Source: an uncultured Patescibacteria group bacterium
GTDB taxonomy: Bacteria; Patescibacteriota; JACMRA01
Direction of reading: 5' to 3'
Assembly: GCA_938041505.1 (NCBI GenBank)
Contig: CALITC010000012.1
Coordinates: 1 to 34,587 of the forward strand
Length of the DNA stretch: 34,587 bases
Shown: positions 1 to 34,587 of the stretch, in pieces
Position numbering within the stretch: the stretch's first letter is position 1
Layout of the letters: each line of letters starts with the position of its first letter
Notes under the pieces: generated by a model
The model's input: the letters and a program-made list of their open reading frames with translations, nothing else
Told to the model about the DNA's origin: nothing
The model's database searches: none
Made by a program: the position numbers and the translations under genes

Positions 1-129
1 GTAGAGCAAACCTTTGCACAGCTGATGAAATACAGAAGGCTCAATCTTAACTATGAGCGAACTGTGTCAAGCTTAGAAGCCTTTACCTTGCTAGCTGGGA
101 TTAGGAGGATACTTATGCGGTATTATTAA
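1..129 (+). CDS. C-terminal end of an IS5-family-type transposase (5' part outside window)
   Basis: The first 42 codons of the window are open in frame 1 and end at TAA 127-129. The translation contains VEQTFAQLMKYRRLNLNYER followed by a segment ending IRRILMRYY. This matches the conserved C-terminal end of IS5-type DDE transposases, usually of the form VERTFAWLxRYRRLxxDYE...AxIRLMLRR, in which the Glu of the Y-(2)-R-(3)-E signature lies just before the RTF/QTF residues. Only the tail is visible, so it cannot be said whether the element is intact. No terminal inverted repeat can be tested because the left end is missing. The gatD gene follows convergently 50 bp downstream. Confidence 0.7.
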   Translation, partial: VEQTFAQLMKYRRLNLNYERTVSSLEAFTLLAGIRRILMRYY

Positions 130-178
130 CTCAACAGGCTCATTGATGAATTCAAAATTCTTACTCCTTGTCTATTTC

Positions 179-934
179 CTAGAAGGATTGTAACTGCATA
201 TTTACCTTTTTGGCAATAGTGTCGTCGATATCGATTTTTTTTGTAATGCTTTTGCGCGCAAGCTGATTCTGTATAAACCAGTTAGCAAGGTCTGGATTCT
301 TAGGTAGGCATGAGCCGTGCAAGTATGTACCCACTGCGTTCTTGAAGACACAGCCTTCGTGTTCTTGGTTAGCATTGTTTCCAAACCCTGAGTTGACCTC
401 GCCTAGTGGGTGTTGGTTGTCGGCACTGACTCCAGATACAAATTCAGTTTGACCGCTATGATTCTCGAAGCCGACTAACTTGGTATCGCTTAGCCCTGGG
501 ATAAGACAGGATGTCACAAGATTGCCAATACACCTCTGCTTTACTTGCTCGCCCGGGGCCTGTGTCTCCACCGCAAACAAACCTAGGCCGGGAATTACCT
601 CTCCATCTCCAGTGATAAACTTTTTACCGAGGAGTTGATACCCGCCACAGATTGCGAGTAAGCCTACCCCATTGATGATATCTTGAAATAGCTTGGATTG
701 CTTGGATTGAAGGTCTCTGACTATTTTCATCTGGTCATTATCTTGTCCTCCTCCAATGAAGTACCAATCAGTTTTTTGCGGTAATTTTTCGCCAATATTT
801 ACCGGCTGGTATATTGGTTTTATTCCAAGCTTCTTGAGCCTGTATTGCATTGCAATTACGTTTCCCATATCGCCATATATATTCATTTCTTTGGGATATA
901 AGTGTGTAATATAAAAAGCCGGTTGCTGATTCAT
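179..934 (-). CDS. gatD: GatD-like type 1 glutamine amidotransferase (lipid II isoglutaminyl synthase, glutaminase subunit)
   Basis: This is a 251-residue class I glutamine amidotransferase of the CobB/CobQ-like kind. GatD releases ammonia from glutamine and passes it to MurT, which amidates D-Glu of lipid II. The visible evidence is an N-terminal HLYPKEMNIYGDMGNV motif typical of GatD, the nucleophile elbow LLAICGGYQLLG with Cys96, GFENHSG, and GTYLHGSCLPKNP with catalytic His206. The reading frame stays open upstream to 1111, but that would overlap msrA and add 59 unconserved residues, so the ATG at 934 was chosen. No Shine-Dalgarno is seen. GatD is normally encoded beside murT. Here the upstream neighbour is the divergent msrA and the downstream one is a transposase tail, so murT is not adjacent. 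Confidence 0.85.
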   Translation of the reverse strand: MNQQPAFYITHLYPKEMNIYGDMGNVIAMQYRLKKLGIKPIYQPVNIGEKLPQKTDWYFIGGGQDNDQMKIVRDLQSKQSKLFQDIINGVGLLAICGGYQLLGKKFITGDGEVIPGLGLFAVETQAPGEQVKQRCIGNLVTSCLIPGLSDTKLVGFENHSGQTEFVSGVSADNQHPLGEVNSGFGNNANQEHEGCVFKNAVGTYLHGSCLPKNPDLANWFIQNQLARKSITKKIDIDDTIAKKVNMQLQSF

Positions 935-1033
935 ATTTTTATAAAGATACAGTTTGTAAATGATGTCTAGTAGAATTCCATAACTTTTGTTGAGGCGTGC
1001 TGGATAACACTTCGGTCCCCGTAGGCTCAACTT

Positions 1034-1062
1034 TTGACAATCTTTGTGAATTATAGAAGAAT
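1034..1062 (+). promoter_or_regulatory. Putative msrA promoter (near-leaderless)
   Basis: A perfect TTGACA (1034-1039) is followed after 17 nt by AAGAAT (1057-1062, 4 of 6 match to TATAAT). The msrA ATG starts 8 nt later, so the transcript would have little or no 5' UTR. Confidence 0.5.
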
Positions 1063-1070
1063 ATGAATAT

Positions 1071-1592
1071 ATGAAATCAATTGTGTTAGGTGGAGGCTGC
1101 TTTTGGTGCACAGAGGCAATTTTTCAAAAAATTCCTGGAGTTATTCAGGTTACGTCTGGATATTCAGGGGGCAAAACTCAAGACCCAACGTACGACGATA
1201 TTTGTTCTGGCGACACAGGGCATGCTGAGGTGGTTAAGATTGACTATAACCCTGAAGAAATTGGCTTGAAAAAGCTTCTGCTGTTGTTTTTTAAGACTCA
1301 TGACCCAACTACTTACCACCGGCAAGGTGCTGATGTTGGTTCTCAGTATAGATCTATTATTCTCTATGAAGATGAAGAGCAAAGAGCAATTACAGAGAAC
1401 GCCATCGAAGATATTGCGCAAGCAGGTATTTACGATGAAGATATAGTGACCGAAGTGCTCCCACTTGATAAATTCTGGGAAGCAGAGGCGTATCATCAGG
1501 ACTTTTACGCTAAGAATCCAGGGTATGGCTATTGTTCGGTAGTGATCAATCCTAAGCTGAAGAAGCTTGAAGAAATTTTGGGTAAAATGTAG
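1071..1592 (+). CDS. msrA: Peptide methionine sulfoxide reductase MsrA
   Basis: This 173-residue enzyme reduces the S epimer of methionine sulfoxide in proteins, using a thiol relay. The N-terminus carries GGGCFWCTEAIF with the catalytic Cys10 of the GCFWC signature, followed by GYSGG, the conserved HAEVV segment (His51, Glu53) and YHRQGADVGSQYRS. The C-terminal part has the HQDFYAKNPGYGYC segment with Cys155 as the probable resolving cysteine. Length and domain order are normal for single-domain MsrA and no MsrB domain is fused. The gene stands alone between divergent gatD and the convergent hypothetical at 1641-2066. There is no signal peptide, so it is cytoplasmic. Confidence 0.95.
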   Translation: MKSIVLGGGCFWCTEAIFQKIPGVIQVTSGYSGGKTQDPTYDDICSGDTGHAEVVKIDYNPEEIGLKKLLLLFFKTHDPTTYHRQGADVGSQYRSIILYEDEEQRAITENAIEDIAQAGIYDEDIVTEVLPLDKFWEAEAYHQDFYAKNPGYGYCSVVINPKLKKLEEILGKM

Positions 1593-1617
1593 CCCTAAGT
1601 ATTATACTAATTAGGGC
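1592..1617 (+). terminator. Inverted repeat after msrA, possible weak terminator
   Basis: GCCCTAA (1592-1598) pairs perfectly with TTAGGGC (1611-1617) across a 12-nt loop that itself contains AGTA/TACT. The repeat begins at the last base of the msrA stop codon. No run of T follows, so its action as an intrinsic terminator is uncertain; it lies between converging genes. Confidence 0.4.
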
Positions 1618-1640
1618 AAGGTAATTTTACAGGTTATGGG

Positions 1641-2066
1641 TTAGTTTTGTTCTAGCTTTCTGCGAGTTTTGATTACCTCTTGAGCAGATTTAACATCTAT
1701 AAAATTTGGTTTGTCTTCCGCGTAAGTTTTGATTTTATTAAAGTCTTCATTCGTAAGCTCTAAGAGCAACCCTTCACCAAAAGGTATGTAAAATTCGTAA
1801 TGATTGCATATTTCCAAATTCAGATGCTTGTTTGGGTGAACTCGAATATTTTGAAGATTAATTATGCAAGAGCTCAAAGCAAGTAAAGGGTATTTGAACT
1901 CTCCTATGTTGGTTCGGATAACCTCATACCCTTCATCTGATAAAGAGACTTCATGCCCATCCGTGAGAAAAATTTTCCACCGCTTACCATCAATTACTGA
2001 TTCTGTTCTACGAATGTTATGGATCAAGTTAACCGAACAACCTGTCCCATCTTCAAGAAATATCAT
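1641..2066 (-). CDS. Hypothetical protein (141 aa)
   Basis: I do not recognise a family. The 141-residue protein starts MIFLEDGTGCSVNLIHNIRR. It is mixed alpha/beta in appearance, with no signal peptide or membrane segment. A central region (about residues 30-75) alternates hydrophobic strands with charged turns, and a charged, probably helical C-terminus ends RRKLEQN. An in-frame GTG at 2081 would add five residues; the ATG at 2066 was preferred. It is probably a single-gene unit read from a TTGACA box at 2134-2129 that overlaps the promoter of the divergent gene at 2164. It is likely cytoplasmic. Confidence 0.6.
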   Translation of the reverse strand: MIFLEDGTGCSVNLIHNIRRTESVIDGKRWKIFLTDGHEVSLSDEGYEVIRTNIGEFKYPLLALSSCIINLQNIRVHPNKHLNLEICNHYEFYIPFGEGLLLELTNEDFNKIKTYAEDKPNFIDVKSAQEVIKTRRKLEQN

Positions 2067-2127
2067 ATAGATACAACCCACTAGTTTTTAATACCGACTC
2101 ATATATGACTATTTTGTTTTTAAGCGA

Positions 2128-2134
2128 TTGTCAA
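2128..2134. promoter_or_regulatory. Overlapping divergent -35 elements
   Basis: TTGTCA on the plus strand (2128-2133) and TTGACA on the minus strand (2134-2129) occupy the same seven base pairs. The plus-strand box lies 36 nt before the ATG at 2164 with TACTGT after a 17-nt spacer. The minus-strand box serves the gene starting at 2066. The TTG of the plus-strand box could be mistaken for an upstream start codon of the quinone reductase gene. Confidence 0.45.
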
Positions 2135-2163
2135 TTATTATAACATATCTTACTGTTTTTAAT

Positions 2164-2745
2164 ATGAAAATCTTACTAATCTCCACCCACCCTCACCCTC
2201 AGAGATTTACCGGGAGGATTACAGAATGTTTTGTTGAATTGGCAAAACAGTCTGACGAACACCAGGTATTTGTTATGGACCTGTATAATTCGCAGTGGCA
2301 GCAACCATATTACGATTTTGCCTTGGAGAAAGATGAGGATTTTTTGGCGACACGTCAGAGGATTCAAGCTAAGATTGATTGGGCGGACCAACTAGTATTT
2401 GTTCACCCTCTGTGGTGGGGCGGTCAACCAGCAGTCTTGAAGAACTGGATCGACTGTAATATCACTTCTGGGTTTGCATTTAAGTACAATCGAAGACCTC
2501 AATGGCAGCGGAGACTGTGGCCACTTCCCATAGGATTACTTGCTGGCAAGACGGCTAAGTTGTTTATTACTGGAGATGGGCAATTTTGGGTTTACGCCCT
2601 GCTATTGATGCCGTTCATGAATATATATTTGTTATTCATATTTTTATACTGCGGTATACGTCCAGTCTCGATGAGGTACTTTGGCGGGATGCGCTGGCGA
2701 AGCGACACCAATAAGCAAAGAATCCTTGATAGCATTCGGCTCTAA
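2164..2745 (+). CDS. NAD(P)H dehydrogenase (quinone)/flavodoxin-fold oxidoreductase
   Basis: This is a 193-residue flavodoxin-fold protein of the NQO1/MdaB/YwrO/KefF superfamily, which uses FMN or FAD to pass two electrons from NAD(P)H to quinones. The N-terminal strand and phosphate loop read MKILLISTHPHPQRFTGRI. The family motif FVHPLWWGGQPAVLKNWID matches the usual FPLWWxxxPAxLKGWID. ITGDGQFW lies where the family has a cofactor-contact loop. The stretch FWVYALLLMPFMNIYLLFIF (residues about 140-160) is more hydrophobic than usual and may bind the membrane. The ATG at 2164 was chosen because the conserved fold begins there; the TTG at 2128 is part of a -35 box. The stop codon overlaps the T-run of the opposing terminator. 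Confidence 0.8.
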   Translation: MKILLISTHPHPQRFTGRITECFVELAKQSDEHQVFVMDLYNSQWQQPYYDFALEKDEDFLATRQRIQAKIDWADQLVFVHPLWWGGQPAVLKNWIDCNITSGFAFKYNRRPQWQRRLWPLPIGLLAGKTAKLFITGDGQFWVYALLLMPFMNIYLLFIFLYCGIRPVSMRYFGGMRWRSDTNKQRILDSIRL

Positions 2746-2767
2746 AAAAAACCTCCCTGAATGGGAG
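2744..2767 (-). terminator. Rho-independent terminator of the DUF6069-like gene
   Basis: On the minus strand CTCCC-ATTCA-GGGAG is followed by GG and eight T. It begins 5 bp after the stop codon of the gene at 2773-3204, and its T-run overlaps the stop of the convergent quinone reductase gene. Confidence 0.75.
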
Positions 2768-2772
2768 AGTGA

Positions 2773-3204
2773 TTATTGAGGAGTGTCCTTTATCATTATT
2801 GATTGCTTAGAGAGTTTTGTATAAGCCTGTATCATTACTACACCCACCACAACATGCATAAGATTGAGGACAATAAAGGTGCCTATGTTGCCGTCTTCTA
2901 TTCCTGCTGGATTCCAGAAACTAAGTAGTAAAACAAGGTACCCAATAATTGGAGTTACTTTGCCATGATTTTTGGAAAGTAGAGTAATTATCCAATAGAT
3001 TATTGCACTGATAATTACCCCGACTATGCTGGCAGAAATTACAGCAATTATCTGCACAGAAGCCCCAGTTGGCGCAGTATGCCCTTCCGGGAAAGCTCCT
3101 AAAATATCTCCGACAAAGAACAGAAATGCATTCACAATAACGATCGGGACCACTAGCTTAAGAGCGGTAGTAAAAATTTTTCCAATAGATGGTTTTGTAG
3201 TCAT
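2773..3204 (-). CDS. DUF6069-like four-helix membrane protein
   Basis: This 143-residue integral membrane protein has four predicted helices: about residues 14-35, 49-72, 83-98 and 107-126. An extracytoplasmic-looking loop (GAFPEGHTAPTGASVQ) follows the first helix. Size, helix spacing and the F(F)VGDxLGA...FPEGH-like loop resemble the DUF6069 family of unknown function, but this assignment is by eye only. It is a single-gene unit with a good promoter (3239-3211) ending 6 nt before the ATG and a clear terminator after the stop. Confidence 0.65.
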   Translation of the reverse strand: MTTKPSIGKIFTTALKLVVPIVIVNAFLFFVGDILGAFPEGHTAPTGASVQIIAVISASIVGVIISAIIYWIITLLSKNHGKVTPIIGYLVLLLSFWNPAGIEDGNIGTFIVLNLMHVVVGVVMIQAYTKLSKQSIMIKDTPQ

Positions 3205-3210
3205 GTATTT

Positions 3211-3239
3211 ATTTTATACAAGCTGGAAACGGCTGTCAA
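3211..3239 (-). promoter_or_regulatory. Leaderless promoter of the DUF6069-like gene
   Basis: TTGACA (3239-3234), a 17-nt spacer and TAAAAT (3216-3211) are followed by AAATAC and then the ATG at 3204. Transcription starting 7 nt after the -10 box would begin at the start codon itself. Confidence 0.65.
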
Positions 3240-3276
3240 TGTTAGATATAATAAGTTTTTATTAAGATTATCGTTT

Positions 3277-3486
3277 TTATAACCTGAGAGAGGTTATACT
3301 ATAGCCATCATGATATTCTGAAATATTTTTCGTAACGTTGACTTGTGTTAAATCTTTATTGCATCGAGATCCGTAATTATCATTACTAGAATTTGTATTA
3401 TCCGGTGCTGGTTTACAACCACTTAAAAGAAGTAAAGAAAGAATAAATGCTCTGGTAGTATTGTTATATTTTCCTGATTTAATCAC
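3277..3486 (-). CDS. Small putative lipoprotein (69 aa)
   Basis: No family is recognised. The N-terminus has basic residues (MIKSGKYNNTTR) followed by the hydrophobic stretch AFILSLLLLSGC. This ends in a lipobox LLSGC in which Cys24 would be acylated by Lgt and cleaved by signal peptidase II. The mature part is only about 46 residues, polar and Asn/Ser-rich at its start, with one further Cys. It lies alone between the DUF6069-like gene and the beta-CASP nuclease gene, all on the minus strand. The lipobox is the main reason to believe in this short frame. Confidence 0.55.
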   Translation of the reverse strand: MIKSGKYNNTTRAFILSLLLLSGCKPAPDNTNSSNDNYGSRCNKDLTQVNVTKNISEYHDGYSITSLRL

Positions 3487-3589
3487 TATTATTTCCTCAT
3501 GTACTGCAGTATAAACGATTTAGACGATTTAGCCCAACTCTTTAAAAAAGTCAAGAATTCTCCTATTTTTGTAGTTGTGATTTTCGATT

Positions 3590-5056
3590 TTATTTCCATA
3601 ATTCCACAATTTCTGAGAAGTGGGGCCAGTAGGTTTTTACTTTGGCTCCTAAGCGGGCGTGGATTTCTTTTTTGAAGCCTTGGACTTGGTCGGTTTCGCC
3701 GTGCATTAAGAAGATTGTTGGCGGGTTTTGGTCGGCTTTGGGAATATCTCTGACTATGCTGGACGCCCATTTTACTAGTTGCTTTTGGTCGGCGTGGGCT
3801 GAAAACTCGTTGATTTTGTGGTGTTCGATAGCTAGCTTATGGAACTTGCCTTCAATCTCTACCTCCTCTTCACTTTCTAATATTCTTCGACCAAGCGTTC
3901 CTTTGGCCATATAACCTACAATTATGAGTGAGGACTTCGGATCTTCTATGTAGAATTGCAAGTGCTTGAGGATTCTACCTCCGTTCATCATACCACTTCC
4001 GGCTATAATAATACAGGAGCGCTTATGTCCGTTGATGGACTTGGATTGATCTACGGTTTCGAGAATTGAGAGCTTCTTGTAGATAAGCGGGTTGGCTCGG
4101 TTTTTGATCTTGGATTTGATCTCTTTGTCGTACAATTCTGGGTGATCGAGCACCACATTAAGAACCTTGGAAGCCATCGGAGAGTCCAGATAGATCGGAA
4201 TATTCTTAATCTTACCTTCACGCATGAGCGAGACGATGTGATAGATTACTTCCTGGGCCCTCTCGACTGAGAACGAAGGAATGAGAATCTTGCCTTTGCG
4301 AGCGACTGTAGTGTTGATGATTTCACGAAGTCGCTGCTTGGGTTTGAGAACTGGGTGATTGCGATCTCCATACGTAGTCTCAGTGAAGATATGTGTTGTC
4401 TTTGGGAAGCAGCAAATCATTTCGGGGTCTTGAATAATCGGCTTATCAATATTCCCCAAATCACCTGAGAAAATTATATTGCGACCAGTAGAAATCTCAG
4501 TGATAACCACCGAAGCAGAGCCCAGAATATGCCCTGCGTCAAAAAATTCTACTTGGATATTTGGATGGATTTTGAATTTATCGTGGTATTCGTGAGTACG
4601 GAAACGCAACATGGTTTGCTCCACGTCGTGCGAGTCGTAGAGCTTACCAGTCCGCTCATTAAGCTTAGTTGCCGAAGCACGGATCTCACCAGTAAGCTCT
4701 GTTAATTCTGCCATCTCCCCTTCTCCGATATGCCGCGAAGCGTCGTGCATAACAATTTCGGCAATTTCTTTGGTAGCTTCAGTGGAATAGATACGACCTC
4801 CAAAGCCTTTGTTGACGAGCAATGGGATACGACCACAATGATCAAGATGGGCGTGAGTTAGGACAATAGCATCTAGTTTAGGCGCCTCGAAGAGAACTCT
4901 GGAGTTGATCTTGAAGAGGTTGAGACGGTTGCCCACCTGGAACATTCCAGAATCAACACAAAAGCGAAACTTACTCCCATTTTCGGCGGTATATTCGAGA
5001 TAGTATTGAGATCCAGTAACAGTGCGAGCTGCTCCACAAAATTGTACGGTTAACAT
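3590..5056 (-). CDS. Metallo-beta-lactamase/beta-CASP ribonuclease with RMMBL domain
   Basis: This 488-residue protein has the layout of beta-CASP RNases (CPSF73/YSH1-like, related to RNase J): metallo-beta-lactamase core, beta-CASP insert, then an RNA-specificity (RMMBL) motif. Zinc ligands visible are THAHLDHCGRIP (His68, His70, Asp72, His73), DAGHILGSA (His176) and IFSGDLG (Asp199). The beta-CASP part has IPIYLDSPMA and IIAGSGMMNGGRILKHLQ. The C-terminal part has EFSAHADQKQL and FLMHGETDQVQGF. It is expected to cut RNA in the cytoplasm. Start: the ATG at 5056 immediately precedes the conserved MLTVQFCGAARTVTGS strand. A strong promoter ends 6 nt upstream and its -10 box lies inside a 14-bp palindrome, suggesting repression. 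Confidence 0.93.
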   Translation of the reverse strand: MLTVQFCGAARTVTGSQYYLEYTAENGSKFRFCVDSGMFQVGNRLNLFKINSRVLFEAPKLDAIVLTHAHLDHCGRIPLLVNKGFGGRIYSTEATKEIAEIVMHDASRHIGEGEMAELTELTGEIRASATKLNERTGKLYDSHDVEQTMLRFRTHEYHDKFKIHPNIQVEFFDAGHILGSASVVITEISTGRNIIFSGDLGNIDKPIIQDPEMICCFPKTTHIFTETTYGDRNHPVLKPKQRLREIINTTVARKGKILIPSFSVERAQEVIYHIVSLMREGKIKNIPIYLDSPMASKVLNVVLDHPELYDKEIKSKIKNRANPLIYKKLSILETVDQSKSINGHKRSCIIIAGSGMMNGGRILKHLQFYIEDPKSSLIIVGYMAKGTLGRRILESEEEVEIEGKFHKLAIEHHKINEFSAHADQKQLVKWASSIVRDIPKADQNPPTIFLMHGETDQVQGFKKEIHARLGAKVKTYWPHFSEIVELWK

Positions 5057-5059
5057 ACT

Positions 5060-5091
5060 ACTAGTATACTAGTGTTTGTATTTATGGTCAA
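5060..5091 (-). promoter_or_regulatory. Leaderless promoter with palindromic operator for the beta-CASP nuclease
   Basis: TTGACC (5091-5086), 17 nt and TATACT (5068-5063) are followed by AGTAGT and the ATG at 5056. The perfect 14-bp palindrome ACTAGTATACTAGT (5060-5073) covers the -10 box, so a dimeric repressor bound there would block RNA polymerase. Confidence 0.65.
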
Positions 5092-5103
5092 AACTAACCA
5101 CCA

Positions 5104-7665
5104 CTACTCAATAACAAGGTTTGCACTAAAATTATAGAAATCGTAATCGTATGGTAATGACTGATTGCACCATATACTTAGCTCGTCATCTTTTACCAAG
5201 TTTATATTTACCGGACAGCTCGGTTGGTTAAGCCAAGCAGGAAAACCTGTATAGAGGCGCTTATCTTCGGTGAAGAATTCAGCTTTGAGTTGAGTAATTG
5301 GAGCTGAGCTCAATTTGGTACGCTGTAACTCTACTGATCCATTGTCAATTTTGAGATTTATGTTCAGGGGTAAATCGCTCCAAATATCTCTGCGCACACT
5401 AGTCGTTTTGAATTCTGAAGAATATTCTAATTCCGAAGGTTTGATCAACTCGTTGTAGCTATCTTTATCTAGCACTTCAATCTCTTTTGTGGCTAGAACT
5501 TCTGTTCCTTGAGTTGCGGTTATTGTATACTCTCCTGGAGCGATAGAATTAGGTAAATCAATATCAAACTCTGTAGATCGGCCAGTATCAGTTATAAGAA
5601 CGAGAGGTTTGCTGTATTTTAGTGTATCTGTATACACTTGCTCACCTTGATCGAGTATTTCTATCTCCACCTCCTCTACCTCTATCTTCTCTCGAGTTAA
5701 ATATATCTCTTGTGCCTCATTGCCTTGATTAAAATAAATATTGAATTTTGAGCCTTGTTCAACCGAAGAAGACCCTTCGAGCGAATACTCTAGGTCACGC
5801 CTAAAATCGTATTTATCCGCTGATTCCTGGCGACTCCAAACAGTCTTGTTGTCAAACTCCTCTAATAGAGAGTACTTCTTTTGGAGGGCATCATACGCAG
5901 GCTCTTTGATATTGTCTAACTTCGTAGCTACCACAACATCAACCTCTTTGGCATGTAAGATATCTACAAAAGTATTGAAATACTGAGGCTCTTTTTGCAT
6001 GCCGGCCAAGGTGTACATTTCTTGGGCATAGGTACCAAGTCCTCCTCCAAGAACCCAGCGCAACTTATCTTCACCGCGATCGTAATTATACTTCGAAGTG
6101 AATATTGCAAATTCACGCTGATCTATGTAAAACTCAGTATCGGTATACCATTCGAATATTTCGATCTGATCTTTATCAATAGAATCTAAAATAGACGCAA
6201 GTTCAGTGTCATATGGAAGGGTTTCTCTAATAGGGTCTTGCCAGCCAGCATTCACAAATATTGGTAAATATATGAGTAAGCCAGCTGATACAATGTTGAC
6301 TAAGCGAAAAGCACTTACTTTGTACGACTTAGCTTTAGCAGCGAGCCCATTGTATGCATAATTCGCTAATATTCCAAAAGCTACTAGGAAACTAAAAAAT
6401 CCGGTCAGCGGCAACCTCCATATTGTCCTTATTGCATTTAGTGGGTAATATAACTTATTTACCAATAAATATGGAAAGGGAACACTATAATATACTTTTT
6501 GCGGGCTTTTGAAGAATGGCCCTATTGATACGATATACAAAAAGACAAATACTAAACCATAGGTCAGAAATGTTCTGTGTTTGAGACTCTTGTTTTTTAT
6601 TGCTTTGATCAAAGCATAAATGATGACGGCACTTACTATGTAGAAGCCTACATTGGATAAAAAATCTGGATAGTTAAACGGCTTAATAGAGGTCTGTGCA
6701 ATTGACTCAATATACCTCCCTTCTTGAGGGCCATTTATCCTGATATATAATTTGGCAGCAGGGACAGCAATAATCCTGACAAATCCATAGCTTATAGTGT
6801 TAAATCCACCAGCAATCACAGCATTAATATCTCTAATTGAGTTAAGAGTAACACTTGCTTCAATGCTGCGCAATGCTACAGGTATAAGCAAACCTATTTG
6901 AGTAAGGGTTATACAGAGAATGGCAATCAGGGTGCGCCACAATACTTTTAGGTTTTTAATAATATGCGGTATCTGAAACATAGCCCAAGAGACCAATAAT
7001 AGCCCTGCAAATACAATAACATGCCATGTAGAGAATAGAATCGAAGCGAGGCTAACAGCATACACAATATACCATCCAAATACCTGTTTTTTTGATGATA
7101 ATGATCTTAGTAACTTCTCCAAAGATAGTATTATAAATGGCAAACCGAAATAGAGAAAGGCATGTAAATGCTGCGAATATAATATCTTATAGCCATGAGT
7201 AACGGGAATTAACTGCACTAGCGAAAAACTAAGCCATTTGTTGCCTGTGTAGTGCTTGATCAAGTAATACATCCCCACTTGTAGTACATAGAGATTGAAA
7301 AATATTAAGCCATTGAATGACGTAGTGAAATTCCCAGTAAGCTTGTAGAATGCGCCAAAAATTACACTTGGAAAATAGCTGAACTCGTTGGCTCCAATTG
7401 TCGAACCATACCAGGTGTATTGATTGATGTCAGGACTATACAACTCTCCATTAGACCAATCCAAAAGATTTTGAAAGTAGACTAGTACATTTTGGAATGA
7501 ACTTCCTCCTGTGGCTGTATGAGTTCCAAAATTATTGAAGATATTTGGATAAAGCCAGTACTTGTGAATAAGAAATGAACCAAGTATAACGAGCAATATT
7601 TCGACGATAGTTTTTAACCAAGGACTAAACTGGTAATTCTTTTTTCTTAAAGGGAGTGCGAACAT
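5104..7665 (-). CDS. Large polytopic membrane protein, GT-C/YfhO-like architecture
   Basis: This 853-residue protein has about 11-12 membrane helices in the first 480 residues. They begin with one at about 17-37, with an extracytoplasmic loop after it (about 38-95), and end near residue 475. A soluble extracytoplasmic part of about 375 residues follows, with a segment resembling a catalytic-partner domain (about 485-620) and beta-rich repeats (about 650-750). The many-helix N-terminus plus large exported C-terminus resembles GT-C type glycosyltransferases and YfhO-like proteins, which act on lipid-linked sugars at the outer membrane face. I see no decisive GT-C Asp/Glu pair, so the reaction is not assigned. 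It is one gene with its own promoter (7733-7705), 112 bp downstream of rpsO. Confidence 0.75.
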   Translation of the reverse strand: MFALPLRKKNYQFSPWLKTIVEILLVILGSFLIHKYWLYPNIFNNFGTHTATGGSSFQNVLVYFQNLLDWSNGELYSPDINQYTWYGSTIGANEFSYFPSVIFGAFYKLTGNFTTSFNGLIFFNLYVLQVGMYYLIKHYTGNKWLSFSLVQLIPVTHGYKILYSQHLHAFLYFGLPFIILSLEKLLRSLSSKKQVFGWYIVYAVSLASILFSTWHVIVFAGLLLVSWAMFQIPHIIKNLKVLWRTLIAILCITLTQIGLLIPVALRSIEASVTLNSIRDINAVIAGGFNTISYGFVRIIAVPAAKLYIRINGPQEGRYIESIAQTSIKPFNYPDFLSNVGFYIVSAVIIYALIKAIKNKSLKHRTFLTYGLVFVFLYIVSIGPFFKSPQKVYYSVPFPYLLVNKLYYPLNAIRTIWRLPLTGFFSFLVAFGILANYAYNGLAAKAKSYKVSAFRLVNIVSAGLLIYLPIFVNAGWQDPIRETLPYDTELASILDSIDKDQIEIFEWYTDTEFYIDQREFAIFTSKYNYDRGEDKLRWVLGGGLGTYAQEMYTLAGMQKEPQYFNTFVDILHAKEVDVVVATKLDNIKEPAYDALQKKYSLLEEFDNKTVWSRQESADKYDFRRDLEYSLEGSSSVEQGSKFNIYFNQGNEAQEIYLTREKIEVEEVEIEILDQGEQVYTDTLKYSKPLVLITDTGRSTEFDIDLPNSIAPGEYTITATQGTEVLATKEIEVLDKDSYNELIKPSELEYSSEFKTTSVRRDIWSDLPLNINLKIDNGSVELQRTKLSSAPITQLKAEFFTEDKRLYTGFPAWLNQPSCPVNINLVKDDELSIWCNQSLPYDYDFYNFSANLVIE

Positions 7666-7704
7666 AGGGATTTACTTGATCTAATCGCTGTATATTTGTA
7701 TTAG

Positions 7705-7733
7705 ACAATAACCATGAATATATATTTTGTCAA
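7705..7733 (-). promoter_or_regulatory. Promoter of the 853-aa membrane protein gene
   Basis: TTGACA (7733-7728), 17 nt, TATTGT (7710-7705). The -35 box is joined to the T-run of the rpsO terminator (TTTTTGACA). The leader to the ATG at 7665 is about 35 nt. Confidence 0.55.
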
Positions 7734-7772
7734 AAAGACACGCACAAGAGATTAAACTTGTGCGTGTCTTTT
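7733..7772 (-). terminator. Strong rho-independent terminator of lemA-rpsO
   Basis: A perfect 16-bp stem (7733-7748 with 7757-7772, AAAAGACACGCACAAG and its complement) encloses an 8-nt loop. Read on the minus strand it ends in five T. It lies 16 bp past the rpsO stop codon. Confidence 0.9.
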
Positions 7773-7788
7773 AATGAAATTTAATTAA

Positions 7789-8061
7789 CTAACCTTTGAG
7801 GTTGTTTGCAGAGATAACTTTCTTGTATCTAGACAGTGATACTGACTTGAGGTAATTGAGTAGTGCTTTTCTTTTACCAACTTTCTTAAGTAGCCCTCTT
7901 CGAGAACTGTAATCCTTGGGATTTGTCTTAAGGTGTTTGGTTAAGTGAGCTATACTCTGGGTTAATAGTGCGATTTGAGCTTCAGGAGAACCGGTATCGG
8001 TTTTATGAATCTGAGCTTTTGTTAAAACTGTTTGCTTATTTTTTAGGTTGATTTTGGCCAT
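7789..8061 (-). CDS. rpsO: 30S ribosomal protein S15
   Basis: This 90-residue protein of normal S15 length binds the central domain of 16S rRNA. Diagnostic segments are KTDTGSPEAQIALLT in the first third, HLKTNPKDYSSRRGLLKKVGKRKALL in the middle and YLKS...Y at the end of the last helix. In many bacteria rpsO precedes pnp. Here it is the second gene of a two-gene unit with lemA, starting 9 nt after the lemA stop, and is followed by a strong terminator. No Shine-Dalgarno is visible. Translation may be coupled to lemA because of the short gap. Confidence 0.97.
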   Translation of the reverse strand: MAKINLKNKQTVLTKAQIHKTDTGSPEAQIALLTQSIAHLTKHLKTNPKDYSSRRGLLKKVGKRKALLNYLKSVSLSRYKKVISANNLKG

Positions 8062-8070
8062 ATTTCAATA

Positions 8071-8634
8071 TTAAAATTTAACTTCTGGATTTTTCCGTTC
8101 TACTTCTGGGTTCTCTAACTCGAAGAAAGGAGCCGGCGTCGCTTTTGCAAGACCTTTGAAGAGTAATGCTGGGAATTGATCCTGCATTGTATTATAGTCA
8201 GATACAACCTGATTATAAAACCTTCTAGATGCCAGAATTCTATCTTCTGTGTTGGTTAGTTCCTCTTGTAGTGCTAAGAAGTTTTGGTTGGATTTCAAAT
8301 CTGGATAACTCTCAGATAAGGCGAAAAGTTGCCGCAGGGCTCCAGATAACTGGCCTTCTGCAACGGCTTTTTCCTCTCCAAGTCCGGAAATGCTCACAGC
8401 CTGATTACGAGCTTGAATAACTCGTTCCAATGTTTCCGCTTCAAAATTTTTTGATCCCTTAACTGTTTCTACTAAGTTAGGGATTAAGTCATGTCGCCGT
8501 TTCAATTGAACATCAATATCACTAGCGGCTTCCTTTACCTTGTTTTTCAAATTAATGAGGCTATTGTATGTAGCTACGGCGTAGAAGCCTACTACCACGA
8601 TAACAGCAATTAATATTAAAAGTCCGTATACCAT
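8071..8634 (-). CDS. lemA: LemA family protein
   Basis: This 187-residue LemA protein has one N-terminal membrane helix (about 3-24, MVYGLLILIAVIVVVGFYAV) followed by the long helical hairpin typical of the family: YNSLINLKNKVKEAASDIDV, QLKRRHDLIPNLVETVKG and ETLERVIQARNQAV. Then come FALSESYPDLKSNQNF and the conserved ENRI-like TEDRILASRRFYNQVVSDYN. LemA proteins are membrane-anchored with the coiled part outside and their role is unresolved. The gene heads a unit with rpsO. A promoter with TTGACA at 8674 and TATCAT 17 nt later lies just upstream, and a second TTGACA is at 8750. Confidence 0.95.
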   Translation of the reverse strand: MVYGLLILIAVIVVVGFYAVATYNSLINLKNKVKEAASDIDVQLKRRHDLIPNLVETVKGSKNFEAETLERVIQARNQAVSISGLGEEKAVAEGQLSGALRQLFALSESYPDLKSNQNFLALQEELTNTEDRILASRRFYNQVVSDYNTMQDQFPALLFKGLAKATPAPFFELENPEVERKNPEVKF

Positions 8635-8645
8635 ATATGGCAGTG

Positions 8646-8674
8646 ATGATATATCTTGGAATGCAAATTGTCAA
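8646..8674 (-). promoter_or_regulatory. Promoter of lemA-rpsO
   Basis: TTGACA (8674-8669), a 17-nt spacer and TATCAT (8651-8646, 5 of 6) stand 11 nt before the lemA ATG at 8634. Confidence 0.65.
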
Positions 8675-8732
8675 GAGTAAAACCACCGTTATTGTGAACT
8701 ATTCAGTCTTTAGAGGTTTTTTTTCGAAGTTT

Positions 8733-8750
8733 AATATCGAAATTTGTCAA
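8733..8750 (-). promoter_or_regulatory. Upstream TTGACA box with TTTCG extension
   Basis: TTGACAAATTTCGATATT on the minus strand, 110 bp upstream of lemA. It is one of four minus-strand copies of a TTGACA-A(n)-TTTCG-(N)AT motif in the window (others at 24398, 28200 and 34199). It may be a second lemA promoter; no convincing -10 box follows. Confidence 0.35.
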
Positions 8751-8826
8751 TGAAGTGAGAAAAAGATTATGAAGAAAATTTGCATTTATAGACATTTACT
8801 TATAAATAATGCATTACTCTATTAAT

Positions 8827-9678
8827 ATGCCAGAACTACCAGAAGTGGAGAGTGTTCGCCGATTACTGAACAAGTACATTCAAGATAAAATAATTATTAG
8901 TACAAAGGTACACATGCCCAAAATCATAGCTGGGAAAGGTGCTTATCGTAGAGACCTTCCCGACACCTCACAGGAGTTTGTGACGTTTTGTAAAGAGCGG
9001 ACTATCACCACCGTCGACAGAAGAGCTAAAAACTTGATTATTCGCTTCGATAACAAGACTTGCTTACTCGTGCACTTCAAGATGAGTGGGCAATTGTTAT
9101 ACTATAACAGCAAAGAAGAATTTACTGGTCAAAAACACATTCATATTATTTGGGAGCTTGATAAAGGGTTTTTGGTATACAAAGACGTGCGGCAATTCGG
9201 ATATGTGCTTCCTATTTCTGATCCGGATTTTCTTAAGGATCATTTTGCAGGGCTAGGACAAGAGCCATTAGACGCTGAATTTGAGTACGAGACGTTTGCG
9301 AAGATAGTTAAGAGTAAGACTAAGTCGCTCAAAAAGATTTTTCTCGATCAAGATGCGGTAGTTGGACTCGGTAATATCTACGCTGATGAGGTATGCTTCC
9401 GCTGCCAAGTGCAGCCGATGAGATCTGGGAAATCATTAGATGAGATTGAGTTGCAGAGTTTATTCGAAGAAATACCAATCATTCTCAACGAATCAATAGC
9501 CAAAGGAGGGACAACCAAATACACCCACACCCTACCCGATGGCGAAATAGGACAGTTCAGCCAGACTTTGCAGGTCTACGGACGTGGCGGTGAACCTTGT
9601 ATGTGCTGCAGAACAACACTAGAATCTACTAAGCACGCTGGGAGAACGACTGTTTACTGTTCTAGTTGCCAGAAATAG
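8827..9678 (+). CDS. mutM: Formamidopyrimidine-DNA glycosylase (Fpg/MutM)
   Basis: This 283-residue base-excision repair enzyme removes 8-oxoguanine and formamidopyrimidines and then cleaves the abasic site. It starts MPELPEVESVRR, giving the catalytic Pro2 and Glu3 after Met removal. The beta-hairpin Lys is in DRRAKNLIIRF. The helix-two-turn-helix part reads GLGNIYADEVCFRCQVQP. The C-terminal zinc finger has CMCC and CSSC. An in-frame ATG at 8809 would place six residues before the essential Pro2, so the ATG at 8827 is required. A TAGACA box 38 nt before this ATG fits the local promoter pattern. Confidence 0.96.
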   Translation: MPELPEVESVRRLLNKYIQDKIIISTKVHMPKIIAGKGAYRRDLPDTSQEFVTFCKERTITTVDRRAKNLIIRFDNKTCLLVHFKMSGQLLYYNSKEEFTGQKHIHIIWELDKGFLVYKDVRQFGYVLPISDPDFLKDHFAGLGQEPLDAEFEYETFAKIVKSKTKSLKKIFLDQDAVVGLGNIYADEVCFRCQVQPMRSGKSLDEIELQSLFEEIPIILNESIAKGGTTKYTHTLPDGEIGQFSQTLQVYGRGGEPCMCCRTTLESTKHAGRTTVYCSSCQK

Positions 9679-9760
9679 ATAATTATACCATAAATTTTAA
9701 CTAACAGCAAAACTCCTTTTTGAACAATGTAAAGTATAGTATTAATAACAAAAAATATAA

Positions 9761-9862
9761 GTAGTTTTAACTCTACAAGAATATAAAGATCTGATATTAA
9801 GATTAGATATTCGCAATAAAATCAGAGTTGAACCTCCAATTGAAAAGGTAGATGAGGCATAG
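9761..9862 (+). other. Short open stretch, possible gene remnant
   Basis: The 500-bp gap after fpg holds no normal gene on the plus strand. One frame is open for 33 codons without an ATG and reads LTLQEYKDLILRLDIRNKIR followed by VEPPIEKVDEA and a stop. The charged, helical composition looks coding. It may be the tail of a decayed gene, but the family is unknown and chance cannot be ruled out. Confidence 0.2.
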
Positions 9863-9902
9863 TTTGGCACAGACTATGATCATATTACAGACTTATATCA
9901 AT

Positions 9903-10129
9903 TTAATTCTTGTTCGTGAACTTAAATATAAATTGTATTCCTAGTATTACCAATAAAGAGGCGGAATAGAACAGCATAAATCTTAACGATATAAAGAAAC
10001 CTAAAAGAATATTAACGAAATATATTGAATAATAGGCTTTACTTTTGTGATTAAAATTTTTGTGCTGTAAAATTGAATAATAGCAGCTATTAGAATACCA
10101 ACTAATATAGCTAAGAAATATTCTGTCAT
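9903..10129 (-). pseudogene. Small three-helix membrane protein, frameshifted
   Basis: From the ATG at 10129 a frame encodes MTEYFLAILVGILIAAIIQF then YSTK and runs to a stop at 10001. The -1 frame continues, from the A5T4 run near 10055-10063, as NFNHKSKAYYSIYFVNILLG, then FFISLRFMLFYSASLLVILG and ends IQFIFKFTNKN at TAA 9903. Joined at the run, the two give about 75 residues with three hydrophobic helices and a positive loop, a coherent membrane protein. This is a broken gene, a -1 slippage event on AAAAA, or a sequencing indel. It lies 45 bp past the mltG stop on the same strand. Confidence 0.5.
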
Positions 10130-10174
10130 AAAATATATTTTAACCTGTTTAAACTGCTTTTTAAAAATCTTGTT

Positions 10175-11314
10175 CTAATTTATAGTCTGGTTGATTCTAG
10201 TGGCTTCTACAATATTCGCTTCGTGGCCGGCGTTGGTTTCGGCGAAGAGGGTAACTCCGTTGAGGTCTGCTACGAAGAATAAGTAGTCAGTCACTGCTGG
10301 GTTAAGGGCAGCTACTACGTTGGCTAGTTGCGGGTTGGTGATCGGGCCGATTGGGTAGCCTGGGTTGTTGTAGGTGTTGTACTGAGATTGGACGCGCGGA
10401 TCGTCTAGGAAAACACAATCTTCCAGGTCTACTGTCTGCTGACAGACTAGGTTTGGGATGCCATAATTGACTGTTGGGTCAGATGACCATGGAATTCCCT
10501 GTCCTAGGCGGTTGTAGAAGACACTTGCAACTTTGGCTCTTTCTTCTGCCAGCACTGCAGCATCATTATCAGTGACTTGATTAGATCGCCCCGTTTCCCG
10601 CTCCATGACTGAGGCTAGGATAATTGCTTTGTCGAATTCTGTTTTGGTAAGCTCTCCCCCTACTTCGTTCCAGACTTTGGCTTCGAAGTTATTGAGGAAT
10701 TTGATAGTGACTTCATCTGGAGTGGATGGTGTGAAGAATTCGTAGGTGTCTGGATACATGAAGCCTTCGTAGTAATATTTCACGCAGTTGAGGCGATCCC
10801 CATATTCGCAATCCAAAGGCTCTGGCAAAAAAGCATACTGATACAGCCCTGGAGCTACTAAAGCATCAAGAAAATCTTGTTTAGATTCCAGCACGCCTTC
10901 TTCTTCTAGGATGTCGGCGATCTGGTCGACTGTAGTACCTTCTTTGATTGTCACCGCTTTTGAAGCACGGGCGTTGTCTTGAGCTTCTTGCGCTTTGACT
11001 ACAGATTGTTCGTTGATTTGTTCGATAATTTCTTCTGTGGTCGCCGGCAGCTCTAGGTCATATTTACCTGGGAATAATGGCTGGACTTTGTATAGCCTTG
11101 ACACTGAAACAAAAGAATCTTGAGCCACATCATCACGAAGGAGACCTTCGCTAATCGCATTGATGTCGTCGCCACTTTCAACGATAAATGAGTAGTCACC
11201 TTCTGGAGAGTCTGGATTGGCCCCAAAGAATGAATTATATGCCTGCATTCCGAAGAACCCTAACATTCCTACAATACCCACTATGATAACTAACTGAACA
11301 ACACCTTTGGTCAT
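10175..11314 (-). CDS. mltG: Endolytic murein transglycosylase MltG
   Basis: This 379-residue MltG (YceG) cuts nascent glycan strands at the outer face of the membrane and releases them from the synthases. It has one N-terminal membrane helix (about 5-26). A LysM-like region follows with KAVTIKEGTTVDQIADIL (about 119-136). The catalytic domain shows EGFMYPDTYEFF, ILASVMERETGR (catalytic Glu238 by comparison with E. coli MltG), SVFYNRLGQGIPWSSDPTV and YNTYNNPGYPIGPITNP, and ends with the YLFFVAD...FAET part. All family blocks are present in order. It works with the class A PBP encoded at 28999-32367. A TTGACA lies 37 nt before the ATG. Confidence 0.96.
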   Translation of the reverse strand: MTKGVVQLVIIVGIVGMLGFFGMQAYNSFFGANPDSPEGDYSFIVESGDDINAISEGLLRDDVAQDSFVSVSRLYKVQPLFPGKYDLELPATTEEIIEQINEQSVVKAQEAQDNARASKAVTIKEGTTVDQIADILEEEGVLESKQDFLDALVAPGLYQYAFLPEPLDCEYGDRLNCVKYYYEGFMYPDTYEFFTPSTPDEVTIKFLNNFEAKVWNEVGGELTKTEFDKAIILASVMERETGRSNQVTDNDAAVLAEERAKVASVFYNRLGQGIPWSSDPTVNYGIPNLVCQQTVDLEDCVFLDDPRVQSQYNTYNNPGYPIGPITNPQLANVVAALNPAVTDYLFFVADLNGVTLFAETNAGHEANIVEATRINQTIN

Positions 11315-11330
11315 ATGCTTTTAGCGTGTG

Positions 11331-11351
11331 TGCATATGCAGTGTTTGTCAA
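11331..11351 (-). promoter_or_regulatory. mltG -35 box and adjacent palindrome
   Basis: TTGACA (11351-11346) stands 37 nt before the mltG ATG. The 10-bp perfect palindrome TGCATATGCA (11340-11331) lies in the spacer position and could be an operator. No clear -10 box is seen. Confidence 0.4.
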
Positions 11352-11505
11352 AGCGGGTTTAAAATTTTGTATATGGGGCGTGTATTTTGAGTCTTAAGAT
11401 ATTGCTAGATTAGATATTGTCTACGAATAATTAATTTTTTTGACGACATTTTATTTCTTTGCTACTGTTATTTATGACTCACACAAAAAACTAGCGGAAT
11501 GTATA

Positions 11506-11682
11506 ATGGCCAATAACAAAACCCTTCTACAAGGTAAGCCAATACGCGTAACTCAACCAGCAGATGTTTTGATTACTTGAAACGATACGCAGATGTAATC
11601 TACAAAAAAACAATTCGGGACGCAAATAAAAGCGCCCAAGCTTAAAACCACTTACGATTGCAAGTTTTGTGACTTATTCTAG
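11506..11682 (+). pseudogene. Possible decayed small gene ending at a terminator
   Basis: The gap between mltG and the DnaQ-like gene (11315-11803) holds no intact gene. From the ATG at 11506 one frame reads MANNKTLLQGKPIRVTQPAD plus VLIT, then TGA (11578), NDTQM, TAA, and then STKKQFGTQIKAPKLKTT followed by YDCKFCDLF and TAG at 11680-11682. The residue composition on both sides of the two internal stops looks coding, including a CxxC pair. The final TAG lies in the stem of an intrinsic terminator, as expected at a gene end. The family is not recognised. Confidence 0.3.
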
Positions 11683-11711
11683 GTATAATAATCTTACACC
11701 TAGCTTTTTTT
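11679..11711 (+). terminator. Rho-independent terminator
   Basis: CTAGGT (11679-11684) pairs with ACCTAG (11698-11703) across a 13-nt loop, followed by C and seven T. It has no intact plus-strand gene before it, only the decayed frame at 11506-11682. Confidence 0.6.
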
Positions 11712-11767
11712 CGCTCCTGCAGAATATGGACTGGGACATTCTCGAACGCTAATCCCAAGCAGTTTTA

Positions 11768-11796
11768 TTGACCAAATCGGTTTTGTGGTGTACCAC
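11768..11796 (+). promoter_or_regulatory. Promoter region of the DnaQ/DinG-like gene
   Basis: TTGACC (11768-11773) lies 36 nt before the ATG at 11804. After 17 nt stands a weak TACCAC (11791-11796). The TTG of this box is in frame with the gene and could be miscalled as its start. Confidence 0.4.
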
Positions 11797-11803
11797 TTAT
11801 GGT

Positions 11804-13852
11804 ATGAAATTCTTATTTGTTGATACCGAAACCAGTGGATTATCTCCTCAGAAGGGGCAGATTATTGAGATTGCTGGGGTCTTGGCAGAACTGGACACTA
11901 CTTCACTTAAGTTTACGGTTCTCTCTGAGTTTGAGCAGACAGTCGCCTTGCGGTCAACAGAGCTAGACGAGCGCGTCACTCGTATCACCGGTATTACCGA
12001 AGAAGAATTAAGGAGTGCGGACAGTATCAGCAAGGTTCAAGAAAACTGGTCAACCTGGCTAGAAACCCTCTCGCCCGAAGGTGCCTACATAGTTGGACAC
12101 TCAGTGGATTTTGACATGGCCTTTCTCAAGGCAGAGAGCTGGCTTTTACCCGATAATTACAAAACACTGGATACTCTTGAGGTGGTTAAGATTCTAATGC
12201 CCGAAGCTTCGGCGATCAATCTTGAGTATTTGGTGCAACGCTACAGTCTCAGCCCTCAACAACGAGAGAGCCGAACCACCAGCAAACTCAAGGCTCATCG
12301 AGCCCTCTACGACACACTCTGTTGCATGCATTTGCTACAATTGTTGTTGTATAAGCTCAAAGAATTACCGGCTTCTCAGGAGTTTTATGAGGTGTTTGCT
12401 GAATTTTTTGATTTACCGTTGCAATTCTACGCTAAGCCGGCGCAATCTTTTGCTGCGCCCCAGCTATTGGCTTTGAACAAAATCGGCTTTGACGGCGAGC
12501 TTATACAACCAAACCTCTACCAAAAAATTAATTTGCTTGGCACCGAAGAAACAACGAAGAAGGCTTCCGAGCTATTCCAATTGCACTACCTACCTCGCAA
12601 ACTTAAGATCATCGCTTTGCAGCTCTATACCCTTTGCCTGGCTAAGATTCAAGGAGAGGGCACAGTCAAATACCACGGGCGCGATCAGGTGGACTACACT
12701 TTTTTTGAGGTACTTCTGGATACTGTGCTCGACTTGGATCAGCCGCAGGATAGTATGCCCGCACTAGAGAAGTTCGAATCGATTGTTACGCATATTCGAA
12801 GCATTAGTGAGAAGAATTTTAAGCTTGGGAAGTTGATGGCTTATTTGGAGATCTACACGATGCTGGTGCCCGACGCTACAGAAGTACAGAAAGTATTGAG
12901 TAGTTATGATTTTTTCTTAATAACTATTCAGCCGTTTTGGAAGCGAAGCGAGTTTATGTATAAGCCTTTTGACCTCAAACCGGAGGAGCAACTAATCCGC
13001 ACCAAAATTGGACAACTTGCCACCCTCCTCCATACGCTTTTTGATCTTGAATGGTCTCAAGAGGGAGATATCTTGAAACAGCTTGTGGCATCAATTAAAT
13101 CATTCTTACAAGAGCTCAAAGATGAGGAAGGTAATCTCTTTGTACGGGCAAATAACGCTATGACGTTTCGCTTCTGGTCTAATCAGATTTTTGTCAGTCA
13201 GCCTTTTCGAGACTTCCGCCTGAACTCATCCCTCGAGAGGGTACTCTTGAAGAAAGAGCCGGTTATAACTACTTGCTATAACGAAACGGATTTTTGGAAA
13301 TTTTTGGAAATTACAGGTACTAAGCGAGTGCTTGAGAATTATCCCAAACTCCAATATAGTTCTGATCCGGATTTTGTGATGTATACTTCTGAGCGCAAAT
13401 TAAAAATATTCTATGTAGAGCAGATTGCCCTTGCTAAAGAAGCGAAAAAACCTGTGATAGTGCTGTGTGGTCAGAACTCAGGGCTACGCGATGCTGAGAA
13501 AATCCTAACAGCTGGTGGGTTTGATCCTGGTGATTATTTGATACTTGGGGACACAGGAAGTCTGACTAAAATTGCCTCAAAGGTAGCTCATGGATTTGTT
13601 GGTGTGGTGGTTGTGAAAGTCAATGACTTCGATTATTTTGGGAGAATGGGTTTGATTGATTACGCTCAGATTTGGATTCTGTGCCAACCTTACTTCGTGA
13701 TTAATAACTACTGGTATCAACTTGCTCGAAGGAGCGGTAACAAGGATGAGTTTATGAAGATATTCAAATTCTTGTATCTCAAAGCCGTGGCTTCTAAGAT
13801 ATATCAGAAGACACACACCACTGTTAACTTCCAAAAGGGGTATTCTATTTAG
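11804..13852 (+). CDS. DnaQ-type 3'-5' exonuclease fused to a degenerate DinG-like helicase region
   Basis: This is a 682-residue protein. Residues 1-185 form a DEDDh exonuclease: FVDTETSG (Asp7, Glu9), IVGHSVDFDMAFL (Asp104), and KAHRALYDT (His165, Asp170). Residues about 455-682 follow the order of the C-terminal helicase domain of DinG: a stretch like the SATL strand (EPVITTCYNETDFWKFLEIT), then KKPVIVLCGQNSGLRDAEKI and GVVVVKVNDFDYFGRMGL, then WILCQPYFVINNYWYQLARR. No GxGKT Walker A, DEAH box or Fe-S cysteine set is visible in the middle part (about 200-450). The family role would be DNA processing; here the exonuclease looks active and the helicase dead. Start chosen at ATG 11804, directly before the first exonuclease strand. 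Confidence 0.75.
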   Translation: MKFLFVDTETSGLSPQKGQIIEIAGVLAELDTTSLKFTVLSEFEQTVALRSTELDERVTRITGITEEELRSADSISKVQENWSTWLETLSPEGAYIVGHSVDFDMAFLKAESWLLPDNYKTLDTLEVVKILMPEASAINLEYLVQRYSLSPQQRESRTTSKLKAHRALYDTLCCMHLLQLLLYKLKELPASQEFYEVFAEFFDLPLQFYAKPAQSFAAPQLLALNKIGFDGELIQPNLYQKINLLGTEETTKKASELFQLHYLPRKLKIIALQLYTLCLAKIQGEGTVKYHGRDQVDYTFFEVLLDTVLDLDQPQDSMPALEKFESIVTHIRSISEKNFKLGKLMAYLEIYTMLVPDATEVQKVLSSYDFFLITIQPFWKRSEFMYKPFDLKPEEQLIRTKIGQLATLLHTLFDLEWSQEGDILKQLVASIKSFLQELKDEEGNLFVRANNAMTFRFWSNQIFVSQPFRDFRLNSSLERVLLKKEPVITTCYNETDFWKFLEITGTKRVLENYPKLQYSSDPDFVMYTSERKLKIFYVEQIALAKEAKKPVIVLCGQNSGLRDAEKILTAGGFDPGDYLILGDTGSLTKIASKVAHGFVGVVVVKVNDFDYFGRMGLIDYAQIWILCQPYFVINNYWYQLARRSGNKDEFMKIFKFLYLKAVASKIYQKTHTTVNFQKGYSI

Positions 13853-13894
13853 CGTCTACGCAATAAATGGGTGTCTCAATCGCCGACTGCTCTA

Positions 13895-13900
13895 TTGACC
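13895..13900 (+). promoter_or_regulatory. TTGACC -35-like box before the DegT-like gene
   Basis: TTGACC in the context TATTGACCAAA, 39 nt before the ATG at 13934. The same TATTGACCAA context precedes the genes at 11804 (ATTGACCAAA) and 16432. No good -10 box is visible (TATATT lies at a short 13-nt spacing). Confidence 0.35.
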
Positions 13901-13933
13901 AAAAGTTAATCTTATATTCAACTTACAACCAAC

Positions 13934-15160
13934 ATGAACAAACAAAAACAATGGGCTGTCATCAAGAGGCTTTTTGGAGATATTCGTAATTCATCAAGAC
14001 TATATACCGGCAATAGTATTAAGAAACTAATCAAAGAGCAAGTCCTCGAACTCAAACAGCCATTTAACAACAACCCTATTAATTCTGGGCGCTGGGCTGC
14101 TTACTGTCATTATTCTCGAGTGATGGCGTTTTCTAACTTACTCGACAAACACCAGATAGACACCCAAAGCACAGTAGTGGTTCATCCTCTTCTTCCAGCA
14201 GAAATGGTTGATGAGATAATTAGACGTGGGGCAGCAATGATCGTGGTCGATATCAGCATAAACTCACTTGCGATGGATCACGCGCAGTTGGCAACTGCAA
14301 TCGAGTCAGAACCTGATTTGATAATTCACTTTACCGATAATGGCCTATGCAGTGAAATAACTGAGCTTGTAGATTATACAAACGCCTTACGTATTCCTAC
14401 TCTACTCCATGTTGAGAGTGATCTCCCTAACCAAGAGCTGCTGGATTTGTTTGAGAAGATCAATTTTGGTTCAGTGCTTTGGAATTTTGGCGACTCATTC
14501 TTGGATGATCAGCTCAACAAAGTCTTGGATATATCACTCAAAAATCAAAAATGGTATGTCTCATGGTTTATTGAGAATAGAACCCATAGCTCCCTCGAGT
14601 ACCACCTTAGCTCATCAAAAGATACGACAGTGCCCCTCTTAGAAAATTATTTATTCTTACTTCTCAAAGACTACGAACAACACGGCTGGAAAGAAAAATT
14701 ACTACCTCTCGCTTATGGGGTACTCAAGCAAGATAAAGTCTCCAACAAAGCTCAGGCACAACAAAAATTAGCTGAATCGTTTCAAGATATTTTTACGTCA
14801 GCAATTCCGGATGTTGTGTTTGAGATAGAACTCCTAGACCCTATTGGAATGAGGCCAAATAACATACAGGATGTTCATGATCTTGAACACTATATACATG
14901 CAAAAAATCAAGAATTGTTTAGTTACGTTCAAAGCCGTGAAGGTATTAACGTCGAACCTCACGATGTCAAAAGATCTTATTTTAAAGCTGTATTATTCAC
15001 AACTAGTAAGTCAGCTTGGACTCGATACTTCCAGGATAAAGACCTCCAGCTTAAGAATTTTGAAGTGCACCCTGAAATTAATAAACTGAAGCATACAAAT
15101 GTGTCACTTCTTGTTAATCAAGGACTAGTTGCAGACTTTTCACAGTTTTTGTATAACTAA
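13934..15160 (+). CDS. DegT/DnrJ/EryC1 aminotransferase-like protein, probably without the PLP lysine
   Basis: This 408-residue protein has a central part (about residues 50-200) that follows the large-domain layout of DegT-type PLP aminotransferases. It contains SGRWAAY...MAFSNLLDKH, then STVVVHPLLPAEMVDEIIRR, GAAMIVVDISINSLAMD and ESEPDLIIHFTDNG. These correspond to the family's GDEVIVP..., GAxPVFVDIDPxTxNxD and TKAIIPVHLYG. In the family the next strand carries the Asp that holds the pyridine nitrogen (EDAAQ) and then the Schiff-base Lys (SFxxTKxL). Here these positions read LLHVESDLPN and VLWNFGDSFLDDQ, with no Lys. I infer a non-catalytic relative; the C-terminal half is not recognised. 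It lies 81 bp after the DinG-like gene and 9 bp before the DUF192 gene. Confidence 0.5.
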   Translation: MNKQKQWAVIKRLFGDIRNSSRLYTGNSIKKLIKEQVLELKQPFNNNPINSGRWAAYCHYSRVMAFSNLLDKHQIDTQSTVVVHPLLPAEMVDEIIRRGAAMIVVDISINSLAMDHAQLATAIESEPDLIIHFTDNGLCSEITELVDYTNALRIPTLLHVESDLPNQELLDLFEKINFGSVLWNFGDSFLDDQLNKVLDISLKNQKWYVSWFIENRTHSSLEYHLSSSKDTTVPLLENYLFLLLKDYEQHGWKEKLLPLAYGVLKQDKVSNKAQAQQKLAESFQDIFTSAIPDVVFEIELLDPIGMRPNNIQDVHDLEHYIHAKNQELFSYVQSREGINVEPHDVKRSYFKAVLFTTSKSAWTRYFQDKDLQLKNFEVHPEINKLKHTNVSLLVNQGLVADFSQFLYN

Positions 15161-15169
15161 TGATATAGT

Positions 15170-15637
15170 ATGAATATAAAAAAAGTGATAATTGGAATTT
15201 CTTTTGTTGTGTTAACAATTCTATTTTTGTGGATGTTTGCTTTTTCAGAAGCTTCTTCGCAATTAACTACTCTTGACATAAGAACTGAGCTGGCGGCAAC
15301 TAGTGAAGAGAGAATTCAAGGCTTGATGAATCGTCAAGAACTCTGCGATCAATGTGGTATGATTTTTGACTTCGGCGGTAGTGAGCAAGTCAGCTTTTGG
15401 ATGAAAGACACCATTATACCTTTAGACATAATCATGATCGAACAGAATGGGGTAATAGACTCTATTCATAAAAATACCACCCCTCTTAATACTGAAAAGA
15501 GGTATCGCTCAGAGGGTGAAGTTCGATATGTACTAGAAATAAATGCTGGAAAATCAGATAAATTTAATTTGGAAGCTGGTGATAGACTGGATATCAAGGA
15601 TTTACTTGAACAGTCTTTACCATACGGAGAGTTGTGA
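15170..15637 (+). CDS. DUF192 family protein, membrane-anchored
   Basis: This 155-residue protein has an N-terminal hydrophobic helix or signal (about 4-26) and a DUF192 domain. The domain shows EERIQGLMNRQELCDQCGMI, FDFGGSEQVSFWMKDTIIPL and DIIMIEQNGVIDSIHK. These match the family pattern RxxGLMxRxxLxxxxGMxFxF...FWMKxTxxPLDxxFI...G. The domain ends with VRYVLEINAG...LEAGDRL. The family is small, often exported, and of unknown function. CDQC adds a pair of cysteines just before GM. The gene starts 9 nt after the DegT-like gene and ends with TGA, which shows UGA is read as stop here. Confidence 0.9.
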   Translation: MNIKKVIIGISFVVLTILFLWMFAFSEASSQLTTLDIRTELAATSEERIQGLMNRQELCDQCGMIFDFGGSEQVSFWMKDTIIPLDIIMIEQNGVIDSIHKNTTPLNTEKRYRSEGEVRYVLEINAGKSDKFNLEAGDRLDIKDLLEQSLPYGEL

Positions 15638-15662
15638 ATAGACCTATGATTTGCTTTTGGGC

Positions 15663-15668
15663 TTGACT
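15663..15668 (+). promoter_or_regulatory. TTGACT box before the gene at 15713
   Basis: TTGACT lies 50 nt before the ATG at 15713. No convincing -10 box was found at the standard spacing. Confidence 0.25.
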
Positions 15669-15712
15669 ATAAGTGCAAATTTGAGGTTCTCTTTTTGAAG
15701 TAAAAATACGAA

Positions 15713-16342
15713 ATGTTTGGAGATAGTGTGTTGATACGGCGTGTAATTTGGTTGATTCTGTTGGCATCTATTATTGTAGGGGCTCTGTTTTTGCTGAGAG
15801 ATGATAACAAAGACTACAAGCAATCTGAAATATCAGAGCAAATGAGCGAATTAACTTTGGCTTCTGTTGAGAAAAATTCTATAGTAGGTGTTTTTAACGG
15901 CGTTATGCAACTGTTAGATGACGATTTGCTTTTTCCTCGATCAAGAGTAGAGTTTGAAGAGGAAAATTATTTTACCATGGTGGCGGAAGATTTTAATATA
16001 GCTTTACTTGGGAATGACAAGCTTAAAGTAAATTCTCGCTACCCTATATTTGATATGAAGGTCGAAGGGGTTTACGAAGATGCTGGGGATAATATACTTT
16101 TAAAAATTCAAACAATCAGCACAAGCTTTAGAATATTTATTGAAGATGAGTATCAAGGCATAGACACGGCCACGACTGAAGAACTTTTTGTGAATATGCG
16201 CTCAAGTGGTATTGTGATACCAACTGTGTCAGAAGATGTTCCTTATGTCATTGAAGTCAAAACAACCTTTCAAGAAGATCGCTTAGAGTTGATGAGCATT
16301 CCAGAATCTTCTAAAATGCTTTATTTTCACGAGAAAATTTAG
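15713..16342 (+). CDS. Hypothetical membrane-anchored protein (209 aa)
   Basis: No family is recognised. One N-terminal membrane helix (about residues 9-27, IRRVIWLILLASIIVGALFL) is followed by a polar, acidic extracytoplasmic domain of about 180 residues. That domain has alternating strands (NYFTMVAEDFNIALLG, SRYPIFDMKVEGVYED, NILLKIQTISTSFRIFIEDE), suggesting a beta-rich fold. There are no cysteines. It follows the DUF192 gene by 75 bp, with its own TTGACT box in between, and may be co-transcribed. Confidence 0.7.
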   Translation: MFGDSVLIRRVIWLILLASIIVGALFLLRDDNKDYKQSEISEQMSELTLASVEKNSIVGVFNGVMQLLDDDLLFPRSRVEFEEENYFTMVAEDFNIALLGNDKLKVNSRYPIFDMKVEGVYEDAGDNILLKIQTISTSFRIFIEDEYQGIDTATTEELFVNMRSSGIVIPTVSEDVPYVIEVKTTFQEDRLELMSIPESSKMLYFHEKI

Positions 16343-16391
16343 TACAAATCTATTCGCATACCAACCGTCAGCACCAAAATATATATTTATA

Positions 16392-16397
16392 TTGACC
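16392..16397 (+). promoter_or_regulatory. TTGACC -35-like box before the gene at 16432
   Basis: TTGACC in the context TATTGACCAAT, 40 nt before the ATG at 16432. No clear -10 box. Confidence 0.3.
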
Positions 16398-16431
16398 AAT
16401 ACGTTAAAAGCGTTCATTTTTAATAGTAGAT

Positions 16432-17046
16432 ATGCTTCTAGACAAGCTTGGTAAACAAAAAATGTTAAAATTTGTTCGAATTATTAGAGATCTTGAGTTT
16501 CTTTTATACCTCATATTAGGTGTTTATGGGTTCATGTTTTTATATGAAGTTTACATCTGCGACAACGCGACTTCTTGTGATTTTGTTTTTGTCAAAGGAT
16601 CTGTGGTGACAATGATGGCTCAGCTTGGTTGTGTTGTAGCAGCTATCACAAATGTTTTTTTGATAATATCAAACTTTGAGCTTTTCGACAAAAACAAAGA
16701 GGGTAATATTTTTTTTAAATCTAGTGTAATTGGCCTTGGTGTTGGGTATGGACTTATATCGCTGTTTTTCAAACAACTTATTCTAAATGGTGGCCTGGGC
16801 GACAACCAAGGGATTTTTATGGTATTGCTTTTGCTGTTCTTTGTTTGTGCTTCATTTTTGTTACAAGACAAGTACTCATGGGATCATAGCTCCTTATTTG
16901 TTAAAGTTAGGCTATCAGTATTCATTCTTAACTATATATTATTTTTGGTATCACCAGTCTCAGGATTGATTTTTGCTTTTCTTCTTGTTGGACCTATACT
17001 TTTCTTCATTCCTTACTTACCTGGTGTGCGAAAGCTTCGCATGTAA
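16432..17046 (+). CDS. Hypothetical six-helix membrane protein (204 aa)
   Basis: No family is recognised. About six hydrophobic segments are visible: near residues 24-44, 58-82, 95-115, 120-140, 150-168 and 172-190. A short cysteine-containing loop follows helix 1 (VYICDNATSCDFVF), with two Cys eight apart that could form a disulfide outside. The N-terminus is basic. It is a single gene between the unknown anchored protein and ileS. Confidence 0.7.
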   Translation: MLLDKLGKQKMLKFVRIIRDLEFLLYLILGVYGFMFLYEVYICDNATSCDFVFVKGSVVTMMAQLGCVVAAITNVFLIISNFELFDKNKEGNIFFKSSVIGLGVGYGLISLFFKQLILNGGLGDNQGIFMVLLLLFFVCASFLLQDKYSWDHSSLFVKVRLSVFILNYILFLVSPVSGLIFAFLLVGPILFFIPYLPGVRKLRM

Positions 17047-17175
17047 TTGATGAGAACGATCTTGGAATTTTAACTGGAACTTTTGGCAGCAGCAGAGCAA
17101 GTCTGATCAGCATCAAATTCCATCTTGTTCGACAAGAACCAAAGTAATTATACCCCCTCAGCTATAGCAACTCTC

Positions 17176-17204
17176 TTGACAGAAACTAGGTTGGCGGGTA
17201 GTCT
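17176..17204 (+). promoter_or_regulatory. Putative ileS promoter
   Basis: Perfect TTGACA (17176-17181), 17 nt, TAGTCT (17199-17204). It lies inside the longer open frame upstream of ATG 17245, which supports 17245 as the true start. No T-box motif is seen in the leader. Confidence 0.45.
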
Positions 17205-17244
17205 CAGTCCATATAAATCCTACCTTAAACCAATAAAAAGTACT

Positions 17245-20200
17245 ATGTTGAATAACGAACTGGAAGTCGTAAAGTTTTGGAAAGATCAAAACATATTCCA
17301 AAAAACTCTAAACAACCGTAAATCTGCTGAAACCTTTGTCTTCCTGGACGGACCGCCTTTTGTAACAGGTCTTCCTCACCTCGCACATATCTCAACTGGC
17401 TTTCCTAAGGATATTTTCCCACGGTATTGGACTCAGAAAGGCAAGTATGCCCAAAGACGTTGGGGCTGGGATTGTCACGGCCTCCCGATTGAAAATTTAG
17501 TACAACAGCAGCTCGGAATTACCCATAAGAGACAGATTGAGGAGGAGATTGGAATTGAAAAGTTTAATCAAGCTGCACGAGATAATATCTCTGGTTTTGA
17601 TAATGCCTGGAGAGAGTCTGTATCAAGAAGCGGGCGCTGGGTGGATATGGATGATCAATATCGGACTATGGATAACGACTTCATGGAGTCTGTCTGGTGG
17701 GGTCTTGGCCAGCTTTGGAAGAAAGGTCTTTTATACAAAGATTACCGTGTGAGCATGTACTCACCTTCGATGGGAGCAACATTGTCACACATGGAAATTA
17801 ACGATGACATAAAATATGTTAATGAGACTATTGATTCACCGGTGGTTAGGTTTAAGGTTAAGAATGCACCAACGCGCAAATTAACCCGCAAAATTCTAGA
17901 AGAGGTTGCTTTTAATTACTCGGAACAACTCCACCTCAAACTTGATATTGAGAAGCGCTTAAAAACCCTTGAGAGTTTGGATGAAAGTAAAAAACGTACC
18001 AGCCTTCAAGAATTACTAAATTCTGGAGCACCAGAATTCAGCGGCATAGAATGGGACAACTTCAAGACAGATTTAGAAGCGCGTCAAGAGATTGAGCACC
18101 TCAAGGATCAGCTAGAATACGTACACCAGAATATCACCAAGCTAAAGCGAATGAAAGATATCCTAAACGCAGATTATCCGCTCAACATGCTGAGCTGGAC
18201 CACTACGCCTTGGACACTTCCCGCAAATGTCGCAATAGGAGTTGGGCCAGAAATAGAGTATTCAATCTACTTTTTGCCAGCTACGAAAGAAATGGTATTA
18301 CTTGCAGAAAACCGAGTAATAGACATCCTCTCAACTCAGTTCAAAGATACCGTTCTCAACACGCCTCAGATTCAAGCCCAACTTCAAGAAATAGAAGATT
18401 CAAGCGAATTCTTTGAAACCTTAGATGTGGATATTTTAAAGATGGCTTCTTTCCCTGGTATGGACTTAGAAGGTTTGGAATACGAACCCTTATTCGAAAG
18501 CAATCAACATATCGAGTCTTACGAAGAAAAAGCATCCATGCATAAAGTCTACACGACTGAGATTGTTACTGATACTGACGGGACAGGAGTTTTGCATATT
18601 GCTCCGGCGTACGGACCTGAGGATTTTGAAATCAAAAAACAACGCAACTTACCAGTTTTGTATTCGCTTAATGAATATGGTGAAATGCGAGACGATCTCC
18701 ACAAAGATTTGAAGCCTGTTTACGGTAAAAAATTCGTATCTGCAAACCCTCTTGTCAACGAAATACTTCAAAAGCGCAAAGATCTGTTTGCCATTATTAA
18801 ATACAAACATAAATACCCAACGTTTAACAGGGATAATAAAAAGGTATATTATTCAGCTCAAGAAAACTGGTTTATTGGAGAGACACAATTTTTAGACTCT
18901 TCACTGCGCCAAAATGAAAAGATTAACTGGTTCCCAGAACACTTAAAGGAAGGGCGCTTTAGAAAAGGCTTGGAGACTGCACCAGACTGGTGTATATCGA
19001 GAAAACGATACTGGGGTAACCCGCTGCCTATCTGGCAAAACGAAGATAAGTCCAAGATTGTTTATGTCGACAGCTTAGAGAAGCTTCGGTCACTTGCAAT
19101 TAATCCAATTTATAGACTAATCAACTCAAGAGACTTGAACCCTGATGTGTTTGATGGAGGTCGCACTGTCATCTTTACAGACAACAACAACAAACTCCCG
19201 CTTGGCATAAGCGCTTCTCAATATCGCAGCAAGCACCTCACCGATCTGCGCAAAGAAAAAGATTTGAATATTAAATCCTTTGCGCGATACGCTCAGTTGA
19301 TGCTTAACGAAATGCTTGAGCTGTTTGGTAAGTTTAATACCATCCAAACACTTTTTACTGATGATGAGCAGCGTTTGTGGACTACTTGGATTTATAGCCT
19401 ACACCCGGACAGCAAGAAGATCTCTCACAACTTCTACTTCTTCAAGAAAGTGCAACAAAATGAAGATGGAGAATACCAACCGGTTGGTGAGATCCTTATT
19501 TTGGATTTACACAGGCCGTATATTGACTCCATCTTGCTTACCGATGAGGTAGAAAATGTCTATACTCGTATTCCAGAAGTTATGGATTGCTGGGTAGAAA
19601 GCGGATCTATGCCTTGGGCGAGTTATCATTACCCGTTTGATAATAAAGAGTTTGTCGAGAAGAACACTCCAGCAGACTACATTGTAGAGTACGAAGGCCA
19701 GATTAGAGGATGGTTCCATGCACTCCATGTTCTTTCGACTGGGATTTTTGGTTCAAACTCTTTTAGCAACGTACATGCCCACGGAACACTGCTCGGATAT
19801 GACAAAAAGAAAATGAGTAAATCCAAAGGTAACTTCAAACCTACTGAGGAATATTTTGAAAAATATGGTAGTGACGCCTTGCGAATTTATTTCACCTCAA
19901 GCCCTTACTTTGAGGGAGAGACTTTGTCACTTAATGATAAAGACATGCAAGCTATCTTCCGCGACACCACCCTACTTCTTTCAAACTCTTCCAAGTTCGT
20001 TCAGTATGTCTTGAGTACCTATTCTAAGCGAGACATGCCGCTGACTTACGTACACCCTCTGAATAGATGGTGGAAAGCTTATACAGACGAATATGCATTT
20101 AAGATTGATCAGGCCTTACAGAATTACGACTTGCTTGAGGCATCTAGACTAGTAATCCCATATATTAAAGATCTTTCAACTTGGTACATCCGAAGGTCCA

Positions 20201-20913
20201 AAGATTTGTTGCATACTGACTTTGGCGTTGAGGTTGCAGCATGCTTGAAAGAGTCAATGAAACTCTTCTGTATAGTTACTGCTAGCTTACAGCCATTCAA
20301 TACCGAACGAATTTGGTCTGTTCTGAAAGACGCAAATGACCCCGAATCTGTACACATGACGACTATCCCTTATTTGAAAGGTGCGAGTGATAAACAAAAA
20401 GAACTCCTTGTAAAAATGGATTTGTTTAGGGAACTTGTCAGTGACGTTCACTCTGTACGAAAAGATAAGAATATTAGAGTAAGACAACCGATGTATGCAG
20501 ACTTTAGCCAAATGAATATCGAGTTCGCTTTTGTAGATATTCTTATCAAAGAGTGTAATCTTATCGAAAAAGATCTCTCGAGAACTGAAGGAGAGATTTG
20601 GTCTAAGAAGACCGAGGAATTTGGTCACTTGCAGGTTGATCTGGTCATTGATAAAGAGCTCAGCGTTCTTGGATTTTCTAGAGATTTTGAACGCTCGGTA
20701 CAGGACTTTAGGAAGAAAAATGGAATGAGGCCAAATCAAATTGTACGCATGAAATGGATGCTTACCGAAGTGACCGATGAAGAAGTTCTGCAAAAAGTTC
20801 TGCAACATCTGAACTGGAACAAACTATGCGTTGAAGTCCAGTGGGTGGAGAACTTAGAGAATCAAGAGAAGTCGTTTAAAGTCAAGGACCTTGTGAAAGT
20901 TATCGTTGCTTAA
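17245..20913 (+). CDS. ileS: Isoleucyl-tRNA synthetase, unusually long with two insertions
   Basis: This 1222-residue class Ia synthetase charges tRNA-Ile. The HIGH motif is modified to HLAH (residues 45-48, in GPPFVTGLPHLAHIS), and KMSKS is intact at 856-860. The editing domain has WTTTPWTLPANVA and HIAPAYGPEDFE. GWDCHGLPIE and RPYIDSILL are conserved. Two inserts are absent from standard IleRS: a charged coiled-coil of about 105 residues (about 207-312) before the editing TTTPW motif, and about 135 residues (about 615-752) before DLHRPYID. The CxxC zinc pair normally after that motif is replaced by DEVENVYTRIPEV. The frame extends upstream to a TTG at 17125, but a TTGACA box at 17176 and the family N-terminus favour 17245. 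Eukaryote-like IleS2 proteins are about 1040 residues. Confidence 0.93.
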   Translation: MLNNELEVVKFWKDQNIFQKTLNNRKSAETFVFLDGPPFVTGLPHLAHISTGFPKDIFPRYWTQKGKYAQRRWGWDCHGLPIENLVQQQLGITHKRQIEEEIGIEKFNQAARDNISGFDNAWRESVSRSGRWVDMDDQYRTMDNDFMESVWWGLGQLWKKGLLYKDYRVSMYSPSMGATLSHMEINDDIKYVNETIDSPVVRFKVKNAPTRKLTRKILEEVAFNYSEQLHLKLDIEKRLKTLESLDESKKRTSLQELLNSGAPEFSGIEWDNFKTDLEARQEIEHLKDQLEYVHQNITKLKRMKDILNADYPLNMLSWTTTPWTLPANVAIGVGPEIEYSIYFLPATKEMVLLAENRVIDILSTQFKDTVLNTPQIQAQLQEIEDSSEFFETLDVDILKMASFPGMDLEGLEYEPLFESNQHIESYEEKASMHKVYTTEIVTDTDGTGVLHIAPAYGPEDFEIKKQRNLPVLYSLNEYGEMRDDLHKDLKPVYGKKFVSANPLVNEILQKRKDLFAIIKYKHKYPTFNRDNKKVYYSAQENWFIGETQFLDSSLRQNEKINWFPEHLKEGRFRKGLETAPDWCISRKRYWGNPLPIWQNEDKSKIVYVDSLEKLRSLAINPIYRLINSRDLNPDVFDGGRTVIFTDNNNKLPLGISASQYRSKHLTDLRKEKDLNIKSFARYAQLMLNEMLELFGKFNTIQTLFTDDEQRLWTTWIYSLHPDSKKISHNFYFFKKVQQNEDGEYQPVGEILILDLHRPYIDSILLTDEVENVYTRIPEVMDCWVESGSMPWASYHYPFDNKEFVEKNTPADYIVEYEGQIRGWFHALHVLSTGIFGSNSFSNVHAHGTLLGYDKKKMSKSKGNFKPTEEYFEKYGSDALRIYFTSSPYFEGETLSLNDKDMQAIFRDTTLLLSNSSKFVQYVLSTYSKRDMPLTYVHPLNRWWKAYTDEYAFKIDQALQNYDLLEASRLVIPYIKDLSTWYIRRSKDLLHTDFGVEVAACLKESMKLFCIVTASLQPFNTERIWSVLKDANDPESVHMTTIPYLKGASDKQKELLVKMDLFRELVSDVHSVRKDKNIRVRQPMYADFSQMNIEFAFVDILIKECNLIEKDLSRTEGEIWSKKTEEFGHLQVDLVIDKELSVLGFSRDFERSVQDFRKKNGMRPNQIVRMKWMLTEVTDEEVLQKVLQHLNWNKLCVEVQWVENLENQEKSFKVKDLVKVIVA

Positions 20914-20938
20914 AAAAATAACTAATCGTTTGGATTAG
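20912..20938 (-). terminator. Rho-independent terminator of the gene at 20954-21415
   Basis: On the minus strand CTAATC-CAAAC-GATTAG is followed by TTA and seven T. It lies 16 bp past the stop codon and its T-run reaches the end of the convergent ileS gene. Confidence 0.7.
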
Positions 20939-20953
20939 CTATGTAAATTGTGC

Positions 20954-21415
20954 TCATAAAGTCATGAAGCCATCACCCCAATTGTAGTCGGTTGAACCTC
21001 CTCCGTCGCTTCCAGCTTTGTAACTGATTTCTTTGATTTTTGGTAAGCTTTCTACGTACACTTTAGCCTGTTCCTCAGTTGGAAAATGATTTATTACAGA
21101 TATTGCATATACCCCCTCCCAGCTATGGTAATAACCTTTGTGCATATCGTATAGCTGTTTATAGATTGTTTGTGTTATTTCGTAACGCATGTGATGATCC
21201 GCGTATACATATCCATCAACGATTTTAGAATCAGTACTATCTACACGCCTACCTTCTCTTTCTTGGACTACAAAAACGGAGTCTCCTGTTTTGGGCTTCC
21301 ATTCCTCTTCTATAACTCCTAAGTTCTTGTTTTCTATTATTATTTTTTCTTCTTTAGCTTGTACTTTTGTCTTTAATAAAAAACCTAAGTCTTCTAATCG
21401 AACTTTTTTGCTCAT
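20954..21415 (-). CDS. Hypothetical protein (153 aa)
   Basis: No family is recognised. The protein is soluble, charged and without signal peptide. It begins MSKKVRLEDLGFLLKTKVQA. A central part has several aromatic residues (YADHHMRYEITQTIYKQLYD, MHKGYYHSWEGVYAISVI), and the tail is glycine-rich (KAGSDGGGSTDYNWGDGFM). It has its own promoter (TTGACA 21469-21464, 17 nt, TATGTA) diverging from the NYN gene promoter only 10 bp away, and a clear terminator, so it is monocistronic. Confidence 0.65.
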   Translation of the reverse strand: MSKKVRLEDLGFLLKTKVQAKEEKIIIENKNLGVIEEEWKPKTGDSVFVVQEREGRRVDSTDSKIVDGYVYADHHMRYEITQTIYKQLYDMHKGYYHSWEGVYAISVINHFPTEEQAKVYVESLPKIKEISYKAGSDGGGSTDYNWGDGFMTL

Positions 21416-21440
21416 TTTTTCTATATAATCTATTTTTAAT

Positions 21441-21508
21441 TACATACCACATAATTAATATATTGTCAACAATAATTTATTGACTAGTCTAGAATTATAC
21501 AGTATACT
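21441..21508. promoter_or_regulatory. Divergent promoters for the hypothetical at 20954 and the NYN gene
   Basis: Minus strand: TTGACA (21469-21464), 17 nt, TATGTA (21446-21441). Plus strand: TTGACT (21480-21485), 17 nt, TATACT (21503-21508). The two -35 boxes are separated by 10 bp. The plus promoter leaves a leader of about 50 nt before ATG 21567. Confidence 0.7.
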
Positions 21509-21566
21509 TATGGTAACACTTTGAGAAATTATTCTCATAAATTTTAAAACATTTTTTGCATTCTTC

Positions 21567-22298
21567 ATGAATAGGAAACAAGGAGGTGAATTTATTCCTC
21601 CTAAAAACAAGAGTGACATGACGAGTCACCTAAAAAAACTCATAGAAAAAAAGCGTGTTAGTGTGTATATTGATTCGGCCAACTTATATTTTTCGTCGAA
21701 TATGGCCAAGATGAAAATTGATTTTATACACCTCTCACATTGGTTTCGAACTCACTGTAAGCTTACGGGGCTTAATTTTTATACGGCCTACGACCCTGAA
21801 GAGGATAAGCAGCTAGACTTTATTAGTGAGCTTAAAGACGACGGTTATCGGATAGTTAAAAAACCTCTTAAAGTATTCAAGGATTCCGCCAAGAAAGGAA
21901 ACATGGATATCGAACTTGCAGTGGATTGCATTCGCCAAAAAGATATGTATGATACCGTTATACTCTTGAGCGGTGATGGAGACTTTAGCTACTTGGTGCA
22001 AGCACTTTCTGATTTGGGTAAGGACACTATCATTCTCGGAGTTGGTGGTTTTACTTCTTACGAACTCCACCAAGAAGCCGATAACTATTTTTTCTTAAAT
22101 AGGATTAGAGATGTATGGTCAAGGCCGCGTAAAAGAAAGACTGCTGGAACAAAAAAATCAGTCTCAAAAAAAGACTCACCGACAACACCCAAAACCACAA
22201 AGCCAGTAGCTAAAAAGTCCACCCGCAAACAATCCCTTAAGAAATCACAGGAGACACCTCCAACAGAAGATACATCATCTCCAAAGATTTTCTTGTAG
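21567..22298 (+). CDS. NYN domain (LabA/DUF88-type) protein with basic tail
   Basis: This 243-residue protein has a PIN-like NYN domain (about residues 30-185), a fold of metal-dependent RNases. The acidic residues that would hold the metal are visible in VYIDSANLYF, KKGNMDIELAVDCIRQ and ILLSGDGDFSYLVQALSDLG. IILGVGGFTSYELHQEADNY completes the LabA/DUF88 pattern. The last 55 residues are rich in Lys, Ser, Thr and Pro (RPRKRKTAGTKKSVSKK and similar), a probable RNA-binding tail. The start is not certain: GGAGG at 21582-21586 lies inside the first codons and would suit initiation at ATT 21594 or ATG 21618 rather than ATG 21567. Confidence 0.88.
   Translation: MNRKQGGEFIPPKNKSDMTSHLKKLIEKKRVSVYIDSANLYFSSNMAKMKIDFIHLSHWFRTHCKLTGLNFYTAYDPEEDKQLDFISELKDDGYRIVKKPLKVFKDSAKKGNMDIELAVDCIRQKDMYDTVILLSGDGDFSYLVQALSDLGKDTIILGVGGFTSYELHQEADNYFFLNRIRDVWSRPRKRKTAGTKKSVSKKDSPTTPKTTKPVAKKSTRKQSLKKSQETPPTEDTSSPKIFL
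21581..21602 (+). promoter_or_regulatory. Shine-Dalgarno/anti-Shine-Dalgarno hairpin at the start of the NYN gene
   Basis: AGGAGG (21581-21586) pairs perfectly with CCTCCT (21597-21602) over a 10-nt loop. It is the only strong Shine-Dalgarno noticed in the window. It lies 12 nt after the ATG at 21567, and 7 nt before an in-frame ATT (21594). Confidence 0.4.
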
Positions 22299-22308
22299 CT
22301 ACTCTATT

Positions 22309-23058
22309 TCATTGCGATCTGTTCTTGTATTTAAAGAAATAAGATTCAAGCGCTAAACGACTCCACTTGTTTTTTGACCAAGTCTCATGCTTGTCGATTA
22401 ATTTGTTAAAATACTCCTTGGTTTGGCGAGGCTTGCTATATATTAGAGGGACCGAATATGATAGGTTAGCCCTTTTTATTGGGAACTTAGAATAATGGTT
22501 ATACGTGTATAAAGCAGCAAGAAGATCAATAGAATAAATCGCATGTCTGAGTACTCGATTATGAATCTCTTCATTAAAGAGCATATTGTTACTTACTGCC
22601 AGCTTTCGCGGGTATATGAATTTAATTCCGGGGACACCATACCACGGGCCTTGAAATATGCGTATGAGTGTGAAAATCTCTTTTGTTTTTGGATTTATTT
22701 CATGTACATGAGCAAGCCTATTTTCGGTTTTATAGAAGCCTTCAATATACTTAAGGCCGAGAGTGTTATTGTTATGATCAACAAAACTCACTAACTCGGA
22801 TACAAAATCTTTATTCCATATTTCATCGTCATATCGAAATATCACCCACTCACCAGAGACTTCACGCAAGCAGTGATTCTCAATGTATAAATTGGCGGTT
22901 TCAGCTTCGTGCAGCAGTATCGCAGAGTTTGGTTTTAATCTTTGTAGTATCTCTCTATTAGCAAAAACATGTATTCGAGCACCTTCGAGATTCTGCGTGT
23001 AAACATCTTCTAGATCTGACGGCTTGGTCAGAATTATACATATAGATACATTGCTCAT
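22309..23058 (-). CDS. Glycosyltransferase-like protein (GT-A/family 2 type, divergent)
   Basis: This is a 249-residue cytoplasmic protein. The N-terminus VSICIILTKPSDLEDV resembles the first strand of GT2 enzymes. The part AETANLYIENHCLREVSGEW then VIFRYDDEIWNKDFVSEL resembles the family pattern NxGxxxAxGEWVxFxDxDE, where the acidic cluster binds a metal and nucleotide sugar. The rest (FQGPWYGVPGIKFIYPRKLA, HAIYSIDLLAALYTYNHY) would hold the acceptor site. No membrane helix is present. The assignment is by motif only; another nucleotidyl-sugar transferase family is possible. It starts 3 nt after the stop of the gene at 23062, so the two are one operon. Confidence 0.45.
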   Translation of the reverse strand: MSNVSICIILTKPSDLEDVYTQNLEGARIHVFANREILQRLKPNSAILLHEAETANLYIENHCLREVSGEWVIFRYDDEIWNKDFVSELVSFVDHNNNTLGLKYIEGFYKTENRLAHVHEINPKTKEIFTLIRIFQGPWYGVPGIKFIYPRKLAVSNNMLFNEEIHNRVLRHAIYSIDLLAALYTYNHYSKFPIKRANLSYSVPLIYSKPRQTKEYFNKLIDKHETWSKNKWSRLALESYFFKYKNRSQ

Positions 23059-23061
23059 ATT

Positions 23062-23334
23062 CTACTGTTTTTCTAGTTCGCTTGGCAACACCAACTCAGG
23101 AGGCTCAGGTGCAGGAGGAGCCTGCTCTTCTGCACTCGAATTTGGTAGAGTTTCATCATTGCCAGGTGAACTTGGATTTTCTAAAATTATTTGAGTCTCC
23201 TCTGAGTCATCTAGTTTTCCCTCAGATATATTATCCACTACAAGACCAATTGCTGCAGCAATGACTATCAGTGTGAAGAAAATTATGATATATACTTTTC
23301 GATTGTTTGCTTTGGCGTTTAGGCGCTTAGACAT
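23062..23334 (-). CDS. Small single-pass membrane protein with Pro/Glu-rich tail (90 aa)
   Basis: No family is recognised. A basic cytoplasmic start (MSKRLNAKANNRK) is followed by one membrane helix (about 14-33, VYIIIFFTLIVIAAAIGLVV). An acidic, Pro-rich extracytoplasmic tail (NPSSPGNDETLPNSSAEEQA, PPAPEPPELVLPSELEKQ) follows and is probably disordered. It is upstream of and almost touching the glycosyltransferase-like gene, and 42 bp after the gene at 23377, so the three minus-strand genes probably form one unit. Confidence 0.6.
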   Translation of the reverse strand: MSKRLNAKANNRKVYIIIFFTLIVIAAAIGLVVDNISEGKLDDSEETQIILENPSSPGNDETLPNSSAEEQAPPAPEPPELVLPSELEKQ

Positions 23335-23376
23335 AGATAAATACTAGTTATCTGAATAATAGATAAAAAAAATTTT

Positions 23377-24138
23377 TTAGTCCAATGCCTTTATATTAAA
23401 CGCCGCTCGTAAAAAAGATTCACTACTTTCCAGTCCTGAAAAGGCATCGTAAACTTCATTATTATCAATATCTGTGAATTGCACTAGATGAAATCCTTCA
23501 GGAATAAATATTGGTTTTTCTTGGATTAACGCAGCGTAAGCTTCCTTCTCTTCTATGCTAAGAGTGTTGTCGTCAACAGACTCAACAATAAACTTTTTAA
23601 TAATTGAAGGTGCTGTTTCCTCTTCCTCGCTATTGTTTTTTGCTTCCATGTATTCCAGAACTTGGATGAGTTGAGTTGAGTTTTCAATGCTTAATTCTTT
23701 TTGTTCTTTAAAGATATTAATTTGTGGTAATATTCTTTCTTTTTGTACAAATAGCTCTCTATTTCTAATACTGCTTTGACTGTATGCTTCGTAATATTTT
23801 TTTGTTTCCTCGATATAATCATCATATTCGATTAATGCTAATTCTTGGCGAGGAATATTTTTCTCTGCATACTCTATAGCTTCATCCAAATAATCAAAAG
23901 CTTCGATTATATCGTCATATTCTGTTTTTGTGCCTTTACTTATCAAAGACAAATTTGAAACATTCTGTGCTTCTTTTTGGATAATTCCACGCTGTTCTCT
24001 ATTATAAAGCACTATCTCTTTTACAAAGTTGATTCTTTCCTGCCTGTAATCGAGGAAGGATAGTATACCAATAGCTATCACACTAAAGAAAACTAATGGT
24101 ATAAGATTATGCTTGAACACTTTGATAATACTCTTCAT
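23377..24138 (-). CDS. Membrane-anchored coiled-coil protein (253 aa)
   Basis: No family is recognised. One N-terminal membrane helix (about residues 11-29) is followed by a long helical, charged extracytoplasmic region (about 30-170). It contains YDDIIEAFDYLDEAIEYAEK and EYDDYIEETKKYYEAYSQSS, typical of coiled-coil or four-helix-bundle sensors. A C-terminal part contains PIFIPEGFHLVQFTDIDNNE and a final AFSGLESSESFLRAAFNIKA. It is the first gene of the probable three-gene minus-strand group, 136 bp past tRNA-Ser. Confidence 0.65.
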   Translation of the reverse strand: MKSIIKVFKHNLIPLVFFSVIAIGILSFLDYRQERINFVKEIVLYNREQRGIIQKEAQNVSNLSLISKGTKTEYDDIIEAFDYLDEAIEYAEKNIPRQELALIEYDDYIEETKKYYEAYSQSSIRNRELFVQKERILPQINIFKEQKELSIENSTQLIQVLEYMEAKNNSEEEETAPSIIKKFIVESVDDNTLSIEEKEAYAALIQEKPIFIPEGFHLVQFTDIDNNEVYDAFSGLESSESFLRAAFNIKALD

Positions 24139-24274
24139 AGAGACTGCTTATGAGTTATGTTACAGTAATGAAACTAAAAGCATATATGTAGCTATTGGGT
24201 AAATGGGATGACTAAAATAACGAAACTTTGCTTACTAAAAAAGACTAAATATAGTTATGCAAATCATCACCTGG

Positions 24275-24362
24275 TGGCGGAAGTGGAGGGATTCGAACCC
24301 TCGGTATATTGCTATACACTTGTTTTCAAGACAAGCTCCTTAAACCGCTCGGTCACACTTCC
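24275..24362 (-). tRNA. tRNA-Ser (anticodon TGA)
   Basis: The 88-nt minus-strand sequence folds as a class II tRNA. The acceptor stem is GGAAGTG/CACTTCC. The anticodon arm is CTTGT-CTTGAAA-ACAAG with anticodon TGA. The long variable arm has the stem GTATA/TATAC, and the T arm is GAGGG-TTCGAAT-CCCTC. The discriminator is G and the CCA end is encoded. A TTGACA box (24398-24393) lies 36 nt before the 5' end. Confidence 0.97.
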
Positions 24363-24380
24363 ATTGATTAGGATTTCTTA

Positions 24381-24398
24381 AATACGAAATTTTGTCAA
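24381..24398 (-). promoter_or_regulatory. tRNA-Ser -35 box with TTTCG extension
   Basis: TTGACAAAATTTCGTATT on the minus strand, 36 nt before the tRNA 5' end. It shares the extended TTGACA-A(n)-TTTCG pattern with boxes at 8750, 28200 and 34199. Confidence 0.45.
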
Positions 24399-24406
24399 TA
24401 AATATC

Positions 24407-24829
24407 ATGGCCAAATTTGTTGACAATAAGAAAAAAAAGGTGAAAACTCACTCTTGTATGAATAAAGTCTTACATGTGCGCAAATCCAAGCTTAATCAAA
24501 AGAAACGAAAGAGCAGAGAACTTATCCTCACTGTCTCAATGTTTTTGTTGAACCAAGAAACTCTCAAAAACCAGTTTTGGACTGTTAAGTCTGTGCACTA
24601 TGATACGACTGCTCAAAAAGTTAGTGTTGGAATAAATACCACTAACGGTAAGCTTGGAACAACCTTAACTAAACTCCGTAAGACTTCTAAATACCTTTCA
24701 GACTATTTGTACGAATATGGTTTAACATTTAGAAAGGCAAAAATTGTTTTCTTTGTAGATAAAGAAGACGTTGAAATTGAACGAATTTACAACCTTCTCC
24801 ATTCGATTGAGGGAGAGCAAACTAATTAA
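24407..24829 (+). CDS. RbfA-like ribosome-binding factor
   Basis: This 140-residue protein resembles RbfA, the KH-fold factor that helps 16S rRNA 5'-end maturation. A basic N-terminal part (DNKKKKVKTHSCMNKVLHVR, KSKLNQKKRKSRELI) is followed by WTVKSVHYDTTAQKVSVGIN, TLTKLRKTSKYLSDYLYEYG and KAKIVFFVDKEDVEIERIYN. These parallel the RbfA pattern VTDVEVSPDLKxAxVYVS, LxKAxGxLRxELAKRLxLR and PELxFxxDxSxxxxxRIxxLL. A TTG further upstream is less likely than the ATG at 24407. It begins 44 bp from the divergent tRNA-Ser and ends 11 bp before yidC, so the two are probably co-transcribed. In most bacteria rnpA sits here instead. Confidence 0.55.
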   Translation: MAKFVDNKKKKVKTHSCMNKVLHVRKSKLNQKKRKSRELILTVSMFLLNQETLKNQFWTVKSVHYDTTAQKVSVGINTTNGKLGTTLTKLRKTSKYLSDYLYEYGLTFRKAKIVFFVDKEDVEIERIYNLLHSIEGEQTN

Positions 24830-24840
24830 AACACGATTCT

Positions 24841-25812
24841 ATGAACCCATTTGGACAATTATACAGTAACGTGGTGTCTAAACCATTGTTAAATTTACTT
24901 CAGATTTTTTTTGATCTCACGAATGACATTGGTTACTCCATTATTATCTTAGCAATTGTAGTTAACCTACTGATGTGGCCTCTATTTGTTAAAACCTATT
25001 TGAACGGTCAGAAGTTAAAATACTTACAGCCCAAGCTTAAGGAGATACAGGAAAAGTTCAAGGATGATAGAGAAATGTTACTCCAAGAAACTATTAAGTT
25101 TAATCGCAAACATGGAATTAGCAACGGGTCGTTTATTCTTGTTTTGTTTCTACAAATTTTGATTGCTTCTGGATTGTATATTCTTACTCGAAATGTTAGC
25201 GATGGCATTGAGCTTGATGGCCTTTATGAGATGATTTTTGATCGAACCAAAGCCACATTCGATACTACAGCGTTTGGCTTTTTGGATATAGCTCAAGATG
25301 GTCGGGATTATATTGCCTTGCCAATCCTTAATGCTGCACTATCTTTCTTCTACGGTTTCTATAACTGGAAACTAACACCAAAGCTACCGGCAGTGCCCAA
25401 AGCCAAATCTACTAAAAAGACAGACACCCCGTTTGATCCTGAAACGACTCAAAAAGCAATGCAAGTACAGATGATGTTCTTCTTACCTGTCTTCCTGTTT
25501 TTCGTTAACTTAGGTTTGCCAGTAGGAGTTAGTATCTACTTTGCAATTGTTAACCTTATGTCCCTGGTTAGACAAGTGTTTGTCACTCAGTACTATACAA
25601 GTCATATCAAAACTTTTATTAGTGACCTTTCTGACACCGACCCTATTAGTCGCGACAACAAAACCGTAGTTACCGATGCAATTGTAGTGAATGAAGAAGT
25701 TGCTACAAAAAGTCTGAAGCAGGATAAAACAAGAAAGCCTGTCAAGAAGAGTAAGAAAAAAGCCTCTAAAAAGAAGAGTGGAGGAACTAAGAAGAAATCT
25801 TCTAAAGCTTAA
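24841..25812 (+). CDS. yidC: Membrane protein insertase YidC/Oxa1
   Basis: This 323-residue insertase folds proteins into the cytoplasmic membrane with or without SecYEG. It is the short, Gram-positive/CPR-type version lacking the large periplasmic domain. It starts MNPFGQLYSNVVSKPLLNLL. Helix 1 (about 30-50) reads IGYSIIILAIVVNLLMWPLF. The cytoplasmic hairpin contains QPKLKEIQEKFKDDREMLLQ. Further helices lie at about 97-113, 160-180 and 203-245. The C-terminus (about 285-323) is very Lys-rich, a known ribosome-contact feature in several YidC proteins. Its stop codon overlaps the stop of the convergent gene at 25809. Confidence 0.95.
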   Translation: MNPFGQLYSNVVSKPLLNLLQIFFDLTNDIGYSIIILAIVVNLLMWPLFVKTYLNGQKLKYLQPKLKEIQEKFKDDREMLLQETIKFNRKHGISNGSFILVLFLQILIASGLYILTRNVSDGIELDGLYEMIFDRTKATFDTTAFGFLDIAQDGRDYIALPILNAALSFFYGFYNWKLTPKLPAVPKAKSTKKTDTPFDPETTQKAMQVQMMFFLPVFLFFVNLGLPVGVSIYFAIVNLMSLVRQVFVTQYYTSHIKTFISDLSDTDPISRDNKTVVTDAIVVNEEVATKSLKQDKTRKPVKKSKKKASKKKSGGTKKKSSKA

Positions 25813-26642
25813 TTGGTTAAGAACTTTGATGTAACCTCCTCGGGTATTACATCATTAATATATTGCCTGTAAGCATCCGAGAATGACTTCACGAAGTTAT
25901 CAAGTTCTGCGTTTTCTGGTAAATCATCACCCTGTTGAACTATGGTAAAAAAGTTGTCTATTTTCTTCACATTCCTTGTATTAAAGCTATATTGATATAC
26001 ATCCATTGTGACAATAGTTGCGTCTTGGCTTACAATATTGGCGATATAGATACTATCCACAGTTTTCTTTCCTAGTACCACCCCTGCTCCCTGATTGCAA
26101 AACTGACCTCCGAAGCCATCTCTTTTATCGAAGTATAATCCAGCCTGACAATTGATAATGTTAAGTATTGATTCACCCTCGCTACCCGCTTCAATAATTG
26201 AACAGAGTTTGTCTGAGACGGTTGTTGTAGATGTTGAAAAAGGATAGTCGCAATCACCTTGTAGGTCGAAGTTGGTTGCGGCAACATCAATAGGTTTTAT
26301 TTTTTCTTGAGTTTCAACTTCTTGATCAGAAAAACTACTATTCGTAGACGGACGAGAAATAATCTCATCGGAACTATCCTCTTCTGGAATAGCTTCTGTA
26401 TCTTCATTAGGTAAAGCGACTGAAACCCTTTCTTGAAGGTTGCGGATGTCAGAATCTCTTAGGAGTAATTTTTTTTCAAGTTCAAAATTTTCATCTTCAA
26501 GAGATTTAAGGCGATCTGGGTCAGTGTTTGATTGTAGTAGCAACACTCTTTGGGTAAGAGCTATGTTGGTAGCAACAGATACAAACAATAGACTGAAAAT
26601 AAGAGTTCCTACAACTCTTTGATTTTTTAAGATATTACGCAT
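25809..26642 (-). CDS. Membrane-anchored coiled-coil protein (277 aa)
   Basis: No family is recognised. An N-terminal helix (about residues 12-31, VGTLIFSLLFVSVATNIALT) is followed by a short coiled-coil (DRLKSLEDENFELEKKLLLR). An acidic Ser-rich linker (about 75-130) leads to an exported domain with four Cys (GDCDYPFS, DKLCSII, NCQAGLYF, QFCNQGAG) that may form two disulfides. The ATG at 26642 was chosen because it sits just before the membrane helix. The frame opens to 26780, but that extension would run through the tig terminator. It is convergent with yidC and the stop codons overlap. Confidence 0.65.
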   Translation of the reverse strand: MRNILKNQRVVGTLIFSLLFVSVATNIALTQRVLLLQSNTDPDRLKSLEDENFELEKKLLLRDSDIRNLQERVSVALPNEDTEAIPEEDSSDEIISRPSTNSSFSDQEVETQEKIKPIDVAATNFDLQGDCDYPFSTSTTTVSDKLCSIIEAGSEGESILNIINCQAGLYFDKRDGFGGQFCNQGAGVVLGKKTVDSIYIANIVSQDATIVTMDVYQYSFNTRNVKKIDNFFTIVQQGDDLPENAELDNFVKSFSDAYRQYINDVIPEEVTSKFLTN

Positions 26643-26697
26643 ATTAGTAATAATATCATTTATTTCAATTGCTGTAAATATTTTAACTATGATGGCT

Positions 26698-26717
26698 AAA
26701 AAAAGCGCTTGCGCGCT
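26698..26717 (-). terminator. Rho-independent terminator of tig
   Basis: On the minus strand AGCGC-GCAA-GCGCT (a GNRA-like tetraloop) is followed by a run of seven T including the last stem base. It lies 26 bp past the tig stop codon and before the start of the next gene at 26642. Confidence 0.85.
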
Positions 26718-26742
26718 CTTTCTTAAGGATAAATCTGAACTA

Positions 26743-28146
26743 TTACTTTGTTTCCTTCTTTTTTGCTGTTTTGGACGCACCTTCTTTTTTTAGCTCACCG
26801 AATAACCATTGAGCAGCTTTTTGCTTTTTGAGCTGTCCGAATGCAGTGTTTTTGGCTTGATCCTCTGAAATGTCTTTGCTGACATTGAATTTTGCAGGGT
26901 TTGCCTTAATTTCTGTTGCAGCTTTATCAATTTCCTCAGACTTAATTTTATTTTCAACATTGGCTTCGTAGATAAATTCCCAAATTGTGGAAAGCTTAAA
27001 CTCATTACGAACGTAGCTCTCAATTAACTTACTAACTTCCATCTCATCTTTGACAGGCTTGTCAGAGCCAGGGATTCCAGAGCCAGCAAACGAAGCTGAG
27101 ATATCGATTTTGTTGGTTTCGGCATTACCTTTGATAACATTGAAGATTCGATCTCGCTCTTGAATAAGACGGTCTTCGTCCATTGCAAAATCTTTAACTT
27201 GCTCAGTAAGAGCCATGATCGCGTTGCGCTGCCATTGCTGCTCAGTTATCTGAGCTGTTTCTTGGTTATAGTAATTTGCCACATACTCATCAAAAGCTTT
27301 TTCGTTCTCAAAACTCTTGTGATTATGGTTGCCCTGATTACCACTAGAAACCACATCATCGAACTTGGTTGATTTTGGAGCTTTAACACTCTTTAATTCC
27401 ACTTTGAAAGTTGCTTTTTTACCAGATAATTCTTGATTTCCATAGTTCTTAGGAAACTTCACATCAAATTCTTTGGTTTCACCTTTTTTCATCCCTTTTA
27501 CTCCGGTTTCAAAGTCTTCGATGAACTGCTTAATTCCTAGAACTCCTTCCATGTCTTTGGCAGTAAGCTCTGGAGCATCTTTACCGTCTATCATTCCAGA
27601 AGTGTCTGCGATAATTTTGAATAAGTTGCCAGCAACTTTGTCGGTATCTTCATATTCAGCATGACTTGCAATGAAACCATTTTTTTGAGTCTCGGTAAAG
27701 TCTTTCAAGCTAACCCGATCTGGAATGTCTTTTTCGCTAACTTCTTTGACTTTCAGTTTTGATGGGTCAAGCTTGATCTCAGGGAGGAGCTCGGCGTTAA
27801 TATTGAACTCCAAACCATCTTCAGCTTTGAGGCTGGCTGGGTCGATAACGTAACTACCATCAATAACCATTCTTTTCTTTTCTGCGAGATCTTTCTTGGC
27901 GTCTTTGATAGCTTCTTGGCTGTATTTGTTGACTGCTTCACTGATTATAGTCTGCTCTAAGGCTTGCGGGTTGATATGCTCCAAAGCTAAATGCTCTGGT
28001 GCCTTACCTTTTCTGAAGCCAGGAACTTCTACGGTTTTGAGAAATTGAGCCTGGATTTTACTTCTCCATTCTGTGTATTCTTTTTTCTCAGCTTGGTAGT
28101 TGATTACCAGCTTGATGTCCTTTTCGATAGTGATTTTAGTCGGCAT
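26743..28146 (-). CDS. tig: Trigger factor
   Basis: This 467-residue chaperone binds nascent chains at the ribosome exit. The N-terminal ribosome-binding domain carries the signature VPGFRKGKAP (residues 41-50). The PPIase-domain region (about 170-255) contains GIKQFIEDFETGVKGMKKGE and KFPKNYGNQELSGKKATFKV. The C-terminal substrate-cradle helices follow from about 280. It is somewhat longer than the usual 430 residues, with a Gln/Asn/His insertion near residues 262-275 (SSGNQGNHNHKSFENE) and a Lys-rich end (GASKTAKKKETK). It is monocistronic; the usual clpP-clpX neighbours are absent. A TTGACA box lies 54 nt before the ATG. Confidence 0.95.
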   Translation of the reverse strand: MPTKITIEKDIKLVINYQAEKKEYTEWRSKIQAQFLKTVEVPGFRKGKAPEHLALEHINPQALEQTIISEAVNKYSQEAIKDAKKDLAEKKRMVIDGSYVIDPASLKAEDGLEFNINAELLPEIKLDPSKLKVKEVSEKDIPDRVSLKDFTETQKNGFIASHAEYEDTDKVAGNLFKIIADTSGMIDGKDAPELTAKDMEGVLGIKQFIEDFETGVKGMKKGETKEFDVKFPKNYGNQELSGKKATFKVELKSVKAPKSTKFDDVVSSGNQGNHNHKSFENEKAFDEYVANYYNQETAQITEQQWQRNAIMALTEQVKDFAMDEDRLIQERDRIFNVIKGNAETNKIDISASFAGSGIPGSDKPVKDEMEVSKLIESYVRNEFKLSTIWEFIYEANVENKIKSEEIDKAATEIKANPAKFNVSKDISEDQAKNTAFGQLKKQKAAQWLFGELKKEGASKTAKKKETK

Positions 28147-28180
28147 ATAGTCTAAATAAATTGTTACTCAGAGCAGACCC

Positions 28181-28200
28181 GATATGCGGAATTTTGTCAA
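28181..28200 (-). promoter_or_regulatory. tig -35 box with TTTCG-like extension
   Basis: TTGACAAAATTCCGCATATC on the minus strand. It is close to the extended motif seen at 8750, 24398 and 34199. No good -10 box at 17 nt (TCTGCT). Confidence 0.4.
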
Positions 28201-28274
28201 ATATAGGCAACAAAAAACACCTACAAAATATAGTGGTGTTTTGGTATTTGTATTGGGTAACTAAACATACTCAA

Positions 28275-28778
28275 CTACTCTGGAATAGGTACAATTATTC
28301 CATATTTGGTTTGCCTCAAGATTACTCTTTTGCCGCGACAATCTTGAAGAACTAAGTCTCCATTTAGTGCTTGTCCAGCGCAAAGCTTTTTAGACATATT
28401 TGCTGTTTTCGCAAGGACTATTCTAAAAACAGTTTTGTTTTTATTTAGTTCCAACACCCATTGATTAGTGACTTTTTCATCACAGTTGGTGATGTTTAAC
28501 CCTTGGCTTACAAATAGATCTGCAATATCACTGCTTCCAGATACTGATATACACGCGAACAACCCACTTGTGTATTCATGAGCCTCCCATTCTAGTGAGC
28601 CGATCTCATCGGTTTGAATAAAGCGCATTTCAGCATCCTTACCTGGATATATCATCATGTACCCTTCAGGAATGTTGATGTTAGAAATTGAATAAGCATC
28701 TTCATTAGCTTTTGCAGATGGCTGCATGAAAGTCATAGTTATTGCACAACTTAATGCTGATAATAGGAATTTTTTCAA
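28275..28778 (-). CDS. Exported hypothetical protein (167 aa)
   Basis: No family is firmly recognised. A signal peptide is clear: MKKFLLSALSCAITMTFMQP followed by SAKA and a probable cleavage after AKA (residue 24). The mature part has four Cys that could form two disulfides (FACIS, TNCDEK, KLCAGQ, QDCRGK). The last of these segments, KKLCAGQALNGDLVLQDCRG, vaguely resembles a ricin-type beta-trefoil repeat (CxxxxxxxxGxxVxxxxCxG). That likeness is weak and covers one repeat only. It has its own promoter (28843-28815) with a leader of about 30 nt. Confidence 0.65.
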   Translation of the reverse strand: MKKFLLSALSCAITMTFMQPSAKANEDAYSISNINIPEGYMMIYPGKDAEMRFIQTDEIGSLEWEAHEYTSGLFACISVSGSSDIADLFVSQGLNITNCDEKVTNQWVLELNKNKTVFRIVLAKTANMSKKLCAGQALNGDLVLQDCRGKRVILRQTKYGIIVPIPE

Positions 28779-28814
28779 TTATTTTACCTCATATATTAAA
28801 TATATTCTATACTA

Positions 28815-28843
28815 ATACTAGCATTTATTTATATGTTTGTCAA
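28815..28843 (-). promoter_or_regulatory. Promoter of the exported protein gene
   Basis: TTGACA (28843-28838), a 17-nt spacer, TAGTAT (28820-28815). Confidence 0.65.
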
Positions 28844-28935
28844 TAATTTCTGTATGTTTTTTGAGTTTATTTTTGGCATAACTATCAAATTTATTAATTC
28901 AGCTTTTGTTATATTAAGCTCTATTATATCTACAT

Positions 28936-28974
28936 TTGGCTTATATTGACTAAATGATGTATACTGTCTATCTT
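28936..28974 (+). promoter_or_regulatory. Promoter region of the class A PBP gene
   Basis: Two overlapping options are visible: TTGGCT (28936-28941), 18 nt, TATACT (28960-28965); or TTGACT (28946-28951), 17 nt, TATCTT (28969-28974). Both would start transcription 20-35 nt before the ATG at 28999. Confidence 0.55.
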
Positions 28975-28998
28975 AGTGTATATAATTAACACAGTCAT

Positions 28999-31900
28999 AT
29001 GACGAAAGATACTAAGCACACTAAGGCTACAACTTCTAATGAATCGGCTCATGAGAAGAAGACTGACAGTCACTACAAAGCCAAAACAACCCACAAGACG
29101 GCTACCACTCACCACAAGCACGATGTTGCCACCGACGGTGTAGAAAAATTTACCTACCCTGCTGGCGATATGGAGCGAATTAACGACTCGGTGCTTGACG
29201 ATGATGGGTATATCAAAGCATCAGGTGTTAAGGTGCTTAGAAAAGGTGACAAAGTAAATACCGAATATAATAAAGATACTATGTCTGATAAAGAAACCTC
29301 AAAAAAACCAACAATATTGGGACGCAAGCCATCTGCAAAAAAAGGCGAGAGTATAGCCAAGCTCCGTAAAAAAGTCGGCTTCTCTTGGAAGCGATTTGGA
29401 CGTAGATTGTTACTTGCTGGTATTGTATTTGGAGTAATATTTATTGTAGGAGCTAGTATTGCTGCTGCTTACTTGATCGACATCTGGAACCAAACCCAAG
29501 ATGTCGACCTAGCCTCTCAACCTACTGAAAGTAGTATAGTTTATGCACGTGATGGAGAGACTATTCTCTTCGAGTTCTATGGCGAAGAGCGCCGGGAGGT
29601 TGTTCCGTTCGAGCAGATTCCTCGTAACATGCAGCTGGCCATAATTGCACTAGAAGATGAGAACTACTACTTTAATGAAACTGGTATTCCTTGGAAAAAC
29701 ATCGCTGGAGCCGCCATAAAGTGTTTACAGGGAAATGCTGAGGAATGTCGTGGAGGCTCTGGACTATCACAACAATATATTAAGAACCTTACAGGTGAGA
29801 ATGATAGAACAGTTTCTCGTAAAATTCGTGAACTTTTCACGGCTTTGAGACTCAATAACGAAAAGAATAAAGAGGAGATTCTAGCTCTATATCTTAATCA
29901 AGTACCGTTCGGTCGCAACGCTTACGGTGTGCAGGAAGCTAGCCGCTCATACTTCGATAAAGAAGTTGAAGATTTGGCTACAAGCGAGGCGTGTCTACTT
30001 GCATCTTTGGTTCAAAAACCATCTGCGTTTGATTCGGCGATCCGAGCTCAAGCCGGTGAAAGTTGGGAAGAGCTACTAGCTAGAAAGAATAGCTGCCTTG
30101 AAAAAATGAGAACTCTTAGCCTTGAAGGACCTGGTACGGAGCCATTTTTAGATACTGATGAAAAATTACTGGTTAGACAGGAGCAAGAGCTTAATTTTAG
30201 CGACAATGTAGACGAATATCCTTTTCCTCATTTTAGAGACTATATTCGTAAAGAACTACGTAGATTCAATATCTCTGAACAAGCTCTTTATAGCAGGGGA
30301 TACCGTATTGTCACAACAATTGATCCAGCAATCCAAAGATCTGCAGAAGAGTCTGTAGCCGCAAATTATGAGAGCGCAGTGGTCGCAAATGGTGGTAACA
30401 ACGCCGCAGCGGTAATCTTAGATGGACCCACTGGTGAAATCATTGCTATGGTGGGCTCTGCAGACTACGATAATGAGGAAATAGATGGACAGGTTAATAT
30501 TGTGACCTCACCTCAACAGCCTGGGTCTAGTATTAAGCCATATGTATATCTAACAGACTTTTTACAAGGTTTTAACCCTGCGACAGTGGTTCTCGATGCA
30601 AAAATGGACTTTGGATACGGAGGTTTTACTCCAAAGAACTTTACAGATCGCAACAATGGTTTGGTTACAATTCGACAATCTTTGCAGTCTTCGTTTAACA
30701 TTCCTGCAGTAAAAGGCGCCTTTTTAGCAGCTGGGGACACCCCTCCAGAGGAGTTGAATACAAACCAGGAGGTAGAAAATCTAGGACTCAATGGTATAAA
30801 TACCGTAATTGATACTACAAAAAAGCTTGGCTTAGAGTATCCTTTTGAAGAAAACTGTTTTGTCAGTACTGCTATTGGTGGTTGTGAGGTGACGATGCTT
30901 TCGCATGCCACAGCTTTGAATACTATCGCTCAAGAAGGTAATCGAAAAACAGCAACACCATTTATTAGCATTGTGGATTCGAAGACCGGGGAAGATGTGT
31001 ATAAAAATATCCAAGAAAGTGACTCTCAGGTATACCCAGTTATCGACGAAGTTATTGATGCACGTTATGCTCGCCAGCTTAGTAACGTTCTTAGCGATTC
31101 GAATGCACGTTACCCTACATTTTGCGGTAGAGGTTCTCGATGTAATTTGGCTTCTAGGCTAGACCTGATTGACGAAGGTTGGGATGGTGACAACAAAGTT
31201 GCAGCAAAGACAGGGACTACAGATGAAATTCGCGATACTTGGACAGTTGGTTACTCCCCACTCTATACAGTCACTGCTTGGGTTGGTAATACCACAAATG
31301 AGCCTATGTTTAGAGATACTATCTCAGCAAACTCTGCCGGAGCAATCTGGAAAGATATTATGGTAAAGCTTCACGAAGGAAAAGAAAAAAGCGGGTTTAG
31401 TAGAGATGGCTTAGAAGAAGTTGGTCTCAATCCTTCAAGCGGCTTACTAGGAAGTGGAGGGGCTGAGCTACTTACATCTGAACAAAAGCAGATTCTAGAA
31501 GATGCTGCCACAAGACTGAACAGTAACAACTACGATGCTAGTAAAAATACGATCTTCCAAAACCGGTCTGTGGTTATTTCCCAAAGATTACGAATCAACA
31601 GATTGGATGGTAAGCTTGCAGTTGAAGGTAAAACTCTTCCTGAGTTCATTGAAGAGCGAACATATACACAAATCCTACCTGAGTTCCCAGTTGGTGAATG
31701 GAAAACAACAGCCCAGGCCTATAACAGAAACAATGCAAGACCACCTACTGAATTCTCTAACCAAGACCAGATTAGTGAGTCGAGCAACAAGCCGCGGATT
31801 ACTACCAATGTTGTAGCAAACTCTCAAGCACCAGGTAATATCGTCTTACAAGCTCAAGCCACTGGAAATAATAACAAAACCATAACTTCTTCTGAGATAT

Positions 31901-32367
31901 TTATTGATGGCAATTTGGTTGCTTCTGATTCAGATGGCGAGGTGTTGTTTAATACTAGCGGCGTTGATGGTGGTAAGAGACAGGTTCGACTTCGAGCGGT
32001 GGATTCATTTGGTGCTACCGAAGAAAGGACTTTTGATAACGTAGACTTTGATGGTGAAGAAGAAGTGGAGAGTCCGGCTGGAGTTACTATAAACAGTCCA
32101 AGCTCAACTTCAATTTCCAGTCCGACTATTGCCTTGAGTATAGAATCAACTGCCGACTTCCAACCTCTCCCTACTCTTATTTTGAGACAAGGGGTTGTGC
32201 AACGAGAATGCCAAGCGATCAAAGGTGGTAATACATATGCTTGTGAGATTAGCACAACCGGCTTTATACCAACTGTCGATGACGAAACCAAGGCTGTCAT
32301 TGAATTTATAGACAACTCTGATAGAAATCTCACCGCCAACCCTAGAAGTATCAACTTAACTCTCTAG
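28999..32367 (+). CDS. Class A penicillin-binding protein (GT51 transglycosylase plus transpeptidase)
   Basis: This 1122-residue bifunctional peptidoglycan synthase has a cytoplasmic His/Lys/Thr-rich region (1-130), a membrane helix (about 136-160) and then a GT51 domain. The GT51 domain has catalytic Glu219 in LAIIALEDENYYF, RGGSGLSQQYIKNL, and LNQVPFGRNAYGVQEASRSY. The transpeptidase has SSIK at 510-513 (Ser510, Lys513), SFN at 565-567 and KTGT at 737-740. The last 230 residues contain an Ig-like segment (ITSSEIFIDGNLVASDSDGE) and a beta-rich Ser/Pro stretch, probably binding the wall. All catalytic motifs are intact. The long basic N-terminus is unusual and could contact cytoplasmic partners or DNA. 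It is transcribed alone and would work with mltG. Confidence 0.95.
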   Translation: MTKDTKHTKATTSNESAHEKKTDSHYKAKTTHKTATTHHKHDVATDGVEKFTYPAGDMERINDSVLDDDGYIKASGVKVLRKGDKVNTEYNKDTMSDKETSKKPTILGRKPSAKKGESIAKLRKKVGFSWKRFGRRLLLAGIVFGVIFIVGASIAAAYLIDIWNQTQDVDLASQPTESSIVYARDGETILFEFYGEERREVVPFEQIPRNMQLAIIALEDENYYFNETGIPWKNIAGAAIKCLQGNAEECRGGSGLSQQYIKNLTGENDRTVSRKIRELFTALRLNNEKNKEEILALYLNQVPFGRNAYGVQEASRSYFDKEVEDLATSEACLLASLVQKPSAFDSAIRAQAGESWEELLARKNSCLEKMRTLSLEGPGTEPFLDTDEKLLVRQEQELNFSDNVDEYPFPHFRDYIRKELRRFNISEQALYSRGYRIVTTIDPAIQRSAEESVAANYESAVVANGGNNAAAVILDGPTGEIIAMVGSADYDNEEIDGQVNIVTSPQQPGSSIKPYVYLTDFLQGFNPATVVLDAKMDFGYGGFTPKNFTDRNNGLVTIRQSLQSSFNIPAVKGAFLAAGDTPPEELNTNQEVENLGLNGINTVIDTTKKLGLEYPFEENCFVSTAIGGCEVTMLSHATALNTIAQEGNRKTATPFISIVDSKTGEDVYKNIQESDSQVYPVIDEVIDARYARQLSNVLSDSNARYPTFCGRGSRCNLASRLDLIDEGWDGDNKVAAKTGTTDEIRDTWTVGYSPLYTVTAWVGNTTNEPMFRDTISANSAGAIWKDIMVKLHEGKEKSGFSRDGLEEVGLNPSSGLLGSGGAELLTSEQKQILEDAATRLNSNNYDASKNTIFQNRSVVISQRLRINRLDGKLAVEGKTLPEFIEERTYTQILPEFPVGEWKTTAQAYNRNNARPPTEFSNQDQISESSNKPRITTNVVANSQAPGNIVLQAQATGNNNKTITSSEIFIDGNLVASDSDGEVLFNTSGVDGGKRQVRLRAVDSFGATEERTFDNVDFDGEEEVESPAGVTINSPSSTSISSPTIALSIESTADFQPLPTLILRQGVVQRECQAIKGGNTYACEISTTGFIPTVDDETKAVIEFIDNSDRNLTANPRSINLTL

Positions 32368-32386
32368 ACAACTACAGATTCTCGTT

Positions 32387-33979
32387 TTATCTAGACTGAA
32401 TATGTTTGGAGTGGATGATCTTTAATATATGGGTTGCAAGGATAAGAGGTTTAAGACTTTCTCTACTCTGGAGATTGTTTTTTTTTGTTTCGAGATCGGC
32501 TATTAGTTTTGAAATAGGTATACCTTCCCTAGTGGAGTAATTAAGGGTGTCGCTCAAAAAATTAAAGACTATGGATGCTTGAGCTTGGTTTTTTTCTAGA
32601 CTACCACTTATACCACTAACGAGACCATTAATGTACTCCACCGTGAAGAAAACCCTGCCAAAATATGTTGTTTGCAAGTTGTACTCTTCAAAATGTGAAT
32701 TGAGTATGAGCTTATTTTGAACCACGGTTTGTGGAAGATTGGAACCTTTTTCTGCACGGTTTAAATGAGGCTCTATGGGCCTACCCTCGATTTTTAGATT
32801 AGGTATCGGATGGAACTCTAACTTAAGTGGATTTTTTAGATTGTTTAGCAGGGTTTCATAGATTATGTGAGTATTTTTTCCTTCAACAAAGGCATGAATT
32901 ACTTTGCAATCATTTACCTTCTGGCACATTGCCGAAATATCTTGATCTGTATTGTATGACTTTACCGAATAAATACCTGCTTGCTTAGCATTATCCCCAA
33001 GTAAGACTACAATGTGCATAGTAGATTCATTCACTTGATCTGGCACCACCCTCTCAACAGGAGCTGGTTGCACAACCGGCATAGGAGACTCTGGGGTTTT
33101 GATATTTGCGCTGCTTGATGGAGCTTTGTCGTTTGATTCATCATCCAATAATGAGTTAAATAGTTTTTTGTATGGGCTCGCGTGTAAGGTCTCAGATATC
33201 GTAGCTATATCGGAATTTTCTACACTTACTTCCACTGCTTTAAATGGCGTTCTTTCCAATTTGGGTTTGGTTTGAGGTTGCTCTGCATAATCATCGAGCT
33301 GCTGCCATGAGGAGTTTTTTGGGAAATCTAATAAAGTTAGGTTTCTACGCTGATAGACTTGCCAATCAGAACCTTCTAGGCTAATTCTTTCTGCAAAATC
33401 AGTATACATTTTTGCCTCCTCTGTTACTGTATTGTAGAGCATATCATGAGCTCTAATTTTGTGCGGTTTGCAGTATTTTTTCCATGACAAGCAAGACCCT
33501 TTTTCCTCAGCCAAAGACTCGCTGGCTCGATATGCTGTGTTAGCAATATGGAAACCTAATTTCTTGATTTCTTCGTTGGTAGCCAATGGCTGAACTTTGT
33601 CCAAGTAAATCTCAAGTCCTTGAATAGAGACTTTTATTGCCCTGTAGTTAGATGCTATTTTCTGCGCATTTTCAACTAACTGGAGCTTATTAATTACATC
33701 ATCGAGGTATCGAATGGCAATTTCTACGGTTTTCTCCAGCTTATCGGTATCTAACTTACCATTGAGGATATGTTCTGGGAGGTTAATATATCCTCGCGGA
33801 GGTCTAAACTCTTTAATTGTTCGAGTTGAGCCAATTAATTCTTCGGTAGCCTGGTCGAGAAAAAATGTTTTATCTAGGTACAGATCGCGGTATTTTTGCT
33901 GCCAAAATGACGCCAACTCGGGCGTAGGCTCGCTACTTGAAGCAACTTCCACACTCTTGAGCTGTATATTTGTTAACAT
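32387..33979 (-). CDS. Protein derived from class II ribonucleotide reductase, catalytic residues lost
   Basis: This 530-residue protein follows, in order, the second half of NrdJ-type ribonucleotide reductase. It has RGYINLPEHILNGKLD (residues 62-77; family CNLGSINLxxFVxxGKID), IRYLDDVI (89-96; RFLDNVI), YRAIKVSIQGLEIYL (112-126; RRIGLGVMGFADLL) and SLAEEKG (155-161; ELAxEKG). Next is RRNLTLLDFPKNSSW (211-225; RNATLLTIAPTGTIS). A disordered Pro/Ser linker (about 285-315) follows, then a stretch like the TSCPD domain (about 437-500, YFGRVFFTVEYINGLVSGIS). The Cys of CNLGSINL is Pro-Arg here, the N-x-C-x-E radical-site motif is not seen and the first half is missing. Function is therefore not nucleotide reduction; an allosteric or binding role is a guess. 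The ATG at 33979 is preferred over 34012. Confidence 0.6.
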   Translation of the reverse strand: MLTNIQLKSVEVASSSEPTPELASFWQQKYRDLYLDKTFFLDQATEELIGSTRTIKEFRPPRGYINLPEHILNGKLDTDKLEKTVEIAIRYLDDVINKLQLVENAQKIASNYRAIKVSIQGLEIYLDKVQPLATNEEIKKLGFHIANTAYRASESLAEEKGSCLSWKKYCKPHKIRAHDMLYNTVTEEAKMYTDFAERISLEGSDWQVYQRRNLTLLDFPKNSSWQQLDDYAEQPQTKPKLERTPFKAVEVSVENSDIATISETLHASPYKKLFNSLLDDESNDKAPSSSANIKTPESPMPVVQPAPVERVVPDQVNESTMHIVVLLGDNAKQAGIYSVKSYNTDQDISAMCQKVNDCKVIHAFVEGKNTHIIYETLLNNLKNPLKLEFHPIPNLKIEGRPIEPHLNRAEKGSNLPQTVVQNKLILNSHFEEYNLQTTYFGRVFFTVEYINGLVSGISGSLEKNQAQASIVFNFLSDTLNYSTREGIPISKLIADLETKKNNLQSRESLKPLILATHILKIIHSKHIQSR

Positions 33980-34037
33980 TATATTCCTAGGTAAGCATAA
34001 ATAATGGAGCATGTCTACCAGGTATAAATCCTACAAA

Positions 34038-34082
34038 CAGTATATCCCCTCTGCTAATTGTATTAACAAGGGGGATATACTG
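34038..34082 (-). terminator. Terminator of tRNA-Thr overlapping its CCA end
   Basis: CAGTATATCCCC and GGGGATATACTG form a perfect 12-bp stem (34082-34071 with 34049-34038) with a 21-nt loop, followed by TTTGT on the minus strand. The stem begins at the last two bases of the encoded CCA. Confidence 0.7.
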
Positions 34083-34155
34083 GAGCCGAATGTCAGGATT
34101 GAACTGACGACCTGCGGTTTACAAAACCGATGCTCTACCACTGAGCTAATTCGGC
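34081..34155 (-). tRNA. tRNA-Thr (anticodon TGT)
   Basis: This is a 75-nt minus-strand tRNA. The acceptor stem is GCCGAAT/ATTCGGC, the D arm contains AGCTCAGTGGTAGAGC, the anticodon loop TTTGTAA gives anticodon TGT, and the T arm is GTCAG-TTCAATC-CTGAC. The discriminator is T and CCA is encoded. The outermost pair of the anticodon stem (T-C) is mismatched. Confidence 0.95.
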
Positions 34156-34170
34156 ATAACTTTACTCATC

Positions 34171-34199
34171 AATCTACAAAGCAAATGCGAAATTGTCAA
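34171..34199 (-). promoter_or_regulatory. Promoter of tRNA-Thr
   Basis: TTGACA (34199-34194), 17 nt, TAGATT (34176-34171), with the TTTCGCATTT extension after the -35 box. The tRNA 5' end lies 15 nt downstream. Confidence 0.65.
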
Positions 34200-34517
34200 G
34201 AAGAGATTCCACATGAAAGCGGTCCTGTGATTTGTGGACTTGCTTAACCATCCATACAAAACACTATTAAGTAGTGCTGAAGATAGGATCACTAGATTAG
34301 ACACAAGCATTAATCAATAAAATACAACATCATTTATTTTCCTTATTTTCTTGTAGAATATCAATATCACAAATCAAAATTTCCAATATACAGTAAGAAT
34401 GAAGGTCTTTTCCAAAAAAAATCACCTTATGACAGCACTCAAGACTATTTTCATAGTCACAACTCTACTACTACAGGATTGACTATATTTGATTATTGTA
34501 TAAGGATGTGTAGTAAT
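34200..34517. other. Intergenic stretch between tRNA-Thr and the probable infB start
   Basis: This AT-rich, 318-bp stretch holds no convincing gene. It contains a small hairpin (CACTA/TAGTG near 34262-34276). It also contains one 27-codon frame at 34399-34482 with a basic start and hydrophobic end (MKVFSKKNHLMTALKTIFIV), which may be a tiny membrane peptide or chance. TTGACT at 34479-34484, 39 nt before ATG 34518, is the probable -35 box of the next gene; TATAAG follows at a short 14-nt spacing. Confidence 0.4.
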
Positions 34518-34587
34518 ATGAACATCTCAACTTTAGCAAAAATTCTTGGTGTGTCTATCAGTGATCTACGTGATACTGCCAACGAGA
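34518..34587 (+). CDS. Start of probable translation initiation factor IF-2 (3' part outside window)
   Basis: Only 23 codons are visible: MNISTLAKILGVSISDLRDT followed by ANE. The pattern (I-S-x-L-A-K-x-L-G-V-S-x-x-x-L) matches the small N-terminal IF2_N domain that begins many infB products and binds the ribosome or tRNA-synthetase-like partners. A helix-turn-helix regulator could look similar over so short a stretch, so the symbol is withheld. A TTGACT box lies 39 nt before the ATG. Confidence 0.5.
   Translation, partial: MNISTLAKILGVSISDLRDTANE

Follow-up and report, generated by a model that had tools for sequence, protein, structure and literature searches.

What does it mean for the expression of two genes in this stretch of DNA that each carries a complete promoter ending a few nucleotides before its start codon, and how general is such an arrangement in the organism? 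The window, meaning the whole stretch of 34,587 nucleotides analysed here, is contig 12 of a 26-contig Patescibacteria assembly of 1,124,582 bases (38.5% GC, completeness 68.8%), a genome that we label G000, its five family members being G001–G005. The first-pass annotation had described a TTGAC(A/C)-N17-TAxAxT promoter lying exactly 6 nt from the ATG of the genes starting at 3204 and 5056, both on the minus strand, and this geometry proved accurate in every detail. The first gene (2773–3204) encodes a protein with a DUF6069 domain (Pfam PF19545, 9.4e-10). Its putative leaderless promoter, the best of all scored sites, consists of a −35 box TTGACA (3234–3239, minus strand) and, 17 nt further on, a −10 box TAAAAT (3211–3216), which leaves 6 nt to the ATG (3204–3202), where the mRNA is predicted to begin. 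The second gene (3590–5056) encodes a beta-CASP metallo-beta-lactamase of the RNA-processing type (Pfam Beta-Casp, 4.4e-35; RMMBL). Here the −35 box is TTGACC (5086–5091, minus strand) and the −10 box TATACT (5063–5068), again with 17 nt between them and 6 nt to the ATG (5056–5054), the predicted 5′ end. Both promoters outscored all 300 shuffled 60-nt upstream regions.

To place these two promoters in their genomic setting, 897 genes were called in G000 with our own caller, which uses a hexamer coding score and no upstream signal. Of these, 649 count as transcript-leading, either because their neighbour is divergent or because 60 nt or more separate them from a same-strand gene upstream. Tight spacing is scarce, with about 108 same-strand gene pairs separated by gaps of less than 25 nt among the 897 genes. 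An open reading frame of 6,205 amino acids that reaches the end of its contig (C9:25418–44035) is very large for a 1.1-Mb genome. In an RpoB tree the closest rows to G000 are those of Patescibacteria/Saccharibacteria, but its branch is long and the support 87%, so that any assignment to a class is tentative; it falls within kinship groups of small genomes. Recoding of TGA as in Gracilibacteria was considered and rejected, as 79 of the called genes terminate in TGA.

The first-pass annotation had tied its proposal to an enrichment of TTGAC boxes around −37 from start codons across the genome, and a sharp peak of roughly 20-fold is present. Among the 649 leading genes, 98 have a TTGAC starting at −40 to −35, a 28-fold excess over 100 dinucleotide shuffles, in which the count averaged 3.5 and never exceeded 9. 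The 5-nt bin from −40 to −36 alone holds 87 occurrences, compared with about 4 far upstream; it is flanked by a trough of 12 at −45 to −41 and then by a broad hump between −50 and −80. The full arrangement TTGAC-N18-TANNNT-N6–9-ATG occurs 21 times, compared with 0.05 in shuffles. A promoter model fitted by expectation-maximisation to the upstream regions, with a flat prior on position, converged on TTGACA-N17-TATAAT and yielded about 514 promoters, 91% of them with a spacer of 17. The gap between the end of the −10 box and the ATG is bimodal: 117 expected promoters have gaps of 6–9 nt, 27 of 12–18 nt and 231 of 19–50 nt. For gaps of 5–11 nt, the same model found 145.6 promoters in the real upstream regions and 0.1–0.8 in shuffled ones. 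The leaderless or nearly leaderless class thus defined accounts for 28.3% of detected promoters (95% bootstrap interval, 25.0–31.8%), 22% of leading genes and 16% of all genes, and −10-only promoters are undercounted in these figures because the caller requires a recognisable −35 box. Leaderless initiation had been put forward as a main mode in this organism; at 28% of promoters it is a major one but not the majority, since the larger share has gaps of 19–50 nt, which imply short leaders. Most genes seem to own a promoter, and operons appear to be short. Logos averaged across all starts show hardly any −10 or −35 element, since the gaps vary and the two classes blur one another; to conclude from such logos that no promoter signal exists would be wrong.

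The eight further boxes that had been listed in the window (TTGAC or TTGTC type) are all present, 35–40 nt before an ATG, but most of their −10 partners are weak and the gaps are 7–11 nt instead of exactly 6, so that each of these candidate promoters is weaker than those at 3204 and 5056. The −10 partner is good for the box of the LemA gene (8071–8634, LemA domain; TTGACA at 8669–8674 on the minus strand, TATCAT at 8646–8651, gap 11) and fair for that of a flavodoxin-like gene at 2164 (Flavodoxin_2; TTGTCA at 2128–2133 on the plus strand, TACTGT at 2151–2156, gap 7). It is poor for the six others. Two of these have a TTGACA box: that of msrA (1071–1592, PMSR domain; 1034–1039 on the plus strand, weak −10 AAGAAT at 1057–1062, gap 8) and that of a YceG-like gene (10175–11314; 11346–11351 on the minus strand, weak −10 CACGCT, gap 8). 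The remaining four lie on the plus strand. TTGACC at 11768–11773, 36 nt before the ATG at 11804, has a weak −10 and reached p<0.03 only, and was given no promoter class. TTGACC at 13895–13900 lies 39 nt before the ATG at 13934 (gap 10), TTGACC at 16392–16397 lies 40 nt before that at 16432, and TTGACT at 34479–34484 lies 39 nt before that at 34518, in a gene that reaches the contig end. Two sites assigned to the leaderless class were added to the earlier list: TTGACA at 24420–24425 (plus strand), before the ATG at 24458 with a gap of 9, and TTTACA at 26673–26678 (minus strand), before the called start of the gene 25809–26642 with a gap of 7.

The bases around the expected transcription start shift with the gap. 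At gap 6, a pyrimidine occupies −1 in 18 of 19 genes; at gap 8, A is found at −2 and T at −1 in 25/29 genes each; at gap 9, A is at −2 in 22/29 and T at −1 in 19/29. This shift fits an initiator placed at the start codon or a few nucleotides from it. As the usual distance from −10 box to start is 6–7 nt, gaps of 6–7 nt would put the first transcribed base on the A of the ATG and gaps of 8–9 nt on the A at −2, giving 5′-AUG or 5′-AUAUG. Polymerase might instead begin 2–5 nt before the ATG throughout and leave ultra-short leaders. Half of the class, with gaps of 8–9 nt and the A−2, T−1 bases, is consistent with a start at A−2, whereas genes with gaps of 6–7 nt suit initiation at the ATG's own A, as the pyrimidine at −1 of the gap-6 genes indicates. 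We regard this alternative as possible but rather unlikely, and as usual definitions of leaderless mRNA allow up to about 5 nt, it refines the leaderless reading more than it competes with it. That the class, with about 28% of the detected promoters, is leaderless or nearly so is in our judgement very probable.

A leaderless or near-leaderless mRNA would be read without a Shine-Dalgarno sequence, and such sequences had been described as nearly absent. This description holds for the leaderless class, where AGGA, GGAG or GAGG precede 6 of 126 genes (7.0 expected, the level of chance), and likewise for downstream genes in tight spacing (2/107), but not for leadered genes, which are enriched about threefold: 51 of 222 carry one of the three 4-mers against 17.9 expected, and GGAGG or AGGAG occurs 17 times against 2.3. 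The anti-Shine-Dalgarno CCTCC is ordinary in the 16S tail of one relative (the 16S gene of G000 runs off contig C2). Loss of ribosomal protein S1 as the cause was rejected, as a four-domain S1 gene is present (C1:10311–11459) and itself belongs to the leaderless class. Ribosomal protein S21 (PF01165) was undetected in G000 and all five family members (six genomes); its absence is not diagnostic, because it went undetected in several control species too.

The lack of Shine-Dalgarno sequences could also mean that start codons are misassigned, with ordinary promoters, normal leaders and translation that really begins further downstream, at an in-frame codon that follows a Shine-Dalgarno sequence. 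Such misannotation has been reported in Deinococcus (PMC12340547), and SD-like 4-mers precede 12% of the in-frame start codons downstream of the ATG in leaderless-class genes versus 6% of those in leadered genes, so that a few starts of the class may indeed be misassigned. Applied to the class as a whole, this explanation is improbable. The other 88% of downstream alternatives have no such 4-mer; the coding composition of codons 2–13 is the same as in leadered genes, the coding signature beginning at the ATG; and orthologous proteins are conserved from the called methionine onward. The sharp register of 6–9 nt to the called ATG, with troughs on both sides, would be left unexplained.

The boxes of the two classes do not differ. 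Called leaderless promoters match TTGAC at 88–99% per position and have a spacer of 17 in 121 of 126 cases, with the proviso that a −35 box makes a site more likely to be called, and the −35, the −10 and the spacer are alike in leaderless and leadered promoters. This equality implies that the leaderless class arises from placement and not from a separate sigma factor. It also speaks against the boxes being binding sites of a regulator that overlap start codons rather than housekeeping promoters, as does the unrelated nature of the housekeeping genes concerned, and we give that explanation hardly any weight. The class includes dnaG, hisS, ruvB, tyrS, gyrB and the genes for GAPDH, a UvrD/PcrA-type helicase, a VirB4-type ATPase and the S1 protein; with such varied functions it is unspecialised. 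It was found on 23 of 26 contigs and is therefore not due to one contaminating contig. Chance or composition, by which an AT-rich genome would yield TATAAT-like words beside ATGs, can appeal to the TANNNT words common throughout the upstream regions, but it is refuted for practical purposes by the 28-fold excess over dinucleotide shuffles of TTGAC, a word that is not AT-rich, at the 17-nt spacing, and by 146 fitted promoters against fewer than one in shuffles.

Relatives were compared first by pattern counts. Those of the strict pattern versus the reversed pattern are 47/4 in G000 and 47/6, 37/4, 37/4 and 17/6 in four of the five family members. The fifth, G002 (3/4), is the only sampled family member largely without the leaderless geometry, which suggests that it has largely lost an arrangement that its close relatives kept. 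When partial samples of 120–184 kb went through gene calling and the promoter fit, the peak at gaps of 5–11 nt was reproduced in G001, G003 and G004 and was the foremost class in G037 and G177; a fit independent of the G000 matrices gave the same gap peak in other Patescibacteria families. Across a sample of 380 genomes of the phylum, most exceed their own control, and the highest counts occur within the family of G000. Passed through the same pipeline, Escherichia coli has no peak at gaps of 5–11 nt and SD-like 4-mers before 45–67% of its genes.

Individual genes tell a more varied story. Orthologues of the 5056 gene (48–66% identical), whose N termini align with it, have TTGACA-N17-box-N6-ATG in G001 and G004, which represent two genera, while in G005, which represents a third, the gap is 9; the G002 orthologue has a different, leadered upstream region. 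A search of contigs with peptide patterns did not find loci related to that of the beta-CASP protein. The orthologue of the YceG-like gene in G003 has TTGACA at −37, in the same place. Other comparisons within these small samples were mixed, and many orthologues of leaderless genes lacked a recognisable promoter.

A second and less certain signal is a tendency of starts in this family to have T at −1, irrespective of Shine-Dalgarno sequences and, in G002, of leaderless promoters. In G002, which has almost no leaderless promoters and SD-like 4-mers before 0% of its genes, T precedes 81% of 74 starts as against 42% of other upstream ATGs, C and G accounting for about 1% each; in G003 the corresponding values are 78% and 42%. 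In G000, T stands at −1 in 72 of the 92 closely spaced downstream genes whose gap is 1 nt or more, and G in none, and the leaderless class has a clear excess of T. Leadered genes exceed other upstream ATGs only slightly (0.53 versus 0.48), and we do not claim the signal for all genes of G000 because they are barely above background. The anticodon loop of the candidate initiator tRNA reads CUCAUAA, in which A37 could pair with the U at −1. Tentatively, the family of G000 may have largely abandoned Shine-Dalgarno recognition and may read starts through the U immediately before the AUG (UAUG, possibly by pairing with A37), whether the start lies within the mRNA or at its free 5′ end (as AUG or AUAUG).

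Promoters of this kind are known elsewhere. In Deinococcus-Thermus, the −10 box of leaderless genes adjoins the open reading frame (PMC12340547; PMC3160421). G000 shares with these bacteria a −10 box a few nucleotides before the ATG, a spacing requirement, the lack of a Shine-Dalgarno sequence and the fraction of transcripts concerned, between about one quarter and one third. Unlike their TANNNT with an optional −35, G000, which belongs to a different phylum, has a nearly invariant TTGAC at 17-nt spacing; the weak or dispensable −35 that marks the −10-only type of Deinococcus-Thermus was not encountered in G000, where the caller could miss such promoters. Mycobacteria and other Actinobacteria (PMC3898074, PMC4633059) likewise mix leaderless transcripts, around a quarter of the total, with leadered transcripts carrying Shine-Dalgarno sequences, but their genomes are GC-rich and their starts were mapped experimentally, whereas G000 has 38.5% GC and 1.1 Mb and its starts are predictions. 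Leaderless genes have been inferred from promoter position in published work by the same approach, and the fractions in G000 (16% of all genes, 28% of promoters) fall within what it has given. The closely spaced downstream genes, with no Shine-Dalgarno sequence and low G upstream, resemble the SD-independent, AT-rich initiation of Bacteroidetes (PMC9581028; PMC5397173), from which G000 differs by its strong T at −1 and by the leaderless promoters alongside. Within the limited literature searched, we found no paper on leaderless transcription in Patescibacteria or CPR. The kind is thus already known from Deinococcus and Actinobacteria; what is new is the lineage in which it occurs and the strength of the −35.

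In the mechanism that we propose, housekeeping promoters of the sigma-70 type (TTGACA-N17-TATAAT) would be positioned against the start codon itself. With a gap of 6–7 nt, RNA polymerase would take the A of the ATG as its first base, and with a gap of 8–9 nt the A two bases before it (5′-AUAUG). Ribosomes would presumably bind the 5′-terminal AUG, and the remaining promoters would give short leaders, a minority of them with Shine-Dalgarno sequences. The account starts from what is read directly in the DNA, namely promoter geometry, its excess over chance, two promoter classes, a class-specific lack of Shine-Dalgarno sequences and conservation, and from these we infer the actual 5′ ends and the mode of ribosome entry.

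Patescibacteria account for a very large share of the diversity of bacteria and are almost uncultured. Their ribosomes are reduced, and their way of initiating translation has received hardly any study. So sizeable a leaderless class bears on the prediction of gene starts, on promoter design in the few genetically tractable members and on ideas of what their ribosomes are able to do. Exact start-site predictions are now available for named genes, and the loss of the arrangement in G002 against its retention in relatives offers an evolutionary comparison within the family.

What the first reader, a model, noticed from the sequence alone, without database searches (positions are those of the whole stretch)
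32387..33979. A ribonucleotide-reductase-derived protein that has lost the catalytic residues
Five blocks of the protein match class II RNR (NrdJ) in the right order (SINL-like, RFLDNVI-like, RRIGLGVMG-like, LAEEKG, RNATLLTIAPTG-like), followed by a TSCPD-like C-terminus. The Cys before GSINL is replaced, the NxCxE radical-site motif is not seen and the N-terminal half of the barrel is absent. A retained scaffold joined by a disordered Pro/Ser linker to a TSCPD-like domain suggests a binding or regulatory pseudoenzyme, perhaps pairing with a true NrdJ. I know of no described protein of this kind.
Basis: partly seen in the sequence, partly recalled or inferred. Interest (0 to 1): 0.75.

Follow-up and report, generated by a model that had tools for sequence, protein, structure and literature searches.

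The report
Dead ribonucleotide reductase kept by bacteria
A group of tiny uncultured bacteria keeps a cut-down copy of the enzyme that makes DNA building blocks, with the known catalytic parts removed but the rest preserved, which suggests the old enzyme has been reused as a binding or regulatory protein.

Summary
The finding is real. The minus-strand gene 32387-33979 (530 aa) derives from a class II ribonucleotide reductase (NrdJ). It keeps NrdJ N-terminal helices, one barrel segment (GxINL to RRN) and a TSCPD-like domain. Two internal stretches are missing, carrying all three catalytic cysteines, N-x-C-x-E and IAPTG. A predicted structure of residues 1-242 matches T. maritima NrdJ at Z 20. 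The gene is in 6 of 6 genomes of its class (one copy broken). None of these incomplete genomes shows a true NrdJ; five carry a class I-type NrdA and NrdB, so pairing with a true NrdJ is unlikely. The closest true NrdJ found, from Aphanocapsa, shares its insert. A second dead NrdJ turned up in another order, in 3 of 3 genomes, between nrdR and nrdD-nrdG, with dN/dS about 0.10 in the one close pair. My best reading is a pseudoenzyme kept as a non-catalytic binding or oligomerising protein, most likely tied to the cell's remaining ribonucleotide reductase. Partner and function are inferred. The listings of nine literature searches showed no bacterial case.

The parts
32387..33979 (-). Whole pseudoenzyme gene, 530 aa from the ATG at 33979 (an in-frame ATG at 34012 would add 11 aa)
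   Evidence: start supported by AGGAA upstream and by the start position of orthologues G002 and G005, within one residue
33984..33988 (-). AGGAA, probable ribosome-binding site
   Evidence: sequence read
33794..33979 (-). Residues 1-62: NrdJ N-terminal helical segment (E-x-TPEL..W...Y)
   Evidence: profile match to the NrdJ N-terminus E 4e-5 versus 0.064 in shuffles; block pLDDT 92-98
33293..33793 (-). Residues 63-229: NrdJ barrel segment from GYINL to RRNLTLL, with the insert shared with Aphanocapsa NrdJ
   Evidence: PF02867 E 5e-9, 33293-33790; insert profile E 2.6e-6 to L088 only; structure Z 20
32705..33292 (-). Residues 230-425: Pro/Ser-rich linker, mostly predicted disordered
   Evidence: pLDDT under 50 for 234-341, 356-366, 368-373 and 382-425
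32837..33025 (-). Residues 319-381: short strand/helix patch, possibly a vestige of the Nudix-like domain of the orthologues (low confidence)
   Evidence: secondary structure; orthologue middle domain versus Nudix P 6e-5, weakened to 0.0033 when the window row is added
32390..32704 (-). Residues 426-530: TSCPD-like (IscU-like) C-terminal domain without cysteines
   Evidence: seven-row profile match to TSCPD of true NrdJs, best E 6e-6; block pLDDT 69-86 from residue 431; no Cys

Best explanation
Shown: the gene encodes a descendant of a class II ribonucleotide reductase that lacks the residues defining catalysis. Internal deletions removed the first redox cysteine through the radical-cysteine loop and second redox cysteine, and everything from IAPTG to the end of the barrel. 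N-terminal helices, one structural barrel segment and a TSCPD-like (IscU-like) domain were kept, joined by a long variable linker. The gene is present in every known genome of its class. Inferred: it works as a non-catalytic binding and oligomerising protein. The NrdJ-derived head is the conserved recognition module, the TSCPD tail gives self-association (a role proposed for this domain in NrdJ) and the linker tethers the two. Inferred with less certainty: the partner belongs to the cell's own dNTP synthesis, here class I NrdA/NrdB, so the protein would tune or localise the enzyme that replaced NrdJ. The second dead NrdJ, encoded between nrdR and nrdD-nrdG in another order, points the same way.
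For: Homology and deletions. Structure: window model Z 20.4 to 3o0n_B over 216 residues at rmsd 5.5, and Z 20.3 to 1xjk_B over 209 residues at rmsd 2.6; orthologue G002, modelled from orthologues only, Z 15.9 over 179 residues at rmsd 2.7. Conservation: 6 of 6 genomes of the class, five with a long uninterrupted frame (G005's runs off its contig); 35 invariant columns in five orthologues. Other RNR: NrdB in 5 of 6; large subunit with N-x-C-x-E in the same five, G000-G004. Parallel case: dead NrdJ in 3 of 3 genomes of the order of G087, gene order nrdR-dead-nrdD-nrdG, dN/dS 0.097 between G087 and G061 (nrdR 0.043, nrdD 0.038, nrdG 0.130). IscU-like domain, cysteine-rich tail and oligomerisation in NrdJ: PMC9669993, PMC5704485 (passages read).
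Against: No direct evidence of a partner or activity. In the window's class no RNR gene was seen beside it: its neighbours here are tRNA-Thr and a penicillin-binding protein gene. It evolves faster than its neighbours (25% identity G000-G004 versus 40-50% for PBP1A, trigger factor and YidC). The G001 copy lies across two contig ends with a frame break. Selection was not measured in the window's class because divergence is too high. The alignment for the window-protein model contained fragments of true NrdJ, which primes that match.
Confidence: 0.55

Rival explanations
1. Pseudoenzyme recruited to a job unrelated to dNTP synthesis: the NrdJ-derived head is only a protein- or nucleic-acid-binding platform carrying changing cargo domains (Tudor/SH3-like, Nudix-like).
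For: Orthologues carry extra middle domains: a Tudor/SH3-like match in the G002 model (6if4 TMt 0.76, E 6e-3; the search gives no model range, probably residues about 278-327), with similar sequence in G003 and G005 by eye, and a Nudix-related stretch in G002, G003, G004 (P 6e-5). No RNR gene seen beside it in the window's class. Complete copies vary from 530 to 948 aa.
Against: The other dead NrdJ lineage sits among RNR genes. Pfam lists no Tudor or Nudix family in the four orthologues scanned, and no Nudix box is present.
Confidence: 0.33
2. Decaying remnant of nrdJ with no function.
For: Fast divergence, variable middle, broken copy in G001.
Against: Five of six copies have long uninterrupted frames in separate assemblies (window 530, G002 650, G004 637, G003 948 aa; G005 open for 537 aa to its contig end); the other five frames of the window gene hold 21-48 stops. 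Invariant residues persist at 21-24% identity. The G001 contig also breaks the trigger-factor gene (by eye), so its frame break may be an assembly error. The parallel lineage shows dN/dS about 0.10.
Confidence: 0.07
3. One part of a split active enzyme, the rest encoded elsewhere (as in NrdJa/NrdJb) or restored by trans-splicing.
For: Split class II enzymes exist (PMC4520616, passages), and the Aphanocapsa relative has its TSCPD in a separate ORF.
Against: PF02867 finds no complementary class II piece in any of the six genomes. The retained piece lacks strands from both sides, not one half.
Confidence: 0.03
4. Ordinary NrdJ damaged by misassembly, or chance resemblance.
For: Draft genomes only.
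Against: The same two deletions occur in five genomes from separate records; profile and structure matches are far above controls.
Confidence: 0.02

Closest known systems
Class II ribonucleotide reductase NrdJ, Aphanocapsa type (L088:5056-7002 with separate TSCPD ORF 7002-7847)
   Same: N-terminal helices, barrel segment GSL..RRN with the F-x-x-W-x-D insert, TSCPD domain followed by a matching extension
   Different: L088 keeps C87, N-P-C312-G-E, C323, IAPTG and a C-terminal cysteine cluster; the window protein lacks all of them and has a long disordered linker
Beta-herpesvirus inactive R1 homologues (HCMV UL45, MCMV M45), passages of PMC5469499 read
   Same: An RNR large-subunit homologue that lost most catalytic residues and, in the viruses, acts through protein-protein interaction
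   Different: Viral R1 homologues acting in host signalling; the present protein is bacterial, class II, internally deleted, with a TSCPD tail
Split NrdJa/NrdJb of Pseudomonas aeruginosa (PMC4520616, passages)
   Same: Class II RNR divided into a barrel chain and a C-terminal chain that interact
   Different: Both chains together are active; here no active part was found
NrdJ C-terminal IscU-like domain and cysteine-rich domain (PMC9669993, PMC5704485, passages)
   Same: I equate the IscU-like domain with the TSCPD-like tail (the papers' passages do not use the name TSCPD); linked there to oligomerisation
   Different: The zinc-finger and redox cysteines are absent in the window protein

Membership tests
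Class II ribonucleotide reductase (NrdJ), as an active enzyme | Radical cysteine in N-x-C-x-E finger loop | tested here: not met
   Stretch absent in the window protein and the four aligned orthologues; present in L088 as NPC312GE
Class II ribonucleotide reductase (NrdJ), as an active enzyme | Two active-site redox cysteines | tested here: not met
   L088 C87 and C323 lie in the missing stretch
Class II ribonucleotide reductase (NrdJ), as an active enzyme | IAPTG motif and C-terminal half of the barrel | tested here: not met
   Chain leaves the NrdJ alignment after RRN-x-x-LL
Class II ribonucleotide reductase (NrdJ), as an active enzyme | Adenosylcobalamin binding | not testable with these tools
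   Not addressed
RNR large-subunit superfamily (homology only) | Significant match to the RNR barrel by sequence and fold | tested here: met
   PF02867 5e-9 above cut-off; profile 9.5e-13 to 5im3; Z 20 to T. maritima NrdJ
Class II rather than class I descent | Closest to NrdJ and shares a subclass insert | tested here: met
   Among the ORFs searched the best blastp match of the five fuller orthologues and of one G001 piece is L088 NrdJ; the other G001 N-terminal piece matches L062/L052 best. Insert matches L088 only. Against: in PDB the best match is class I 5im3, by sequence and by Foldseek rank; PDB holds no L088-type enzyme that was found. No tree was built
TSCPD domain | Profile similarity to TSCPD of NrdJ | tested here: met
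   Seven-row profile, best E 6e-6 to TSCPD regions, shuffles 0.038
TSCPD domain | Pfam PF12637 match above cut-off | tested here: not met
   None in the six genomes at 0.001; G002 stand-alone ORF E 0.037, below cut-off
Beta-herpesvirus R1 pseudoenzymes | Direct family relationship | not tested
   Compared only as a concept; no sequence of theirs was fetched
Nudix (middle domain of orthologues) | Nudix box G-x5-E-x7-REUXEE | tested here: not met
   Strict and relaxed patterns find none in the window protein or the orthologues; profile similarity P 6e-5

The most novel reading that the evidence does not exclude
Patescibacteria have at least twice turned a discarded class II ribonucleotide reductase into a dedicated non-catalytic subunit or regulator of the RNR class that replaced it (class I in the window's class, class III in the order of G087): control of RNR by a dead relative of the enzyme, a thing I know of in no bacterium.
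Probability: 0.35. Interest if true: 0.85.

Novelty: new variant of a known kind. Interest (0 to 1): 0.7.

Why it matters
Inactive homologues of the ribonucleotide reductase large subunit are documented in herpesviruses (PMC5469499). The listings of nine literature searches showed none for bacteria or for class II. If the dead NrdJ controls the living RNR, it is a new way to set dNTP supply, in genomes of about one megabase that nevertheless keep this gene. A similar event in a second lineage, among RNR genes and under purifying selection, makes the idea directly testable. It also warns that a PF02867 hit is not proof of a functional RNR.

Tried and rejected
Pairing with a true NrdJ: rejected because no second class II match was found in the six genomes, within the limits of incomplete genomes. 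Split enzyme or trans-splicing: no complementary piece found. G045, which at first looked like an NrdJ in two unlinked pieces, has both pieces at contig ends, so I take it as one gene cut by the assembly. Phage origin: no match of the window protein in 50,697 phage records at E 1e-3. Two viral-contig scans: the first gave four loci, of which L120 and L122 read as ordinary NrdJ barrel segments and L121 and L123 were not read; the second gave nothing. PHROGs shows hits to two RNR families (4.5e-7, 7e-7) and one of unknown function (0.0044); PADLOC nothing.

Are the tandem NrdJ arrays of other Patescibacteria dead? An N-x-C-G-E type motif is present in 20 of the 22 frames printed; the two without it are in G300. 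So they are mostly not the same thing. Divergent PF02867 hits in G050 and G046 keep NPCGE. The dead copies of the order of G087 emerged from this check. The survey of 126 genomes (98 with PF02867) cut its list at about E 7e-19, so weaker dead copies may be missed. Of the 146 genomes outside the window's class that matched profile A1 (152 of 379), I read catalytic motifs only for a subset; the script stopped on an error part-way.

Nudix in the orthologues' middle: Pfam gives nothing up to E 5, a PDB profile search only AriB at 0.81; hhalign to Nudix proteins of the same class gives P 6e-5 (probability 65%), 30 column shuffles reach 0.07, and three unrelated segments of the same proteins give 0.053-0.63. 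I treat it as likely ancestry, not shown for the window protein. Selection in the window's class: too divergent, not computed. Independence of the two dead lineages: not tested by a tree; the insert profile does not match the second lineage (E 2.7-11), but the window lineage's tail profile matches G087 and G061 (4e-4, 5e-4; best shuffle 0.33) better than several true NrdJs, which tells mildly against independence; G142 is not matched.

Full report
WHAT IS THERE. The window (38.9% GC) is one contig of a 1.12-Mb, 26-contig draft genome, estimated 69% complete. The gene lies on the minus strand, 32387-33979 (530 aa) or from 34012 (541 aa). The ATG at 33979 is favoured because AGGAA lies four letters before it and because G002 and G005 start within one residue of the same distance from the conserved E-x-TPEL. 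A tRNA-Thr gene lies upstream at 34081-34155. A penicillin-binding protein gene converges from the other side, 28999-32367 plus.

HOMOLOGY. Pfam PF02867, the RNR barrel, matches residues 75-240 of the 541-aa reading to profile positions 231-370 of 523 at 5.2e-9 (35.7 bits, cut-off 23.9). Thirteen NCBIfam RNR models match this region at 2e-11 to 0.047, all far below their cut-offs, as expected for a fragment. PDB by single sequence: 5im3 (class I) 1.3e-7, 1xje (NrdJ) 0.0046; by five-row profile 9.5e-13 and 1.3e-10.

WHAT WAS LOST. Aphanocapsa NrdJ (L088) is the best blastp match of the five fuller orthologues and of one G001 piece (the other G001 N-terminal piece prefers an ordinary NrdJ, L062), and its genome scores 99 bits with profile A1. 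The best other Patescibacteria score outside the class is 62.7 bits (152 of 379 genomes matching); the best other in the sampled phylum of G379 is 46 bits (43 of 117 matching). In L088 the first redox Cys is 87, the radical Cys 312 (NPCGE) and the second redox Cys 323 (positions; roles recalled from the family). The window protein keeps what matches L088 from about 36 to about 70, resumes at about 324, follows to about 487 (RRNSTVL), and leaves before IAPTG at 489. The N-terminal match was tested with a six-row profile against 425 ORFs: L088 4.2e-5, then further frames that I read as NrdJ, against 0.064 in five shuffled sets. A 58-65-residue stretch between AEEKG and RRN matches L088 only (2.6e-6; next 0.27; shuffles 1.4). 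This points to one rare NrdJ subclass, though only one such true enzyme was found and no tree was built. The C-terminal domain matches TSCPD regions of true NrdJs (best 5.8e-6, L088's TSCPD ORF 3e-5; shuffles 0.038). In the window protein it has no cysteine; G002, G003 and G004 have an isolated one there.

STRUCTURE. The window protein modelled with 13 rows has block pLDDT 70-98 in 1-230, under 50 in most of 234-425 and 69-86 in the tail. The 50 Foldseek rows listed are all RNR large subunits (5im3 3.4e-7, T. maritima NrdJ from 7.9e-7). VIA-align gives Z 20.4 to 3o0n_B (216 aligned, rmsd 5.5) and Z 20.3 to 1xjk_B (209 aligned, rmsd 2.6), model 1-242 or 1-234. Fragments of true NrdJ in that alignment prime the result. 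Orthologue G002, modelled from five orthologues only, is the fairer test: mean pLDDT 52.7, first 130 residues 68-89 by block, Z 15.9 to 3o0n_B, 179 aligned, rmsd 2.7. The G002 model also matches a Tudor domain (6if4, E 6e-3, TMt 0.76), probably at residues about 278-327, the range being my inference.

CONSERVATION AND CONTEXT. All 6 genomes held for the class have the gene. Four copies read to a stop (window 530, G002 650, G004 637, G003 948 aa); G005 is open for 537 aa to the contig end; G001 lies across two contig ends with a frame break. That contig also breaks its trigger-factor gene, which suggests sequencing error but does not prove it. Five aligned rows share 35 invariant columns. The PBP neighbour is shared by G000, G001 and G004, and the tRNA-Thr by G000 and G001, so the locus looks inherited rather than mobile. 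Between G000 and G004 it is 25% identical (31% in the RNR part), against 46% for PBP1A, 40% for trigger factor and 50% for YidC. NrdB is found in 5 of 6 genomes, G000-G004. An RNR large subunit with N-x-C-x-E was read in the same five; in G005 neither was found. No Pfam TSCPD match and no second class II match was found in the class.

A SECOND CASE. Checking short frames among the phylum-wide hits revealed another dead NrdJ in G087 and G061 (534 aa, 78% identical) and in G142 (621-aa frame): 3 of 3 genomes held for that order. In an alignment with seven true NrdJs, all seven keep the first Cys, N, radical Cys, E, second Cys and APTG, and the three dead copies lack every one. They keep a GF/GYINL segment and RFLDN or RFLNN (by eye). 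The window lineage's tail profile matches G087 and G061 (4e-4, 5e-4; best shuffle 0.33) but not G142, and Pfam lists no TSCPD for G087 up to 0.1. The insert of the window's lineage is absent (E 2.7-11), so I take the case as independent; the tail similarity tells mildly against that, and no tree was built. Gene order is ftsA-ftsZ-nrdR-dead-nrdD-nrdG in G087 and G142, and ftsZ-nrdR-dead-nrdD-nrdG in the stretch of G061. NrdD with ATP-cone and the radical-SAM gene were confirmed by Pfam for G087; nrdR, ftsA, ftsZ and the other copies are read by eye. Between G087 and G061 dN/dS (Nei-Gojobori) is 0.097 for the dead gene, 0.043 nrdR, 0.038 nrdD, 0.130 nrdG, with dS 0.97-1.25, near saturation. The dead gene is kept by selection, about as strongly as the activase.

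MECHANISM. Shown: loss of catalysis-defining residues, retained head and tail, conservation. Inferred: the head binds a partner, the tail self-associates, the linker tethers. The IscU-like domain and the cysteine-rich tail of NrdJ have been linked to oligomerisation (PMC9669993, PMC5704485, passages read). The nrdR-dead-nrdD-nrdG order suggests an RNR partner there; for the window's lineage this is by analogy only. Orthologues added other domains (Tudor-like; a Nudix-related stretch without the Nudix box, P 6e-5), which leaves room for a non-RNR job.

KNOWN OR NEW. Beta-herpesvirus R1 homologues are the RNR pseudoenzymes on record (PMC5469499, passages read). The listings of nine searches of the open-access library gave no bacterial or class II case; the listed papers were not read through, apart from passages of four, and subscription papers are not covered. 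I rate it a new variant of a known kind.

Noticed in passing
L201:3927-5552 (G087), L202:7813-9441 minus (G061), L206:3959-5821 (G142): Second dead NrdJ lineage in another order, between nrdR and nrdD-nrdG, 3 of 3 genomes, under purifying selection in the one close pair.
   Followed up: yes
L154 (G037), L155 (G017), L156 (G043), L158 (G070), G147:C6: Tandem arrays of several NrdJ-type genes in single Patescibacteria genomes, the copies read having the radical-cysteine motif (G147 only). Why so many copies is unexplained.
   Followed up: partly
L159 (G228, 1428-aa frame), G070:C39 (1234-aa frame), G371:C7 and G362:C2 (1454 and 1457 aa): Very long NrdJ frames; in G228 and G070 two barrel matches fall in one open frame, suggesting fused double NrdJs.
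   Followed up: no
L160:4702-9051 (G300): 303- and 1146-aa RNR-like frames without a recognised N-x-C-x-E by pattern search; may be intein-interrupted or another dead copy.
   Followed up: no
L067:4648-5193 minus (G002): Stand-alone TSCPD-like protein (181 aa) directly downstream of the G002 pseudoenzyme; Pfam TSCPD 0.037, below cut-off.
   Followed up: partly
L071:5006-5848 minus (G001): Transposase-like gene upstream of the tRNA-Thr and broken pseudoenzyme gene of G001 (read by eye).
   Followed up: no
L088:5056-7847: Aphanocapsa NrdJ of a rare subclass with its TSCPD in a separate ORF; the best phage and plasmid NrdJs listed are only about 27-31% identical to it.
   Followed up: partly
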